A DNA stretch of 64,000 nt from Niveispirillum cyanobacteriorum. GTDB lineage: Bacteria; Pseudomonadota; Alphaproteobacteria; Azospirillales; Azospirillaceae. Position 1 is the first letter of the stretch, and every line of letters begins with the position of its first letter. The translations under genes and the position numbers were made by a program. The stretch covers positions 124,001 through 188,000 of the forward strand of contig NZ_CP025611.1 of assembly GCF_002868735.1 (NCBI RefSeq). The letters run 5' to 3'. Positions 1 to 64,000 of the stretch are shown in pieces. The notes beneath the pieces are model-generated. The model had not been told where the DNA came from and did not search any database. It saw only the letters and a program-made list of their open reading frames with translations.

Positions 1-57
1 GGCGCGAAGCAGGGCGCGCGGTGAGGCCTGATACGGTGTGATGCTCATATCGGTCAT
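1..57 (-). CDS. N-terminal fragment of an unidentified protein
   Basis: Only the first 19 codons of this minus-strand gene lie in the window; the rest continues past the left edge. The start is supported by a GAGGGGAG ribosome-binding site just upstream of the ATG. The short N-terminus (MTDMSITPYQ...) shows no signal peptide. It starts 11 bases after the stop of the HupE-like gene, so it is probably the next gene of the same operon and may share its envelope or metal role. The function cannot be judged from 19 residues. Confidence 0.6.
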   Translation of the reverse strand, partial: MTDMSITPYQASPRALLRA

Positions 58-68
58 CGTTGCTCCCC

Positions 69-812
69 TCAGGTGGATTGGGTGGTGTAGCCGGCCAGCT
101 GATAGCCCACCAGCGTCAGGCCGGCCGCCATCAAAGCGCCGTTAGCCAGCAGGACGGAACGGTTGAAGCTGCGCGTCGTGCGCCAGACATTCATGGCGAT
201 CAGGATCAGGCACAGGGCCATGAACTGCCCGATCTCCACCCCGACATTGAAACTGACCAGATTGGCCAGCAGCCCGTCGGGCGACAGCGACAGTTCCTGC
301 AGCTTGGTGGCCAGACCGAATCCGTGGAAAAAGCCGAAGATCAGCACGGCAGCCTTGGTATTGGGCTGAAACCCCAACCAAGTCTTGAAGGCCCCCAGAT
401 TGTCCAGCGCCTTGTAGACCACCGACAGGCCAATGATGGCATCGATGATATAGGCATCGGCCCTGATATCGGCCAGCACGCCCAGCAGCAGCGTGGTGGA
501 ATGACCGACCGCGAACAGGGTGACGTAAGCGGCGACGTCACGCAGCCGGTAGAGGAAAAAGATCACGCCCACTAGGAACAGCAGATGATCGTAGCCGGTG
601 ACCATATGCTTGGCGCCCAGATAGATATAGGGGATGACATGCACACCCTTCGCATCCTCAATGAAGGAGCGATCTTCCTCTGACACGCCATGGGCCATGG
701 CATGGGGCGCCCAAACCAGCAGGGCTAGGATCACCAGCCAGGGCAGGGCGGCGACAAGAAGGGGGACGGCGCGGCCGCCCCCGTTGGTCAATGACAAGGG
801 GAGCAGCCGCAT
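69..812 (-). CDS. HupE/UreJ-family membrane protein
   Basis: This 247-residue integral membrane protein belongs by pattern to the HupE/UreJ_2 group, whose members are proposed nickel, cobalt or cobalamin transport proteins of the inner membrane. A hydrophobic N-terminal segment (about 16-41) ends in AMAHG, like a signal or first helix. It is followed by the typical His-bearing motifs GYDHLLFLVG, FAVGHSTTLLLG and FGFFHGFGLA, each inside or next to a predicted membrane helix; I count six to seven helices. The gene sits in a tight minus-strand run with a small periplasmic protein and a DUF4198 protein, both exported and the latter from a family linked to nickel/cobalt uptake. A metal or corrinoid role is therefore plausible but not shown; no binding substrate can be assigned. 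Confidence 0.8.
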   Translation of the reverse strand: MRLLPLSLTNGGGRAVPLLVAALPWLVILALLVWAPHAMAHGVSEEDRSFIEDAKGVHVIPYIYLGAKHMVTGYDHLLFLVGVIFFLYRLRDVAAYVTLFAVGHSTTLLLGVLADIRADAYIIDAIIGLSVVYKALDNLGAFKTWLGFQPNTKAAVLIFGFFHGFGLATKLQELSLSPDGLLANLVSFNVGVEIGQFMALCLILIAMNVWRTTRSFNRSVLLANGALMAAGLTLVGYQLAGYTTQST

Positions 813-825
813 CGTCCCGCCCCCG

Positions 826-1206
826 TCACTTGACGGTGAAGGACAGGATGGAGCGGGCCTGGCTGGCCTTGTTGACCACCATCACCGCCACCTTGGCCCC
901 ACTGGTCAGCTTCACGCCCGGCGCGTCGAAGCGGTTGCCGGCCGCGGGCGTCAGGTTGACCTGACGCTTCCCGCCCGCGTCCATGATGGTCATGGTGGCG
1001 GTAAGGTCGGCGCTGGCGACGGGTTCATCCTCCTCGCTGACATAAATGCTTGCGGCATCGGCGCCGGCCACCAGCTCGATCAGCGTTTCGCCCGTCATCT
1101 GGACGATGCCGCCATGCTTTGGCGTGGTGTCGCCATGGGCCAGGGCGGCCAGCGGCGACAGGGTCAGGGTGGCGGCCAGCGCCAGCCGGATCATCGGGTG
1201 CTTCAT
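826..1206 (-). CDS. small periplasmic protein, possible metal handling
   Basis: The 126-residue product has a clear signal peptide (MKHPMIRLALAATL... ending LAALAHG), so the mature protein is periplasmic. The mature N-terminus, HGDTTPKHGGIVQ, resembles the short His/Gly stretch (HGG.V....ELV) at the start of periplasmic adaptor domains of cation efflux systems; the rest looks like a small beta-rich domain. I chose the ATG at 1206 over an upstream TTG at 1212 because AAGGA precedes it at good spacing. It lies 13 bases before the HupE-like gene and 11 after the DUF4198 gene, so all three are probably co-transcribed. The family is not recognised with certainty and the metal role is an inference from context. 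Confidence 0.75.
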   Translation of the reverse strand: MKHPMIRLALAATLTLSPLAALAHGDTTPKHGGIVQMTGETLIELVAGADAASIYVSEEDEPVASADLTATMTIMDAGGKRQVNLTPAAGNRFDAPGVKLTSGAKVAVMVVNKASQARSILSFTVK

Positions 1207-1217
1207 ATGCAAAATCC

Positions 1218-1961
1218 TTATTCCGGGGCGTGCGGCAGCACGAAGGACAGGGTCGCCAGATACTCGATATGGTCGATCTGCTTGGGATTGTCCGACGGGC
1301 CGACATAGGTGGCAGCAAGCACGTTCAGGCCCTGGTTGCGCACCTTGATGGTGGCGACGCCGTCCTTGTCGGTCTTCACCGGCTCCTGATCGGGATCGTT
1401 TACGAAATCATGCTTCAGGGCCGCATCCTTGACGGGCTTGCCCTTGTACAGCACGCGCACCTTCAGCGGCTTGCCCATCTCCACCGGCAGGGTCTTGTCC
1501 ACTGGCACGATCTGCAGCACCTGCTCCGGCAGCGCGGGGATGGGGCTGTTGGGGGTACCGGTCAGGTGGACGGCATATTTCATGGTGCGTTCGGCAACGA
1601 CCGCATCGGGCACGGTATCGCGCCCGCCCTTGACCCATTTGCCATCCGGCGTGCGGGACCAGAGACCATTATCCATGATGGCGGCAAAGGCGACGGTCGG
1701 CGCCTCGCTGTCCACCACAACGATGGGGCCGGCGACGCGCAGGGTGGCACCAACGGGCGCCCAATCGGCGTCATAGCCATAGGTGCCGGTCACCAGACCC
1801 AGCCGCTTCACCACATCCAGGTCGTCGGCGCCGACGCCATAGATCAGGGCCGTCTGCTTGGCTCGCTGCGCGAACCAGATGCCATGGGCCTGTGCCGCCA
1901 TGCCACCACCCAGCGCCGTCACGGCAAGGATGGCGGCCACAAGATGCTTCATCCGTTTCAT
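1218..1961 (-). CDS. DUF4198 family periplasmic protein
   Basis: This 247-residue protein starts with a signal peptide (residues about 1-26, cleavage after MAAQA before HGIWF). The mature part resembles the DUF4198 family, annotated in some databases as a nickel-uptake accessory component. Features include the N-terminal HGIW motif typical after cleavage and a C-terminal Ig-like half carrying a KVRVLYKGKPVKDA segment and TDKDGVATIKV, as in carboxypeptidase-regulatory-like folds. It is the first gene of a minus-strand run with the small HGG protein and the HupE-like protein, a pairing that suggests metal capture in the periplasm feeding a membrane protein. The upstream 211 bases carry no gene. 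The substrate is unknown. Confidence 0.8.
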   Translation of the reverse strand: MKRMKHLVAAILAVTALGGGMAAQAHGIWFAQRAKQTALIYGVGADDLDVVKRLGLVTGTYGYDADWAPVGATLRVAGPIVVVDSEAPTVAFAAIMDNGLWSRTPDGKWVKGGRDTVPDAVVAERTMKYAVHLTGTPNSPIPALPEQVLQIVPVDKTLPVEMGKPLKVRVLYKGKPVKDAALKHDFVNDPDQEPVKTDKDGVATIKVRNQGLNVLAATYVGPSDNPKQIDHIEYLATLSFVLPHAPE

Positions 1962-2094
1962 GTTCCCGTATCCCTGTTCTTTGGGGCTTATGGGAATAGC
2001 GTGCCAGCAGTCGTGCGGATTCCGTCATTGTTGGACGGCCCCTTCACGAAAGCATCCCCTGTATTCCCGGCACGCACAGCATAATAGACCGCAC

Positions 2095-2134
2095 AAAAAG
2101 AAGCCCCCGGCCCAGGAGGGAGTGGGCCGGGGGC
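2095..2134 (-). terminator. intrinsic terminator of the PRC-barrel gene
   Basis: A perfect 12-bp stem pairs 2103-2114 (GCCCCCGGCCCA) with 2123-2134, loop of 8. Read on the minus strand it is followed by a T-rich run (complement of 2095-2102). It lies about 40 bases after the stop of the PRC-barrel gene. Confidence 0.85.
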
Positions 2135-2172
2135 AGGCGGGGACGCTGGAGTTTCAGGGCCATCAGGTCCTT

Positions 2173-2685
2173 TTATTTATTGGTGCGGATCAGGGAGCGG
2201 GTGTTCTTGCCATATTCGAACTCCGCCATCTGATCCAACTGCGCGGTGGTCAGGTTGCGGACCTGGACATGGTTGTTCCCGGCCAGCATGTCGGCATCGC
2301 TGATATCGACGGCGACATTCTTCTCGCCCAGGCCCATGAAGCCGCCTGACGCGATGACCAGCTTTTCGGCGTCGCCGCTGCTGGCATTCAAGATCACATC
2401 CTCGACCTCCCCCAGTTCCTTGCCGTCAGCTCCGATCACAGTGCGGCCCAGCAGGCGCTCGGCGGAGGTGCGGTCGATGCCGGGGCGTGGTTCGGCCAGA
2501 ATGCTGGGCGGCGTATCGCGTTCAGGCATCACTGCGGCGGGCGGTTCGCCCACTTGACCCGGTTCAGTGGTCCCCGGGACCGGTGGAACGGGTTCAGTGG
2601 TGCCGGGCGGCACCGTCTGGGCGATGGCAGCGGTCCCCAGTAGCAGGGCCGTCAGGGTTGCGGCACCGATCAGTTGCGTGCGCAT
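2173..2685 (-). CDS. exported PRC-barrel domain protein
   Basis: The 170-residue product has a signal peptide (about 1-22, LLLGTAAIAQ) and then a Pro/Thr/Gly-rich linker (about 24-65, with repeated PPGTTEPVPP-like units). A PRC-barrel domain follows (about 75-140), recognised from LLGRTVIGADGKELGEVEDV and the later VAVDISDADML stretch. PRC-barrels are small beta-barrels found in the photosynthetic reaction centre H subunit, RimM and many exported stress proteins of alphaproteobacteria. This one is secreted to the periplasm or anchored by its linker; its partner is unknown. It is a single-gene unit with its own terminator and no obvious operon mate. Confidence 0.85.
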   Translation of the reverse strand: MRTQLIGAATLTALLLGTAAIAQTVPPGTTEPVPPVPGTTEPGQVGEPPAAVMPERDTPPSILAEPRPGIDRTSAERLLGRTVIGADGKELGEVEDVILNASSGDAEKLVIASGGFMGLGEKNVAVDISDADMLAGNNHVQVRNLTTAQLDQMAEFEYGKNTRSLIRTNK

Positions 2686-2808
2686 TGTCTGTTCCTTCCC
2701 TTCCGAAGTTGCTCAAGGGCACACCGGGAGTGATCCCGGACCCGTGCCAGAACAACGGAACGCGAAGGCGAATGTTGCGAGGAACGCTGTGACCTTTGGT
2801 GGTTGGTA

Positions 2809-5493
2809 TCAAACGCCCCCGGCGGCGCCGCGCAGCTGATCCGCGATCTGGGCCAGACGCGTGCCCAGGTCGCGGGCGGCGACGGCGCTGGCATTCTCGT
2901 TCTGGCGTGAGGAGGATCGCAGCATGTCGATGGCGCGCGACAGGTCCACCGAAAGACCATCCAGACGCAGCACACGCTCGCGCAGGTTCTGCGTCAGTTC
3001 CGACACGATAGACAGGTCGGTACGCTCCCGTCCCCGTGTTTCCTCCAGAACGGCACGTACGCTGTCGGTCGTGCTGTCCAGTCGGTCGCCCAGCCGATCA
3101 ATACCGTCCAGACGCGATTTCAGCGCATTGGCGATGGCCAAAAGGTCGGCATTTTCCCGCTCCCGCCCGGCATTGTCGGAGGCGGCCAGGGCATGCAGCG
3201 CTTCTGTGGCGGCGGCAAGGCCGCCGGCCATGCCCTCGATATTCAGGATACGCTGCTGCAACTTGTCGACCAACCCCAGGGCCTGATCCACGGCCACCTT
3301 TTCCCGGTTATCGGTACTGGCGACCAGGGCATGGACCGCGTCGATGGCGGCGCGCAGGCCGCCCGTCAGGTCGATCAGGGCCTGCGGGGTGCTGTCCCGG
3401 TCGCGCTGGGCATCCAGTTCGGCCGCCACATCCTTCATGTCGGCCAGCAGCCGTTCCTGCTGCCCCACGGTGCGCGACAGGGTGGTGGTGGCGATATGCG
3501 CCTCCGACGACAGGGCCTTGGTTTCCTGACGCAGGTCGGAGGTGAGATCGCGCAGGCGCGCGGTGGCATCATCCACACCACCCGTCAGGCTCTGCGCCAG
3601 ACGGCCCGCCGTCTCCCCGATCTCCTTCACCCGGTCGCCGATCTGGGTGGCGCTGCCGCGCATGCGGGTCAGAAGGTCGGCGATGGCTTCATGCTGGCCC
3701 GGCTCCACCCTACGGCGTTCAAACTCCTGCCGCAGCCCGTCGCTGGTCAGGCGCAGGGCATCGACGGCGTCGGCCATGCTGTCGGCCCGGTCGGAGACAT
3801 CGGCCATCAGGCTGGAGAATCGGAACTGGATATCCTGGAACTGATCGGCCAGGGGTTCCAGCTTGCCGCGCGTCATGTCCTCGGCGATCTCCGCCGACTG
3901 CTGCAAGGTGGTGCGGGCAAGGTTCATGCTGTCTAGCGCCGTTTCCAGCTTGTAGCTGATCTCCGACGAGCGGTCGTCCAGAAGATCGGCGGCGCGCGAC
4001 ACCTGCATGCCGGCATCCTCCAGACGGGCGGCGGCCTTTTCCGTCGCCTCGTCAAAACGGCTAGTGACGCCGCCCAGGGTGGCGTAGAGCGCCTTCTCGC
4101 CCTCTTCCATGCTGTCGGCGGCCCGCGTGATGCGCGAACCGGTCTGATCCACGGTACTTGCCAGCAGATCGCCCGAGGCGCGCAGCAGCTTCACCGCCGA
4201 TAGCAGGCCCTGCTGCGCCTCTTCCATGGAATGCGACAGCGCCTTGGCGGCGTCGCGGGCCTCCACCGTGGCCAGACGGATGTCGCTGTCGCTTTCCGAC
4301 AGGCTGCCCAGGGTTTCGATGACCTTGGTTTCGGTCTTGGCGGCGGTGTCGGCCAGATGGTCGGCATTGGCGCGCAGGGCGTCGATAATCTCATCCAGGC
4401 CGACATGACCATCGCCGCCGTCAAAGGCGCGGACCTGTGCCACGGCATGGCCCAGCATTTCGGTGGCCTGCCGGATCTCGCGGTTGCTTTCCGTCACGGT
4501 GCGCACGGCGGCAGAGCAGAGCTGGTTCACCTGACCCAGCGTGTCATTCAACTGCTGCTTGGTGTCGCCCACGATGCGGCTGACATCATTGCCCAGCATG
4601 GCCAGCGACCCGCCGGCCCCGCGCAGGCGCGCCGTCAATGCCTCGAACAGGTCGGCATAGTCGCCTTCGAATTTCAGGCGCAGGCGGCCGTCTTCCGTCG
4701 CGACGGAGATGTCGGGGATTTCGGCGGCCTGTTTGCGGAACCCATCGATGGCGCGGGCCAGATCCCCGAACTCATCCTCTCGCTCCGCTCCCCAGACGGG
4801 TGCACGCCAGTCGCCGCGCGCCACGCCATTCACGGCACCTGTCAGTTCGCGCAGGGGCCGCAGGACGCGGGCACCCATCAGCGACAGGAAGGCGAACAGG
4901 GTGCCCACCAGCACCAGAACGGCGGCCCCGCCCAGCCACAGGCCACGAGTCGCAACCTCCTCCAGCCGGGCCAGCTCCACCGCGTGCAGCCCGCGTGAGC
5001 GCTGATCGATGCGGTCGGCCAGGGCCGCATAACGGGTCAGCAGGATGATGGGCGTGGTCTGACCCAGGGCGGCGGGTCCGCTATTGGCCGATTCCAGGGC
5101 GCGGCGGGCACCGTCCAGCAGACGCTTCAGGTCGGCAGCCAGTTCCAGTTCCTGCGGCGTCAGGCGCTTGCCTTGCAAACCGCGCAGAGCCTGATCGGCG
5201 GCTTCCAGGCTGGTGCGCATTTCGGCACGCGCCTCGGCATTGCCGGTTTCCGCAAACTGCGCCAGCGCCGAGAGGAAACCGCCATGGCCCATACGGTCCT
5301 GAAAATCGATCAGAAGCCGGGTCTTGGCCAGCTGGTCGCCCGGCACCTCCATGCTGCCGGACTGCACCTGGAACTGTGCCATCTGAAAGGTGGCGCCGGC
5401 CGCCAGCCCGCCGACAATCAGCGTCGCGCCAAGGGCAACGGCGGTGCTGAGATTGCGCAGCGACGACAGCCGCGATCCCGTGCCCCGCTCCAT
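2809..5493 (-). CDS. HAMP/coiled-coil membrane protein, chemoreceptor-like without signalling tip
   Basis: The 894-residue protein has the front half of a chemoreceptor. There is a first membrane helix (about 14-37), a periplasmic helical region of about 145 residues, a second helix (about 184-207) and a HAMP linker (about 208-261, with RPLRELTGAVNGVARGDW and EDEFGDLARAIDGF). From about 290 to 885 it is almost entirely heptad-like coiled coil rich in Ala, Leu, Asp and Arg. The conserved hairpin tip of methyl-accepting proteins (E.INLLALNA-type sequence that binds CheA and CheW) is not present. It is therefore unlikely to signal to CheA in the usual way and may instead be a scaffold or envelope sensor. 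The start at 5493 is preceded by GGGGAGG; an ATG seven codons upstream lacks a ribosome-binding site. No chemotaxis genes are nearby. Confidence 0.85.
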   Translation of the reverse strand: MERGTGSRLSSLRNLSTAVALGATLIVGGLAAGATFQMAQFQVQSGSMEVPGDQLAKTRLLIDFQDRMGHGGFLSALAQFAETGNAEARAEMRTSLEAADQALRGLQGKRLTPQELELAADLKRLLDGARRALESANSGPAALGQTTPIILLTRYAALADRIDQRSRGLHAVELARLEEVATRGLWLGGAAVLVLVGTLFAFLSLMGARVLRPLRELTGAVNGVARGDWRAPVWGAEREDEFGDLARAIDGFRKQAAEIPDISVATEDGRLRLKFEGDYADLFEALTARLRGAGGSLAMLGNDVSRIVGDTKQQLNDTLGQVNQLCSAAVRTVTESNREIRQATEMLGHAVAQVRAFDGGDGHVGLDEIIDALRANADHLADTAAKTETKVIETLGSLSESDSDIRLATVEARDAAKALSHSMEEAQQGLLSAVKLLRASGDLLASTVDQTGSRITRAADSMEEGEKALYATLGGVTSRFDEATEKAAARLEDAGMQVSRAADLLDDRSSEISYKLETALDSMNLARTTLQQSAEIAEDMTRGKLEPLADQFQDIQFRFSSLMADVSDRADSMADAVDALRLTSDGLRQEFERRRVEPGQHEAIADLLTRMRGSATQIGDRVKEIGETAGRLAQSLTGGVDDATARLRDLTSDLRQETKALSSEAHIATTTLSRTVGQQERLLADMKDVAAELDAQRDRDSTPQALIDLTGGLRAAIDAVHALVASTDNREKVAVDQALGLVDKLQQRILNIEGMAGGLAAATEALHALAASDNAGRERENADLLAIANALKSRLDGIDRLGDRLDSTTDSVRAVLEETRGRERTDLSIVSELTQNLRERVLRLDGLSVDLSRAIDMLRSSSRQNENASAVAARDLGTRLAQIADQLRGAAGGV

Positions 5494-5558
5494 ATTGCCT
5501 CCCCGCCGCTTCATATTGGGTCAATCGCGGCAGAGACTAACCAATTCTTGTGCCAACT

Positions 5559-6428
5559 TCATCCATTCGTTGGCATATCGCCTTCCGTTCGGGGCAGATT
5601 GATCCAGGAAGGCGGCATCGGGGACAATGTCGCCCCGCCACAGAGCAGCGGCACAGCCCCCGGCAGGGCGTCCAGGCGGATCAGCGCCAGGGCCAGATCA
5701 TCCCGGCCTGATCGGATTTCACCGACATCCGCGCCGTCGCGGGTGACGATGGTTCCCCCGTCGGGGAGGGGGCCGGTGACGCGCACCGGCAGCAGCCGCT
5801 TTTTCACCAGCCCGCGATATTTCGTGCGTGCCGTCAGTTCCTGGCCCACATAGCAGCCCTTGTTCCAAGCGACACCCGCCAGCTCGTCGAAGCCATTATC
5901 CAGTAGGATCGACTTCTCCGGTATCAGATCGCGGCTGCTGTCCGGGATGCCCAGGGTCAGGCGCGCGCGATCCCAATCGGCAAGGTCGCCGGGCGCTGGC
6001 GTATTGACAGGCAGTATGAAGCGGTGGCCTAGGTCGGCGTGGCGCGGATCGACAATCTGCCAGCCTCCCTCAACCTCCGTCACCGTTCCCCGTTCCGCCT
6101 GTGCCGTATCCAGGCGGGCGAAGACACAAAGCTGTCCTGTCAGGTCGGTCAGCTCTACCTTGGCCCGCAGGCGGAACATGCGCAGACGGCGGATCAGATC
6201 GTCCCGCCGTTCTGCCTCCACATCCAGCAGCAGGCGGTCCCCATCGGCCAGGATGATGAAATCATGCAGATATTTGCCCTGTGCCGTTAACAGTGCCGAC
6301 CACACGGCCTTGCCTTGCAGGTTAGTGACATCGTTCGTCACCAGCCCCTGCAGGAAGCTGATACGGTCATCGCCGCCGATGGCGATGACGGTGCGGTTGG
6401 AAAGCGGGATCAGCGGCAGATCGGCCAT
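5559..6428 (-). CDS. ygfZ: YgfZ/GcvT-domain folate-binding protein
   Basis: This 289-residue protein is a YgfZ-type member of the GcvT superfamily, a tetrahydrofolate-dependent factor that helps build or repair iron-sulfur clusters, notably those of radical-SAM enzymes. The family signature K-G-C-Y-x-G-Q-E is present at about residues 190-197 (NKGCYVGQELTART), including the key cysteine. The N-terminal ISFLQGLVTNDV stretch is also typical. The start was taken at 6428 (MADLPLIPLS) because the extra upstream residues do not fit the family; the ribosome-binding site there is weak. It is divergent from the O-antigen-ligase-like gene and stands alone otherwise. Its client proteins here probably include complex I assembly targets, which is inference. 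Confidence 0.92.
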   Translation of the reverse strand: MADLPLIPLSNRTVIAIGGDDRISFLQGLVTNDVTNLQGKAVWSALLTAQGKYLHDFIILADGDRLLLDVEAERRDDLIRRLRMFRLRAKVELTDLTGQLCVFARLDTAQAERGTVTEVEGGWQIVDPRHADLGHRFILPVNTPAPGDLADWDRARLTLGIPDSSRDLIPEKSILLDNGFDELAGVAWNKGCYVGQELTARTKYRGLVKKRLLPVRVTGPLPDGGTIVTRDGADVGEIRSGRDDLALALIRLDALPGAVPLLCGGATLSPMPPSWINLPRTEGDMPTNG

Positions 6429-6583
6429 GATGGTGGTTCGTTCCGGGAACGGTTGGCAGTGAGGCCCACCATATAGGCATGGGTGCGGCAATTCGTAGAG
6501 CGGATTGCACTTCGCTTCTGCCGGAAGCCGGTTTATGCAGTTGTGTAAGGGGCGCTGCGGACTTTGGGCAGGGACGGCGCATC

Positions 6584-7792
6584 ATGGCGATGGCACAGGA
6601 CGGGCAGGACCCGGCCTTCACTTCGATCTTCATCCTTTTCGGCGTTCTGATCATGGCGGTCTTCGTGCCGCTGATCCCGCTGGCGTTGGCGCCCGGGGTG
6701 ACGGCGCTGGCCGTCCTGTTCACCGGCCTGTCGGTCTGGCGGCGCCACTATCCACGGCCCGACCGGTTTGTGGTGGTGGCCCTGGGCCTTTTCCTGGTCT
6801 GGTCCGGCGCCAGCTTGTTCTGGACCGGGGGTGGCGGCAAGGGGATCACGGCCTGGGCCGGGTTTCTCTATATCTGGATACCCGGCCTTTGCCTTCTGTC
6901 GCTGCTGCCCTCCCTGTCCGATGGTGCTGCCCGGCGGATTGCCCACTGGCTTCTGCCTGCGGTGGCGGTGGGAGCAATGCTGTTAGCGATCGAACTGCTG
7001 TTCGACCAGCCGATCCAACATCTGTTCGCCGGGTCCGGCAAGGAAGCGCTGGATTTTGAACGCGACCTCAACCGGGCTTCCCTGCTGCTGGCACTGATGG
7101 CGGGGCCGGTGGCCCTGTTGCTATGGCGTCTGGGGCATCGCCGGCTGGCGGCGGTGGCGTTGGCCCTGCCGCTGCTGCTTGTGGCCGACAGCACCAGCCA
7201 GTCCTCGGTGGCGGCCCTGCTGGGCCTTGTGATCCTGCTGGGCCTGGCGTGCCTCTCCTGGCGGGTAACGGCGGGCCTGCTGGCTGTGGGGATCGTGGCC
7301 GGCCTGACCTTGTGCGGCCCTATCGCCATCTGGATGAAGCAGGTGGGATTGGCCGATGCGGATTGGATGCCATTGAGTTTCCGCCACCGCATCCTGACCT
7401 GGGATTTCGTGGCCGGGCGCCTGGGCGACCATCCTTGGATCGGTTACGGGCTGGAAGGGTCACGTGCGGTACCGGGCACGGGCGGGGCCTTCATCCTGCC
7501 GGGCGTGGGGCCGGTGCCCATCCTGCCCGTGCACCCCCATAATGTGTTTCAGCAGGTGCGCCTGGAGTTGGGCTGGATTGGGGCTGCCCTGGTGGGGCTG
7601 CTGCTGCTGGCCATCCTGCGCCGGCTGACGCGGCTGGACCCAGCCATCCGGCCCATGGCCCTGGCCCTGTTCGGGGCCGTCATCTTCACCCAATGCTTCG
7701 CCTATGGCGCGTGGCAGGCCTGGTTGATCTGCGGCATGCTGTTCGCGGGCGCCCTGGTGACCCTGGCGGGCCGGATCAAGGACCCTTCTTGA
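6584..7792 (+). CDS. O-antigen ligase family (Wzy_C) membrane protein
   Basis: The roughly 402-residue product is a polytopic membrane protein with about ten hydrophobic helices. Near the C-terminus it has the Wzy_C-type loop motif PVHPHNVFQQVRLELG, in which the His residue is characteristic of O-antigen ligases and polymerases (WaaL/Wzy). Such enzymes transfer undecaprenyl-linked glycans to lipid A-core or polymerise surface polysaccharide at the periplasmic face. The start MAMAQDG at 6584 fits the first helix best; the ribosome-binding site is not strong. No other polysaccharide genes adjoin it, so the acceptor cannot be told. Its 3' end overlaps the convergent Sel1/SPOR gene by 17 bases. 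Confidence 0.82.
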   Translation: MAMAQDGQDPAFTSIFILFGVLIMAVFVPLIPLALAPGVTALAVLFTGLSVWRRHYPRPDRFVVVALGLFLVWSGASLFWTGGGGKGITAWAGFLYIWIPGLCLLSLLPSLSDGAARRIAHWLLPAVAVGAMLLAIELLFDQPIQHLFAGSGKEALDFERDLNRASLLLALMAGPVALLLWRLGHRRLAAVALALPLLLVADSTSQSSVAALLGLVILLGLACLSWRVTAGLLAVGIVAGLTLCGPIAIWMKQVGLADADWMPLSFRHRILTWDFVAGRLGDHPWIGYGLEGSRAVPGTGGAFILPGVGPVPILPVHPHNVFQQVRLELGWIGAALVGLLLLAILRRLTRLDPAIRPMALALFGAVIFTQCFAYGAWQAWLICGMLFAGALVTLAGRIKDPS

Positions 7793-8984
7793 CCAGACAA
7801 TCCGTACCGGCGGCTTTCAGCCTACTGCACAGCCCCGCTGCCGATGCCTGATCGGCAAAGCCTGTCAGGAAGACGCGGGTGTAGATGCCCTTGGCCCCCA
7901 GATCGGCCTGAACCATGCTGGGCTGCCGACCGCCCAACAGGCCCGATTGTTTGGCGGCGATGACCTTCCAATGTTTCTCCGCCTCTTCCCGCGATGGCAG
8001 GGACCCGACCTGGATAACCCAGCCGCCCGCCACCGGGGCAGCCACGGGTGCCGTGGCCGGTGGTGGTGCCGGCGCGGGTGCCGCTGCTGCCGGCTTTGGG
8101 GCCGGACGGGAGATGGGGACGGTGTTGGGGGCCATGGGCGCAGCATCGGCAATGTTGGCGGGTGCCGACGCGGCAGGTGTTGGTGCCGCTGCGGGGGCAG
8201 CCGTGGTGGGCGGGGGAGGGGGTGGTGGTGGCGAGACGGGCGCCGGCGCCGGTTCAGGCTTTGTCGGGGCCGTACGGGCCGGTGTCGCCGCTGCTGTCGC
8301 CACGGGCTTCGCTTCCGGCTTGCTGGGCGGCGCTGCGGCGGGTTTAGGCGCTGCGGCGACCTGTGCCGTTGGCGCGGGGCCGGGCACGGGTGCCGGCGGC
8401 GACAGGGGCTGCGTCATCCGCTCGACCGCTGCCTTGACCTGCTCCGGTGTCGCCTGCGATTCGATCTCCTGCTCCAGCTTGATCGCCGCGACCAGCCGCT
8501 TGGATGAGGCGCGCTTGGCCCAGTGCAGGGCGTCGACGATGTCGCGCGGTGTTCCAAGCCCGAAATAGGTCAGGGCGGCCAGATTATTCTGGGCATGCAC
8601 GTCGCCGGCCTGTGCGGCGGGCCGCAGAAAGCTGAGGGCCTTGGCATAGTCGGCGGGCATGTCCTGCCCAAAGGCATAAAGCGCTCCCACCATGCTCTGC
8701 GCCCCGACATGTCCGTTGCGGGCGGATGCCTCCAGCAAGGTCATGCCGCGCCGCACATCCTTTGTCACCCCGCGCCCCTGGATCAGCATCTCGCCGGCCA
8801 GATACTGACCTGAACTGTCGCCGGTTTCTGCCACGGCGTTGAATTCCTTGAAGGCAGTGGCGAAATCACCGGCGGAAAAGGCGATGCGGCCTGCCTGCAG
8901 GTCGGCCAGGGCCGGCAGGGCGGTGAGCAGGGTCAGCGACAGGGCCAGGGCAGCGGGCGTGGTGCGGCGGGAAAGGTGCGGCAT
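7776..8984 (-). CDS. Sel1-repeat and SPOR-domain exported protein
   Basis: The 402-residue protein has a signal peptide (about 1-28, LTLLTALPALA) followed by Sel1-type alpha/alpha repeats (about 30-175; units such as AKALSFLRPAAQAGDVHAQNNLA). A long Pro/Ala-rich disordered linker (about 200-310) comes next, then a C-terminal SPOR domain (about 320-402, GGWVIQVGSLPSREEAEKHW). SPOR domains bind peptidoglycan stripped of stem peptides at division sites; Sel1 repeats mediate protein contacts. The protein is thus probably periplasmic and septum-associated. The MPHLSRR start at 8984 was preferred to a GTG ten codons upstream because it directly begins the signal peptide. The polyproline tract encoded near 8205-8235 gives a G-rich run on the plus strand. 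Confidence 0.85.
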   Translation of the reverse strand: MPHLSRRTTPAALALSLTLLTALPALADLQAGRIAFSAGDFATAFKEFNAVAETGDSSGQYLAGEMLIQGRGVTKDVRRGMTLLEASARNGHVGAQSMVGALYAFGQDMPADYAKALSFLRPAAQAGDVHAQNNLAALTYFGLGTPRDIVDALHWAKRASSKRLVAAIKLEQEIESQATPEQVKAAVERMTQPLSPPAPVPGPAPTAQVAAAPKPAAAPPSKPEAKPVATAAATPARTAPTKPEPAPAPVSPPPPPPPPTTAAPAAAPTPAASAPANIADAAPMAPNTVPISRPAPKPAAAAPAPAPPPATAPVAAPVAGGWVIQVGSLPSREEAEKHWKVIAAKQSGLLGGRQPSMVQADLGAKGIYTRVFLTGFADQASAAGLCSRLKAAGTDCLVKKGP

Positions 8985-9103
8985 ACAGGCGACATCCGTC
9001 GAAAGGGGTGCCACTTCTTCATAGCCGACACGGGCGCGCTTGACGATGCCTCACAAACGGGCTTCAACCTGCGCCAAGTGATCTTAGACCGGAGTTGCGC
9101 CAT

Positions 9104-9448
9104 ATGGCCGCCAAGAAGAACCCGCTGAACCTGAATCCGTTGCAGTTGAAGACCCTGACCCTGTTCCAGGCCCTGGCGGAGTTTGAGGACATCACCCGCC
9201 CCGTCGGCGATGGGGCGGTGGAGGTGATGGAACTGCCTTTCACCAGCCATGGCAACCATTTCCACCTTGGTCCCTGGCTGGTCTATGCCCAGGACGCCAC
9301 CGGCCTGCGCAACATCGCGCCCTGGACGGTGCTGGAACGCAAGGGCCTGATCATCGGCAATTTCCCGATGTCGGTGACCCTGACGCGGGAGGGGCTGGAA
9401 TATGAGACGGGGATGCGCCGCCAGATCCTGCAGGGGTCGGATCACTGA
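9104..9448 (+). CDS. conserved hypothetical protein
   Basis: A 114-residue soluble protein with a lysine-rich start (MAAKKNPLNLNPLQLKTLTLFQ). There is no signal peptide or membrane helix. The composition (regular alternation of hydrophobic and polar residues, GNHFHLGPWLVYAQDATGL) looks like a real folded domain with a His-rich centre, but I do not recognise the family. GGAG lies upstream of the ATG at 9104; a TTG three codons earlier is less likely. It is transcribed alone and is followed by an intergenic repeat and a strong bidirectional terminator. Confidence 0.7.
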   Translation: MAAKKNPLNLNPLQLKTLTLFQALAEFEDITRPVGDGAVEVMELPFTSHGNHFHLGPWLVYAQDATGLRNIAPWTVLERKGLIIGNFPMSVTLTREGLEYETGMRRQILQGSDH

Positions 9449-9470
9449 TGCGGCCAGTCGGGAGGCTGTA

Positions 9471-9555
9471 ACGGCGGCGACCGCCGCCGCGCGGCACGTG
9501 CGCTGTCAAGCCAAGTCAAGCCAAGGGCGCGGATGCGCCCGCCCGGCGCCTGAGG
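9471..9555. repeat. intergenic palindromic repeat, copy A
   Basis: Starting 23 bases after the stop of the 114-residue gene, this stretch shares an ordered pattern with 30541-30610. The shared parts are GCGGCGAC(C/T)GCCGCCGCGC, then TGCG..GT(C/G)AAGCCAA, then a stem-loop with GGA in its loop (GGCGC-GGAT-GCGCC here), then GGCG(C/T)(C/T)TGAG. Each block can fold into a hairpin. Copy A carries an extra tandem piece (AAGTCAAGCC). Confidence 0.5.
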
Positions 9556-9571
9556 GAACAGACGAAAGCCC

Positions 9572-9618
9572 AAAAACAAAACCCGCCGCACCAGTGAAGG
9601 CGGGCGGGTTTTTGTTTT
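9572..9618. terminator. bidirectional intrinsic terminator
   Basis: AAAAACAAAACCCGCC (9572-9587) pairs with GGCGGGTTTTTGTTTT (9603-9618) with one bulge. Both ends carry A/T tracts, so it can end the upstream plus-strand gene and the minus-strand tRNA-Thr transcript. Confidence 0.85.
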
Positions 9619-9627
9619 GAGCGGGGA

Positions 9628-9703
<76 letters not shown>

Positions 9704-9878
9704 GCCTTCATCCGCAACACCGCTGCGTCGTTGCCGCTGCGGTGGGCGGCTATGTGCCACTCCAACCCCCGGACCGCAAGCAAAAAAATCCCGGACCTGT
9801 CGATTTTTTCCGCATACTTGACGTGCAAGTGCGAAAAGACCAGCAATCCAGCCATTTGTGCCCCAGGGATACAGGACC

Positions 9879-10052
9879 ATGACCAGCACACCGCCAAAAA
9901 AGGATGAGCGCAAGGACCGTCTGGCGCAGGCGCTGCGGGATAATCTGCGCCGCCGCAAGGATCAGGACAGAGCGCGTGAGGCGCAGGAGGCCATGGAACG
10001 CGCGCTGGGACCCGACCCAGCCGAAGGACAGATGCCCGACACCACGGCTTGA
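9879..10052 (+). CDS. small basic hypothetical protein
   Basis: A 57-residue, highly charged, probably helical protein (KKDERKDRLAQALRDNLRRR, then acidic and Pro-rich at the end). It has no membrane segment or signal peptide. The ATG at 9879 is preceded by AGGGA at acceptable spacing; a GTG seven codons upstream is a weaker candidate. It lies 84 bases before dcd in the same direction and may be co-transcribed with it. Its size and charge suggest a nucleic-acid or protein-binding accessory, but nothing specific can be said. Confidence 0.6.
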   Translation: MTSTPPKKDERKDRLAQALRDNLRRRKDQDRAREAQEAMERALGPDPAEGQMPDTTA

Positions 10053-10136
10053 GTGGGCGATAGGGCTGGGCTACAAGGTCTTGCGCGCCAGACCTTGGAT
10101 GGGTGGTGCTGCATTCTGGGGAACTGGGGGACCAAC

Positions 10137-10691
10137 ATGCCGATTATGCCCGACAGCTGGATACGCGAACAGGCCACCAGGCACGGCATGATCGAGCCGT
10201 TCGTGGAGGCGCAGAAGCGCGAGGGCGTGATCTCCTACGGCCTCTCCTCCTACGGCTATGACGCGCGCGTCGCCCCGGAATTCAAGATCTTCACCAATAT
10301 CGATAATGCTGTGGTCGATCCCAAGAAGTTCGACGCCACCAGTTTTGTCGATCGCGAGACCGATGTCTGCGTCATCCCGCCCAACAGCTTCGTGTTGGCC
10401 CGGACTGTGGAGTATTTCCGCATCCCGCGCGACGTGCTTGTCGTTTGCCTGGGCAAGTCCACCTATGCCCGCTGCGGCCTGATCGTGAATGTCACGCCGC
10501 TGGAGCCGGAATGGGAAGGGCATGTGACGCTGGAAATTTCCAACACCACGCCGTTGCCGGCCAAGGTCTACGCCAACGAGGGACTGTGCCAGTTCCTGTT
10601 CTTCCAGGGCGCCAGCCCATGCGAGGTCAGCTATGCCGACCGGGCCGGCAAATATATGAAGCAGCGCGGCGTCACCCTGGCGCGGCTGTGA
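10137..10691 (+). CDS. dcd: dCTP deaminase
   Basis: The 184-residue enzyme deaminates dCTP to dUTP, feeding thymidylate synthesis in the cytoplasm. The family core is intact: YGYDARV near the N-terminus, then [19 protein letters not shown], then [20 protein letters not shown] with the catalytic glutamate, and the C-terminal GKYMKQRG lid segment. Length matches the family. The start is set by GGGGGA seven bases before the ATG at 10137; the open frame extends 28 codons further upstream without support. It is followed by murA after 83 bases on the same strand. Confidence 0.97.
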
Positions 10692-10774
10692 TCATCTGCC
10701 CCTGATCCGCCATCATCGCGGCCCATGGTTCGGGCCGCGCATCCAAATACCTCTTCTGACGAAACGAACATTCC

Positions 10775-12064
10775 ATGGACAAGCTTCGCATCCGCGGCGG
10801 CAACCCGCTGAAGGGCCAGATTACTATTTCCGGTGCCAAGAACGCGGCCCTGCCATTGCAGGCGGCCTGCCTTCTGACGGATGAGAAGCTGACGCTGACC
10901 AATCTGCCGCTGCTGGCCGACATCACCACCATGAACCGCCTGCTGGCCCAGCACGGGGTGGAGGTGCATATCAATGGCCGCGATGCGTTTGGGTCCTCCG
11001 GCCGGTCGGTGGAACTGGATGCAGCTGACATCTTCAACCTGACCGCCCCGTACGATCTGGTGCGCAAGATGCGCGCCTCGGTGCTGGTGCTGGGTCCGTT
11101 GCTGGCCCGGTTCGGTCAGGCCAAGGTGTCGCTGCCCGGCGGTTGCGCCATCGGCACGCGCCCCGTCGATCTGCATATCAAGGGTCTGCAGGCCATGGGC
11201 GCGCAGATCGATATCGAAGGTGGCTATATCCTTGCCAAGGCGCCGGAAGGCGGGCTGGTCGGCGCGGAATTCGTTTTCCCGCAGGTGTCGGTGGGTGCCA
11301 CCGAAAACCTGATGATGGCCGCCACCCTGGCCAAGGGTGAAACCATCCTGATGAACGCCGCGCGGGAGCCGGAGATCGGTGATCTCGCCCGCTGCCTGAT
11401 CGCCATGGGTGCGGAGATCGAAGGGATCGGGTCCGACCGTCTGGTGATCAAGGGCAAGGACCGGCTGCATGGCGCCACCTATGCCGTGCTGCCCGACCGG
11501 ATCGAGGCCGGCACCTTCGCGATGGCCGCCGCCATCACCGGCGGGGAACTGGAACTGGTCGGCGCGCGTATGGACGACCTGAAATCGGTCGTGAAGACGC
11601 TGGCTGGCGCCAATGTGAAGGTATCGGAGACCGCCAACGGCCTGCTGGTCGCTTCCAATGGCGATCTGCTGGGCGTGGATGTGATGACGGAGCCGTTCCC
11701 CGGCTTCCCCACCGACCTGCAGGCGCAAATGATGGCCCTGATGTGCGTGGCCAAGGGGGCGTCGATGATCACTGAGACGATCTTCGAGAATCGCTTCATG
11801 CATGTCCCGGAACTGACCCGCATGGGCGCCAACATCACCGTACACGGCTCGTCCGCCCTGGTGCGCGGCGTGCCGAAGCTGACGGGGGCGCCGGTGATGG
11901 CGACCGACCTGCGCGCATCGGTCTCCCTGGTGCTGGCGGGTCTGGCGGCCCAGGGCGAAACCACCGTCAACCGCATCTACCACCTGGATCGCGGCTATGA
12001 GCGGGTGGAGGCCAAGCTGGCCGCCTGCGGGGCGGATATGGAGCGGGTAAAGGAAGAGGATTGA
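10775..12064 (+). CDS. murA: UDP-N-acetylglucosamine 1-carboxyvinyltransferase
   Basis: MurA transfers enolpyruvate from PEP to UDP-GlcNAc, the first committed step of peptidoglycan synthesis. The 429-residue protein has the expected N-terminal [20 protein letters not shown] (Lys22 and Asn23 bind substrate). The catalytic cysteine that fosfomycin alkylates is present in [12 protein letters not shown] (about Cys124). The length and the two-domain EPT fold pattern match the family. It lies downstream of dcd; no strong ribosome-binding site is visible, but the protein start agrees with the family. It converges on the glycosyltransferase gene across only 22 bases. Confidence 0.98.
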
Positions 12065-12086
12065 GGGGGCAATGCTGCCGTTCCCC

Positions 12087-13115
12087 TTAAGCAACCTGAT
12101 CTGCCAGCCCCTCCGCCGTAAACGGTCGCAGGTTGGCCAGGAACTGCTGTGCGCAGGATTGCCAGGAGAAGCCCAGCGCATGGTCACGGCAGATCGTCGG
12201 GTCGATGCTCACAGCCTGTAAGCAGGCTGCCCGCAGATCCTCGCTCAGTACCCCCGCCGGGCTGTCACCGATCACATCCAGTGGTCCCGGCACAGGGAAG
12301 GCCGCCACCGGCAACCCTGAAGCCAGTGCTTCTAGCAGCACCAGACCAAACGTGTCGGTGCGCGACGGGAAGGCAAAAACGTCGGCGGCGGCGTAATGCC
12401 GGGCCAGGTCTTCGCCATGTTTGGCGCCCACGAAGGTGACGCCGGGGTAATTGGCTTTCAGTTCCGCCAGTTGCGGCCCGTCGCCCACGACGACCTTACT
12501 GCCGGGCAGCTCCAGCGACAGGAACGCCTCGATATTCTTCTCCACCGCCACCCGGCCGACGGAGATGAAAACCGGGCGCGGCAGGTGAGCAAACAGGTCC
12601 TTGTCGCGGGGCCGGAAAAGCTCTGTATCCACGCCGCGCGACCAGCGGCGGATATTGGTGAAGCCGCGCCTTTCCAAATCAGCCTCAATGCTGGCCGTTG
12701 CCACCATCACCGAATGGGCCGGCGCATGGAACCGGCGGATAAAGGCGTAGGAGAGCGACAGCGGCACCGGCGCCCGGTCGCGCACATATTCGGGGAACCG
12801 CGTGTGATAGGCGGTGGTGAAGGGCAGCTTGTGTTTCAGGCAGTAACGCCGGGCCGCGAATCCAAGCGGGCCTTCGGTTGCGATATGGATGGCGTCGGGC
12901 TGCGCCTCCTCGATCATCCGCCGCACCCGTCGGCCTGGCGCCAGCGCCAGGCGGATTTCAGGATATGTCGGCATGGGGATGGTGCGGAACCGGTCGGGTG
13001 CGATCACCTCCACCTTATGGCCCAGTCGTTCCAGTTCGGCCTGCGTCGTCGTCAAGGTGCGTACGACGCCATTGACCTGCGGATGCCAGGCATCCGTGAC
13101 GATCAGCAGCTTCAC
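12087..13115 (-). CDS. glycosyltransferase family 4 (mannosyltransferase-like)
   Basis: A 342-residue GT-B glycosyltransferase. The N-terminal domain starts KLLIVTDAWHPQVNGVVRTL, typical of GT4 enzymes that use GDP-mannose or UDP-sugars. The C-terminal nucleotide-binding half has VGRVAVEKNIEAFL, VGDGPQLAELK and FPSRTDTFGLVLLEALASGLPV, which contains the E-x7-E-like donor motif. The GTG start at 13115 overlaps the upstream phosphoesterase stop as GTGA, so translation is coupled; AAGG lies upstream. The pairing with an LpxH-like phosphoesterase and a divergent lipid kinase suggests synthesis of a glycolipid or a modified lipid anchor. The acceptor is unknown. Confidence 0.87.
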   Translation of the reverse strand: MKLLIVTDAWHPQVNGVVRTLTTTQAELERLGHKVEVIAPDRFRTIPMPTYPEIRLALAPGRRVRRMIEEAQPDAIHIATEGPLGFAARRYCLKHKLPFTTAYHTRFPEYVRDRAPVPLSLSYAFIRRFHAPAHSVMVATASIEADLERRGFTNIRRWSRGVDTELFRPRDKDLFAHLPRPVFISVGRVAVEKNIEAFLSLELPGSKVVVGDGPQLAELKANYPGVTFVGAKHGEDLARHYAAADVFAFPSRTDTFGLVLLEALASGLPVAAFPVPGPLDVIGDSPAGVLSEDLRAACLQAVSIDPTICRDHALGFSWQSCAQQFLANLRPFTAEGLADQVA

Positions 13116-13897
13116 GCTGCTGCCTTCACCGCCTGCCGGGCGGCGACAATATCCGCCCAGCGCAGGATCTCCAGCCGTCCATCGGGATGTTCCACCAGTG
13201 CGGTGCATGATTCGACCCAATCCCCATCATTCACGTAAAGCACGCCATCCATGTCCCGCATTTCGGCATGGTGGATATGGCCGCAGATGACCCCGTCCAC
13301 CTGCCGCCGGCGTGCCTCGTCGGTCAGGGCGGTCTCATAATCGCCGATGAATTCAACGGCCTTCTTGGTCTTGTGCTTCAGATAGGCGGACAGTGACCAG
13401 TAAGGGAAACCCAGCTTTCGCCGCGCCTTGTTCAACAGGGTGTTGAGCCAGAGCAGGAACGTGTAGGCCGTGTCCCCCACGAAGGCCAACCACTTGGCGT
13501 AGCGCACAACGGCATCGAATTGGTCACCGTGGATGACCAGATAGCGCTTGCCGTCAGCCGCCGTGTGGATGGTGTCTTCCAGGATGGTCACGCCACCGAA
13601 TTGCAGGCCGATATAGTCTCGAAACGCCTCGTCATGATTGCCCGGTATCATGAAGACCTGGGCGCCCTTGCGTGCGCGGCGCAGGATTTTCTGCACCACA
13701 TCATTATGCGCCTGCGGCCAGTACCAGCTTTTCTTCAGCCGCCAGCCATCGACGATATCGCCGACCAGGTACAAGACATCGGATTCGGTATGTTTCAGGA
13801 AATCCAACAGCATGTCGGCCTGACATCCACGTGTCCCCAAATGGATGTCCGACAGCCAGATGGCGCGATAGCGCAGCACGTCCCCGTCGCCCAGCAT
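13112..13897 (-). CDS. LpxH-like metallophosphoesterase
   Basis: A 261-residue calcineurin-type phosphoesterase of the COG2908 group (UDP-2,3-diacylglucosamine diphosphatase-like). All metal motifs are present in order: SDIHLGTRGC, VGDIVDGW, IPGNHDE, HGDQFD and GHIHHAEM. LpxH cleaves UDP-2,3-diacylglucosamine during lipid A synthesis, but most alphaproteobacteria use LpxI for that step, and this subgroup has a longer central helical insertion (about 130-185). A different phospholipid or nucleotide-lipid substrate is therefore possible. Start 13897 is preferred because GGGGGAA precedes it; an ATG four codons upstream (13909) is possible. It overlaps the glycosyltransferase start by 4 bases. 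Confidence 0.85.
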   Translation of the reverse strand: MLGDGDVLRYRAIWLSDIHLGTRGCQADMLLDFLKHTESDVLYLVGDIVDGWRLKKSWYWPQAHNDVVQKILRRARKGAQVFMIPGNHDEAFRDYIGLQFGGVTILEDTIHTAADGKRYLVIHGDQFDAVVRYAKWLAFVGDTAYTFLLWLNTLLNKARRKLGFPYWSLSAYLKHKTKKAVEFIGDYETALTDEARRRQVDGVICGHIHHAEMRDMDGVLYVNDGDWVESCTALVEHPDGRLEILRWADIVAARQAVKAAA

Positions 13898-14106
13898 ATG
13901 TTCCCCCATCGCCGGTCAACCCAACCACCAATCGTCCACTATGAATTAAAGACTAGCCATAGCGGATTGCGCCGTTCTATACCGCTTCATCTGGTGTATT
14001 GTCAGTCTGACTAATGGATATTTCTGCTGTGTGCGTAAAAACTTCTCCTGACTGTCATTGATATTACATTGCTACTTCATCGTTCCTTCATGGAGATGTA
14101 CTGTAA

Positions 14107-15024
14107 ATGTCACATGGCCTGGATCGTCAGGTGGCGATCATCTTCAATCCCGTCGCCGGTCGCCGCCGGCCAGGGCTGGTGGAGCAGGTGATGGCTTCCG
14201 CCACTGATGCCGGGGCCGTAGTGTCACTGCACACGACGGATGCGGCGGGCCATGCAACATCCATCGCCCGCGATCTGGCCCGGTCCGGCACTGCCGATGT
14301 CATTGTGGCCGCCGGCGGGGACGGCACCATCAATGAGGTGGTGAACGGCATGGCGGCCTCTGGCCTGTCCGACCTGCCGCCGCTGGGTGTGGTGCCGCTG
14401 GGCACCGCCAATGTCCTGGCCCACGAACTGGGCCTGACGGGATCGGCGGCGCGAATCGGGAGACAACTGGCCTTGGGGCCGGCCCGTACGATTCATGCCG
14501 GCATTGCCAATGGCCGGCTGTTCACCATGATGGCCGGGGTGGGGATGGATGCCCGTGTGGTCGCAGGTATCGACCCGACCGTGAAGCGGCGGATCGGCAA
14601 GGGCGCCTACGCGCTGGGTGGTCTGCGGGAGATTCTGGCGGGGCCGGCGCTGGATTATGATGTGGTGCTAACGGCGCCTGATGGTGGAATCAGCCGGCAT
14701 AGGGCCGTCAGCTGTATCCTGTGCAAGGGTCATTTCTATGCCGGAACCTTTGTGCTGGCCCCCGACGTGCGGCTGGAGCAACCGCTGCTGCACGCGGTGC
14801 TGTTCACACGGCCGGGGCGGCTGGCGGCCCTGATCTATGCCGGCGCGATGACCCTGGGTCTGTTGCCCGGACGGTCGGACGTCCTGATCCTGCCGGCCAT
14901 CGCTGCCCGGATCGAGGGGCCGGTGGCCGAACCGGTGCAAGGCGATGGCGACACCGTCGCCCGCCTGCCCGTCGACATATCTATATGGAAAGGCCGTCTG
15001 CGCGTGGTGGGTGGGGAAGATTAA
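14107..15024 (+). CDS. diacylglycerol kinase-family lipid kinase (YegS/LCB5-like)
   Basis: The 305-residue protein carries the DAGK catalytic domain. FNPVAGRRRP starts the nucleotide site and AAGGDGTINEVVNGM (about 69-83) is the signature GGDGT loop. PLGVVPLGTANVLAHELGL completes the ATP site, and GVGMDARVVAGID follows. Such enzymes phosphorylate diacylglycerol, phosphatidylglycerol or sphingoid/ceramide lipids at the membrane; the substrate cannot be read here. It is divergent from the LpxH-like gene across a 209-base AT-richer gap, which probably holds promoters for both sides, and its stop codon shares bases with the stop of the convergent 111-residue gene. Confidence 0.9.
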   Translation: MSHGLDRQVAIIFNPVAGRRRPGLVEQVMASATDAGAVVSLHTTDAAGHATSIARDLARSGTADVIVAAGGDGTINEVVNGMAASGLSDLPPLGVVPLGTANVLAHELGLTGSAARIGRQLALGPARTIHAGIANGRLFTMMAGVGMDARVVAGIDPTVKRRIGKGAYALGGLREILAGPALDYDVVLTAPDGGISRHRAVSCILCKGHFYAGTFVLAPDVRLEQPLLHAVLFTRPGRLAALIYAGAMTLGLLPGRSDVLILPAIAARIEGPVAEPVQGDGDTVARLPVDISIWKGRLRVVGGED

Positions 15025-15356
15025 TCCGCCCTGCGCTTTGCCCGGTCCTCGCGGTCCGTCGGCTCCACATGGGCCAGACAGTCAATGATCTCCGGCCCCT
15101 GGCGGAACTGGAACCAGCCTTTGCCATCATGGAAGGACAGGCGGTAGGTGCCCTGGGCATCGCGCTCCAGCCGCAGGCTGGGGTCCTTCAGGCCCGGCAG
15201 CCAGACCAGAATCCAGTCGCGCTCGCGGGTGCTGGACCTTTCGGTCCGCTGCCATAGCCCACGGCGGCGCCGATCGGCCAGGATGGACTTCCAGGCGACC
15301 ATGTCCATGGGGGTGAAGCGCTGGCGGGCAAAGGGCAGAATGACGCACATGGGCAT
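15021..15356 (-). CDS. conserved hypothetical protein
   Basis: A 111-residue soluble protein, rich in Arg, Trp and Asp, without signal peptide or membrane helix (MPMCVILPFARQRFTPMDMV...). I do not recognise the family; segments such as LERDAQGTYRLSFHDGKGWF look like a small beta domain. The start could be 15356 (ATG preceded by GAGG at close distance) or a GTG seven codons upstream at 15377. The stop overlaps the convergent lipid kinase stop through a shared TTAA. Confidence 0.65.
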   Translation of the reverse strand: MPMCVILPFARQRFTPMDMVAWKSILADRRRRGLWQRTERSSTRERDWILVWLPGLKDPSLRLERDAQGTYRLSFHDGKGWFQFRQGPEIIDCLAHVEPTDREDRAKRRAD

Positions 15357-15737
15357 GGCCTCGGACTTTGGTGGCACGGGTATCTCCGCACCTGGGGCCA
15401 GCCTGCTCCCTCACCCTTAATGCGGCCTTAATCCGTGGCAGTCCAAAAGCATAGGGCATGCGAAAGGTCAGGTTAGCCGCCTGCTGGGAAAATGCCATTT
15501 CGCAACTGCACAGCGTAATGATGCGACGAAGGTCGTAAAGCGGCGCGGTTGCTGGCCAAATCCAAGGGAAGCGGTGCAAAACCGCATACCCCCAATCCAC
15601 AGGCGCGCTGTTGCGTAGGGGCTATGGCTGTGTTACATGCTCGCTCGCTCGACACCGGTGGGTTCTCCTCCGGGATGGCCGATCATTGCTAACGTCCTGA
15701 AATTATTCAGGTCCACGGACTTTAACCGAGGTTACCA
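15357..15737. other. intergenic region upstream of the atp operon
   Basis: No gene is supported in these 381 bases. Near the right end a possible sigma-70-like promoter (TTGCGT at 15611, 17-base spacer, TACATG at 15634) and a small hairpin (CCTGAA-ATTA-TTCAGG, 15696-15711) precede atpH, so the region probably drives the atp operon. The promoter call is weak. Confidence 0.4.
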
Positions 15738-16297
15738 GTGGCAACCGAAGGGACTGGCGTCTCCGAACTCGCCTCGCGCTATGCGAGCGCTCTGTTCGAT
15801 CTCGCGGATGGGCAGCAGGCCCTGGACCAGACGGCCCAGGATCTGACGTCCATCAAGGCTCTGCTCGCTGAAAGCGCGGACCTCCGCCGCTTGATCGGCA
15901 GCCCGCTGCTCGCCCGCAACGAACAGGAGCGCGCTATGGAAGCCGTCCTGGCTGCGGCTGGCATCGGGGAACTCGTGCGCAAATTCGTGGGGCTGGTGGC
16001 GCGTAATCGCCGCCTCTTCGCGTTGCCGGGCATGATCGACGGGTATCTGGCCGAACTGGCCCGCCGCCGTGGCGAAAGCACGGCGCGCGTCACCGTTGCT
16101 CGTCCGCTGACGGATGCGCAGTGGACTGCCCTGGCCGCCGCCCTGAACAAGGGCGAAGGTTCCAACGTCAAGTTGGATGTGTGGGTTGATCCCTCGCTGA
16201 TCGGCGGCATGATCGTCAAAATCGGTTCCCGCATGGTGGATAGCTCCGTGCGTACCAAGCTCAATAAGCTGAAACTCGCCATGAAAGGGGTTGGATA

Positions 16298-16298
<1 letters not shown>
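15738..16298 (+). CDS. atpH: F1F0 ATP synthase subunit delta
   Basis: Delta (OSCP-like) sits on top of the F1 head and ties it to the peripheral stalk. The 186-residue product has the family pattern [16 protein letters not shown] at the start and SKI-type C-terminal sequence ([22 protein letters not shown]). The GTG start at 15738 has GAGG seven bases upstream. It opens the operon atpH-A-G-D-C; its TAA overlaps the atpA ATG by one base (TAATG), so the two are translationally coupled. F0 genes are absent, as usual in alphaproteobacteria, where they lie elsewhere. Confidence 0.96.
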
Positions 16299-17827
<1,529 letters not shown>

Positions 17828-17869
17828 TCCAAGTCCCGTAAGGGGCCTCATTGAGAGCATAGGGCTGTC

Positions 17870-18751
17870 ATGCCGAGCTTGAAGGACATCCGAAACCGGA
17901 TCGCCAGCGTCAAGTCGACGCAAAAGATCACGTCGGCCATGAAGATGGTCGCGGCCAGCAAGCTGCGCCGCGCCCAGGAGCAGGCTGAAGCGGGCCGGCC
18001 CTATGCTGAACGCATGGGCCGGATGCTGGCTTCGCTGGCTGCCAACGTGGCCGGCGGTCCCGGTGGCCCCCGCCTGATGACCGGGACGGGCAGCGATCAG
18101 ACCCACCTGCTGGTGGTGATGACGGCTGACCGTGGTCTGGCGGGCGGTTTCACCAGCTCCGTAGTGCGCGACACCAAGCGCGCCATCCTGCGCCTCCAGG
18201 CCGAGGGCAAGACCGTGAAGCTGCTGACCGTGGGCCGCAAGGGCCGCGATCTGCTGCGTCGCGAGTTTCCCTCGCTGATCGTCGCGACGTTCGAGGAAGT
18301 GGGCAAGAAGAAGCTCTCCTTCGCCGATGCCGACATGGTGACCGCGAAGATCCTGGAGCTGTTCGACGCCGGTCAGTTCGACGTCGCCACGATCGTCTAC
18401 AACAAGTTCAAGTCGGCGATGACCCAGATCGTCACCTTCCAGCAGGTGGTGCCGTTCGCGGCTCCCGAAGCGGGTGACGCCCCGGTCGAAGCCGGCGCCG
18501 TTTACGAGTTCGAGCCGAGCGAAGAGGCCATCCTGGCCGATCTGCTGCCGCGCAATCTGGCCATCCAGGTCTATTCCGCCTTGTTGGAGAGCGCCGCGTC
18601 GTTCTTCGGCTCGCAGATGACCGCCATGGACAATGCCACGCGCAACGCCGGCGAGATGATCAAGAAGTACACGCTGGTCTACAACCGCACCCGCCAGGCT
18701 TCGATCACGAAGGAACTGATCGAAATCATTTCTGGCGCGGAAGCGTTGTAA
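17870..18751 (+). CDS. atpG: F1F0 ATP synthase subunit gamma
   Basis: The 293-residue central-stalk subunit that rotates in the alpha/beta hexamer. The typical N-terminal coiled-coil [20 protein letters not shown] and the C-terminal helix with [17 protein letters not shown] are both present, as is [10 protein letters not shown] in the Rossmann-like domain. Between them it has a slightly extended insert ([19 protein letters not shown]) as in other alphaproteobacteria. It lies between atpA and atpD, with 48 bases to atpD. Confidence 0.97.
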
Positions 18752-20227
<1,476 letters not shown>

Positions 20228-20238
20228 GTTCCGCTCCC

Positions 20239-20298
20239 GCCCCTGCCGTCGGCTATGCCGGTAGCAGGGGCAGGTGCACGGGAGGGGGCGACCCCTCC
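20239..20298 (+). other. two hairpins between atpD and atpC
   Basis: GCCCCTGC (20239-20246) pairs with GCAGGGGC (20264-20271), and GGAGGGG (20281-20287) pairs with CCCCTCC (20292-20298). Neither is followed by a long T-run, so partial termination or mRNA processing/stabilisation is more likely than a full stop. Confidence 0.5.
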
Positions 20299-20326
20299 TT
20301 GACGCGTTTTGCTAGGGTTTCAAGCC

Positions 20327-20755
20327 ATGGCCGACAAGGTTGAATTCGAGCTGGTGTCGCCGGAAAAGCTGCTGGTGTCGCAGCCGGTGCATATGGTGGT
20401 GGTGCCGGGGGCCGAGGGCTTCCTGGGCGTCCTGCCGGGCCATGCCCCGATGATCGTCACGGTGAAGCCGGGCATCATCGACATCTATGCCAATGACATG
20501 GCGACGATCACCCAGCGCATTTTCGTAGCGGGTGGATTCTGCGAGATCACCGGTGCCCGCGTCACCATCCTGGCTGAGGAAGCGTCCGATCTGGACGCCG
20601 TCCGTGGCCTGGACCGCGCCGCCCTGGAGAAGCAGCTGGCTGACCTGTCCGAAGACCTGGCGGATGCTAAGTCGGACGGGGAGCGCCACACGCTGGAAGG
20701 CAAGGTCGCCATCGTGCAGGCCAAGCTGGACGCCCAGTCCGGTACGGTGCACTAA
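20327..20755 (+). CDS. atpC: F1F0 ATP synthase subunit epsilon
   Basis: The 142-residue central-stalk subunit that links gamma to the c-ring and can inhibit ATP hydrolysis. The beta-sandwich domain has the expected FELVSPEKLLVSQPVHMVVVPGAEGFLGVLPGHAPM, and the C-terminal helical part (LDAVRGLDRAALEKQL...) is present. The ATG at 20327 fits the family start and lies after a short AGGG; an in-frame TTG six codons upstream is unlikely. Last gene of the atp operon, 99 bases after atpD. Confidence 0.97.
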   Translation: MADKVEFELVSPEKLLVSQPVHMVVVPGAEGFLGVLPGHAPMIVTVKPGIIDIYANDMATITQRIFVAGGFCEITGARVTILAEEASDLDAVRGLDRAALEKQLADLSEDLADAKSDGERHTLEGKVAIVQAKLDAQSGTVH

Positions 20756-20770
20756 GCGGCTTGATCGGCA

Positions 20771-20806
20771 CCCGGAACCGCGTCACATATGTGTCACGTT
20801 TCCGGG
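20771..20806. repeat. imperfect intergenic dyad
   Basis: CCCGGAA (20771-20777) can pair with TTCCGGG (20800-20806), enclosing the perfect palindrome CACATATGTG (20784-20793). It lies between atpC and the operon terminator. Function unknown; it could be a protein site or part of the terminator leader. Confidence 0.45.
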
Positions 20807-20825
20807 GTGATGCGAGCGATTATCA

Positions 20826-20855
20826 CGGGGGCGCCTTGCGCCCCCGTTGCTTTTT
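20826..20855 (+). terminator. atp operon terminator
   Basis: CGGGGGCG (20826-20833) pairs with CGCCCCCG (20839-20846) over a 5-base loop, followed by TTGCTTTTT. Confidence 0.88.
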
Positions 20856-20937
20856 CAGGCAACCCGGCCCATCTGTCAGCAACCGCGCAGGCCCCATGGC
20901 CGGCGCGCTTTCAGCAGCGAAGTGGATGAATATCGTC

Positions 20938-21756
20938 ATGGCGAATTCGCATTGGACCATCGAGGGCCTGCCCTGGGACAAGCTGGACCAAGCCAAAGCG
21001 TCACCCGACATGCTGAAGCTGGCCAAGGCGGCGGCCCTGGTCGAATATAACGGCCATATCTATGCCGACTATCTGTGCAATGTCTTCCGCGAGGACCCCG
21101 TCTTCTGCGACGTGGTCCGGCAATGGGCCATTGAGGAGGTGCAGCATGGCGAGGCCCTGGGCACCTGGGCGTCGCGCATCGATCCCTCCTGGGATTTCCA
21201 GGCAGCAGTGAAGCGCTTCCGCGACGGGTACCAGATCGACATCGATGCCATGGAGAGCAAGCGCGGCAGCCGCGCCGGTGAACTGGTCGCGCGCTGCATC
21301 GTGGAGACGGGCACGTCCAGCTATTACACGGCCCTGGCCGAGGCGACGGAAGAACCCGTCTTCAAGCAAATCTGCAAGCATATCGCCGCCGACGAGCTGC
21401 GCCATTACAAGCTGTTCTATGACCATCTGAAGCGCTACCTGGAATCAGAGAAGCTGAACCGGGTGCAGCGCCTGATGGTCTGCCTGTCGCGCATCAATGA
21501 GACGGAGGACGACGAGCTGTCCTACGCCTTCTACGCCGCGAATTACTGGACCCGCCCCTATGAGCGCGTCGAGAATAATGCCGAGTATACCAGCCTCGCC
21601 TATTCCTTCTACCGGCCCCACCATGTTGATCGCATGGTTGGCATGGTGTTCAAGGCGTCGGGCCTGAAGCCGCATACCTGGCTGCACAATTGGGCGGCCA
21701 AGTTCGCCTATAAGCGCATGCATCAGAAGGCCGAAACGGCGCGTCTGGCGGCGTGA
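20938..21756 (+). CDS. ferritin-like diiron protein
   Basis: The 272-residue protein shows the full ligand set of a ferritin-like four-helix diiron fold: E36, then E67-x-x-H70 (AIEEVQHGE), E123 (CIVETGTS) and E153-x-x-H156 (AADELRHYK). Families with this arrangement include acyl-ACP desaturase-like and rubrerythrin-like oxidases; I cannot name the substrate. There is no signal peptide, so it is cytoplasmic. The start is uncertain: ATGs at 20896, 20926 and 20938 are all in frame. 20938 (MANSHWTIEG) was chosen by domain position. The gene follows the atp terminator, so it is a separate unit, and ends at a strong bidirectional terminator. Confidence 0.8.
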   Translation: MANSHWTIEGLPWDKLDQAKASPDMLKLAKAAALVEYNGHIYADYLCNVFREDPVFCDVVRQWAIEEVQHGEALGTWASRIDPSWDFQAAVKRFRDGYQIDIDAMESKRGSRAGELVARCIVETGTSSYYTALAEATEEPVFKQICKHIAADELRHYKLFYDHLKRYLESEKLNRVQRLMVCLSRINETEDDELSYAFYAANYWTRPYERVENNAEYTSLAYSFYRPHHVDRMVGMVFKASGLKPHTWLHNWAAKFAYKRMHQKAETARLAA

Positions 21757-21758
21757 TC

Positions 21759-21783
21759 AAGGGGGGCGAGAAGCCCCCCTTTT
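21759..21783. terminator. bidirectional terminator between convergent genes
   Basis: AAGGGGGGC (21759-21767) pairs with GCCCCCCTT (21773-21781) over a 5-base loop, with T-run to 21783. It serves the diiron gene and the convergent 176-residue gene. Confidence 0.88.
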
Positions 21784-21787
21784 GCTG

Positions 21788-22318
21788 TCAATGCAGCCGC
21801 TGCGATACCGGGGCTTCGATGGCCAGACGGGGTTCATCCTCGTCCATACCGTCGCGCAGGATATCCAGCAGCCGGCCCGCATCCGGCGTGCCCCCAAGCG
21901 TCTCGCACAAGCACCCCATCAGTTCGGGCACCATCTGCATCAGGGCGGTGTTGCCCGGCAGGAAGCGATGCAGGATCAGGCCATTTTCGACCGCATCCAG
22001 CATCAGGCTGGCCGCCGGTCCGGCCATGGCCAGGATCGGGGGCAGGGGCATCTGCTCTGGCGCCACGCCCGTGCTGGCCAGCGCGCGCATGTTGCGCTCC
22101 ATGATGAAACCGCTGGCGGGGCCATCCACCACCGTCAGGGCGGCGTTGGTGCCGGCCTGTTCCAGAAGCACGCGGCGCAGCTTGCGCAGGGCGGCAATGG
22201 CGGCGGCGGTCCGGTCGGCTTGGCCGCTGGCGCGCTGGCCCGCAGCGTTAAAGGCGGTGCGTATCAGGGCCGGGATGGGATTGGGTACCTGTTGGGTCTG
22301 GGTCTGCTGGGTCGTCAT
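21788..22318 (-). CDS. hypothetical protein, Gln/Thr-rich start
   Basis: A 176-residue protein beginning MTTQQTQTQQVPNPIPALIR, then an Ala-rich helical region (RTAAAIAALRKLRRVLLEQAG) and a hydrophobic, Met- and Pro-rich segment (MPLPPILAMAGPAASLMLDA). It has no clear signal peptide or membrane helix. The ATG at 22318 is preceded by GGAGGATC, which decides it over an upstream in-frame start. It is divergent from the patatin gene across 179 bases. The family is not recognised; helical content suggests a small regulatory or structural protein. Confidence 0.65.
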   Translation of the reverse strand: MTTQQTQTQQVPNPIPALIRTAFNAAGQRASGQADRTAAAIAALRKLRRVLLEQAGTNAALTVVDGPASGFIMERNMRALASTGVAPEQMPLPPILAMAGPAASLMLDAVENGLILHRFLPGNTALMQMVPELMGCLCETLGGTPDAGRLLDILRDGMDEDEPRLAIEAPVSQRLH

Positions 22319-22497
22319 GGCGCGATCCTCCTTCACGAAGCGATGCCCCTTGGTCATCGGCGCGCCCTCGCGGACCCCAACATGGGCATCCGTGGCGTCG
22401 CCTGTCTTGTGACGTGGTGTGTCGTGAGGATTGCTTCAAGGGTCGGCGGCGGAACCATTCCGGGGTATGATGTGGCACCGCAACATGAGGGGCCGAC

Positions 22498-23517
22498 ATG
22501 GTACTGAAGCAGATCATGCGTCGGCTGGGCCGTGCCCAGTCGCCGATGGCGGCCCCAAAGCCATCGAATAAGCCCGCGGGCACGGCGCTGGCACTGCAGG
22601 GTGGTGGCTCCTTGGGGGCCTTTACCTGGGGCGTGCTGGACCGGTTGCTGGATGAACCTGGATTCGCACCTGTCCGCCTGTCCGGTGCCTCCGCCGGTGC
22701 GGTCAATGCGGTGGCCTTCGCCAGCGGCTGGGCAAAGGGTGGGGCGCCGGGCGCGCGCGATGCGCTGGACCGTGTCTGGCGGCGGGTGGGGGAATGTGGG
22801 GTCGGCGCTCTGGGCTTCTGCCCGACCTGGGCCAGTAATGGCATCACCCAAGCGGTGAACAGCGCCGCCTTTGCCATGGCGACCCGGCTGTTTTCGCCCT
22901 ACGCCCTGAACCCGCTGGGGTTCAACCCGCTGCGGTCGATCCTGGTGGAGGAGGTGGATTTCGCGAACCTCACCCTGCCTACCGCCCCCGCGTTGCTGAT
23001 TTCCGCCACCCGGGTGCGCGACGGACAGCCGCGCCTGTTCGGCAATGGGGAGATCGGCGTCGAACAGCTGTTGGCCTCCACGACCCTGCCGACCCTGCAT
23101 CAAGCCGTGGAGATTGATAGCGAGGATTACTGGGATGGCGGCTACACCCTGAACCCGCCCATCCGCGCCCTGCTGAACGGACCTTCTGTGGGAAGGTTGC
23201 TGGTGGTGCAGGCCATGGCCAACTGTACCGATGACACGCCGCGCACAGCGGCGGCGATTCGCGACCGTCTGAACCAGATCACCTTTTCCCGGCCGCTGGA
23301 GGCGGAGATGGAGTTGGTACGCGAGGTGCTGAAGCGCGGGGAGGGGCCGGAACAGCTAGACCTTCTATCCATTGACCCGCAGGACCCGACCTTGGGCGAC
23401 CTGAACGGTCTGCGCATCGATATGGACTATCTGCTGGCGCTCAAGGCGCATGGGCGGGCACAGGCGGGGGAGTGGTTGGCGGAGACTAACGCACCAACAC
23501 CTTTCCCGGATTCATAA
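22498..23517 (+). CDS. patatin-like phospholipase
   Basis: The 339-residue protein has the patatin serine hydrolase core: oxyanion loop GGGSLGAF (about 35-42), nucleophile elbow GASAG with Ser65, and the DGG motif with the catalytic Asp213 (YWDGGYTLNP). The enzyme family hydrolyses acyl esters of phospholipids. No signal peptide is present, so the protein is cytoplasmic or peripherally bound, like the RssA-type group. The start at 22498 is the first ATG of the frame; its upstream GGGGCCGAC is a modest ribosome-binding site. It converges on the FAD-oxidase gene with a 32-base overlap of coding ends. Confidence 0.92.
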   Translation: MVLKQIMRRLGRAQSPMAAPKPSNKPAGTALALQGGGSLGAFTWGVLDRLLDEPGFAPVRLSGASAGAVNAVAFASGWAKGGAPGARDALDRVWRRVGECGVGALGFCPTWASNGITQAVNSAAFAMATRLFSPYALNPLGFNPLRSILVEEVDFANLTLPTAPALLISATRVRDGQPRLFGNGEIGVEQLLASTTLPTLHQAVEIDSEDYWDGGYTLNPPIRALLNGPSVGRLLVVQAMANCTDDTPRTAAAIRDRLNQITFSRPLEAEMELVREVLKRGEGPEQLDLLSIDPQDPTLGDLNGLRIDMDYLLALKAHGRAQAGEWLAETNAPTPFPDS

Positions 23518-24898
23518 TCCCGTCCGGGTCCAGCATCGCCTTCATCTTCCGCATCAGGTCCAGTTCCACCGGGTTCTTGATGCGGGCCAGTTCTTCGGCC
23601 TTGTGATTGCCGATGCCATGTTCGGCGCTGATGCTGCCGCCATGGGCCAGGACCTGTTCATGGACGATGTCGCTGATGGCATGGGCGTGTGCCAGATAGG
23701 CGGCGCCCTCCATATCCACCGGGCGGCCGATATTGAAGTGGATATTGCCGTCGCCGGCATGGCCGAACGGGTAGGGCCGGATGCCGGGCATATAGGCGGT
23801 GACGGCGGCGATGGTGGCGGCAAGGAAGTCGGGGATGCGGCTGACCGGCACGGACACGTCAGTATGGACCGCTCCGCCGATCTTGCGCCCGATCTCCGGC
23901 AGGCTCTCGCGGATCAGCCAGAGTTTGCGTTGCTGTTCCATGCTGTCGGCGAAGATGGCATCGGTGACCAGCCCCTGATCCAGCGCCGTCTCCAGCACCG
24001 CCTCCACCTGACCGCGCAAAGCCGGCCCCGCCATGCCGCTGCTGGCCTCCAGCAGCACATACCAGGGCGAGGGGGCCGATAGAGGGTCCTGGTCACGGCC
24101 CAGGATTTCCCGCGATCCATCAAAGGCAAAACGCGGCATCAGTTCGAAGGCCGACAGGCTGTCGCCTGTGCCGGTGCGGGCCAGTCCCAGCAGGGCGACG
24201 GCGGCGGCCGGGCTGGGCACGGCCACCAGGGCGGTTTCGACCTGGCGCGGGCGCGGGAAGAGCTTCACCGAGGCGGCAGTGATGATCCCCAGGGTACCTT
24301 CGGCGCCTAAGAACAGGTGCTTCAGGTCGTAACCGCTATTGTCCTTGCGCAGGGTCCGCAACCCGTTCCAGACCCGCCCATCGGGCAGCACCACCTCCAG
24401 GCCCAGGACCAGATCGCGAGCATTGCCATAGCGCAGGGTCAGGATGCCGCCGGCATTGCTGGACAGGTTGCCGCCCAGCATGCAGGTCCCTTCCGCCCCC
24501 AGCGACAGCGGGAAATAGCGGTCCGCCGCCTGTGCCGCCGCCTGGATATCGGCCAGGACGCAGCCGGCTTCCGCAATCATCGTATAATCGGTGGCATCCA
24601 GGGTGCGGATGCGGTTCAGGCGGCCCAGGTTCAGCAGGACGGCGCCTGTTCCCTTCTCGGCGATGGTTCCGCCGACTAGCCCGGTATTGCCCCCCTGCGG
24701 CACGATGGGCACTCGGGCCTCGGCGCAGAGCCGCACGATGGCGGCCACTTCTGCCGTTGATCCGGGGCGCAGGACGGCCACGGGGTGGCTTTCCTCCCGC
24801 TGGCGCCAGTCGAAGGCATAGGGCGCCATGTCGGTGCCGGTCAGGACATGAGCGGGGCCGATCAGATCGGCCAGGGCGGAAAGCAGGTCGGTGCTCAT
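23486..24898 (-). CDS. FAD-binding oxidase (D-lactate/2-hydroxyglutarate/glycolate dehydrogenase type)
   Basis: The 470-residue flavoprotein has the FAD_binding_4 domain (VAVLRPGSTAEVAAIVRLC, PIVPQGGNTGLVGGT) and the C-terminal FAD-oxidase domain ending in HGIGNHKAEEL and DPDGIMNPGKVL, with PFGHAGDGNIHFN between them. This pattern marks GlcD/DLD/D2HGDH-type enzymes that oxidise D-2-hydroxy acids and pass electrons to a carrier; the exact substrate cannot be told. The start MSTDLL at 24898 is supported by AGGA and follows the Sua5 stop by one base (TGA-G-ATG), so the two are probably in one operon. Confidence 0.9.
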   Translation of the reverse strand: MSTDLLSALADLIGPAHVLTGTDMAPYAFDWRQREESHPVAVLRPGSTAEVAAIVRLCAEARVPIVPQGGNTGLVGGTIAEKGTGAVLLNLGRLNRIRTLDATDYTMIAEAGCVLADIQAAAQAADRYFPLSLGAEGTCMLGGNLSSNAGGILTLRYGNARDLVLGLEVVLPDGRVWNGLRTLRKDNSGYDLKHLFLGAEGTLGIITAASVKLFPRPRQVETALVAVPSPAAAVALLGLARTGTGDSLSAFELMPRFAFDGSREILGRDQDPLSAPSPWYVLLEASSGMAGPALRGQVEAVLETALDQGLVTDAIFADSMEQQRKLWLIRESLPEIGRKIGGAVHTDVSVPVSRIPDFLAATIAAVTAYMPGIRPYPFGHAGDGNIHFNIGRPVDMEGAAYLAHAHAISDIVHEQVLAHGGSISAEHGIGNHKAEELARIKNPVELDLMRKMKAMLDPDGIMNPGKVLVR

Positions 24899-24899
24899 C

Positions 24900-25943
24900 T
24901 CAGGTCCTGGGTGCAGCCGCACGGCGGAGACGGTCATTGATGGCCATGCCAAGCCCCTTGTCGGGGACCGGCATGACGGCGATGCCCGACAGGCCGGGCC
25001 GGTCCAGGGCGCGCAACATGGCGAACAGGTTGGAAGCCGCCTCCGTCAGGTCGCCATTGTTGGACAGGTTCATACGTACAGCTCCGCCGCGCAGGAACTG
25101 GTCCGGTCCGAAAGCCAACAGCGCCTCATCATCCCGTACGGTCGTCGCGTCCAGCCGCACGGGCAGGCCCGGCGCATAATGGCTGGTCATCATGCCGGGT
25201 GCCTTCACCCCGTCCGCCGCCGTGGCCAGATCGACGGGACCCAGCACGTTTTCCAGCTCTTCCCGCGTCACCGAACCGGGACGTAGCAGCAGCGGGCGTT
25301 CACCCGTCAGGTCCAGGACGGTCGATTCGACACCGATGGAGCAGCGCCCCCCAGCCAGGATCAGTTTCAGCCGGGCGCCACCACCCTCGGGAAACTCCTC
25401 CACCACATGCATGGGGGTTGTCGGGCTAACATGGCCCGAGACATTGGCCGATGGGGCGGCCAGGGGACGACCCGACGCCTGGATCAGGGCGCGGGCGACC
25501 GGATGGGCGGGGCTGCGTACCGCCACCGTGTCCAGCCCAGCGGAGACCAGCAACGACAACGCCGCATCGGTGCGGCGCGGCAGGACCAGGGTCAGGGGAC
25601 CGGGCCACCACATCTCCATGGCGCGGGCGGCGCGGTCATCGATATGGACCAAAGTCGCCGCCGCTGTCTCATCGGCGACATGCACGATCAGCGGGTTGAA
25701 GCTGGGTCGACCCTTGGCGGCGAAGACGGCGGCCACTGCCGCATCATTGCCGGCGTCGCCAGCAAGCCCGTAAACCGTCTCCGTCGGCATGGCGACCAGT
25801 CCACCCGCTGCCAGCACCTCGGACGCCTGCGCATAGGCATCCGGCCCCGGCGGCAGTACACGCGGTCGGTCGGGATGCGGCGGCGGGGCCGGCACCTCAT
25901 GGTGATGGTGACTGGGGTCGTCGCAGCAATGATCGTGGGGCAC
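24900..25943 (-). CDS. threonylcarbamoyl-AMP synthase with His/Cys-rich start
   Basis: The 347-residue protein is a Sua5-type L-threonylcarbamoyladenylate synthase, which makes TC-AMP from threonine, bicarbonate and ATP for t6A37 of ANN-decoding tRNAs. The TsaC (YrdC) domain has GGLVAMPTETVYGLAGDA, KGRPSFNPLIVHV and APSANVSG; a C-terminal Sua5 domain follows from about 220 (VKAPGMMTSHYAPGLPVRL). The start was taken as GTG at 25943 because AGGA precedes it; the frame stays open 24 codons further without support. Right after the start comes a metal-ligand-rich stretch (HDHCCDDPSHHHHE), unusual for this family. It leads the pair with the FAD oxidase. Confidence 0.88.
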   Translation of the reverse strand: MPHDHCCDDPSHHHHEVPAPPPHPDRPRVLPPGPDAYAQASEVLAAGGLVAMPTETVYGLAGDAGNDAAVAAVFAAKGRPSFNPLIVHVADETAAATLVHIDDRAARAMEMWWPGPLTLVLPRRTDAALSLLVSAGLDTVAVRSPAHPVARALIQASGRPLAAPSANVSGHVSPTTPMHVVEEFPEGGGARLKLILAGGRCSIGVESTVLDLTGERPLLLRPGSVTREELENVLGPVDLATAADGVKAPGMMTSHYAPGLPVRLDATTVRDDEALLAFGPDQFLRGGAVRMNLSNNGDLTEAASNLFAMLRALDRPGLSGIAVMPVPDKGLGMAINDRLRRAAAPRT

Positions 25944-26027
25944 GGGATCGGTCCTGAAAATCTCACCCGCCACGATAACGGTGGCGGGCGGCCCGATCAC
26001 GGGCTTTCCACGCAAAGCCCGGCTGCG

Positions 26028-26456
26028 TCATTCCACACCCGGCTTCAGCGAGAAGACGATGCCCCAGCCATCCGGGTCCTCGAAACAGACCGCCCGGTTT
26101 AGCCAATAGGGGTTTTCCGGCCCTACCGGAACGCCACCCCGCGCCTGTATGGAGGCCGACACGGACAGAAGGTCGTCGCGGCTATCGACATAGAGCACCA
26201 GCAGATTGTCGCGCGAGGGCGCGGCGCAGGGGCTGCCATCCTTATGCTGGGTGAATTCCAGATGCGTGTCCCAGCCGGGAAGGCCGATCAGCACCCCGTC
26301 ATAGCCGGCATGGGTGCCGTCATCCACCCAGCCGCCGATCACCGACAGACCGATCACATCGCGGTAGAAGGCGGTGACCTCCTTCAGCCGGTCCGTGGGC
26401 CGCGCGATGCGTACGCGGGTGATAGGAAGATGGTTGGGCCATGGCGTGCTGGTCAT
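26028..26456 (-). CDS. VOC (glyoxalase/bleomycin resistance) superfamily protein
   Basis: The 142-residue protein has the vicinal-oxygen-chelate paired beta-alpha-beta-beta-beta fold pattern. The first half runs from RVRIARPTDRLKEVTAFYRDVIGLSVIGG and the second ends with FEDPDGWGIVFS, which carries the usual acidic metal ligand region. It is cytoplasmic, and the reaction is not predictable. GAGG precedes the ATG at 26456. It is divergent from the ParA-like gene across 91 bases and does not overlap the Sua5 gene, from which it is 84 bases away. Confidence 0.85.
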   Translation of the reverse strand: MTSTPWPNHLPITRVRIARPTDRLKEVTAFYRDVIGLSVIGGWVDDGTHAGYDGVLIGLPGWDTHLEFTQHKDGSPCAAPSRDNLLVLYVDSRDDLLSVSASIQARGGVPVGPENPYWLNRAVCFEDPDGWGIVFSLKPGVE

Positions 26457-26547
26457 CGATCTGCCTCATGCTGCGGTGCGGCGCTTGCCGCCCGTCGTTC
26501 ATGTGGGCACACTGGCGTTCAGAACAAAGGGCGGCAAGGGGCAGGAT

Positions 26548-27186
26548 ATGGCGGGGCGGGTCATCACCATCGCGCAGCAGAAGGGCGGGGCGGGCAAGAC
26601 GACGCTGGCCATCCATCTGGCCGTCACCTGGGCGCGGGCCGGCAAATCCGCCGCCCTGGTCGATATCGATCCGCAGGGCAGCCTGTCCTACTGGTACGCG
26701 CAACGGGAAGCGACCCTGGGCGCCGATGCCACGGGCATCACGCACCTGCAGATATCCGGCTGGCGCACGCAGCGGGAGGTGGAGCGGCTGGCCAAGACCC
26801 ATGACGTGGTGGTGATCGACAGCCCGCCCCATGCTGAAACGGACGCGCGCATCGCCGTGCGTACCGCCGCCCTGGTGGTGGTGCCGGTACAGCCAAGCCC
26901 CATGGACCTCTGGGCCACGCGCCCCACACTGGATCTGGCGCGGGTGGAAAAGCGGCCTGTGATGCTGGTGATGAATCGCGTACCAGCGCGGGGCAGGCTA
27001 CTTGATGCGGTGGCGGCGAAGGCGGCGGAACTGGGCGTTCCAGTGGCGGCCGAAAGCCTGGGCAACCGTATCGGGTTCGCGGGATCCCTGATGGATGGCC
27101 TGACGTTGGCAGAAACGGACCCGAAGTCGAAGGGCGTGGAGGAACTGGAGGCGCTGGCCGCCGAAATCTGGACGGCACTGGACTGA
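26548..27186 (+). CDS. ParA/MinD-family ATPase, no ParB partner
   Basis: A 212-residue P-loop ATPase with the deviant Walker A QQKGGAGKTTLAIHL, the ParA-specific LVDIDPQGSLSYW loop, and the Walker B/switch VVVIDSPPHAE. It is shorter than chromosome-segregation ParA proteins (about 260) and has no N-terminal DNA-binding extension, so it fits the small orphan ParA group that positions protein cargoes or plasmids. No parB-like gene or parS-like repeats are seen nearby. The start at 26548 has AAGGGG upstream; the frame is open for 58 codons further without support. Confidence 0.88.
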   Translation: MAGRVITIAQQKGGAGKTTLAIHLAVTWARAGKSAALVDIDPQGSLSYWYAQREATLGADATGITHLQISGWRTQREVERLAKTHDVVVIDSPPHAETDARIAVRTAALVVVPVQPSPMDLWATRPTLDLARVEKRPVMLVMNRVPARGRLLDAVAAKAAELGVPVAAESLGNRIGFAGSLMDGLTLAETDPKSKGVEELEALAAEIWTALD

Positions 27187-27285
27187 TATCCGGGGCCGCA
27201 GGTGGCCCGCCGTCCCCCTCTGCCCCGATTGGTGGGTGTTAACAGGTTTGCTAAACTCCCTCCTGAACGCGCAAGGGGGAATGCG

Positions 27286-28116
27286 ATGCGGACGCTTTTG
27301 GGGGCGATTGCCCTGCTGTCTGTACTATCGGCACCGGTGATGGCGTCGGAGGTGCCGGTGGAGGTCATGGTGCTGGGCACCTATCATTTCGCCAATCCCG
27401 GCCAGGATAAGGTGAATGCCCAGATCGACCCGGTGACCACGCCGGCCAAGCAGGCGCAACTGGAACAGGTGGCCGAACGGCTGGCCCGGTTCAAACCAAC
27501 CGTCATCGCCGTGGAACGGGTGGCCAAGGATCAGACCACGATGCTGGACCATCGCTATCCGGCATTCACGCCCGCCGACCTGTTGAAGAATCCCGATGAA
27601 CGAGTACAGATCGCCTATCGTCTGGCCAACCGGCTGGGCCTGAAAGAGGTCTATGCGGTGGATGAGGTGGCCGAAGACGGGGAGCCTGATTATTTCCCCT
27701 TCGATCCTGTCCAGAAATGGGCAGAGGCCAATGGCAAGACCGGCACTATCGATGCCATGTTCGGCCCCATCCAGGCCTGGGTGGCGCAGTTGGAGAAGGA
27801 TCAGAGGACACGGCCTGTTGCCGATATCCTGGCCGACCTGAACGCGCCGGACCATCCCATCGCCATCAAGAGCATGGGGGACGGGCAGTATCGCCTTCTA
27901 GCGCTCGGCAAGGGACGCGATCTACCGGGGGCCGACCTGAACGCCCGCTGGTATGCCCGCAACGCCCGTATCTTCGCCAAGCTGACGCAGGTGGTGAAGC
28001 CGGGCGACCGGGTTCTGCTGGTCTATGGCTCCGGTCATAATTACTGGCTGCGTCATTTCGCTAGCGAAACGGGCGGCTTCAAGCTGGTGGAGGCCGGCCC
28101 CTATCTGCGTCCCTGA
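27286..28116 (+). CDS. DUF5694 family exported protein
   Basis: The 276-residue protein has a signal peptide (MRTLLGAIALLSVLSAPVMA) and a mature domain starting VEVMVLGTYHFANPGQD, the pattern of the DUF5694 group distantly related to TraB/GumN-like proteins. Further motifs are KPTVIAVERV, VYAVDEVAEDG and the C-terminal LLVYGSGHNYWLRHF. Conserved His, Glu and Asp residues in these motifs suggest a metal-dependent hydrolase, which is not proven for the family. AAGGGGGA precedes the ATG at 27286. Its stop abuts the convergent kinase stop as TGATCA. Confidence 0.8.
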   Translation: MRTLLGAIALLSVLSAPVMASEVPVEVMVLGTYHFANPGQDKVNAQIDPVTTPAKQAQLEQVAERLARFKPTVIAVERVAKDQTTMLDHRYPAFTPADLLKNPDERVQIAYRLANRLGLKEVYAVDEVAEDGEPDYFPFDPVQKWAEANGKTGTIDAMFGPIQAWVAQLEKDQRTRPVADILADLNAPDHPIAIKSMGDGQYRLLALGKGRDLPGADLNARWYARNARIFAKLTQVVKPGDRVLLVYGSGHNYWLRHFASETGGFKLVEAGPYLRP

Positions 28117-29337
28117 TCAGGCGGCGGCCAGCGGCAGGCGCAGCCAGAAACGGCTGCCCCCACCTGGCACCGGCTCGTACCCGATCTGTCCGCCCATGGC
28201 ATGGACCAGTTGACGGCAGATCGCCAGCCCCAGGCCCGACCCGTCGAATCGGCGGGCATGAGAGCTGTCGGCCTGGAAGAAGGGCGTGAAAAGATTGCCG
28301 CGCTGTTCCGGGGCGACGCCGATGCCGGTGTCCACCACATCCGCCCGCAGCCACAGCCGATTCCCTTCCTGCCCATCCTGGCGAAGGCACAGGGTGATGC
28401 CGCCCGATTCGGTGAATTTGGCGGCATTGAACAGCAGGTTGTTCAACACCTGCTGCAACCGGATGCCATCCCCGCGCCAGCGGTCGGGCAGGGCGGGGTC
28501 CAGATCGACCGACAGGGTCAGTCCCTTGTCGTGACAGGTCTTTTGCACTAGCCGTTGGCCGCGTGCGGCCAGATCGGACAGGCAGAAGGGCCGTTCCTCC
28601 AACTCCACCTTTCCCGACTCCAGCCGCGCATAGTCCAGCGTGTGGTTCAGCACCTGCATCAGGCTGCGGCCCGTGTCATGCACGGTGCGGGCATAATCGC
28701 CATAGGGTTCGGGCAGACCGGCATGGGCCAGCATCTCCCCGAAACCCAGGATCGCGTTCAATGGCGTCCTGATCTCGTGGCTCATCATGGCCAGAAAGCT
28801 GGCGCGGGCCTGGGCCATCTGCTCGGCCGCCTTCTGCGCCGTTGCCGCATCGCGCTGCAGCTTGTCCAGGGACAGCTGATCCATGGCGATGCCGGCAAAC
28901 TGTTCCAGCATGGAGGTTTGTTCGGCCTGGAAATCGGGCCGGGGACGCCTATCCAAAACGCAGAACACGCCCAGCACTTGTCTGCCCGGCGTGACAATCG
29001 GGACGCCAGCGTAAAAGCGCAGGCCCGCCTGGGTGATGCCGGGCAGGCCGGCAAAGCGGGGATCGGCGGCCAGATCGGGCACCAGCAGCGTGCCACCATC
29101 GATCACCAGATTGCACAAGGTGGTTTCGCGCGGCTGCCGTCCGACGCAGATGCCCTCCTCGGCCTTGGGCCACATGTCGGCGGCATCGATCAGATTGACC
29201 ATGGCAATGGGCAGATCGAACAGCCGCCGGGCCATGCCCGTAAGCCGTAGGAAACGGGGATCAGGTCCCAGATCGGACCCGACATAGGCGGAAAAATCCT
29301 GGAGCCGCAATCGCTCGCGCAGGTCGCTGACGATCAT
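28117..29337 (-). CDS. GAF-domain sensor histidine kinase
   Basis: A 406-residue soluble histidine kinase without membrane helices. A GAF domain (about 25-150) is followed by a short coiled coil, the HisKA dimerisation domain with phosphoacceptor His187 (MMSHEIRTPLNAI), and the HATPase domain with N-box LQQVLNNLLFNAAKF, G1 DTGIGV and G2 DGSGLGLAI. It is therefore a catalytically complete cytosolic sensor kinase. No response regulator gene adjoins it, so its partner must be encoded elsewhere. The GAF part has the CNLVIDGGTLLVPDLAADPRF pattern of the cyanobacterial and bacterial GAF-2 type that senses small molecules or light; the ligand is unknown. Confidence 0.93.
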   Translation of the reverse strand: MIVSDLRERLRLQDFSAYVGSDLGPDPRFLRLTGMARRLFDLPIAMVNLIDAADMWPKAEEGICVGRQPRETTLCNLVIDGGTLLVPDLAADPRFAGLPGITQAGLRFYAGVPIVTPGRQVLGVFCVLDRRPRPDFQAEQTSMLEQFAGIAMDQLSLDKLQRDAATAQKAAEQMAQARASFLAMMSHEIRTPLNAILGFGEMLAHAGLPEPYGDYARTVHDTGRSLMQVLNHTLDYARLESGKVELEERPFCLSDLAARGQRLVQKTCHDKGLTLSVDLDPALPDRWRGDGIRLQQVLNNLLFNAAKFTESGGITLCLRQDGQEGNRLWLRADVVDTGIGVAPEQRGNLFTPFFQADSSHARRFDGSGLGLAICRQLVHAMGGQIGYEPVPGGGSRFWLRLPLAAA

Positions 29338-29421
29338 GATGCGTGGTTCCGCCTTAATGGGTCGTCAGCTTGGGCGGACCCGGGGGCGGTGTCAACCGTC
29401 CCCCCGGTTCCATTCCCCTGT

Positions 29422-29886
29422 TTACAGACCCTGAACCGCCTTCAGCACGGCATCGACATGGCCCGGTACCTTCACCTTGCGCCATTCGGCGCGCAGGATA
29501 CCATCCTTGTCGATCACGAAGGTGGAGCGTTCGATGCCCATATACTTCTTGCCGTACATGTTCTTTTCCTGCCAGGCGCCATAACGCTCCGTCACATCGC
29601 TGTCGGCATCGGAGGCCAGGATGAAGGGCAGCTTGTACTTGGCCTTGAACTTGTCGTGGCTGGCCACGCTGTCCTTGGAGATGCCGACAATGGTGGCATC
29701 CAGCTTTTCGAAATGTGGCAGCTGCTCGCCGAACCCGCAGGCCTGGGTGGTGCAGCCGGACGTGTCATCCTTGGGATAGAAATAGACCACCACATTCTTG
29801 CCCTTCAGGGCCGACAGGGTGACGCTGCCATTGCCATCGGTAGGCAGGGTGAAATCGGGGGCCGGCTGGCCGATCGCGATGGTCAT
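29422..29886 (-). CDS. bcp: thiol peroxidase, Bcp/PrxQ type
   Basis: The 154-residue peroxiredoxin reduces hydroperoxides with thioredoxin as reductant. The peroxidatic cysteine Cys45 and resolving cysteine Cys50 lie in the typical SGCTTQACGF five-residue spacing of the PrxQ/Bcp group, preceded by YFYPKDDT. It has no signal peptide, so it is cytoplasmic. It is transcribed alone, divergent from the DinB gene. The start MTIAIGQPAPDF matches family members. Confidence 0.96.
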   Translation of the reverse strand: MTIAIGQPAPDFTLPTDGNGSVTLSALKGKNVVVYFYPKDDTSGCTTQACGFGEQLPHFEKLDATIVGISKDSVASHDKFKAKYKLPFILASDADSDVTERYGAWQEKNMYGKKYMGIERSTFVIDKDGILRAEWRKVKVPGHVDAVLKAVQGL

Positions 29887-29979
29887 CTTAGGGTTCCTTT
29901 GGGGAATAATGGTCTATAGACAAGGATTTAGGTGCGGCGCGACAGAGTCAACCCGCTGCATGGCAAAGAGGATGCAGGC

Positions 29980-30519
29980 ATGATCAGCGTGGATTACGTG
30001 CGTACCATGGCCGCCTATGGCCATTGGATGAACAGCCGCATGATGGAGGCCTGCGCCGCCATTCCGGCGGTGGACCGGTCGCGCGATATGGGAGCCTTCT
30101 TCAAGTCACTGCACGGCACGCTGGACCATATCCTGTGGGCCGACATGATCTGGCTCAGCCGGTTTGAGGGCACGGCACCGCCCGTGGCCAAGGGGACGGA
30201 TCTGTTCCGTCCCGATTGGGATGAACTGGTGGCCGACCGTGCGCTGGCTGACGCCCGCATTACGGACTGGGCGGTGGGCGTGACGCCGGAATGGCTGTCG
30301 GCGCCCTTGTCCTATGTCACTAAGTTCAATCCCCACCGCTGGACCCTGCCGGCCTGGGTCCCGGTGACGCATTTCTTCAACCATGGTACCCACCATCGCG
30401 GGCAGGCGACGACCTTGATGATGCAACTGGGTGTCGATCCGGGCGTCACGGACCTTCCGGTCCTGCCTGGTATTTTCGATGGCTCGCTGGGGATGGAGGC
30501 GAGCAAGGTGCCGGTTTAG
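29980..30519 (+). CDS. DinB-family protein
   Basis: A 179-residue four-helix-bundle protein of the DinB/YfiT superfamily. Three conserved His metal ligands are visible: His50 (HGTLDHILWAD) and the C-terminal NHGTHHRGQ with His135 and His139. Members act as metal-dependent thiol transferases (for example bacillithiol or mycothiol transferases) or DNA-damage-linked proteins; the thiol cofactor here is unknown. GAGGA precedes the ATG at 29980. It is followed by an intergenic repeat copy and stands alone. Confidence 0.9.
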   Translation: MISVDYVRTMAAYGHWMNSRMMEACAAIPAVDRSRDMGAFFKSLHGTLDHILWADMIWLSRFEGTAPPVAKGTDLFRPDWDELVADRALADARITDWAVGVTPEWLSAPLSYVTKFNPHRWTLPAWVPVTHFFNHGTHHRGQATTLMMQLGVDPGVTDLPVLPGIFDGSLGMEASKVPV

Positions 30520-30540
30520 AGCGGCATGAAAGCCGCTCGG

Positions 30541-30610
30541 GCGGCGACTGCCGCCGCGCCGCTCATGCGGCGTGAAGCCAAACCGCCGGACGGCGGTGCC
30601 GGCGTTTGAG
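30541..30610. repeat. intergenic palindromic repeat, copy B
   Basis: Partner of 9471-9555. It starts 22 bases after the DinB stop. The ordered blocks are GCGGCGACTGCCGCCGCGC, TGCGGCGTGAAGCCAA, the stem-loop CCGCC-GGAC-GGCGG and GGCGTTTGAG. A small hairpin (GAGCGGC/GCCGCTC, 30519-30538) precedes it. Confidence 0.5.
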
Positions 30611-30623
30611 GCGCATGTAAAAG

Positions 30624-31349
30624 CTAGACCTGATCGCCCAAGACCTGCCGGCAGAACCGCACCGTGATCGGCTTCTTCGCGGCCAAGGCGGCATGGTCGA
30701 GCGTCGCCACCACGCGGCGGGCATTGGCGAAGCTGCGTTCGGTGCGGGTCATCAACCAGTCGATGACATCCTCCCCCACCCGGATCTGCCGGTCGGCGAA
30801 CAGCTTCACCAGCACGGCCATCAACAGGGCATCGTCGGGAGCGGCCATGCCCACCGCCGGTGCCGCCAGCAGGCGGGAACGCAGGTCGGGCAACCGGATC
30901 AGCCAGTTGATGGGCGCATTTTCCGCTAGCAGCAGCAGATGCCCGCCTATCTCCTTGGCCAGATTGTAAAGATGGAACAGGGACCGTTCGAGCGCGGGGT
31001 CGCCCGCCACCCCCTGCGCCCCGTCCAGAACGGCGGTCCGCATGGGGCGCAGCAGGTCGGGCAGCTCTGCCTCGTCCCGCAGGTCATCGACAGACAGAAG
31101 GTTACCGCGTGCGCGGGCGCGCCAGATCTGGGCCAGATGGCTTTTCCCGCAACCCGCCGGACCGAACAGGACCAGGGCTGGGGCGGGCCATTCTGGCCAG
31201 GCGTCCAGCCAAGCCACCGCGTCCTGATTGCCCGGTGCCACCAGGAAATCATCCTCCCCCATGGCCGACCGATGGCCCAGGTCCAGCGGGATCTGCCGCG
31301 TGGATAGCAGGGATGGCGGATTGGATGGCGGTTGGGGGGGCGTGGTCAT
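30624..31349 (-). CDS. hdaA: HdaA-type regulatory inactivator of DnaA
   Basis: A 241-residue AAA+ protein of the Hda/HdaA group, which binds the sliding clamp and stimulates ATP hydrolysis by DnaA so that replication starts once per cycle. The clamp-binding motif QIPLDLG lies near the N-terminus (about 19-25). Walker A is FGPAGCGKSHL, the Walker B position has TAVLDGAQG, and the sensor-2-like arginine is in ERSFANARRVV. Start 31349 is set by AGGAGGGG upstream; the frame opens 56 codons earlier, which is not plausible. It is downstream of the AI-2E permease, 46 bases away, in the same direction. Confidence 0.92.
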   Translation of the reverse strand: MTTPPQPPSNPPSLLSTRQIPLDLGHRSAMGEDDFLVAPGNQDAVAWLDAWPEWPAPALVLFGPAGCGKSHLAQIWRARARGNLLSVDDLRDEAELPDLLRPMRTAVLDGAQGVAGDPALERSLFHLYNLAKEIGGHLLLLAENAPINWLIRLPDLRSRLLAAPAVGMAAPDDALLMAVLVKLFADRQIRVGEDVIDWLMTRTERSFANARRVVATLDHAALAAKKPITVRFCRQVLGDQV

Positions 31350-31395
31350 GGCAAGAGCCCCTCCTTCTGCGCGGGCTGGAAAACATGAAAGCGTG

Positions 31396-32565
31396 TCAGG
31401 GCTTGGGCGGCAGGTCGGCGACGCCGTCACCCCGTTCCGCCCCTTCGGCTGCCGGATGGGATAGCAGCGGGTCGGGGGGCAAGTCGAGGGCTGTCGCCTC
31501 CACCGTGTCGAACCCACGGTAGAGGCTGCTCTGCATATATTGCTGCAAACAGAACCGGGTCAGTACGCCGATGACGGCGGCAACGGGTACCGCCAGCAGC
31601 ACGCCGACAAAGCCGAACAAGGCCCCGCCGGCCAGCAGTGCGAACATGACCCAGACGGGATGCAGCCCCACCTTGTCGCCCACCAACTTGGGCGTCAGGA
31701 TGTTGCCTTCCACGGCTTGGCCGAAGAAGAAGATGCCGGCGATCAGGCCGACCCGCCAGAATTCGTCGAACTGGAAAAGGGCCAGGCCGACACTGGCCAC
31801 GAATCCGACCAGCGATCCGACAAACGGGATGAAGGACAGAAGGCCCGTGATCAGCCCGATCACCAGCCCGAAATCCAGCCCCGCTGCTGTCAGGGCCACG
31901 GCATAGAAAACGCCCAGGCAAAGGCAGACGGTGGCCTGACCGCGCACGAATCCGGCCAGCGTCGTATCGACCTCGCGCGCCTGCTCCCGGATGGTGGTGG
32001 CATAGGGGCGGGGTAGCCAGCCATCTATTGTCGCCACCATCCGGTCCCAGTCGCGTAGCAGATAGAAGGCCACGATGGGCGTGATGAAGATGACGGACAG
32101 GATGTCGATGATGGCGACACTGCTGGTCAGGATGTTGCGCAGAACGTCAGCGGTCCAGCCGACAGCCGTTCCGGCGTAGTTGCCGGCGGCTTCGCGCAGT
32201 TGCTTCGCCTCTGCCGCCGGCAGGCGGCGCAACCAGCGCTGGATTTCGGGGACCAGTTCCTTCTTGGCCCAGGCGATCCATTCGGGCGCCACCTCCACCA
32301 ACTGTACGACCTGTGCCTGCAACAGTGGCGCCAGCAGCAGCAGGGCCAGGATGGCTGCCAGCAGAAATCCCAGCAGCACAATCGTCGTGGCGGCCCAGCG
32401 CGGCATGCCGCGCGCCTCCAATTTGTCAGCGACGGGGTCCAGCAGATAGGCGACCGCCATCCCCGCCACGAACGGCGCCAGCATGGAACGCAGCAGCCAG
32501 ACGACGGCGATGAAGCCGACAAAGCCCCAGAGCCAGAATTTCCACTGTCGATTGGCCCGCATCAT
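31396..32565 (-). CDS. AI-2E/PerM-family transporter
   Basis: A 389-residue membrane protein with about eight helices and the family's central motif FIPFVGSLVGFVAS, followed by GQAVEGNILTPKLVGDKVGLHPVWV and a hydrophobic LLAVPVAAVIGVL. Members have been proposed as AI-2 exporters or Na+/H+ antiporters, but the substrate is mostly unknown; the alphaproteobacterial gene is conserved next to hdaA. Its start MMRAN overlaps the upstream stop by ATGA, so it is coupled to the phosphatidyltransferase-like gene. The C-terminal tail after about 355 is Pro/Glu-rich and not membrane-embedded. Confidence 0.92.
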   Translation of the reverse strand: MMRANRQWKFWLWGFVGFIAVVWLLRSMLAPFVAGMAVAYLLDPVADKLEARGMPRWAATTIVLLGFLLAAILALLLLAPLLQAQVVQLVEVAPEWIAWAKKELVPEIQRWLRRLPAAEAKQLREAAGNYAGTAVGWTADVLRNILTSSVAIIDILSVIFITPIVAFYLLRDWDRMVATIDGWLPRPYATTIREQAREVDTTLAGFVRGQATVCLCLGVFYAVALTAAGLDFGLVIGLITGLLSFIPFVGSLVGFVASVGLALFQFDEFWRVGLIAGIFFFGQAVEGNILTPKLVGDKVGLHPVWVMFALLAGGALFGFVGVLLAVPVAAVIGVLTRFCLQQYMQSSLYRGFDTVEATALDLPPDPLLSHPAAEGAERGDGVADLPPKP

Positions 32566-33179
32566 GCGCCCTTGCCCGGATCGTCGTTCAGGAATTCATC
32601 CTCCGGCTTCGGCCGGCTGACGAAGGCCAGTACCAGCGAGGCCAGCGTCAGACCGACCACCACCAGTTCCGCCGGCAGGATGAACAGATCGACCCCGAAT
32701 CCAGGTCCCTGGATCAGCAGGAACAGGATGGCCAGCGCGTCCATGGCCACGATGTTGATATGAAACAGCCAGCGAGGCTCGCGAATCCAGGGCTCGTTCC
32801 CCGCCGTTTCCGGCAGCTTCTGCCCCAGCGCCAGCACCAGTTCCCGCAGCAGCACGGGGATCAGCACCCAGAGCGGCAACAGGCCATTATAGGCAAGCGC
32901 GGTCAGGGCCAAAAGCGGCAGCAACCGGTCGGCGAACCCGTCCAGAACCCCGCCCAGCCTTGTGCGCGTCTTGAACAGCAGAGCCGCGGACCCTTCCAGC
33001 AGGGCGCCCAGGGCGGCCAGCACGAACAGCCAGAAGGCCCAGGCATAATGGCCGCTATAGATCAGCCAGCCGATCAGCAGGGCTGACAGCAGCCGCCCGG
33101 CGGTGATGCCCATCGTGATGCGGCGTAACCGTTCCAGGGTGGGATCGGTGGCTGTGGTTTCGGGCGCAAGATCGCTCAT
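32562..33179 (-). CDS. CDP-alcohol phosphatidyltransferase-like protein, altered motif
   Basis: A 205-residue, roughly six-helix membrane protein matching the CDP-alcohol phosphatidyltransferase layout (PgsA/PssA-like). The usual signature is D-x2-D-G-x2-A-R-x8-G-x3-D-x3-D. Here the second half is intact (RLGGVLDGFAD: G, D, D), but the first half reads LLEGSAAL, so the first Asp is replaced by Ala, the second by Glu and the Arg by Leu. These residues normally bind the catalytic metals, so activity may be lost or altered. It sits between DUF2066 and the AI-2E gene in a tight minus-strand run; GAGG precedes the start. Confidence 0.8.
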   Translation of the reverse strand: MSDLAPETTATDPTLERLRRITMGITAGRLLSALLIGWLIYSGHYAWAFWLFVLAALGALLEGSAALLFKTRTRLGGVLDGFADRLLPLLALTALAYNGLLPLWVLIPVLLRELVLALGQKLPETAGNEPWIREPRWLFHINIVAMDALAILFLLIQGPGFGVDLFILPAELVVVGLTLASLVLAFVSRPKPEDEFLNDDPGKGA

Positions 33180-33315
33180 CGGGCCTCAACTCCGCCGTTG
33201 GTTATGTTCAGACGTTCCCGTCTTGAACACGTGGCAAACCAAAAGGGTCACATGCCCGGCAGTATGAGGGTTTTCGAAAGGATAACAATGGTCTGGTGGG
33301 GGCTGATGGAACCGC

Positions 33316-34422
33316 TCACCGCGCGCTGCGCAGGACCGGCCCGTCGGCCCCATCTTCCAGCACCAGATCGCGCTGGGCCAGTGCGGTGCGCAACTGGCCG
33401 ATATCGCCAGCATGGCGCAGGTCCAGGACGGCGCCGGTGCGCGACAGGCTGGTGATATTGGTCTGTGTGATAGTGCTGATGCTGGCCAGACGTTTGCGGA
33501 TGGACAACCACGCGGCCTGATCGGCAAAGCGGGCCGTCAGCTTCAGGTCCGACAGGGCCCCGGCGGCGATCTGCGTGGCGGCGGTCCAGCGTTCCTCGAA
33601 CCGGTGGGTCACGCTTTCCACGGCCGCGCGCAGGGTGGGACTCACCACCTCGGTCGTATCCGCAGGCAGGGGTGATTGCGTCAGGGTGAAGCTTTCCCCA
33701 CTGCCTGTGGCAGGATGCAGGGCAACCGTCACCGTCAGGCCTGCTTCTGGCGTGCCGCTGGCCACCACCACGGCGACATCACCGGCACCGTAGCGGTCGG
33801 CGATACGGCGCAGCGCGGTGGCGTCACCGGTCAGGGCCTGTTCCACACCGATATCGCTGACATCCGCTGCCTCCCCGAACGGTACGGTCACGGGCACCAG
33901 ACCGCCCTGACGCGGGGCCAGATCGGCCCAGGCTTGCCGCCACGCCGTGCCCGCCTGCCACAGGACTGGCGTGCCGCCCGTCTGATCAATGGGCAGGACC
34001 AGGGTTGGCTTCGACCGCACCTCGGCATAGGCGACATTGTTGGCACGCAGGTAATTGCGCAGGGCGGCGGCGTTGAAACGGATGGCCAGCTTGCCGACAT
34101 AACGGGTGGCGGATGTCCGCTCCTCCTGGATCTCAAAGCTCTGCACCATGCGTTCGATCACGTCGGATGGAACGGGGGGTAGGGCGGTGCGAGCACCATC
34201 CACCGTCAGCCGGTCGAACATCAGGTCGAAGGCCTTGCGTTGCGCCTCCCGCACGCCTTGGTCCCGGGCGGCATTGGCATTGCCGGACGAGATATCGACG
34301 CCCACATCGCGCACCGTGAACAGGTCGTCCACCGCCTGACCAGAGGCTGGCAGCGCCAGACCCAGGGCCATCAGGGCGACAGACAGGCTTTTGCGCAGGG
34401 CGGGGGTGCGGATGACCGGCAT
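33316..34422 (-). CDS. DUF2066 family exported protein
   Basis: The 368-residue protein begins with a signal peptide ([19 protein letters not shown]) and then the DUF2066 pattern ([41 protein letters not shown]). It continues with repeated alpha/beta segments to the C-terminus. Family members are periplasmic proteins of unknown function, widespread in proteobacteria near purM. The start [12 protein letters not shown] at 34422 was chosen because the signal peptide begins there; the frame runs on 186 codons antisense to purM and is not real coding. It is divergent from purM across 111 bases, which probably holds both promoters. Confidence 0.85.
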
Positions 34423-34533
34423 TGCCTTGAATTCCGATGTTGCTATGTTCGGCGCCAAATCCGGGGTGCGGCAGGCCACCATGGGCTTTCTACCCCACCC
34501 CGGCACCGTTACGCCAGCAGTGAGGGCCAGGGC

Positions 34534-35592
34534 ATGAGCAGCTATTCCTACCGGGATGCGGGTGTCGATATCGATGCGGGCAACGCACTGGTCGATGCGA
34601 TCAAGCCGCTGGCCAAGTCCACGGCTCGTTCCGGCTCCGATGCGGGCCTGGGTGGGTTCGGCGCACTGTTCGATCTGCGCGCCGCCGGCTTCCATGATCC
34701 GCTGCTGGTTTCCACCACTGACGGCGTGGGCACCAAGCTGAAGGTCGCCATCGACGCCAACAAGCATGACACGGTCGGTATCGATCTGGTCGCCATGTGC
34801 GTGAATGATCTGGTGGTGCAGGGCGCCGAACCGCTGCTGTTCCTGGATTACTACGCCACCGGCAAGCTGGACGTGGCCGCCGGCCGCGCCATCGTCGCCG
34901 GCATCGCTGAGGGCTGCCGTCAGGCCGGTTGCGCCCTTGTCGGTGGTGAGACCGCGGAAATGCCTGGCATGTATGCCCATGGCGACTATGATCTGGCCGG
35001 TTTCTCAGTCGGTGCCGTCGAACGTTCGCAGGTGCTGATCGGTGACAAGGTGGCCTCCGGCGATGTGGTGCTGGGCCTGGCCTCGTCGGGCGTGCATTCC
35101 AACGGCTACTCGCTGGTGCGCAAGCTGGTGGGCGTGTCGGGCCTGACCTATGACAGCGCCTGCCCATGGGATGCCTCGCGCAGCCTGGGTGACGCGCTGC
35201 TGACGCCGACCCGCATCTATGTGAAGTCGGTCCTGGCTGCCGTGCGCGCCGGCACCGTCAATGCGCTGGCCCATATCACGGGTGGCGGGTTGATTGAGAA
35301 TATTCCGCGCGTCCTGCCCGATGGCCTGGGCGTGGACCTGGATGCTGCATCCTGGGACCTGCCGCCGGTGTTCAACTGGCTGATGAAGACGGGCAATGTC
35401 GAAGCGTCCGAGATGGCTCGCACCTTTAATTGCGGTATCGGCATGGTTGTCGTCGTGCCTGCCGACAAGGCCGATGAAGCCACGCGCCTCCTGGCCGAAG
35501 GCGGGGAGACTGTGAAGCGTATCGGCACCGTGGTTCCGCGCAGCGGCGACGGCCACCGCGTCGTGATCACGGGGCTGGAGCGCTGGTCGTGA
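34534..35592 (+). CDS. purM: phosphoribosylformylglycinamidine cyclo-ligase
   Basis: PurM closes the ring of FGAM to form AIR, step five of purine synthesis. The 352-residue protein has the AIR-synthase signatures [19 protein letters not shown] and [20 protein letters not shown], and a C-terminal [19 protein letters not shown]. Length is standard. GAGGG precedes the ATG at 34534; the frame opens much earlier but antisense to DUF2066. The stop overlaps the purN GTG start (GTGA), a coupled two-gene operon. Confidence 0.98.
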
Positions 35593-36233
35593 GACTGCGT
35601 CTGGGCGTTTTGATCTCGGGCCGGGGCAGCAATCTCCAGGCCCTGATCGACGCTGCCTGTGATCCGGCATATCCGGCGGAGGTGGCGCTTGTCATCTCCA
35701 ACAAGCCGGACGCCGCCGGCTTGGACCGGGCGCGTGCCGCCGGTATCGCCACCCTGGTACTGAAGCCGAAAGACTTTGCCGATAAGGCAGCCCACGAGGC
35801 GGCGATGACGGCGGCGTTGGAAAGGGCCGGCGTCGGTCTGGTCTGCCTCGCCGGTTATATGCGCCTGCTGTCGCCGGTGTTTGTGACGGCGTGGCATGAC
35901 CGCCTGATCAACATCCACCCCTCGCTGCTGCCCGCCTTTCCCGGCCTGGACACACACGCGAAGGCCATCGACACCGGCGTGCGCTTTCACGGCTGCACGG
36001 TGCATTTCGTGCGGGTGGAGATGGATACCGGCCCGATCATCGTGCAGGCCGCTGTGCCCGTCGCCGATGATGACACGCCCGATCGTCTGGCGGCTCGCGT
36101 CCTGACCCAGGAGCACAAGGCCTATCCCTTGGCCGTGCGCCTGATCGCGGAAGGCCGGGTGTCGGTGGAGGGCAACCGCGTGGCGGTGCGGGGTGGGGCC
36201 GTGCCGAATGCGATGATCGCGCCCATCGCCTGA
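35589..36233 (+). CDS. purN: phosphoribosylglycinamide formyltransferase
   Basis: PurN transfers formyl from 10-formyl-THF to GAR, step three of purine synthesis. The 214-residue protein has [18 protein letters not shown] at the N-terminus and the catalytic region [16 protein letters not shown] with Asn and His, followed by the Asp in VEMDTGPII. The GTG start overlaps the purM stop by four bases. It converges on the permease-prefix-like gene, with a hairpin between them. Confidence 0.97.
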
Positions 36234-36241
36234 AAACAAGA

Positions 36242-36270
36242 TCGCATGCGCCGGGGGGCGGCGCATGCGA
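36242..36270 (-). terminator. hairpin/terminator after purN and the membrane-protein gene
   Basis: An 11-bp perfect stem TCGCATGCGCC (36242-36252) pairs with 36260-36270, loop GGGGGGC. On the minus strand the sequence after it is T-rich (TCTTGTTTTC). It lies between two convergent genes and may act on both. Confidence 0.65.
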
Positions 36271-36292
36271 CAAGGCAGTCCGATGGTGCTTA

Positions 36293-37360
36293 TCAGGCCG
36301 GAACGGCGGCCAGGTTATTAAGCTTCAAATGGATGGCCAGGCGTCGGTCGCGGTGCAGCCGTTCGATCAGATAGCCCAGCAGGAAGATGGCAGCGATACC
36401 GCCGGCGATGCGCAGGGGCTGTTCCTTTGACACGCCATACATCACCAAATTGGTCATCAGCCCGGCGAACAGCGGCACGAACCAGAACCACCACATCAGG
36501 CGGCGCTGACGGCTTTGCCGGTTCAGTTCCGTTTCATAAAGGGCGCGCACGGTGGTGCTGTCTGCATCCAGCGGGGCTGGTCGGGCGGCACCGCGCAGCG
36601 CCAGATAGACCAGGATGCAGGCATAACCGGTCAGAAAGCTCCAGCCCAGAGGGGCGACCGGCGGCTGAAACCGTGCCAGGAAGTAGCCCGACACGCCGAT
36701 GATCATGGCCAGTGCGGCCATTTCGGCCCGGTTGCGCACGCGGGTGCGCTGCACGAACTGATTGTAATCGGTGAACAAGGGCTGGGCGGGTTTGCGCCGT
36801 ACCGCGTCGGGATTTTCCATCGCGCCCAAGGTCCAGAGGATCGGGAAGGACAGGCAGGCCAGTACGATCAGTGAGCGCGACAGCGCCCAGCCCGGATCAA
36901 GGTGGCCGGCGGCGATCAGCATATGCATGACCGTCTGTTGCGCCACCACGCACAGGGCCGCCGTGATGGCATCGAAAAGGCCCTGACGCACCGGGTTGTC
37001 ATCACTGCGATAGATGTTCCGCAACAGCAACCCGACCATGGCCAGTCCCATGGGCAGTGCGGCGCAGGCGGCATTGGTCACGGCCCTATCGGGGCGGTCC
37101 AGTTCGAACCCGCCCAGGCAGGCGAACAGGATGAACAGCTGCAACCCGATCACCGGTAGCCGTGATGCCCGGCGCGCCTGTTCGGCTACCAGCGGCGGCA
37201 CGGAGCGTAACCCCTCGGCGGCCAATTGCCCCGGCGAACGGCAGCTTTCCGCCAGATCGCCCATCACCGCCTCCCGCGAGGCGGGCGGCAGCACCATCTG
37301 GATCAGGCGGCCCACCAATCCCGGTGCGGGATTGCTTACGCGATCGCGCTGTCTTTCCAT
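36293..37360 (-). CDS. membrane protein with permease-prefix-like N-terminus
   Basis: The 355-residue protein starts with a short cytosolic segment LVGRLIQMVLPPASREAVMGDLAES. This resembles the permease prefix domain found in proteins encoded next to PadR regulators, such as DUF2891/ABC-like or macrolide-type permeases. It is followed by about eight to nine hydrophobic helices and a charged cytosolic loop. I do not recognise a transport core such as FtsX, so the function is unknown. The start at 37360 has GGGGA upstream; an ATG five codons earlier is possible. Its start lies inside the 3' end of the padR gene, 25 bases of overlap, so the two genes are co-transcribed and coupled. Confidence 0.72.
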   Translation of the reverse strand: MERQRDRVSNPAPGLVGRLIQMVLPPASREAVMGDLAESCRSPGQLAAEGLRSVPPLVAEQARRASRLPVIGLQLFILFACLGGFELDRPDRAVTNAACAALPMGLAMVGLLLRNIYRSDDNPVRQGLFDAITAALCVVAQQTVMHMLIAAGHLDPGWALSRSLIVLACLSFPILWTLGAMENPDAVRRKPAQPLFTDYNQFVQRTRVRNRAEMAALAMIIGVSGYFLARFQPPVAPLGWSFLTGYACILVYLALRGAARPAPLDADSTTVRALYETELNRQSRQRRLMWWFWFVPLFAGLMTNLVMYGVSKEQPLRIAGGIAAIFLLGYLIERLHRDRRLAIHLKLNNLAAVPA

Positions 37361-37701
37361 ATCCCCACTCCCCATTGCTGTTCGATAGCATCGCAGATGC
37401 GTTTGGCGGTCGCCGCCGCGTCCCGCAGAGCCATTTCCCCCGAAACTTCAAGCCGGAAGCAGCGTTTGGCCCGTCCGCCCCTTTCCGGTGTGGGATCGGT
37501 CATCCAGGAGGTGACCAGCCCCTTATCCTCCATCCGGTCCAAGGTGGCGTAGACGGCGCCCAACGCCACCTTCCGTGGTCGCGACAGCTCTTCCACCTTG
37601 GCGTGGATGGTCACGCCATAGGCGCTGTCCCCCAGTGACAGCACGGCTGTCAGCACAACCTGCTCAAACTGTCCAAGGGTGGCGTTCGCGACCGCTTTCA
37701 T
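37336..37701 (-). CDS. PadR-family transcriptional regulator
   Basis: A 121-residue PadR-like winged-helix repressor. The N-terminal domain has LGQFEQVVLTAVLSLGDSAYGVTIHAKVEE and the winged helix VALGAVYATLDRMEDKGLVTSW; a short dimerisation helix follows. The start at 37701 has AGGG upstream; an in-frame ATG ten codons earlier would overlap the putative operator. Two CATAC..TGTA(T)G-like sequences lie just upstream (37706-37740), compatible with autorepression. PadR regulators often control an adjacent membrane protein gene, as here, where the downstream gene overlaps it. Confidence 0.93.
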   Translation of the reverse strand: MKAVANATLGQFEQVVLTAVLSLGDSAYGVTIHAKVEELSRPRKVALGAVYATLDRMEDKGLVTSWMTDPTPERGGRAKRCFRLEVSGEMALRDAAATAKRICDAIEQQWGVGIWKDSAIA

Positions 37702-37705
37702 AATC

Positions 37706-37740
37706 CATACCCTGTATGAGTTATGTTGCATACGGTGTAG
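37706..37740. promoter_or_regulatory. putative PadR operator, two half-related sites
   Basis: CATACCCTGTATG (37706-37718, an inverted repeat CATAC-N3-GTATG) and CATACGGTGTAG (37729-37740) lie immediately upstream of padR, 23 bases apart. The position and similarity suggest operator sites for PadR. Not demonstrated. Confidence 0.5.
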
Positions 37741-37828
37741 GAGAAATGGTTGGGCGTCAAGGGCGATTGTGTGGCGTTCGACGGCATGTCATTGCGTGCT
37801 GATTATTGACTGCTGCTTGTCGCGTGCC

Positions 37829-38290
37829 ATGCCCATCCGCCCCGCCACCGCCGCCGATCTGCCCTTTATCCATAGCCTCGCCCCGCGTCTGGCCGGGGCT
37901 GCCGACCTGTCCTGGCGCAGCGGTGACGAGGTGATGCGGTTTCAACGCTGTTTCATGCATGAGACGCTGGAGGCACCCAAGCCGGGAGCCGTGACTTTCA
38001 TCGCCGAGGATGAAAGCGGCGTACTGTTAGGATTCGTGCATGCCGAGCCGATGCTGGACATCTTCACCGACCAGATCGCCGCCTATATCCCGCTGCTGGC
38101 CGTGACCGAAGCGGCGGAGGGGCAGGGGACGGCCAAGGCCCTGATGGCGGCGGTGGAGGCGTGGGCCAAGGGCCAGGGCTATGCGTCCCTGTCACTGGAT
38201 GTCTTTGCAAGTAATGCGCGCGGCCGCGCCTTCTATGCGCGCCAGGGCTATGGGGAGGAGACGCTGCGGCTGGTGAAGGACATTCGGTAG
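37829..38290 (+). CDS. GNAT-family acetyltransferase
   Basis: The 153-residue protein shows the GNAT acetyl-CoA fold. It begins IRPATAADLPFIHSLAPRLA, has the acetyl-CoA pyrophosphate loop region in VTEAAEGQGTAKALMAAVEAWA (normally Q/R-x-x-G-x-G/A), and ends with LDVFASNARGRAFYARQGYGEE. The acyl acceptor cannot be inferred. The start at 37829 agrees with the family although no strong ribosome-binding site is visible. It is divergent from padR across 127 bases and stands alone. Confidence 0.9.
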   Translation: MPIRPATAADLPFIHSLAPRLAGAADLSWRSGDEVMRFQRCFMHETLEAPKPGAVTFIAEDESGVLLGFVHAEPMLDIFTDQIAAYIPLLAVTEAAEGQGTAKALMAAVEAWAKGQGYASLSLDVFASNARGRAFYARQGYGEETLRLVKDIR

Positions 38291-38313
38291 CACCCCCAAC
38301 CGTTCGAGAACCC

Positions 38314-38342
38314 TTGTCAACCGCCCCACCAACCCTTACACA
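38314..38342 (+). promoter_or_regulatory. possible sigma-70-type promoter
   Basis: TTGTCA (38314-38319) and TACACA (38337-38342) are spaced 17 bases, upstream of the 74-residue gene. Only four to five of six consensus bases match in each box. Confidence 0.35.
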
Positions 38343-38383
38343 ATCGGCCAGAATTCCATCGTCTCGTTCCGGGGGAGAAGAAT

Positions 38384-38608
38384 ATGGCCGGCGCACATGG
38401 GCCCGTGGTGGTCGACAACAAGATCGTGAAGGAACATGCCGAGGGCTGGCATGCCTTTACCCGTTTCACCACCATCGGCATCATCGCCGTGGTGCTGTTC
38501 CTGCTGATGTTGATGCTGCATTTCTTCATCGGCTGGGGCTACGCCGTGCTGTTCATGGTGCTGGGCTATGTTGTGCTGACCTTTGCCGCTTTGCTGGGCA
38601 AGGTATAA
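38384..38608 (+). CDS. small membrane protein, aa3-oxidase subunit IV-like
   Basis: The 74-residue protein has a short polar start with a WHAFTRFTT motif followed by two membrane helices (about 30-50 and 52-72). This resembles the small aa3-type cytochrome c oxidase subunit IV of alphaproteobacteria, which has a polar head with a W/F-x-x-F motif and one or two helices. No other oxidase genes are here, so the assignment is tentative. GGGGGAG precedes the ATG. It has its own promoter-like sequence and terminator, so it is a single-gene unit just before lon. Confidence 0.55.
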   Translation: MAGAHGPVVVDNKIVKEHAEGWHAFTRFTTIGIIAVVLFLLMLMLHFFIGWGYAVLFMVLGYVVLTFAALLGKV

Positions 38609-38636
38609 AGCTCGCCGAAGCACCATTGCGATCTGG

Positions 38637-38672
38637 AAAAAGGGCCGCCGGCGACGCCGCGCGGCCCTTTTT
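38637..38672 (+). terminator. terminator of the 74-residue gene
   Basis: AAAAAGGGCCGC (38637-38648) pairs perfectly with GCGGCCCTTTTT (38661-38672). It works on both strands but serves the plus-strand gene. Confidence 0.88.
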
Positions 38673-38709
38673 GCGTCCGTGACAAACCCGTAGTACGCCT
38701 TTGGCGTGG

Positions 38710-38745
38710 TTCAAGCCCTTGAAGGGGGGGTATTGGTGTGCCACG
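38710..38745 (+). promoter_or_regulatory. palindrome and possible heat-shock promoter of lon
   Basis: TTCAAG-CC-CTTGAA (38710-38723) is a perfect dyad. Its right half CTTGAA could be the -35 of a sigma-32-type promoter, with a CCACGTTA-like -10 about 17 bases on. The match is partial; lon genes are often heat-shock-controlled in proteobacteria. Confidence 0.35.
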
Positions 38746-38852
38746 TTAACGCCTGACGCCGTCACGATCGTTTCATCCCGTGCCCATCTGGGGCGGGCGG
38801 TCGGTCCAGGCCCAGCGGGGCTGGCGGCATGAATATAGAAGGCTGACTTAAG

Positions 38853-41261
38853 ATGCTGGACATCCCCCGCGGTGTTCTCTACCCGGTCCTCCCGCTGAGA
38901 GACATCGTCGTCTTCCCGCACATGATCGTCCCGTTGTTCGTGGGCCGCGAGAAATCCGTCCGCGCGCTGGAAGACGTGATGAAGGATGATAAGCAGATCC
39001 TGCTGGTCACCCAGAAGAACGCCTCCCAGGATGATCCCACGCCCGCCGACATCTTTTCTGTCGGCACGATCGGTACGGTGCTGCAGCTGCTGAAGCTGCC
39101 CGACGGGACCGTGAAGGTGCTGGTGGAGGGCGGCAAGCGCGCCGCCATCACCAAGTTCGGCGATAATGAGGATTTCTTCCAGGCCTATGCCGAACTGATC
39201 GATGAGAAGGTGGGCGAGCCACAGGAGCTTGAGGCCCTGTCGCGCGCGGCCGTGTCGCAGTTCGAGCAGTATATCAAGCTGAACAAGAAGATCCCGCCCG
39301 AGGTGCTGGTTTCCATCAACCAGATTGAGGAGCCGGGCAAACTGGCCGACACTATCGCCAGCCATCTCCAGCTCAAGATCCCTGAAAAGCAGCAGCTATT
39401 GGAGACCCCGACGGTCGCCGAGCGGCTGGAGCGGGTCTATGCCTTCATGGAAGGTGAGATCGGCGTGCTGCAGGTGGAAAAGCGCATCCGCAACCGCGTG
39501 AAGCGCCAGATGGAGAAGACTCAGCGCGAGTACTATCTGAATGAGCAGATGAAGGCCATTCAGAAGGAATTGGGCGAGGGCGAGGACGGCAAGGACGAGG
39601 TCGCGGAGATCGAGGAGAAGATCGCCAAGACCAAGTTCAGCAAGGAAGCCCGCGAAAAGGCCCTGGCCGAGGTCAAGAAGCTGCGCACCATGAGCCCGAT
39701 GAGCGCGGAGGCCACGGTGGTGCGCAACTATCTGGACTGGATGCTGTCGATTCCCTGGAAGAAGCGCAGCAAGGTCAAGAAGGACATCAAGGGTGCCGAA
39801 ACAATCCTGAACGCCGACCATCACGGTCTGGAAAAGGTCAAGGAACGTATCCTTGAATACCTGGCGGTCCAGCAGCGCATGGACAAGGTTAAGGGCCCGA
39901 TCCTGTGCCTGGTCGGACCGCCGGGCGTGGGCAAGACGTCGCTGGGTAAGTCCATCGCCAAGGCCACGGGCCGCAATTTCGTGCGCATGTCGTTGGGCGG
40001 CGTGCGGGATGAAGCCGAGGTGCGCGGTCACCGCCGCACCTATATCGGCTCCATGCCCGGCAAGGTCATCCAGGGCATGAAGAAGGCCAAGACCTCCAAC
40101 CCGCTGTTCCTGCTGGATGAGATCGACAAGCTGGGGGCCGACTGGCGCGGTGATCCGTCATCGGCACTGCTGGAGGTTCTCGACCCCGAGCAGAACAGCA
40201 CCTTCAGCGACCATTATCTTGAGGTCGACTATGACCTGTCTGACGTGATGTTCGTCTGCACGGCCAACTCTCTGCGCATGCCGCAGCCGTTGCTGGACCG
40301 TATGGAGATCATCCGCCTGGCCGGTTACACCGAGGATGAGAAGGTGGAGATCGCCAAGCGTCACCTGATCGAGAAGCAGGTGACCGACCATGGGCTGAAG
40401 GCCGGCGAATTCACCATCACCGACGACGCCCTGCGCGACGTGATCCGCTATTACACGCGCGAAGCGGGCGTGCGTTCGCTGGAGCGTGAGATCGCCAATC
40501 TGGCGCGCAAGGCCATCAAGGAGATCCTGATGAAGGGTCTCGACAAAGTGAAGGTCACGCCCAAGAACCTGGAAAAGTTCGCAGGCGTGAAGCGCTTCCG
40601 ATTCGGTGAGGCGGAGCTGGAGGATCAGGTCGGTGCAACCACCGGTCTGGCCTGGACCGAGGTTGGCGGGGAAATCCTGACCATCGAGGCCGTGATGCTG
40701 CGCGGTAAGGGCCGCATCCAGACCACGGGCAAGCTGGGTGATGTCATGAAGGAGTCGGTGCAGGCCGCCGAATCCTATGTGAAGGCCAACGCGCTGAAGT
40801 TCGGGATCAAGCCGACCCTGTTCGAAAAGCGCGACATCCATGTCCATGTGCCGGAGGGGGCAACCCCGAAGGACGGCCCGTCGGCCGGCGTGGCCATGAT
40901 CACCACCATCGTCTCCGTCCTGACAGGCATCGCCGTCGCCAAGGACATCGCCATGACGGGTGAGATCACCCTGCGCGGCAAGGTTCTGGCCATTGGCGGT
41001 CTGAAGGAAAAGCTTCTGGCGGCGCTCAGGGCGGGAATCAAGCGCGTGCTGATTCCCAAGGACAATGAGAAGGATCTGGCCGAAATCCCCGATAACGTCA
41101 AAAAGGGCCTGACCATCATCCCGGTTTCAACCGTAGATGAGGTTCTGGCCCACGCTTTGGTGACGGCACCGGTCGGGATTGAGTGGTCAGAGCCCGAAGA
41201 AGTGGCTCAGGTGCCCGGAAAAGCTGGGGATGAAGAGCGGGATGGCGTGATTCGCCATTGA
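38853..41261 (+). CDS. lon: ATP-dependent Lon protease
   Basis: An 802-residue LonA protease that degrades misfolded and regulatory proteins. The N-domain starts LYPVLPLRDIVVFPHMIVPL; the AAA+ module has Walker A GPPGVGKTS (about 355) and Walker B FLLDEIDK. The protease domain carries the Ser677-Lys720 dyad in DGPSAGVAM and GLKEKLLAAL. The length is standard for LonA. A dyad and possible heat-shock-type promoter lie about 110 bases upstream. A very long hairpin separates it from the nucleoid-protein gene hup. Confidence 0.98.
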   Translation: MLDIPRGVLYPVLPLRDIVVFPHMIVPLFVGREKSVRALEDVMKDDKQILLVTQKNASQDDPTPADIFSVGTIGTVLQLLKLPDGTVKVLVEGGKRAAITKFGDNEDFFQAYAELIDEKVGEPQELEALSRAAVSQFEQYIKLNKKIPPEVLVSINQIEEPGKLADTIASHLQLKIPEKQQLLETPTVAERLERVYAFMEGEIGVLQVEKRIRNRVKRQMEKTQREYYLNEQMKAIQKELGEGEDGKDEVAEIEEKIAKTKFSKEAREKALAEVKKLRTMSPMSAEATVVRNYLDWMLSIPWKKRSKVKKDIKGAETILNADHHGLEKVKERILEYLAVQQRMDKVKGPILCLVGPPGVGKTSLGKSIAKATGRNFVRMSLGGVRDEAEVRGHRRTYIGSMPGKVIQGMKKAKTSNPLFLLDEIDKLGADWRGDPSSALLEVLDPEQNSTFSDHYLEVDYDLSDVMFVCTANSLRMPQPLLDRMEIIRLAGYTEDEKVEIAKRHLIEKQVTDHGLKAGEFTITDDALRDVIRYYTREAGVRSLEREIANLARKAIKEILMKGLDKVKVTPKNLEKFAGVKRFRFGEAELEDQVGATTGLAWTEVGGEILTIEAVMLRGKGRIQTTGKLGDVMKESVQAAESYVKANALKFGIKPTLFEKRDIHVHVPEGATPKDGPSAGVAMITTIVSVLTGIAVAKDIAMTGEITLRGKVLAIGGLKEKLLAALRAGIKRVLIPKDNEKDLAEIPDNVKKGLTIIPVSTVDEVLAHALVTAPVGIEWSEPEEVAQVPGKAGDEERDGVIRH

Positions 41262-41283
41262 AGTGCGATTGGAAATCGTGTGA

Positions 41284-41336
41284 ATTGGGTTCCGCCGCCA
41301 CCCGCACAAACCCTTGTGTTGGCGGCGGAACCCAAT
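41284..41336. other. long perfect hairpin between lon and hup
   Basis: ATTGGGTTCCGCCGCC (41284-41299) pairs perfectly with 41321-41336, 16 bp. Inside it CACAA (41305-41309) pairs with TTGTG (41314-41318). No T-tract follows on either side, so it is not a typical intrinsic terminator. It may stabilise or process the lon-hup transcript. Confidence 0.75.
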
Positions 41337-41404
41337 CCCTTGATGCCTGGGAAGACATCTCGGGCATGTTGCAACCGATACTCTCTTGATGAGGGGGGCC
41401 TTAA

Positions 41405-41677
41405 GTGAACAAGAACGATCTCGTTGCCGCGGTCGCCGAAGCGGCTGGTCTGTCCAAGGCGGACGCGAACAAGGCCGTCGATGCGGTTTTTGATGGGATC
41501 ACCGGCGCGCTGAAGAAGGGCGACGAAGTGCGTCTGGTTGGCTTCGGCACCTTCGCGGTCGCTGAACGCGCCGCTTCCGAGGGCCGCAATCCCCGCACCG
41601 GTGAGAAGATCTCCATCGCCGCTTCCAAGCAGCCGAAGTTCAAGCCCGGCAAGGGCCTGAAGGACGCGCTGAACTGA
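41405..41677 (+). CDS. hup: HU-family DNA-binding protein
   Basis: The 90-residue nucleoid protein bends and compacts DNA as a dimer. It shows the full HU pattern: [33 protein letters not shown], and the DNA-contacting arm region [23 protein letters not shown]. The GTG start at 41405 is preceded by GAGGGGGGCC. It follows lon as in many proteobacteria, and ends at a nested-stem terminator. Confidence 0.97.
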
Positions 41678-41730
41678 GCGACGCCTATCTAGGGATGCCC
41701 GGCGGTAGCCGGGCGGCCTGATGGTGAGAT

Positions 41731-41761
41731 AACGGGCGGCCCACCGGGCACGCCCGTTTTT
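41731..41761 (+). terminator. hup terminator
   Basis: AACGGGCG (41731-41738) pairs with CGCCCGTT (41751-41758), enclosing GCCC-ACC-GGGC, followed by TTTTT. A second small hairpin (GCCCGGC/GCCGGGC, 41698-41715) lies just before it. Confidence 0.88.
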
Positions 41762-41851
41762 CATTTCTGGCTCCTGTCATGTTGGGCGCGAACCAAATTC
41801 TTTGTTGATTCTCCCGTTCTGGCCGCTATTGTCCCCGCCAACGAACGGTAC

Positions 41852-41926
41852 GGGCGGTTAGCTCAGAGGTAGAGCATCGGTTTTACACACCGCAGGTCGG
41901 GGGTTCGATCCCCTCACCGCCCACCA
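41852..41926 (+). tRNA. tRNA-Val (TAC)
   Basis: A 75-nt tRNA including an encoded CCA. The acceptor stem pairs GGGCGGT with ACCGCCC. The anticodon stem-loop CGGT-TTTACAC-ACCG gives anticodon TAC (valine), and the T arm GGGGGTTCGATCCCC is standard. Confidence 0.97.
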
Positions 41927-42045
41927 TTCCCTTCCACATCCCTGACATTGATCTGCCATTCCACCTGTCGTAGCGACGCTGGAACAGCTATAATGCGCCA
42001 TCGGTCGTTCTCAACGGCTGCGCACGGGAAAGAGGAAGGCGTTTC

Positions 42046-42270
42046 GTGATCGATTCCGCTGATCGTCGTTTGGGCGACCGTATCCTGGCTGCGCTGGAAC
42101 TGGCCATCGACCAACAGGAACTGGAAATCGCCGAACAGCTTTGGCGCGCCCTGGAACTGGCGCTGAGCCGCTATGGCGGCCCTGATGCGTTTGAGAAGCG
42201 GGACCCGCCGGCCAATCTGGACGATGTGCTGGACCGGTTGTTCGCGCTGCGCCATGCCAAGGGTGGCTGA
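42046..42270 (+). CDS. small conserved hypothetical protein
   Basis: A 74-residue soluble protein, probably all-helical (RLGDRILAALELAIDQQELEIAEQLWRALELAL), with no signal peptide. The GTG start at 42046 follows GAGGAAGG at good spacing. The helical hairpin architecture resembles small alphaproteobacterial proteins found near tRNA genes, but I cannot name a family. It lies alone between tRNA-Val and the tRNA-Asp cluster. Confidence 0.72.
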   Translation: MIDSADRRLGDRILAALELAIDQQELEIAEQLWRALELALSRYGGPDAFEKRDPPANLDDVLDRLFALRHAKGG

Positions 42271-42383
42271 TCCAAATTTTCCTGGCGATTTCATGTTTGA
42301 CAAGGGGGGCGGGGTCGAATATACACCCGCCCACCTCAGCGGCGGCGGGGCTGGCAACGGTCGCGGCGCTGTTTGAAAAGTTT

Positions 42384-42460
<77 letters not shown>

Positions 42461-42509
42461 CTTTTCTTTGAGGTTCAGGTGCACCCTGACAAGTGCGCCG
42501 TTGTCCTGT

Positions 42510-42586
<77 letters not shown>

Positions 42587-42635
42587 CCCTTCGCGGTGGC
42601 CGTCCTGGAGAGGGCGCTAAATTCTTCCACCCTGC

Positions 42636-42712
<77 letters not shown>

Positions 42713-43148
42713 CCTTTATTCAAAACGCAACAACAGCAGCTACATTCGCGATGTTGTGTTTTGAAAATCCCACGAGCCTGATAGATTTTAAAATCAGCGT
42801 TCCCCACACGGGAATATGCTGAATTTTTGCATTTCCGAATGGTTCGTGCGCGCCATGCAATTGACGCCATTGAGTAATCCCTGCAACGCAACGCTGCTTT
42901 GCCGCGACGCACCAATCGGCGGAACTGTGAGCCTTTTCGGCTAGTTGCGAACGTTTCTCAGCCCCGAAAATGGCGTAATTCGCTTTCCTTCCGGCGTGGA
43001 CGGGGCCTATATTCTCGTGGGCTCCGGGTTCCCCGGTGGCCTTCCTGGTCCATGAACCGCCCGCGGTTGCGACACAAATTATCCTCGGCCCGAGCCTGTC
43101 GGCCCGACGGATATCTGTGGCGCAGCGTCGGGCTGAACCGGTGTGACG
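42713..43148. other. AT-richer region between tRNA-Asp cluster and nuoA
   Basis: No gene is supported here. A 13-bp AT-rich stem with one G-U pair (42720-42732 with 42752-42764) directly follows the last tRNA and may end its transcript. A 12-bp palindrome GATTTTAAAATC lies at 42784-42795. A TATATT (43008-43013) upstream of nuoA is a possible -10 element with a weak -35. This region probably contains the nuo promoter. Confidence 0.45.
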
Positions 43149-43529
43149 ATGTCCGATCCGATGTCCAACCCGCTGCTGGTGCAGTATCTGCCGATCCTGG
43201 TCTTCCTGGCCATCGCCACAATTGTGGCCGGCGCGATGATCGCGGCCTCCCTTGTGGTGGGCAAGCAGAAGCCCGATGCCGAGAAGCTGTCCGCCTATGA
43301 GTGCGGCTTCGAGGCGTTCGAGGATGCGCGCAGCAAGTTCGACGTTCGCTTCTATCTGGTCTCGATCCTGTTCATCATCTTCGACCTGGAAGTGGCTTTC
43401 CTGTTCCCGTGGGCTGTATCCCTGGGTGATATCGGCATGTTCGGTTTCTGGTCGATGATGGTGTTCCTGGGCATCCTGACCATCGGCTTCATCTATGAAT
43501 GGAAGAAGGGCGCGCTGGAGTGGGAGTGA
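43149..43529 (+). CDS. nuoA: NADH-quinone oxidoreductase subunit A
   Basis: The 126-residue membrane subunit has three helices and the conserved loop [36 protein letters not shown], whose Cys lies near the quinone channel. It opens a complete nuoA-N operon. The ATG at 43149 was chosen over a GTG two codons upstream; neither has a strong ribosome-binding site. Confidence 0.97.
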
Positions 43530-43555
43530 TCCTGTCCGGCCAGCCTGGGAGCGAT

Positions 43556-44113
43556 ATGATGAGCAGCAGCAACCTCGTCACCACCAATACCAGCCCCCTG
43601 CCGCCCGGCGCGGCGCAGGAGGCCTATTTGAACGCGGTCACCACCGAACTGAACGACAAGGGCTTCCTGGTCGCCAAGTATGATGACCTGCTGAACTGGG
43701 CCCGCACTGGCTCGCTCTGGCCCATGACTTTCGGTCTGGCTTGCTGCGCCGTGGAAATGATTCACGCCTATATGGCGCGTTACGACCTTGACCGGTTCGG
43801 CGTCATTCCGCGTCCCAGCCCGCGTCAGTCCGACGTGATGATCGTGGCCGGCACGCTTTGCAACAAGATGGCCCCCGCGCTCCGCAAGGTTTATGACCAG
43901 ATGGCCGAACCGCGCTGGGTGATCTCGATGGGCAGCTGCGCCAATGGCGGCGGCTACTATCATTATTCCTACTCGGTGGTGCGCGGTTGCGACCGCATCG
44001 TGCCCGTCGATATCTATGTGCCCGGTTGCCCGCCCACGGCGGAGGCGCTGGTTTACGGCATTCTGCAATTGCAGAAGAAGATCAAGGGCGGTAACCGCCT
44101 GATCCGCGCCTGA
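43556..44113 (+). CDS. nuoB: NADH-quinone oxidoreductase subunit B
   Basis: The roughly 185-residue subunit carries cluster N2, the last Fe-S cluster before quinone. The Cys ligands are seen in [37 protein letters not shown] and [10 protein letters not shown]. The start is at 43556 or three bases on at 43559, both after GGGAG. It lies 26 bases after nuoA in the operon. Confidence 0.98.
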
Positions 44114-44141
44114 CCCTGGTTTTTGGACGAGGACGCTTAGG

Positions 44142-44786
44142 ATGAGCGACGAGGCCCTCAAGGAACTCGGTGACTATATCGGCAACGCCTTGGGCGCTGC
44201 TGTCGTGAAGACCGAGATCGCCCATGGCGAGCTGGCCGTGACCCTGACGCGCGCCGCGCTGTTCAAGGGCATCCAGTTCCTGCGCGACGATTCGACCACC
44301 CATTGCGAGATGCTTGCCGACATTGCCGGTGTGGACTATCCCGACCGTGCGGAGCGGTTTGAGGTGGTCTATAACCTGTTGTCGGTGAAGCATAATCACC
44401 GCATTCGCGTGAAGGTGGCGACGGACGAGGACACGCCCGTGCCCTCCATCGTGTCGCTGTACCCCGTGGCCGGCTGGTTCGAGCGTGAGGCCTGGGATCT
44501 CTACGGCATCTTCTTCGCCGACAATCCCGACCTGCGCCGCATCCTGACCGACTATGGGTTCGAGGGTCATCCGCTACGCAAGGATTTCCCGCTGACCGGC
44601 TTTGTCGAGCTGCGATATGACGCTGAACAGCGCCGCGTCGTCTATGAGCCGGTGAAGCTGACGCAGGATTTCCGCAGCTTCGACTTCCTGTCACCCTGGG
44701 AAGGGATGACGGATGTGCAGTTGCCAGGCGATGAGAAGGCCGTTATCCCGCTGGCGGCCCGTCCCGCCATCGCGGACAAGCGTTAA
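44142..44786 (+). CDS. nuoC: NADH-quinone oxidoreductase subunit C
   Basis: A 214-residue hydrophilic subunit of the Q-module. The 30-kDa family signature is in [21 protein letters not shown] and the downstream [40 protein letters not shown]. Separate nuoC and nuoD genes are the norm in alphaproteobacteria (unlike the fused nuoCD of enterics). AGGACG precedes the ATG. Confidence 0.97.
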
Positions 44787-44798
44787 GGGGGCCAGGAG

Positions 44799-46040
44799 AT
44801 GGCAACGACCACCGTCGCGACCGAAACCGGGCTGTCCCTGTCTACGGCCGCCAGCCAGGGCGAAGTGCAGATCAAGCCCTTGACCATGAATTTCGGTCCC
44901 CAGCATCCGGCCGCCCACGGCGTGCTGCGTCTGGTGATGGAAATGGATGGCGAGGTGGTGGAACGTGCCGATCCGCATATCGGCCTGCTACACCGTGGCA
45001 CTGAAAAGCTGATCGAGTACAAGACCTATACCCAGGCAACGCCTTATTTCGACCGGCTGGACTATGTGTCCCCGATGTCGATGGAGCACACCTGGGTCCT
45101 GGCCGTGGAAAAGCTGCTGGGCATCACCCCACCCAAGCGTGGCCAGTATATCCGCGTGCTGTTTGCGGAGATCACTCGCGTCCTGAACCACCTGCTGAAC
45201 CTCACCACCTTCGCTCTGGACGTCGGCGCCATCACGCCCGCTCTCTGGGGCTTTGAAGAGCGTGAGAAGCTGATGGAGTTCTATGAGCGGGTTTCCGGTG
45301 CGCGCCTGCACGCGAACTATTTCCGTCCCGGCGGCGTGAACCTGGATCTGCCAGCTGGGCTGGCTGATGATATCGGCGCCTATTTCGATACATTCCCGAA
45401 GTTCATGGACGACCTGGAAGGGCTGTTGTCCGAGAACCGGGTGTTCAAGCAGCGTACGGTGGATATCGGTGTGGTCTCGGCGGCGGACGCGCTGGCCTGG
45501 GGCTTCTCCGGCCCGATGCTGCGCGGCTCCAACGTGGCTTGGGATCTGCGCAAGGCGCAGCCCTATGACAGCTATGAAGAGTTCGACTTCGACGTGCCGG
45601 TAGGCCTGACGGGTGACTGCTACGCCCGCTATCTGGTCCGCATGGAGGAGATGAAGCAGTCGATGCACATCATCCGCCAGGCGCTGGACAAGCTGTCCAA
45701 GACGCCGGGTCCGGTGAAGCTGAATGACCGCAAGGTCACGCCGCCGACCCGTGGTGAGATGAAGCGCTCGATGGAAGCGCTGATCCACCATTTCAAGCTG
45801 TACACCGAAGGCTACCACGTGCCGGCTGGCGAGACCTATACGGCGACCGAGTCGCCCAAGGGTGAACTGGGCGTCTATTTGGTCGCCGACGGGACGAACC
45901 GCCCGTACCGCTGCAAGATCCGCCCGACCGGTTTCTCGCACCTGCAGGCGATGGATTTCATGTCCAAGGGCCACATGCTCGCCGACGCCGTGGCGATCAT
46001 CGGCTCCATGGACATTGTGTTCGGAGAGATTGATCGATGA
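44799..46040 (+). CDS. nuoD: NADH-quinone oxidoreductase subunit D
   Basis: The 413-residue 49-kDa subunit forms the quinone-binding pocket with NuoB. It has the family motifs [36 protein letters not shown] and the C-terminal [25 protein letters not shown] 20-residue variable start ([20 protein letters not shown]) precedes the conserved part. The nuoE ATG overlaps its stop by four bases (ATGA). Confidence 0.98.
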
Positions 46041-46681
46041 GTGCCGCCCATTCCCATGGCCCCGCTGTGGCGGAGCCGACCAGCTTCGAATTCACCGCAG
46101 AGAATATCGAGCTGGCCAAGCGCATCATCGCCAAGTACCCCGAAGGCCGACAACAAAGTGCGGTGATGCCGCTGCTCGATCTGGCCCAGCGTCAGTGCGG
46201 CGGCTGGCTACCCAAAGTCGCCATCGATTATGTGGCTCACTATCTCGACATGGCGCCGATCCGGGCGCTGGAGGTGGCGAGCTTCTATACGATGTACAAT
46301 CTGAAGCCCGTCGGTAAGCATTTCGTTCAGGTCTGCACCACTACGCCCTGCTGGCTGCGCGGGTCGGATGAGGTGCTGCATGCCTGCGAGAAGAAGCTGG
46401 GCGTAAAGCCGGGTCAGACGACGACGGACGGCCAGTTCACGGTGATCGAGGTCGAATGCCTCGGCGCTTGCGTGAACGCGCCAATGATGCAGATCGGTGA
46501 CGATTTCTATGAGGATCTGACGGCGGAGACGACCGAGAAGGTTCTGGACGCCCTGGCGCGTGGCGAGAAGCCGGCGACGGGTCCGCAGAATGGCCGTATC
46601 CGGGCCTGCGCCGTGGGTGGACCGACGACGCTGATCGAATCGGCCATCAAGGCGGGCGTGAAGCCCGCTGGTCAGGCCTAA
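46037..46681 (+). CDS. nuoE: NADH-quinone oxidoreductase subunit E
   Basis: A 214-residue thioredoxin-like subunit carrying the [2Fe-2S] cluster N1a. Ligands lie in [13 protein letters not shown] and [16 protein letters not shown]. It has an extra C-terminal tail of about 40 residues after the cluster domain, as in other alphaproteobacterial NuoE. Its start overlaps nuoD. Confidence 0.97.
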
Positions 46682-46695
46682 GAGGAGGGTGAACC

Positions 46696-47994
46696 ATGCT
46701 TCGCGATGAAGACCGCATCTTCACCAACCTCTACGGTTTCGAAAGCCCGTTCCTGGACGGGGCCAAGGCCCGTGGCGACTGGTCCGGGACCAAGGAAATC
46801 CTGGGCCTGGGTCGGGACAAGATCATTGATCTGGTGAAGGAATCGGGCCTGCGCGGTCGCGGCGGCGCCGGATTCTCCACGGGTATGAAGTGGTCCTTCA
46901 TGCCCAAGACCAGCAATGGCCCCGTTTATCTGGTGGTGAACGCCGACGAGGGCGAACCCGGTACCTGTAAGGACCGGGAGATCATGCGCCATGATCCGCA
47001 CAAGCTGATCGAAGGCTGCCTGATCGCGGGTTTCGCCATCGGTGCCACCGCCACCTATATCTATATCCGGGGTGAGTTCTATTACGAAGCCGCCAACGTT
47101 CAGCGCGCTATCGACGAGGCTTACGCCTCGGGCCTGATCGGCAAGAACGCCTGCGGTTCCGGCTATGATCACGACGTCTATCTGCATCTGGGTGCGGGCG
47201 CCTATATCTGCGGCGAAGAGACGGCGCTGATCGAAAGCCTGGAAGGCAAGAAGGGGCAGCCCCGCAACAAGCCCCCGTTCCCCGCCATGGCCGGCCTCTA
47301 CAGCCGCCCTACGACGGTGAACAATGTCGAATCCATCGCGGTGGTGCCGACCATTCTGCGTCGCGGCCCCTCCTGGTTCGCCAATCTGGGACGCCCCAAG
47401 AACAGCGGCACCAAGCTGTTCTGCGTGTCGGGCCATGTGAATCAGCCCGCGACTGTCGAAGAAGAGATGGGCATTCCGCTCAAGGAACTGATCGAGAAGC
47501 ATTGCGGCGGCGTGCGTGGCGGCTGGGACAATTTGCTGGCCATCATCCCCGGTGGTTCCTCGGTTCCGCTGCTGCCCAAGGAAATCTGCGACACCGTCCT
47601 GATGGATTTCGACAGCCTGCGTGACGTCCGTTCGGGCCTCGGCACCGCTGCCGTCATCGTCATGGACAAGTCCACCGACATCGTGAAAGCCATTGCGCGG
47701 CTGTCCAAGTTCTACATGCATGAAAGCTGCGGCCAGTGCACGCCGTGCCGTGAGGGCACGGGTTGGATGTGGCGCGTCATGGAACGTCTGGTGAAGGGCA
47801 ATGCACATGTCGAGGAAATCGACATGCTGCTGGACGTCACCAAGCAGGTCGAAGGCCACACCATCTGCGCCCTTGGTGACGCGGCGGCGTGGCCGATCCA
47901 GGGTCTGATGCGCCATTTCCGCCCGGAAGTGGAACGCCGCATCCTGGAATACCGCACGCGCGCCGATCGCGGCGCTCGCGTGGCGGCCGAGTAA
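46696..47994 (+). CDS. nuoF: NADH-quinone oxidoreductase subunit F
   Basis: The 432-residue NADH-binding subunit holds FMN and [4Fe-4S] cluster N3. [16 protein letters not shown] and the following [13 protein letters not shown] form the FMN/NADH site; [17 protein letters not shown] carries the N3 cysteines. GGAGG precedes the ATG at 46696. Sits 14 bases after nuoE. Confidence 0.98.
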
Positions 47995-48015
47995 TCGGGG
48001 TCTTACGAGGATATC

Positions 48016-50082
48016 ATGCCCAAACTGACCATTGACGGCGTCGAGATCGAAGTCGCCCCCGGTACCTCGGTGCTTCAGGCCTGCGAACAGCTCGGCATCG
48101 AAGTGCCGCGCTTCTGCTATCATGAGCGCCTGTCCGTGCCGGCCAATTGCCGCATGTGCCTGGTGGAAGTGGAACGGATGCCCAAGCCGGCCGCCTCCTG
48201 CGCGCTGCCGGTGGGTGAGGGGATGGTGGTGAAGACCAACACCCCCAACGTCCACAAGGCCCGCAAGGGCGTGATGGAATTCCTGCTGATCAACCATCCG
48301 CTGGACTGCCCCATCTGCGACCAGGGTGGCGAATGCGACCTGCAGGATCAGGCCGTGTCCTACGGCTATGATCGCAGCCGCTTTGAAGAGAATAAGCGCA
48401 CCGTCAGCGACAAGTACATGGGTCCGCTGATCAAGACCTTCATGACCCGCTGCATCCAGTGCACGCGCTGCATCCGCTTTGTGGATGAAATCGCAGGTGT
48501 ACCGGCGCTGGGCGGTCTGGCCCGTGGTGAGCATCTGGAAATTACGCCGGCGCTGGAAGCCGGTGTGAATTCCGAAATGTCGGGCAATCTGGTCGATGTC
48601 TGCCCCGTGGGGGCCTTGACCTCCAAGCCTTACTCGTTCAATGCCCGGCCCTGGGAACTGCGCAAGACGGAAAGCATCGACGTCATGGACGCGGTGGGTT
48701 CCAACATCCGCATCGACGCCCGCGGCGGTGAGGTTCTGCGCGTTCTGCCGCGCTTGAACGAGGATGTGAACGAGGAATGGATCAGCGACAAGACGCGCTA
48801 CGCCATTGATGGACTTAAGCGTCAGCGTCTGGACCGTCCCTATGTGCGTGGTGCCGATGGCAAGCTGAAGCCGGCTACCTGGGCCGAGGCGTTTGCCGCC
48901 ATCAAGGCCAAGGTCGCTGGTGTCGCCGGTTCCAAGATCGCTGGTGTGGCCGGCGATCTGGTCGATGTCGAAAGCACGGTCGCGCTGAAGGATCTGTTGA
49001 ACGCGCTGGGTTCCCAGAACCTGGATTGCCGTCAGGACGGGGCGACTTTCGATGCGTCGAACCGCGCCGGCTACATATTCAATAGCGGCATTGCCGGGAT
49101 TGAGAATGCCGATGTCGTCCTGCTGATCGGGACCAATCCGCGCTGGGAAGCGCCGCTGGTGAATTCCCGTATCCGCAAGACCTACCTGACTGGCAAGCTG
49201 AAAAAGGTTGCCGTTGTCGGCCAGAATATCGACCTGACCTACCCGACCGAGTGGCTGGGCAATTCCGGTTCGGTCCTGACCGATCTGGCCAATGGCACGC
49301 ATCCGTTCGCGGAGACGCTGCGCAATGCCAAGAACCCCCTGATCATCCTGGGCGCCGGTGCGCTGCGTCGTGGCGATGGCCCGGCAGTGCAGGCGGCGGC
49401 CCGGAAGCTGGCGGAAACGGTCGGCGCTGTGCGCGAGGACTGGAACGGTTTCAACGTGCTGCACCTGGCCGCTGGCCGCGTCGGCGCGCTGGATGCCGGT
49501 TTCCTGCCCGGTGCCGGCGGCCATGACCTGGGCGGTATCCTGTCGGGTGCGCAGAAGGGCGAGATCGAGGTTGTGTACCTGCTGGGTGCTGACGAGATTG
49601 AGGCCGACCGTTTCGGCAAGGCCTTCGTAATCTATCAGGGTCACCATGGCGACCGTGGCGCCCATCGCGCCGACGTCATCCTGCCGGGTGCCGCCTATAC
49701 GGAAAAGAACGCCACCTACGTCAACACCGAAGGCCGTGTGCAGCAGGCCCGCCTGGCCGCCTTCCCCCTGGGTGAGGCGCGCGAGGACTGGAAGATCCTG
49801 CGCGCCCTGTCGGCGGAGCTGGGTCAGACGCTGCCCTATGACACGCTGGCGCAGCTGCGCCAGCGCATGATCGCCTTGAACCCGGTGTTTGGCGCGCTGG
49901 ACCGTATGGTGCCGGCATCCTGGGGCCCGTTCGGGACCGAGGGTGCGGTGGCCGACGCGCACTTCACCTCGCCGGTGGAGAATTTCTACATGACCGACCC
50001 GATCAGCCGTGCGTCGCAGACCATGGCCGATTGTACGGAAGCCTTTCTGAAGCCGGCCCTGGCGGCCGCCGCGGCGGAGTAA
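48016..50082 (+). CDS. nuoG: NADH-quinone oxidoreductase subunit G
   Basis: The 688-residue large N-module subunit. The N-terminal ferredoxin-like part holds N1b (RFCYHERLSVPANCRMC...), N5 with its His ligand, and N4 (HPLDCPICDQGGECDLQD, RCIQCTRCIRF). The rest is a molybdopterin-oxidoreductase-like domain that has lost its cofactor. The length is in the alphaproteobacterial range, shorter than the about 900 of enterics. GAGG precedes the ATG. Confidence 0.97.
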   Translation: MPKLTIDGVEIEVAPGTSVLQACEQLGIEVPRFCYHERLSVPANCRMCLVEVERMPKPAASCALPVGEGMVVKTNTPNVHKARKGVMEFLLINHPLDCPICDQGGECDLQDQAVSYGYDRSRFEENKRTVSDKYMGPLIKTFMTRCIQCTRCIRFVDEIAGVPALGGLARGEHLEITPALEAGVNSEMSGNLVDVCPVGALTSKPYSFNARPWELRKTESIDVMDAVGSNIRIDARGGEVLRVLPRLNEDVNEEWISDKTRYAIDGLKRQRLDRPYVRGADGKLKPATWAEAFAAIKAKVAGVAGSKIAGVAGDLVDVESTVALKDLLNALGSQNLDCRQDGATFDASNRAGYIFNSGIAGIENADVVLLIGTNPRWEAPLVNSRIRKTYLTGKLKKVAVVGQNIDLTYPTEWLGNSGSVLTDLANGTHPFAETLRNAKNPLIILGAGALRRGDGPAVQAAARKLAETVGAVREDWNGFNVLHLAAGRVGALDAGFLPGAGGHDLGGILSGAQKGEIEVVYLLGADEIEADRFGKAFVIYQGHHGDRGAHRADVILPGAAYTEKNATYVNTEGRVQQARLAAFPLGEAREDWKILRALSAELGQTLPYDTLAQLRQRMIALNPVFGALDRMVPASWGPFGTEGAVADAHFTSPVENFYMTDPISRASQTMADCTEAFLKPALAAAAAE

Positions 50083-50088
50083 GTGACG

Positions 50089-51096
50089 ATGTGGGAATTC
50101 TGGGCTGAACTGCCGCTGGTCGTCCGTATCGTCGCGGGCATCGTCACCATCGTGGTGCCGCTGCTGATCGGCATGGCGATGCTGACCTATTTTGAACGCA
50201 AGGTGATGGCTGCGATGCAGCTGCGCCAGGGGCCGAATGTCGTCGGTCCCTTCGGTCTTTTGCAGCCCTTCGCCGATGGTCTGAAGCTGCTGGCCAAGGA
50301 AACCGTCATTCCGACGGGTGCCAATGCCGGCGTCTTCGTGGCCGCCCCGATGCTGACCTTCCTCCTGGCCCTGGTGGCCTGGGCAGTGATTCCGTTCGGT
50401 GAGGGTCTGGTGCTGGCCGACATTAATGTTGGTGTGCTGTACCTGTTCGCGATCTCCTCGCTGGGCGTGTACGGCATCATCATGGCCGGCTGGGCATCCA
50501 ACTCCAAATACGCTTTCCTGGGCGGTTTGCGCGCGGCGGCGCAGATGGTGTCGTATGAGGTCTCCATCGGCCTCGTCATCATCACCGTCCTGCTTTGCGT
50601 CGGCTCGCTGAACCTGTCGAAGATCGTGGAAGCGCAGAAGACCGTCTGGTTCTTCATCCCGCTGTTCCCGATGTTCATCATCTTCTTCATCTCGGCCCTG
50701 GCCGAGACGAACCGCGCCCCGTTCGACTTGCCTGAAGGTGAGTCGGAGCTGTCGGGCGGCTTCAACGTCGAATATTCGTCGATGACCTTCGCCCTGTTCT
50801 TCCTGGGTGAATACATCAACATGATCCTGATGAGCGGCATGACGACGGTGCTGTTCCTGGGTGGCTGGCTGCCGCCTCTGGATATCGCACCGCTGAACTG
50901 GATTCCGGGTCCGCTCTGGTTCATCGCCAAGATCTGCTTCGTGCTGTTCTGCTTCATCTGGGTCCGGGCGACGCTGCCGCGTTACCGCTATGACCAACTG
51001 ATGCGTCTGGGGTGGAAGGTGTTCCTGCCGTTCTCCCTGATCTGGGTGGTGCTGACATCCGGTGTGCTGGTCTATTTCGACCTGCTGCCCAAGTGA
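50089..51096 (+). CDS. nuoH: NADH-quinone oxidoreductase subunit H
   Basis: The 335-residue membrane subunit next to the quinone site, with about eight helices. The conserved loop [21 protein letters not shown] and the acidic loop [23 protein letters not shown] are intact. ATG at 50089 is used rather than the GTG two codons earlier. It starts a few bases after the nuoG stop. Confidence 0.97.
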
Positions 51097-51183
51097 TTTC
51101 GTGAGGGGGAGGGGGCTTTTCAACCCCCTGCCGGTGATGCTTGTGGGCGGGCCGTCTGGCCGGTCCGATTATGGAGGTGAAAC

Positions 51184-51672
51184 ATGGCCTTGCTCGACCG
51201 TACGGCGCGCGGCCTGTTCTTGTGGGAACTGGTGAAGGGCATGGCGCTGACTTTCAGCTACATGTTCAAGCCCCGTGTGACCCTGAACTATCCGTATGAG
51301 CGTGGCCCCACGAGCCCGCGCTTCCGGGGTGAGCATGCGCTGCGCCGCTATCCCAATGGGGAAGAACGCTGCATCGCCTGCAAGCTGTGCGAGGCCATCT
51401 GCCCGGCACTGGCCATCACCATCGAGGCTGAACCGCGTGAGGATGGCAGCCGCCGCACCACGCGCTACGACATCGACATGACGAAGTGCATCTATTGCGG
51501 CCTGTGCCAGGAGGCTTGCCCGGTCGATGCCATCGTCGAGGGGCCGAACCTGGAATTCGCGACGGAAACGCGCGAGGAGCTGTACTACAACAAGGACAAG
51601 CTGCTCGCGAATGGTGACCGTTGGGAGGCACAGATCGCGGCCAACCTCGCCGCTGACGCGCCTTACCGTTGA
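51184..51672 (+). CDS. nuoI: NADH-quinone oxidoreductase subunit I
   Basis: A 162-residue ferredoxin-type subunit with two [4Fe-4S] clusters, N6a and N6b. The ligands are [16 protein letters not shown] and [27 protein letters not shown] precedes the ATG, 87 bases after nuoH. It links the hydrophilic arm to the quinone site. Confidence 0.98.
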
Positions 51673-51771
51673 TTTCATCGATGGCCGGGTCCCCTGCCAT
51701 CCACATTCCTTCGCCCGGAGTATCCTCCGTGACCAAGTACCCGATGACCACAGCGCCGGAGGCGGCGTAAC

Positions 51772-52389
51772 ATGACCCTGACCGCAATCGCATTCTATGC
51801 GTTCGCCATCATCCTGCTGGCCTCTGCCGTGCGGGTGATCACGGCCAAGAACCCGGTACACTCGGTTCTGTTCCTGATCCTCGCCTTCTTCAACGCGGCC
51901 GGCCTGTTCGTCCTGATCGGCGCTGAATTCGTGGCCATGATCCTGGTCATCGTCTATGTCGGCGCGGTGGCGGTGCTGTTCTTGTTCGTGGTGATGATGC
52001 TCGACATCAATTTCCAGGAACTGCGGCAGGGCTTCATGCGCTACATGCCGGTGGGGCTGGTTGTCGGCGCCATTCTGGCGGTGGAACTGGTCTTCCTGGC
52101 GGCGACGCAGCTGGCTGGCGGCCCCGTGGGCGGTCAGGCCAACAATGCGCCGATCCCGCCGGTCGATCAGGTGACCAACACCGAAGCCATCGGCCACATC
52201 CTCTATACCGACTATGTGTATGCCTTCCAGGTCTCGGGCCTGATCCTGCTGGTCGCCATGATCGGCGCCATCGTGCTGACCCTGCGGTCGCGCCCCGGTG
52301 TCCGTCGCCAGCAGATCGGCCAGCAGCTTGATCGCAAGCGCGCCGAGGTGGTGCAGGTACGCAAGGTCCCGACGCGGGGGGGCGTCTGA
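51772..52389 (+). CDS. nuoJ: NADH-quinone oxidoreductase subunit J
   Basis: A 205-residue membrane subunit with five helices. The pi-bulge helix that takes part in proton coupling is recognised in [26 protein letters not shown]. The 99-base gap after nuoI has no gene and the start has GGAGG upstream. The C-terminus is Arg/Lys-rich and cytosolic. Confidence 0.96.
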
Positions 52390-52391
52390 TC

Positions 52392-52709
52392 ATGGAATTC
52401 GGCTCTATCGGCCTGGCGCATTACCTGACGCTGTCGGCCATCCTCTTCACCATCGGCGTGTTCGGGATTTTCCTGAACCGGAAGAATGTCATCGTGATCC
52501 TGATGTCGGTCGAGATGATCCTTCTCGCGGTCAACATCAATCTGGTGGCCTTCTCCGTCTATCTGAACGATCTGGTGGGCCAGATTTTCACCATGTTCAT
52601 CCTGACGGTGGCCGCCGCAGAGGCCGCCATCGGTCTCGCGATCCTGGTGGTCTATTTCCGTAACCGCGGGACCATCGCGGTTGAAGACATCAACATGATG
52701 AAGGGTTGA
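52392..52709 (+). CDS. nuoK: NADH-quinone oxidoreductase subunit K
   Basis: A 105-residue three-helix subunit with the membrane-embedded glutamates of the proton path ([20 protein letters not shown] and [14 protein letters not shown]). It begins two bases after the nuoJ stop, so translation is close-coupled. Confidence 0.97.
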
Positions 52710-52719
52710 GGCGGGCATC

Positions 52720-54657
52720 ATGGAAATCGCTGCCATCTTCCTGCCCCTGCTGGGCGCCTTCATCGCCGGGTTCTTCGGGCGCATCATCGGCGACCGTGGG
52801 GCCCAGATCGTCACCTGCGCCGGTGTGCTGACCGCTGCCGTACTGTCCGTGATCCTGTTCACGAAGGTCGGTTTCGGCGGGGCCGAGGCTGCGCGCACCA
52901 TCGAGCTGTTCACCTGGATCGACAGCGGCACCTTCGAGGTGTCCTGGTCGCTGCGCATCGACACGCTGACCGCCGTGATGCTGGTCGTCGTGAATGGCGT
53001 GTCCTCCATGGTGCATGTCTATTCGGTCGGCTATATGAGCCACGACCCGCACCGGGCGCGCTTCATGGCCTATCTGTCGCTGTTCACCTTCATGATGCTC
53101 ATGCTGGTGACCGCCGATAATCTGCTGCAAATGTTCTTCGGCTGGGAAGGCGTGGGCGTTGCCTCCTACCTGCTGATCAATTTCTGGTACGAGAAGAAGA
53201 GCGCCAATGACGCCTCCATGAAGGCGTTCCTGGTTAACCGTGTCGGTGACTTCGGCTTCGCGCTGGGCATCATGGCCATCTACATCATCTTCGGCACTGT
53301 CGAATTTGATGGCATCTTCGCCCAGGCCGCAAGCAAGGCCGACGCCAGCTTCCACTTCCTGTCCTGGGAAGTGCATGCGCTGACCTGCGCCTGCCTGCTG
53401 CTGTTCGTGGGTGCCATGGGTAAGTCGGCACAGTTGGGTCTGCACACCTGGCTGCCGGACGCCATGGAAGGCCCGACGCCTGTTTCGGCCCTGATCCACG
53501 CGGCCACCATGGTGACCGCCGGCGTGTTCATGCTAGCGCGGATGAGTCCGGTGTTCGAATATGCTCCGGTCGCGCTTGAGGTTGTCACCTATCTGGGGGC
53601 TGCCACCGCCTTCGTGGCCGCTACCATCGGCCTGACCCAGTTCGACATCAAGCGCGTCATCGCCTATTCGACGATGAGCCAGCTTGGCTACATGTTCTTC
53701 GCCATCGGTGTCGGTGCCTATCCGGCCGCCATCTTCCACCTTATGACGCACGCCTTCTTCAAGGCCCTGCTGTTCCTGGGTGCGGGTTCGGTCATCCACG
53801 CCATGTCGGATGAACAGGACATGCGCAACATGGGCGGCATCTGGAAGCTGATCCCCGGCACCTACACGATGATGTGGATCGGCAATCTGGCGTTGGCCGG
53901 TATCCCGTTCTTCGCGGGCTTCTATTCCAAGGACATGATCCTGGAAGTGGCCTATGCCAAGCATTCGGCCGCTGGTTCCTTCGCCTTCTGGATGGGTATC
54001 GCCGCCGCCTTCATGACGGCCTTCTATTCCTGGCGTCTGCTGATCATGACCTTCCATGGCAAGCCGCGCGCCTCGGAAAAGGTGATGGCCCATGTGCATG
54101 AAAGCCCGGCCGTCATGCTGGTGCCGCTGATCGTTCTGTCGATCGGCGCGCTGTTCGCCGGCTTCGTCGCCTACCCCTGGTTCGTCGGTCATGACATGGC
54201 CGCGTTCTGGTCGGGCAGCATCGTGATGCTGGCTGGTGAGCATGGCACCATTATCGAGGCCGCCCACCACGTGCCGGGCTGGGTGCCTTATGCCCCACTG
54301 GCCGCCGGCGTCTCCGGCATCGTGCTGGCCTATGTCTTCTACATGTTCAGCCCCGGCTTGCCCGGCGCCTTCGTCAACACCTTCAAGGCTGTGCATGCCT
54401 TCGTGTTCCGTAAGTACATGTTCGATGAACTGTATGACGCGCTGTTCGTGCGTCCGGCCATGAAGCTGGGCTTTGGCCTGTGGAAGGGTGTCGATATCGG
54501 CGTGATCGACGGGCTGGGTCCCGATGGGGCCGCCGCTGTCACCCGCCGCCTGTCGCTGGCTTCCAGCCGGGTTCAGTCGGGTTACGTGTACCATTATGCA
54601 TTCGTTATGGTGATCGGCGTGGTCGCGTTGGCCGGCTGGTTCCTCCTGGCGCGTTGA
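52720..54657 (+). CDS. nuoL: NADH-quinone oxidoreductase subunit L
   Basis: The 645-residue antiporter-like subunit at the far end of the membrane arm, with about 16 helices and the long lateral helix. The proton-channel signature WEGVGVASYLLINFWY and the KSAQLGLHTWLPDAMEGPTPVSALIHAATMV segment are intact. It starts 10 bases after nuoK with GAGG upstream. Confidence 0.97.
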   Translation: MEIAAIFLPLLGAFIAGFFGRIIGDRGAQIVTCAGVLTAAVLSVILFTKVGFGGAEAARTIELFTWIDSGTFEVSWSLRIDTLTAVMLVVVNGVSSMVHVYSVGYMSHDPHRARFMAYLSLFTFMMLMLVTADNLLQMFFGWEGVGVASYLLINFWYEKKSANDASMKAFLVNRVGDFGFALGIMAIYIIFGTVEFDGIFAQAASKADASFHFLSWEVHALTCACLLLFVGAMGKSAQLGLHTWLPDAMEGPTPVSALIHAATMVTAGVFMLARMSPVFEYAPVALEVVTYLGAATAFVAATIGLTQFDIKRVIAYSTMSQLGYMFFAIGVGAYPAAIFHLMTHAFFKALLFLGAGSVIHAMSDEQDMRNMGGIWKLIPGTYTMMWIGNLALAGIPFFAGFYSKDMILEVAYAKHSAAGSFAFWMGIAAAFMTAFYSWRLLIMTFHGKPRASEKVMAHVHESPAVMLVPLIVLSIGALFAGFVAYPWFVGHDMAAFWSGSIVMLAGEHGTIIEAAHHVPGWVPYAPLAAGVSGIVLAYVFYMFSPGLPGAFVNTFKAVHAFVFRKYMFDELYDALFVRPAMKLGFGLWKGVDIGVIDGLGPDGAAAVTRRLSLASSRVQSGYVYHYAFVMVIGVVALAGWFLLAR

Positions 54658-54675
54658 GGTAGGGAGTCTTTCGAA

Positions 54676-56244
54676 ATGGCCGATGTGCCGATCCTTTCGC
54701 TGACGACGTTCCTGCCCCTCGTCGGTGCCCTGTTCATCCTGCTCATCCGTGGTGAGCAGGAGGCGGTGGCCCGTAACGCCAAGAGCGTGGCGCTGTGGAC
54801 GTCCCTGATCACTTTCATCGTTTCGCTGTTCATCCTGACCGGCTTCGACCCCTCCAACCCCGGCTTCCAGCTGGTGGAGGAGGTGGCTTGGCTGCCGGCC
54901 TTTAACATCGCCTATATCAAGGGCGTGGACGGCATCTCCATCTGGTTCGTGCTGGCCTCCACCCTGCTGACCCCGATCTGTGTCCTGGCTTCCTGGGATG
55001 CGGTGGAAAAGCGCGTGAAGGAATTCATGATCGCGCTACTGGTGCTGGAAACTATGCTGATCGGCATGTTTACGGCGCTGGACTTCGTGCTGTTCTACCT
55101 CTTCTTCGAAGGGGTGCTGCTGCCGATGTTCCTGTTGATCGGCGTTTGGGGCGGTCCCAACCGCGTCTATGCGGCCTATAAGTTCTTCATCTACACCTTC
55201 ATCGGTTCGGTGCTGATGCTGCTGGCCATCCTGGCCATGTATCTGACAGCCGGGACCATGGATATGCGGGTGATGGTGGACTATCCGTTCCCGTCCAACA
55301 TGCAGATCTGGCTGTGGCTGGCGTTCTTCATCGCCTTTGCGGTGAAGACGCCGATCTGGCCGGCCCATACCTGGCTGCCGTTCGCCCACGTGGAGGCGCC
55401 GACGGCGGGTTCCGTGATGCTGGCCGGCGTGATGCTGAAGATGGGTGGTTACGGCCTGATCCGCGCGAATGTGCAGATGCTGCCGGAAGCCAGCTTCTTC
55501 TTCCAGGATGTGGTCTTCTTCATGTCCATCGCGGCCATCATCTACACCTCGCTGGTGGCGCTGGCGCAGACCGACATGAAGAAGATGATCGCCTACAGCT
55601 CCGTGGCCCATATGGGTTACGTGTCGATGGGCATCTTCGCCATGAACCAGCAGGGTCTGGATGGCGCCATGTTCCAGATGCTGAGCCATACGTTCGTGTC
55701 GGCCGCACTCTTTCTGTGCATCGGCGTTGCCTATAACCGCCTGCATACCCGTGAAATGGCCGCCTATGGCGGTATGGCCAAGAACATGCCGCGCTATGCA
55801 GTGGTGTTCGCCATCTTCATGTTCGCCTCGGTCGGTCTGCCCGGCACCTCGGGCTTCGTGGGTGAGTTCCTGACGATGCTGGGCGTTTTCCAGGTTAGCA
55901 CCTGGTACGGCATGCTGTCGGCCACGGGTCTGGTTCTGGGTGCCGCCTATATGCTGCTGCTGTTCCGCAAGCTGTTCTTCGGCAAGCTGGAGAAGCCGGA
56001 AGTGAAGGCCATGTCGGACCTGTCCATGCGGGAAGTCGCATTCTTCGCTCCGCTGGTGGCCATCGTCATCATCATGGGCGTCTATCCGGCCAGCTTCCAG
56101 AATGTCTACAACCCGACGGTCGAGAAGATCCTGGCCGATCATCAGGCCTCGCTGAAGGCGGCGGGCCTGATTGAGGCTGAGACGCCCAAGACCGCGGAAC
56201 TGCGTACCGAAACCCCGGCGACCCAACCGGCGAGCGAGAACTGA
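54676..56244 (+). CDS. nuoM: NADH-quinone oxidoreductase subunit M
   Basis: The 522-residue antiporter-like membrane subunit. Conserved segments are FFEGVLLPMFLLIGVWGG, VKTPIWPAHTWLPFAHVEAPTAGSVMLAG and KKMIAYSSVAHMGYVSMGIF. The C-terminal tail after about 490 is polar, Glu/Thr-rich and probably cytosolic. It lies between nuoL and nuoN. Confidence 0.97.
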   Translation: MADVPILSLTTFLPLVGALFILLIRGEQEAVARNAKSVALWTSLITFIVSLFILTGFDPSNPGFQLVEEVAWLPAFNIAYIKGVDGISIWFVLASTLLTPICVLASWDAVEKRVKEFMIALLVLETMLIGMFTALDFVLFYLFFEGVLLPMFLLIGVWGGPNRVYAAYKFFIYTFIGSVLMLLAILAMYLTAGTMDMRVMVDYPFPSNMQIWLWLAFFIAFAVKTPIWPAHTWLPFAHVEAPTAGSVMLAGVMLKMGGYGLIRANVQMLPEASFFFQDVVFFMSIAAIIYTSLVALAQTDMKKMIAYSSVAHMGYVSMGIFAMNQQGLDGAMFQMLSHTFVSAALFLCIGVAYNRLHTREMAAYGGMAKNMPRYAVVFAIFMFASVGLPGTSGFVGEFLTMLGVFQVSTWYGMLSATGLVLGAAYMLLLFRKLFFGKLEKPEVKAMSDLSMREVAFFAPLVAIVIIMGVYPASFQNVYNPTVEKILADHQASLKAAGLIEAETPKTAELRTETPATQPASEN

Positions 56245-56247
56245 GCC

Positions 56248-57690
56248 ATGGCAACTTTCCCTGATCTGGCCCCGGCCCTGCCCGAGATCTTCCTGGCCTG
56301 CGCGAGCATGGCCCTGTTGATGATCGGCGTGTTCCGGGGTGAAGGCAGCCTGCGTCTCGTCTCGTGGCTGACTGTCGCCTCCTTCATCGCCACCGGCTTC
56401 CTGCTCTTGCAGGGGCCGGAGGGGCGTGCCGTCACCTTCAACGGCCTGTTCGTTTCCGACAGCTTCGGTACCTTCGCTAAGCTGCTGATCCTGATCGCGT
56501 CCTCCCTGGCCGTTATCCTGTCGGTCAATTACCTGGAGAAGGAGCGGGTGGCCCGGTTTGAATATCCGGTGCTAATCGCGCTTGCCACGCTCGGCATGCT
56601 GGCCATGGTGTCGGCCAACGACCTGATCTCGCTCTATGTCGGGCTGGAGCTCCAGTCGTTGGCACTCTACGTCATCGCGTCCTTCAAGCGTGATGTGGCC
56701 AAGTCGACGGAAGCCGGCCTGAAGTACTTTGTGCTTGGGGCGCTGTCCTCGGGCTTGCTGCTCTATGGCGCGTCCCTGGTTTATGGCTTTGCCGGCACCA
56801 CCAGCTTTGACAAGCTGGCTGCCGTGTTGGAAGGCGGGGCGTCGGTTGGTGTGGTCATCGGCATGGTTTTTGTGGCCGCCGGCCTGGCCTTCAAGATTTC
56901 GGCTGTGCCGTTCCATATGTGGACGCCGGACGTCTATGAGGGTGCGCCCACCTCCGTCACGGCCTTCTTCGCCGTGGCGCCCAAGGTGGCGGCCATCACC
57001 CTGTTCATCCGCGTTCTGGTCGGCCCGTTCGGCGATCTGGCGATGCAGTGGCAGCAGGTGATCCAGTTCTGCGCCGGTGCATCCATGATCATCGGCGCTC
57101 TGGGTGCCATCCAGCAGAAGAACATCAAGCGCCTGATGGCCTACAGCTCCATCGGCCATATCGGCTACGCGTTGGTCGGTCTGTCCGCCGGTTCGGAAGA
57201 AGGTGTGCGCGGCGTACTGATTTACATGGCAATCTATCTGGCCATGAATGTCGGTGTCTTCGCTGTCATCCTGTCGATGCGTCAGTCGGGCCGCGCCGTG
57301 GAAGAGGTTGCCGATCTGGCGGGCCTGTCCAAGACTCACCCGATGCTGGCCTTTGCCATGGCCGTATTCATGTGGTCGCTGGCCGGCGTGCCGCCGGCGG
57401 CGGGCTTCTGGGGCAAGTGGGCGGTGTTCCTGCCGGCCATCCAGGCGGGCCTGTATCCGCTAGCCATTGTCGGCGTCATCGCGTCCGGTATCAGCTGCTT
57501 CTATTATCTGCGCGTTATCAAGGCCATGTACTTCGATGACGTGACGGAGCCACTGGACCGCCCGACCCCGACCGCGGGTTTCGTGGTCGCCGGTGCTGCC
57601 TTGTTCGTGTTCCCGGTCTATATCTTCTTCCTGTCGCCGATCACCTCTGGTGCGGCGGCGGCTGCTGCCGCCCTGTTTGGGGCTCGGTAA
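56248..57690 (+). CDS. nuoN: NADH-quinone oxidoreductase subunit N
   Basis: The 480-residue third antiporter-like subunit. The motifs [42 protein letters not shown] and [18 protein letters not shown] are intact. Three bases separate it from nuoM. It is the last complex I gene; birA follows after 14 bases, so the operon may extend into cofactor genes. Confidence 0.97.
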
Positions 57691-57704
57691 CCGGCGTTCC
57701 GGCG

Positions 57705-58487
57705 ATGGTGACCGGACAGAATCGATATGATGAAACGCGGGCGGCCTTGCTGCCCGCGTTTTTTCATCTTCACAGCATCGATGAATGCGGCAGCACCAAT
57801 GATCTGGCCAAGCAGATGGCTGGCGATGGCGCGCCCGAAGGCACCCTTGTCTGGGCTCTGCGCCAGACCGCTGGCCGGGGGCGGCGCGGGCGGGCATGGA
57901 GTTCACATCCCGGCAATCTTGCCTGTTCCCTGGTGTTGCGGCCCGGATTGTCGGCGGGACAGGCGGCATTGACCTCCTTCGTCGCCGCTGTCGCGGTGGG
58001 GGAGGCGGTATCGGCCCTTGTGCCGGGCAAGGTCACCTTGAAATGGCCCAATGACGTGCTGCTCGATGGGGCCAAGATATCTGGCATCCTTTTGGAGTCC
58101 GAAGCGGGTCGTGGCGGATCGGTCGATTGGCTGGTCCTGGGCGTAGGCATCAATGTCCGGCATTTCCCGGAAGAGGCCTTATATCCCGCCACGGGGTTGC
58201 TGGCCGCCGGGGCCGATGTCACGGTGGAACAGGTGCTGACCGCCTATGCCGGTGCATTCGACGCTTGGTATCATCGCTTCCTGACCCAGGGTTTTGCCCC
58301 CATCCGCGCGGCCTGGCTGAATGCGGCGCAGGGGTTAGGCGCGGCCGTAACCGTGCGTCTGCATGATGAGACATTTGCGGGCCGTCTGGTCGATATGGAT
58401 GATGACGGCGTGCTGCTGGTCGATGTCGGCGGCACCATCCGTCGCGTGACGGCGGGCGATGTGTTTTTCCCTGGTGGAGGGAACTGA
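57705..58487 (+). CDS. birA: biotin--[acetyl-CoA-carboxylase] ligase
   Basis: A 260-residue class I biotin protein ligase without the N-terminal DNA-binding domain of E. coli BirA, so it should not act as the biotin repressor. The biotinyl-AMP loop GRGRRGRAW (about 57-65) and KWPNDVLLDGAKISGILLE are intact, with LGVGINVRHFP after them. It is the first gene after nuoN. The start at 57705 is the likely ATG, although the first 20 residues are variable. Confidence 0.95.
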   Translation: MVTGQNRYDETRAALLPAFFHLHSIDECGSTNDLAKQMAGDGAPEGTLVWALRQTAGRGRRGRAWSSHPGNLACSLVLRPGLSAGQAALTSFVAAVAVGEAVSALVPGKVTLKWPNDVLLDGAKISGILLESEAGRGGSVDWLVLGVGINVRHFPEEALYPATGLLAAGADVTVEQVLTAYAGAFDAWYHRFLTQGFAPIRAAWLNAAQGLGAAVTVRLHDETFAGRLVDMDDDGVLLVDVGGTIRRVTAGDVFFPGGGN

Positions 58488-58488
58488 G

Positions 58489-59277
58489 ATGCTTCTGGCC
58501 ATCGATGCCGGCAACACCAATGTCGTCTTCGCCGTCTTTGACGGGGATGAGAAGCGGGCCCATTGGCGCATCTCCACCGACAGCCAGCGCACCGCCGACG
58601 AATATGCCGTCTGGCTGGTCAGCCTGATGGGCATGAAGGGTCTGACACCCACCGACATTGATGCTGCCATCCTGTCATCGGTGGTGCCGTCACAGACCTA
58701 TGCCCTGATGAAGCTAACCGAGGAACATTTCGGCTGCGTAACCATGCGTGTGGGTGATCCATCGGTCGAACTGGGCTTGCAAAACAAGCTGCTGAACCCG
58801 CGGGAGGCGGGGGCCGACCGGCTGGTCAATGCCGTGTCCGCCGTGGCATCCTATCCCACGCCGCTGGTCGTCATCGATATCGGTACCGGCACTACCTTTG
58901 ACGTCGTGGATGCGGAGGGGGCCTTTGCCGGCGGCGTTATCGCGCCCGGACCGGCCCTGTCCCTGGACGCGCTGCATCGGGTGGCGGCGCAGCTGCCCAA
59001 GGTCGATATCGCCAAGCCCGACGTTGCCATCGGTCGCGGGACGGTCGCGGCCATGCAATCGGGCATGTTCTGGGGCTATACCGGGATGATTGAAGGCATC
59101 CTGAAACGGATCATCGCCGAGCTGTCGCCCGATGGGCAGACGAAGGTGACGGTCATCGGCACGGGCGGTCTGGTCCGCCTGTTCGCCGAGGGAACCGACA
59201 TGATCCACCATATTGATGGGGACCTGACGTTGCGAGGTCTCCGGTTGATCCATGCGCGCAACGCTGCCGCCAACTGA
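58489..59277 (+). CDS. coaX: type III pantothenate kinase
   Basis: CoaX phosphorylates pantothenate, the first step of coenzyme A synthesis. The 262-residue ASKHA-fold protein has LLAIDAGNTNVVFAVFDG at the start, GADRLVNAVSAVASYP and the acidic VIDIGTGTTFDVVD. GGAGG precedes the ATG at 58489, one base after the birA stop. The birA-coaX-rnj order behind nuo is common in alphaproteobacteria. Confidence 0.96.
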   Translation: MLLAIDAGNTNVVFAVFDGDEKRAHWRISTDSQRTADEYAVWLVSLMGMKGLTPTDIDAAILSSVVPSQTYALMKLTEEHFGCVTMRVGDPSVELGLQNKLLNPREAGADRLVNAVSAVASYPTPLVVIDIGTGTTFDVVDAEGAFAGGVIAPGPALSLDALHRVAAQLPKVDIAKPDVAIGRGTVAAMQSGMFWGYTGMIEGILKRIIAELSPDGQTKVTVIGTGGLVRLFAEGTDMIHHIDGDLTLRGLRLIHARNAAAN

Positions 59278-59289
59278 AACCAGGACCGA

Positions 59290-60975
59290 ATGACGCAAGC
59301 AAAGCATCTGGAAACCAAGGATTTCGACCCGAAGGAACTGCATTTCGTCCCCCTGGGCGGGGCGGGCGAGATCGGGATGAACCTGAACCTCTACCACCAC
59401 CAGGGCAAATGGCTGATGGTGGATCTAGGAGTTAGTTTCGGTGACGAAACGACCCCTGGCGTTGATATCATTCTGCCCGATACCAGTTTCATTGAGGACC
59501 GTCGCGCCGACCTTCTGGGCATCGTCGTCACCCACGCGCATGAGGATCATTTGGGCGCCATCCCGCATCTGTGGGAGGATTTGCGCGTTCCCGTCTGGTG
59601 TACGCCGTTTACGGCCAGCTTCCTGAAGGCCAAGCTGGTGGAAACGGGTCTGCAGAACAAGGTGCCGATCAACATCATCCCGCTGGGTGGCAAGGCCAGC
59701 ATTGGTCCTTTCGATCTCGAACTGATCAGTCTGACCCATTCGATCCCCGAACCCAACGCCCTGGTCATCCGCACCAGCGTCGGCACGGTGCTGCATACGG
59801 GCGACTGGAAGCTGGACCCCGATCCGGTCATCGGCCTGCTGGCCGATGAAGATGCGCTGAAGAAGCTGGGGCGCGAGGGCGTGACGGCCATGATTTGCGA
59901 CAGCACCAATGCCATGGTGCCGGGCACGTCGGGGTCGGAAGCGGCGGTTCAGGAAAGCTTCAAGGAACTGTTCGGGCGTTTCACCGACACCCGCATCGCC
60001 GTCACCTGCTTTGCCAGCAATGTCGCCCGCCTGCATTCCATCGCCGTCGCGGCCAATGCCCATGGCCGACAGGTGGCACTGGCTGGGCGGTCGCTGTGGC
60101 GCATCAATGAGGCGGCGCGTGCCAATGGCTATCTGTCCGACTTGCCGCCGTTCCTGACGGAACGCGAGGCCGGTTATGTCCCGCGTGAAAAGCTGGTGGT
60201 GATCTGCACCGGCAGCCAGGGGGAGCCGCGTGCCGCGCTGGCCCGCATCGCCAATGACGATCATCCTGACGTAGTGTTGGAGCGGAACGACGTCGTCATC
60301 TTCTCCGCCCGTGAAATTCCGGGTAATGAGAAGGGCATCGCCAAGATCCAGAACGGCCTGATGCGGCAGGGCATTCAGGTGATCACAGCGGATGAGGAAT
60401 TCGTCCATGTCTCCGGACATCCGGCGCGTGACGAGTTGGTGCAGATGTATCAATGGGTCCGGCCCAAGATTGCCGTGCCGGTGCATGGCGAACATCGCCA
60501 TCTGACGGTGCATGCAGCTCTGGCGCGGGATTGTCAGGTGCCCGAAGTGGTGGTGCCCGATGATGGCATGGTCATTCGTCTGGGGCCGGGGCCTGCTGCC
60601 AATCTGGGTCATGTCCATGCCGGTAAGTTGTGCATCGATGGCAAGCGCATCGTGCCGCTGACCAACATGGCGCTGAAAGGCCGGACCCGCATGGCCCAGG
60701 CCGGCGTCTCCATGGTGACCCTGGTCATGACGCCGCGCGGTGACCTGTTGGCTGATCCCAAGGTCACATCCATCGGCCTGCTGGAAGAGGATGAGGTGGA
60801 TGAGGAGACGGCGGACCTGATCGCCCGCGTGCGTCTGGCCATCGAGAACCTGTCCAAGGCGGCCCGCATGGATGATGCGCAGGTGAAGGACGCGGCCCGT
60901 GTGGCCATACGCCGGTCCTTCAGCACCAGCCAGGGCCGCAAGCCGCTGACAGAAGTGCATCTGGTGCGGATCTAG
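59290..60975 (+). CDS. rnj: ribonuclease J
   Basis: A 561-residue metallo-beta-lactamase and beta-CASP nuclease with 5'-exo and endonuclease activity on RNA. The metal site HAHEDHLGAIPHLW (His82-x-His84-x-Asp86-His87) is complete. LHTGDWKLD, the beta-CASP motifs and the C-terminal VPVHGEHRHLTVHAALA segment are present. It lies 12 bases after coaX. It is the likely main mRNA-turnover enzyme partner to RNase E in this group. Confidence 0.96.
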   Translation: MTQAKHLETKDFDPKELHFVPLGGAGEIGMNLNLYHHQGKWLMVDLGVSFGDETTPGVDIILPDTSFIEDRRADLLGIVVTHAHEDHLGAIPHLWEDLRVPVWCTPFTASFLKAKLVETGLQNKVPINIIPLGGKASIGPFDLELISLTHSIPEPNALVIRTSVGTVLHTGDWKLDPDPVIGLLADEDALKKLGREGVTAMICDSTNAMVPGTSGSEAAVQESFKELFGRFTDTRIAVTCFASNVARLHSIAVAANAHGRQVALAGRSLWRINEAARANGYLSDLPPFLTEREAGYVPREKLVVICTGSQGEPRAALARIANDDHPDVVLERNDVVIFSAREIPGNEKGIAKIQNGLMRQGIQVITADEEFVHVSGHPARDELVQMYQWVRPKIAVPVHGEHRHLTVHAALARDCQVPEVVVPDDGMVIRLGPGPAANLGHVHAGKLCIDGKRIVPLTNMALKGRTRMAQAGVSMVTLVMTPRGDLLADPKVTSIGLLEEDEVDEETADLIARVRLAIENLSKAARMDDAQVKDAARVAIRRSFSTSQGRKPLTEVHLVRI

Positions 60976-61063
60976 GGCGGGCGATTTGTCACGGGTGACG
61001 TCGGCGTCGCCCGTGACTATGTCTGGCGCTGCCAAAGCAAACCATAAAAATGAGGAGAGGGTG

Positions 61064-61468
61064 ATGATCGGCCGTCTGAACCATGTCGCCATTGTCGTGC
61101 CGGATCTGGCAGCAGCGGCGGAAACCTACCGCACCACCCTGGGCGCCAAGGTTTCCGACCCGCTGGACCTGCCCGACCATGGCGTGACCACTGTGTTCGT
61201 GGAACTGCCCAACACCAAGATCGAACTGCTGCATCCCCTGGGGGAGGGCAGCACCATCGCCAAGTTCCTGTCCAACAACGCCTCCGGCGGCATCCACCAT
61301 GTCTGTTACGAGGTGGAGGACATTATCGCGGCACGGGACAAGCTGAAGGCCGATGGCCTGCGCGTGCTGGGCGATGGAGAACCAAAGATCGGTGCGCATG
61401 GCAAGCCGGTGCTGTTCCTGCACCCCAAGGATCTGTTCGGCACCCTGGTCGAAATCGAACAGGTCTGA
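61064..61468 (+). CDS. mce: methylmalonyl-CoA epimerase
   Basis: A 134-residue VOC-fold epimerase interconverting (R)- and (S)-methylmalonyl-CoA for propionyl-CoA use. The metal ligands appear as His7 (RLNHVAIVVPD), His78/79 (GIHHVCYEV) and Glu130 (LVEIEQ), and the middle has VFVELPNTKIELLHPLG. GGAGAGG precedes the ATG at 61064. It follows rnj by 88 bases and is followed by the DUF1467 gene. Confidence 0.94.
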   Translation: MIGRLNHVAIVVPDLAAAAETYRTTLGAKVSDPLDLPDHGVTTVFVELPNTKIELLHPLGEGSTIAKFLSNNASGGIHHVCYEVEDIIAARDKLKADGLRVLGDGEPKIGAHGKPVLFLHPKDLFGTLVEIEQV

Positions 61469-61490
61469 CCGCAGCCAAGGAGTTGAGAGC

Positions 61491-61745
61491 ATGGGTTGGG
61501 CAACCTGGGCCGCCATTTACTTCACCATCTGGTGGACAGTCCTGTTCATGGTGTTGCCGTTCGGGCGCAAGCAGGAGGGGGACGCGCGGGAGGTCGGGCA
61601 CCAGCCCGGTGCGCCCGCCCGGCCCATGATCATCAGGAAGTTCATCTGGACCTCCATCATCTCCGCCATCATCGTAGGTACTCTCTGGGCTAGCGGCCAT
61701 TTCGGCCTAGTGGATTGGAAGGGCCTGTTGCGGGGCGAACCCTGA
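61491..61745 (+). CDS. DUF1467 family membrane protein
   Basis: An 84-residue protein with two membrane helices (about 5-23 and 51-68), the DUF1467 pattern of short alphaproteobacterial membrane proteins. The first helix is WAAIYFTIWWTVLFMVLPFG, followed by a Glu/Asp- and Pro-rich loop. AAGGAG precedes the ATG at 61491. It is 22 bases after mce. The function of the family is unknown. Confidence 0.88.
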   Translation: MGWATWAAIYFTIWWTVLFMVLPFGRKQEGDAREVGHQPGAPARPMIIRKFIWTSIISAIIVGTLWASGHFGLVDWKGLLRGEP

Positions 61746-61835
61746 CGGGTCTTGTGAATACAAAACAAGAACAAACCCTGGGACATCTGTCGCCTGATCG
61801 GCTATCCTGTTTGCGTTTCAAGCAAGGTGGACAGA

Positions 61836-62405
61836 ATGTCAGGCTACTGCGATATCGCCCCGGGCCATGAATGGCATGGCCCCTATCATGACCATGAATA
61901 TGGCGTGCCCCTGACGGGGGATGATGAGCTGTTTGAACGGCTGATCCTGGAGATCAATCAGGCGGGCCTGTCCTGGCTGACCATCCTGAAAAAGCGGGAA
62001 AGCTTCCGTGCCGCCTATGCCGGGTTTTCCGTGGACCGCGTAGCGGCCTTTGGGCCGGATGATGTGGACCGACTGCTGGCCGATCCCGGCATCATCCGCA
62101 ACCGGCTGAAGGTCCATGCCGCCATCCACAATGCCCAGGTGATCCAGCGGCTACGCGACAGCCATGGATCGTTCCATGGTTGGCTGCTGACCCATCACCC
62201 GAAATCCAAGGCGGACTGGGTGAAGCTGTTCGCCAAGACCTTCCGCTTTACGGGTGGGGAGATTGTGGGCGAGTTCCTGATGAGCATCGGCTTTCTACCG
62301 GGCGCACACCGCGCCGATTGCCCCGCCATGATCGCTCTGTCGAATCATGATTTGCCCTGGCGTCGGGCCATTACCAGCGGGTTTGCTGGATACACCGCCT
62401 TCTGA
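61836..62405 (+). CDS. tag: DNA-3-methyladenine glycosylase I
   Basis: Tag removes 3-methyladenine from alkylated DNA. The 189-residue protein has the zinc-binding set Cys5, His18, His158 and Cys162 (SGYCDIAPGHEW and GAHRADCPA), the catalytic Glu39 region LILEINQAGLSWLTILKKR, and the helix-hairpin-helix part. AAGGTGG precedes the ATG at 61836; an upstream GTG is less likely. It is the last plus-strand gene before the 631-base gap. Confidence 0.95.
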   Translation: MSGYCDIAPGHEWHGPYHDHEYGVPLTGDDELFERLILEINQAGLSWLTILKKRESFRAAYAGFSVDRVAAFGPDDVDRLLADPGIIRNRLKVHAAIHNAQVIQRLRDSHGSFHGWLLTHHPKSKADWVKLFAKTFRFTGGEIVGEFLMSIGFLPGAHRADCPAMIALSNHDLPWRRAITSGFAGYTAF

Positions 62406-62479
62406 TTGGGCAAACATCTGTTCGGATGGACGGCATTTGCACAAGAGATGTGCACAAACCCAAAAATCGAACAAATAAA

Positions 62480-62508
62480 AAGGCAAGCCGACAAAATCGG
62501 CTTGCCTT
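62480..62508. terminator. bidirectional terminator after tag
   Basis: AAGGCAAGCCGA (62480-62491) pairs with TCGGCTTGCCTT (62497-62508) over a 5-base loop, with a T-rich run on the minus-strand side (complement of 62467-62479). It may end both the tag transcript and any minus-strand read-through. Confidence 0.85.
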
Positions 62509-62540
62509 CATATTCAGAAAGTTAAAAACTTATCTTGTCG

Positions 62541-62631
62541 AACGGGGTTGGATCCCTGTTTTGACACCGCCTGGTGGCGATTCCTCCCTAAACTCAGGCC
62601 GCGCTGCCTTGCTGGCGCGGTCTTTTCTTTT
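62541..62631 (+). ncRNA. candidate small RNA with CCUCCC motif
   Basis: The stretch has three features in order: hairpin AACGGGG/CCCTGTT (62541-62547 with 62554-62560), a small hairpin CGCC-TGGT-GGCG (62568-62579), and an unpaired CCTCCC (62583-62588) complementary to Shine-Dalgarno sequences. It ends at a terminator stem CCGCGC/GCGCGG (62599-62604 with 62615-62620) followed by TCTTTTCTTTT. A weak promoter (TTCATA at 62507, TATCTT at 62531) lies upstream. No ORF explains these signals. Confidence 0.5.
62599..62631 (+). terminator. terminator of the candidate small RNA
   Basis: CCGCGC (62599-62604) pairs with GCGCGG (62615-62620), followed by TCTTTTCTTTT. It has no protein gene immediately upstream on its strand. 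Confidence 0.75.
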
Positions 62632-62980
62632 GTGGGGCGGAGTATAAGCACCCCCGGCGAAACCCGTCACCATCAAAATTCGATCTGCACGATGCCCGCA
62701 CAAAAATGCAGCGGCCAGTGTGGCCGCATTGTCACGATTGCATGCATCCAATCGTCTTCATGCCATTGCGGCATGGCTGCGGGATGACGGCTAATGCACC
62801 TAATGCATTGATAAATATGAGTATTCATGGAAAGTGAATTTTTTGTGATCGCCTGTGCTCTGTCGGCAGTTTACGTCAACGGCAGTGCTGACTGAAAATT
62901 AAACATATGCCTATTTAATAGGCAATGATACCGCTATCATATTTTTGCCTGCTTACTGAACGGGCTTCAAGGCAGTGAAT

Positions 62981-63013
62981 GAAAAAGGGGCCGCCCCGCA
63001 GGGTGCGGCCCCT
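62981..63013 (-). terminator. terminator of the purine permease gene
   Basis: AGGGGCCGC (62986-62994) pairs with GCGGCCCCT (63005-63013) over a 10-base loop; on the minus strand the stem is followed by a T-run (complement of 62982-62986). Lies just after the permease stop. Confidence 0.88.
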
Positions 63014-63036
63014 GTCATCGAATCCGCGAGAATCAG

Positions 63037-64000
63037 TCACGCCAGCAGAATGAATTTCAGCAGGAACAGGGCCGCCAGCACCGCCACGACCGGCCCGACA
63101 TCGCGCCAGCGACCGGACAGGATCTTGATGCCGGCATAGGTGATGAAGCCGATGGCGATGCCGTGGGCGATGGAATAGGTCAGTGGCATGGCAATCGCCG
63201 TCATCACGGCGGGCGCATAATCCGTCACATCCTCCCAATCCACCTCGGTCAGGCCGCGCGCCATCAGGCAGGCGATGTAGAGCAGGGCCGGGGCCGTGGC
63301 ATAGGCGGGGATGTTGGCGGCCAGCGGGGCAAAGAACAGGCAGGCCACAAACAGGACGGCCACCGTCACCGCCGTTAACCCGCTGCGTCCGCCAACATTG
63401 GTGCCCGCCGCGCTTTCGATGTAGGAGGTGACGGTGGAGGTGCCCAGGGCCGCGCCAACGGTGGTGGCCGCCGCATCGGCAAACAGGGCGCGTTTCAGAC
63501 GCGGCAGCTTGCCATCCTTGTCCAGCAGGCCCGCGCGGTGCGACACGCCGATCAGGGTGCCCGCCGTATCGAACAGATCAACAAAGAAGAAGGCGAAGAC
63601 CACGGTGATCAGCCCCACGCTGAACGCGCCTTTCAGGTCCATGGCCAGGAAGGTGGGGCTGGGGTCGGGCGGCAGGGAGATGATCTGCCCGTTAAATGGC
63701 GAGGCGCCGATGACCATGCCCACGATGGCGATCACCAGAATGGTTAGGATCACCGACCCCATGACCTTCCGCGCCGCCAGCGCACAGAGCAGGATGAAGC
63801 CGATGGCGGCCAACACCGGCTGCGGCTTGGTCAGGTCGCCCATGGTGACCAGGGTGACGGGATGCGCCTTGATCAACCCGGCATTTTCCAGGGCAATGAT
63901 GGCCAGGAACAGGCCGATGCCAGCGGATATGGCCATTTTCAGGGTGCGGGGAATGGCATTCACCACCGCTTCGCGCACCGGCAGGACCGACAGGATGATG
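63037..64000 (-). CDS. NCS2 family purine permease (AzgA-like), 5' part missing
   Basis: The coding frame is open to the right window edge, so only the C-terminal about 321 residues are seen; the true start lies outside. It is an NCS2/AzgA-type transporter for adenine, guanine or hypoxanthine. The conserved SAAGTNVGGRSGLTAVTVAVLF segment (family motif with the Gly/Thr substrate loop) and FFVDLFDTAGTLIGVSHRAGL are intact. Earlier helices such as KMAISAGIGLFLAIIAL also match. It ends at an intrinsic terminator. Purine or xanthine-type control could not be checked because the promoter is outside. Confidence 0.95.
   Translation of the reverse strand, partial: IILSVLPVREAVVNAIPRTLKMAISAGIGLFLAIIALENAGLIKAHPVTLVTMGDLTKPQPVLAAIGFILLCALAARKVMGSVILTILVIAIVGMVIGASPFNGQIISLPPDPSPTFLAMDLKGAFSVGLITVVFAFFFVDLFDTAGTLIGVSHRAGLLDKDGKLPRLKRALFADAAATTVGAALGTSTVTSYIESAAGTNVGGRSGLTAVTVAVLFVACLFFAPLAANIPAYATAPALLYIACLMARGLTEVDWEDVTDYAPAVMTAIAMPLTYSIAHGIAIGFITYAGIKILSGRWRDVGPVVAVLAALFLLKFILLA

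Follow-up and report, generated by a model that had tools for sequence, protein, structure and literature searches.

The tag-permease intergenic region

In the 64,000-nt stretch of the Niveispirillum cyanobacteriorum genome analysed here (contig NZ_CP025611.1, positions 124,001 to 188,000; hereafter the window, whose coordinates are used throughout), the tag gene and a convergent gene for a xanthine/uracil permease are separated by an intergenic gap of 631 nt (62406-63036). The earlier note on this DNA had given the same gap size; tag ends at 62405 and the permease gene occupies 63037-63999. The region contains the following features:

61836-62405, + strand: tag, DNA-3-methyladenine glycosylase I (PF03352; TIGR00624 119.3 bits against a cut-off of 232.5)
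62479-62509: hairpin in the spacer ahead of the sRNA, resembling a terminator on the - strand, with a tail poorer in T on the + strand
62502-62507, + strand: putative -35 element TTGCCT, overlapping the tag terminator hairpin in its 3' arm
62525-62530, + strand: putative -10 element AAAACT (CAnnnT in most relatives), at 17-nt spacing from the -35 element
62536-62631, + strand: predicted sRNA gene of ~96 nt, tag-linked alpha-r8 (MmgR/SisA) branch (RF00519, model R1, fold z)
62536-62566, + strand: 5' hairpin of 12 pairs, variable in sequence and kept in structure (covariation and single folds)
62568-62579, + strand: central hairpin CGCC-UGGU-GGCG of 4 pairs, nearly invariant and diagnostic of the tag-linked branch
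62580-62595, + strand: 16-nt segment AUUCCUCCCUAAACUC, unpaired in the predicted fold, the anti-Shine-Dalgarno seed
62596-62632, + strand: intrinsic terminator (stem 62596-62623) with a T-rich tail (scan, fold and covarying stem)
63037-63999, - strand: xanthine/uracil permease (PF00860), convergent with tag

The hairpin in the spacer between tag and the sRNA is strongly folded on the - strand (z = -6.17 for 62480-62520), and a similar hairpin is seen in many of 25 aligned relatives. On the permease side, a further strong terminator-like hairpin missed by the pattern scan lies 3' of that gene on the - strand (62975-63020, z -5.11, five U).

Architecture and structural conservation of the RNA element

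The two hairpins, the CCTCCC (62583-62588, unpaired in the predicted fold) and the terminator with a T-rich tail that had been proposed from the letters are all present. The element does lie at the coordinates originally assigned to it, 62541-62631, but its start does not hold up equally well: that segment folds with z = -2.27, with 5 of 200 shuffles equally stable, because a start at 62541 cuts the 5' stem, as against z = -4.10 and none of 200 shuffles for 62535-62630. The 5' end of the RNA is thus more likely to lie at about 62536-62538, to judge from the modelled fold.

The structure was further assessed in a covariation alignment of 53 distinct sequences, one canonical row among them, over 26 pairs. 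Because this alignment was fitted to the structure, its counts lean toward the modelled pairs: 91.7% of cells are paired, against 80.8% after shuffling and 41.7-54.4% after sliding, and 19 pairs show changes on both sides, against 11.0 after shuffling. All 11 modelled pairs of the 5' hairpin have both-side changes and 85.4% of their cells are paired, with the outermost pair failing in 24 of the 53 sequences. Variation in the central hairpin is confined to a single pair, and the terminator stem covaries. The 5' hairpin is also present in most single folds of 21 distinct sequences, two of which (L014 and L025) have folds no more stable than their shuffles. It was not predicted in the first RNAalifold run because the alignment was out of register there. 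In the minimum-energy folds of the 21 sequences, the 12 nt that begin with UUCCUCCC are entirely single-stranded in 11, the window's included, and at least partly paired in 10, and the latter folds speak against a simple picture of a permanently open seed.

The abundance of terminator-like hairpins, of which 61601-63600 holds six where 2.1 are expected, and the two ORFs that cross the element (62426-62647 and 62548-62787) would suit an account in which it is no regulatory RNA at all and consists of leftover terminators or a short coding region. The earlier note had stated that no ORF explains the element; such frames do exist, but none is conserved beyond the closest relatives. The frames are kept in the two closest relatives compared (L002 and L003), but the other eight differ in both their length and their sequence, one frame running to 102 codons in the window as against 26 in L007-L009, 123 in L010 and 29 in L017, so that a conserved ORF does not explain the element. 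Moreover, an exact 25-nt block recurs in 45 named stretches between variable, covarying stems, and the permease possesses the terminator-like hairpin of its own noted above. We regard this account as very improbable.

A divergent branch of the alpha-r8 family

The earlier note had left the family of the RNA open and had proposed a covariance-model search of Rfam; run here, it identifies the element as part of a divergent alpha-r8/MmgR branch. Searched with Rfam at gathering thresholds, the window yields tRNAs and nothing else. Below them, the best match is that of the suhB/MmgR model RF00519 to 62562-62637 at 34.3 bits, with an E-value of 1.7e-5 in a 401-nt search and 5.9e-5 in the whole-genome search, and the alignment covers model positions 1-77 of 77, although the score falls short of the curated cut-off of 41 bits. 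The genome further contains two canonical copies, at C1:622340 and C3:790913, scoring 56.7 and 56.0 bits, next to which the window copy ranks third. The remaining 33 of the 36 genome-wide matches have E-values from 0.0016 to 9.4, and most of them are taken as chance because all 14 control genomes also yield matches at E <= 10. At E <= 0.05, RF00519 is found in 36 of 40 genomes, 33 of them above the cut-off, as against 5 of 14 controls, with one above it. Other weak Rfam matches, RefA9, ar9 and Qrr among them, were set aside as far below their cut-offs.

A model of the branch itself, R1, built from 11 rows including the window's own sequence, matches 62537-62635 at 87.6 bits. The branch copy falls under the RF00519 cut-off in 16 of the 18 named loci scanned. 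A few copies of the branch pass it: those of G007 and G019 (41.5 bits each) and, among the named loci, L183 (45.1) and L207 (41.5), the last being the G019 contig. By sequence, the window RNA is homologous to alpha-r8 without being a strict RF00519 member, and represents a divergent and mostly unannotated branch. This shows why annotation by the Rfam cut-off overlooks the tag-linked copies.

With Sinorhizobium meliloti MmgR and RF00519 at large, the window copy shares its length, the order of its parts, the CCUCCCUA seed and the AACUCAGGCCG-type terminator start. The parts of PMC7143759 drawn on here describe MmgR as having three stem-loops and an anti-Shine-Dalgarno motif and as limiting PHB granules in S. 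meliloti; according to the corresponding parts of PMC12559287, it has no known direct target. The latter source characterizes alpha-r8 RNAs, in those parts, by a 10-nt single-stranded UUUCCUCCCU below a weak hairpin, a Rho-independent terminator and association with Hfq. The window copy likewise ends in a Rho-independent terminator (62596-62632), and its seed, AUUCCUCCCU, is identical to the 10-mer in 9 of 10 letters, the mismatch being the first base, which is A in the tag-linked branch instead of U. The two forms are otherwise told apart by the central hairpin, of the ...UUCUUGGGCGU type in MmgR/RF00519 and CGCC-UGGU-GGCG in the window copy, and by UUUCC in the former against AUUCC in the latter. 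The canonical copies of the same genome share TTCCTCCCTAAACTCAGGCCG with the window copy, whereas they have GGGCGT before TTCC and tag was not found upstream of them. As to setting, single-copy alpha-r8 adjoins an N-formylglutamate amidohydrolase gene, unlike the window copy with its tag and permease neighbors, and paralogues at other locations are allowed for in the family description (both from the parts of PMC12559287 drawn on here).

The own genome also holds, at C3:791577-791651 on the - strand, a weak RF00519-like match of 28.8 bits that contains TTTCCCTCCC and ends like a terminator. A canonical alpha-r8 copy is encoded ~660 nt away on the opposite strand, and matches at similar spacing occur in G003, G008 and G010; the element is possibly a further anti-Shine-Dalgarno RNA.

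Distribution and linkage to tag

A DNA match to the element is found in 26 of the 40 genomes, the own genome included, with G037 matching via its canonical copy only; the same-genus relative G008 is identical over the queried 111 nt. The conservation across Azospirillaceae relatives that had been called for as a check was examined with R1, which matches all 82 genomes of the order, detecting both branches; the covariation of the stems is described above. At the level of the class, the core 20-mer with at most one mismatch occurs in 40 of 385 genomes (reversed pattern, one), far more than chance would give, and the letters read show the GATTCC form in 18 of these 40, including families beyond Azospirillaceae. 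The 45 named stretches with the exact 25-mer are largely from Azospirillum and Niveispirillum, the others including Arenibaculum, Oleisolibacter, Oceanibaculum and unnamed alphaproteobacterial bins. When distinct 46-nt seed regions are compared, 48 end in TGGCGA before TTCCTCCCT and 41 in GGCGT; of the six others, four are no sRNAs but chance matches or target sites.

The branch is distinguished by its neighbor. A same-strand tag gene occurs no more than 600 nt upstream of 49 of the 66 distinct branch sequences, as opposed to none of 45 canonical ones, counting distinct 100-nt sequences with identical ones merged and scored as linked if any copy is linked. In 36 of the 45 named stretches, tag ends 85-367 nt ahead of the 25-mer block. 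Among the nine without it, L216 has only 399 nt upstream, while others such as L186 and L190 have more than 7 kb and still no tag. Outside the own family, tag is found upstream in G038 and G405 (f16), in G279 (f87) and in G215, G315 and G396 (f135), while seven other GATTCC-form loci (L151, L161, L164-L166, L171 and L176) do not have it. In the flanking sequence examined, the permease is found close to 14 of the 45 blocks. L216 itself, whose bin is labelled Anaerolineae, has a tag-type block close to a permease resembling that of the window; it is probably an alphaproteobacterial contig placed in the wrong bin. Within ~1.3 kb, Niveispirillum sp. SYP-B3756 carries a canonical copy, tag and a tag-linked copy (L185:3776-5096), the canonical copy on the opposite side of tag.

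PMC12559287, as far as drawn on here, does not speak of the tag-linked branch, nor are suhB, mmgR or the seed letters found in the portion covered of the main text of a paper on Azospirillum brasilense sRNAs (PMC7685610). The branch was likewise not found in the sources searched, in the parts of them covered, and an earlier description is possible. Niveispirillum and Azospirillum gain a clearly separable extra sibling in their alpha-r8 set, and the question of whether the alpha-r8 copies are redundant or each have their own condition and targets becomes testable. We put forward tentatively, as less likely than not, the idea that the tag-linked copies form an ancient and separate sRNA family in alphaproteobacteria of the Azospirillum type, with its own regulon and an invariant hairpin serving a second function as a protein site or a longer seed, which has largely been missed for lying just under the Rfam cut-off.

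Promoter and probable independent transcription

The earlier note had placed a weak promoter ahead of the element. A generic promoter scan yields nothing on the + strand of the gap, but the relatives support a conserved promoter, which in the window reads TTGCCT/AAAACT. The pattern TTG-N3-N17-NANNNT is present in 46 of the 53 sequences, against a mean of 3.6 and a maximum of 9 under shuffling, and the alternative spacers of 15, 16, 18 and 19 nt occur in 5, 4, 6 and 11 sequences; similarly, 47 of 54 rows have CTTGC 5' of the hairpin, in most cases at a distance of 36-38 nt, against a shuffled mean of 4.2, all these shuffle controls being ones that ignore kinship among the sequences. The position of this promoter puts the transcription start at the base of the first hairpin.

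The linkage to tag raises the possibility that the sRNA is instead processed out of the tag mRNA at its 3' end, following tag expression without a promoter of its own. The same-strand tag upstream of most branch sequences is in keeping with this, as is the hairpin 3' of tag, which has few T after it on the + strand. However, the -35/-10 pair at its fixed 17-nt spacing is still present at many Azospirillum loci where the upstream hairpin looks lost (judged by eye), and among the 64 branch sequences for which 800 nt or more of upstream sequence could be inspected, 16 have no tag within 600 nt, which argues against such processing and makes it, in our estimate, unlikely. Since the promoter shares sequence with the tag terminator and seems to be retained where that hairpin is lost, the RNA is probably transcribed on its own.

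Proposed mechanism and candidate targets

The claim of an sRNA with an exposed anti-Shine-Dalgarno stretch is borne out by the alpha-r8 homology, the covarying stems, the conserved promoter and the conservation in Azospirillaceae. We consider it highly likely that the element is an independently transcribed, Hfq-assisted, trans-acting sRNA of ~96 nt homologous to alpha-r8 (MmgR; SisA-D). Homology, structure, promoter, conservation and neighborhood were computed for it, while its expression, Hfq binding, repression of targets and role in uptake and catabolism we infer by analogy with its relatives. In the mechanism that we propose, a sigma-70-type promoter at the end of the tag terminator hairpin would drive the sRNA, the 5' hairpin and the terminator would protect it, and the U-rich 3' end formed by the T-rich terminator would probably be the site of Hfq binding. 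The exposed AUUCCUCCCUA would then pair with purine-rich Shine-Dalgarno sites of several mRNAs and block their translation, and, going by the studied relatives, the sRNA may thus keep uptake and catabolic genes down. The genome encodes Hfq (111.3 bits), and as the window RNA has 9 of the 10 letters of the alpha-r8 10-mer, unpaired in its predicted fold, and a U-rich end, anti-Shine-Dalgarno pairing is the likely mechanism.

The closest parallel is furnished by SisA-D of Caulobacter crescentus, which, in the parts of PMC12559287 drawn on here, are likewise several siblings per genome at separate loci with nearly the same seed. SisA carries the 10-mer given above and represses 8 of 10 tested fusions, including those of TonB-receptor mRNAs, pairing with which is predicted through that 10-mer; confirmed SisA targets thus include TonB receptors, as do some candidate targets of the window sRNA. 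In Caulobacter, CrfA acts as a sponge that titrates SisA, and in each of the four siblings it is this 10-mer with which CrfA pairs (same source and parts). This precedent lends some color to the notion that the window RNA is mainly a sponge or decoy titrating purine-rich RNA rather than acting on mRNAs. For the window sRNA, on the other hand, no CrfA-like partner was identified in a search of the own genome for matches longer than 10 nt, in which the complement of the 13-mer with at most one mismatch gave no dedicated partner, and the exact 13-mer occurs once in each of the 24 positive genomes among 40 relatives, with one extra site in G022. A primary decoy role appears to us quite improbable. 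As an extended seed for target search, the 13-mer was likewise discarded: its complement occurs at seven places, three of them on alpha-r8 genes, and the other four have no ATG shortly downstream and no obvious role.

Under the preferred reading of a trans-acting sRNA, candidate targets were sought through GGGAGGAA, which lies 2-8 nt ahead of an ATG at 54 places in the genome (reversed pattern, 4). These prove no regulation, because GGGAGGAA before ATG is simply a strong ribosome site, and the part of the seed that pairs with it is common to the siblings and the window sRNA. Thirty of the 54 sites were examined as loci. ORFs of 80 aa or longer follow in 24 of them, and Pfam names 19 of these ORFs, among which are three TonB receptors, a tryptophan halogenase, two chemotaxis receptors, an MFS transporter, a 3-hydroxyacyl-CoA dehydrogenase and an AMP-binding enzyme. 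They are at most suggestive of a link with uptake and catabolism.

The sole perfect 10-nt site outside sRNA genes precedes an MFS gene of aromatic-acid-transporter type (TIGR00895, below cut-off), which has homologues at E <= 1e-60 in 4 of 40 genomes, its own included. This site was rejected as a target since it is missing in the nearest orthologue (89% identical, in G010). The phasin genes suggested by MmgR have no matching site before the listed starts, one true start perhaps lying outside the stretch checked. AGGGAGG in the window, at five matches where 8.96 are expected, was also dismissed, the four outside the sRNA preceding no sizeable ORF. Elsewhere in the window, three tRNA genes of equal score lie at 126-nt spacing on the + strand (42384-42709).
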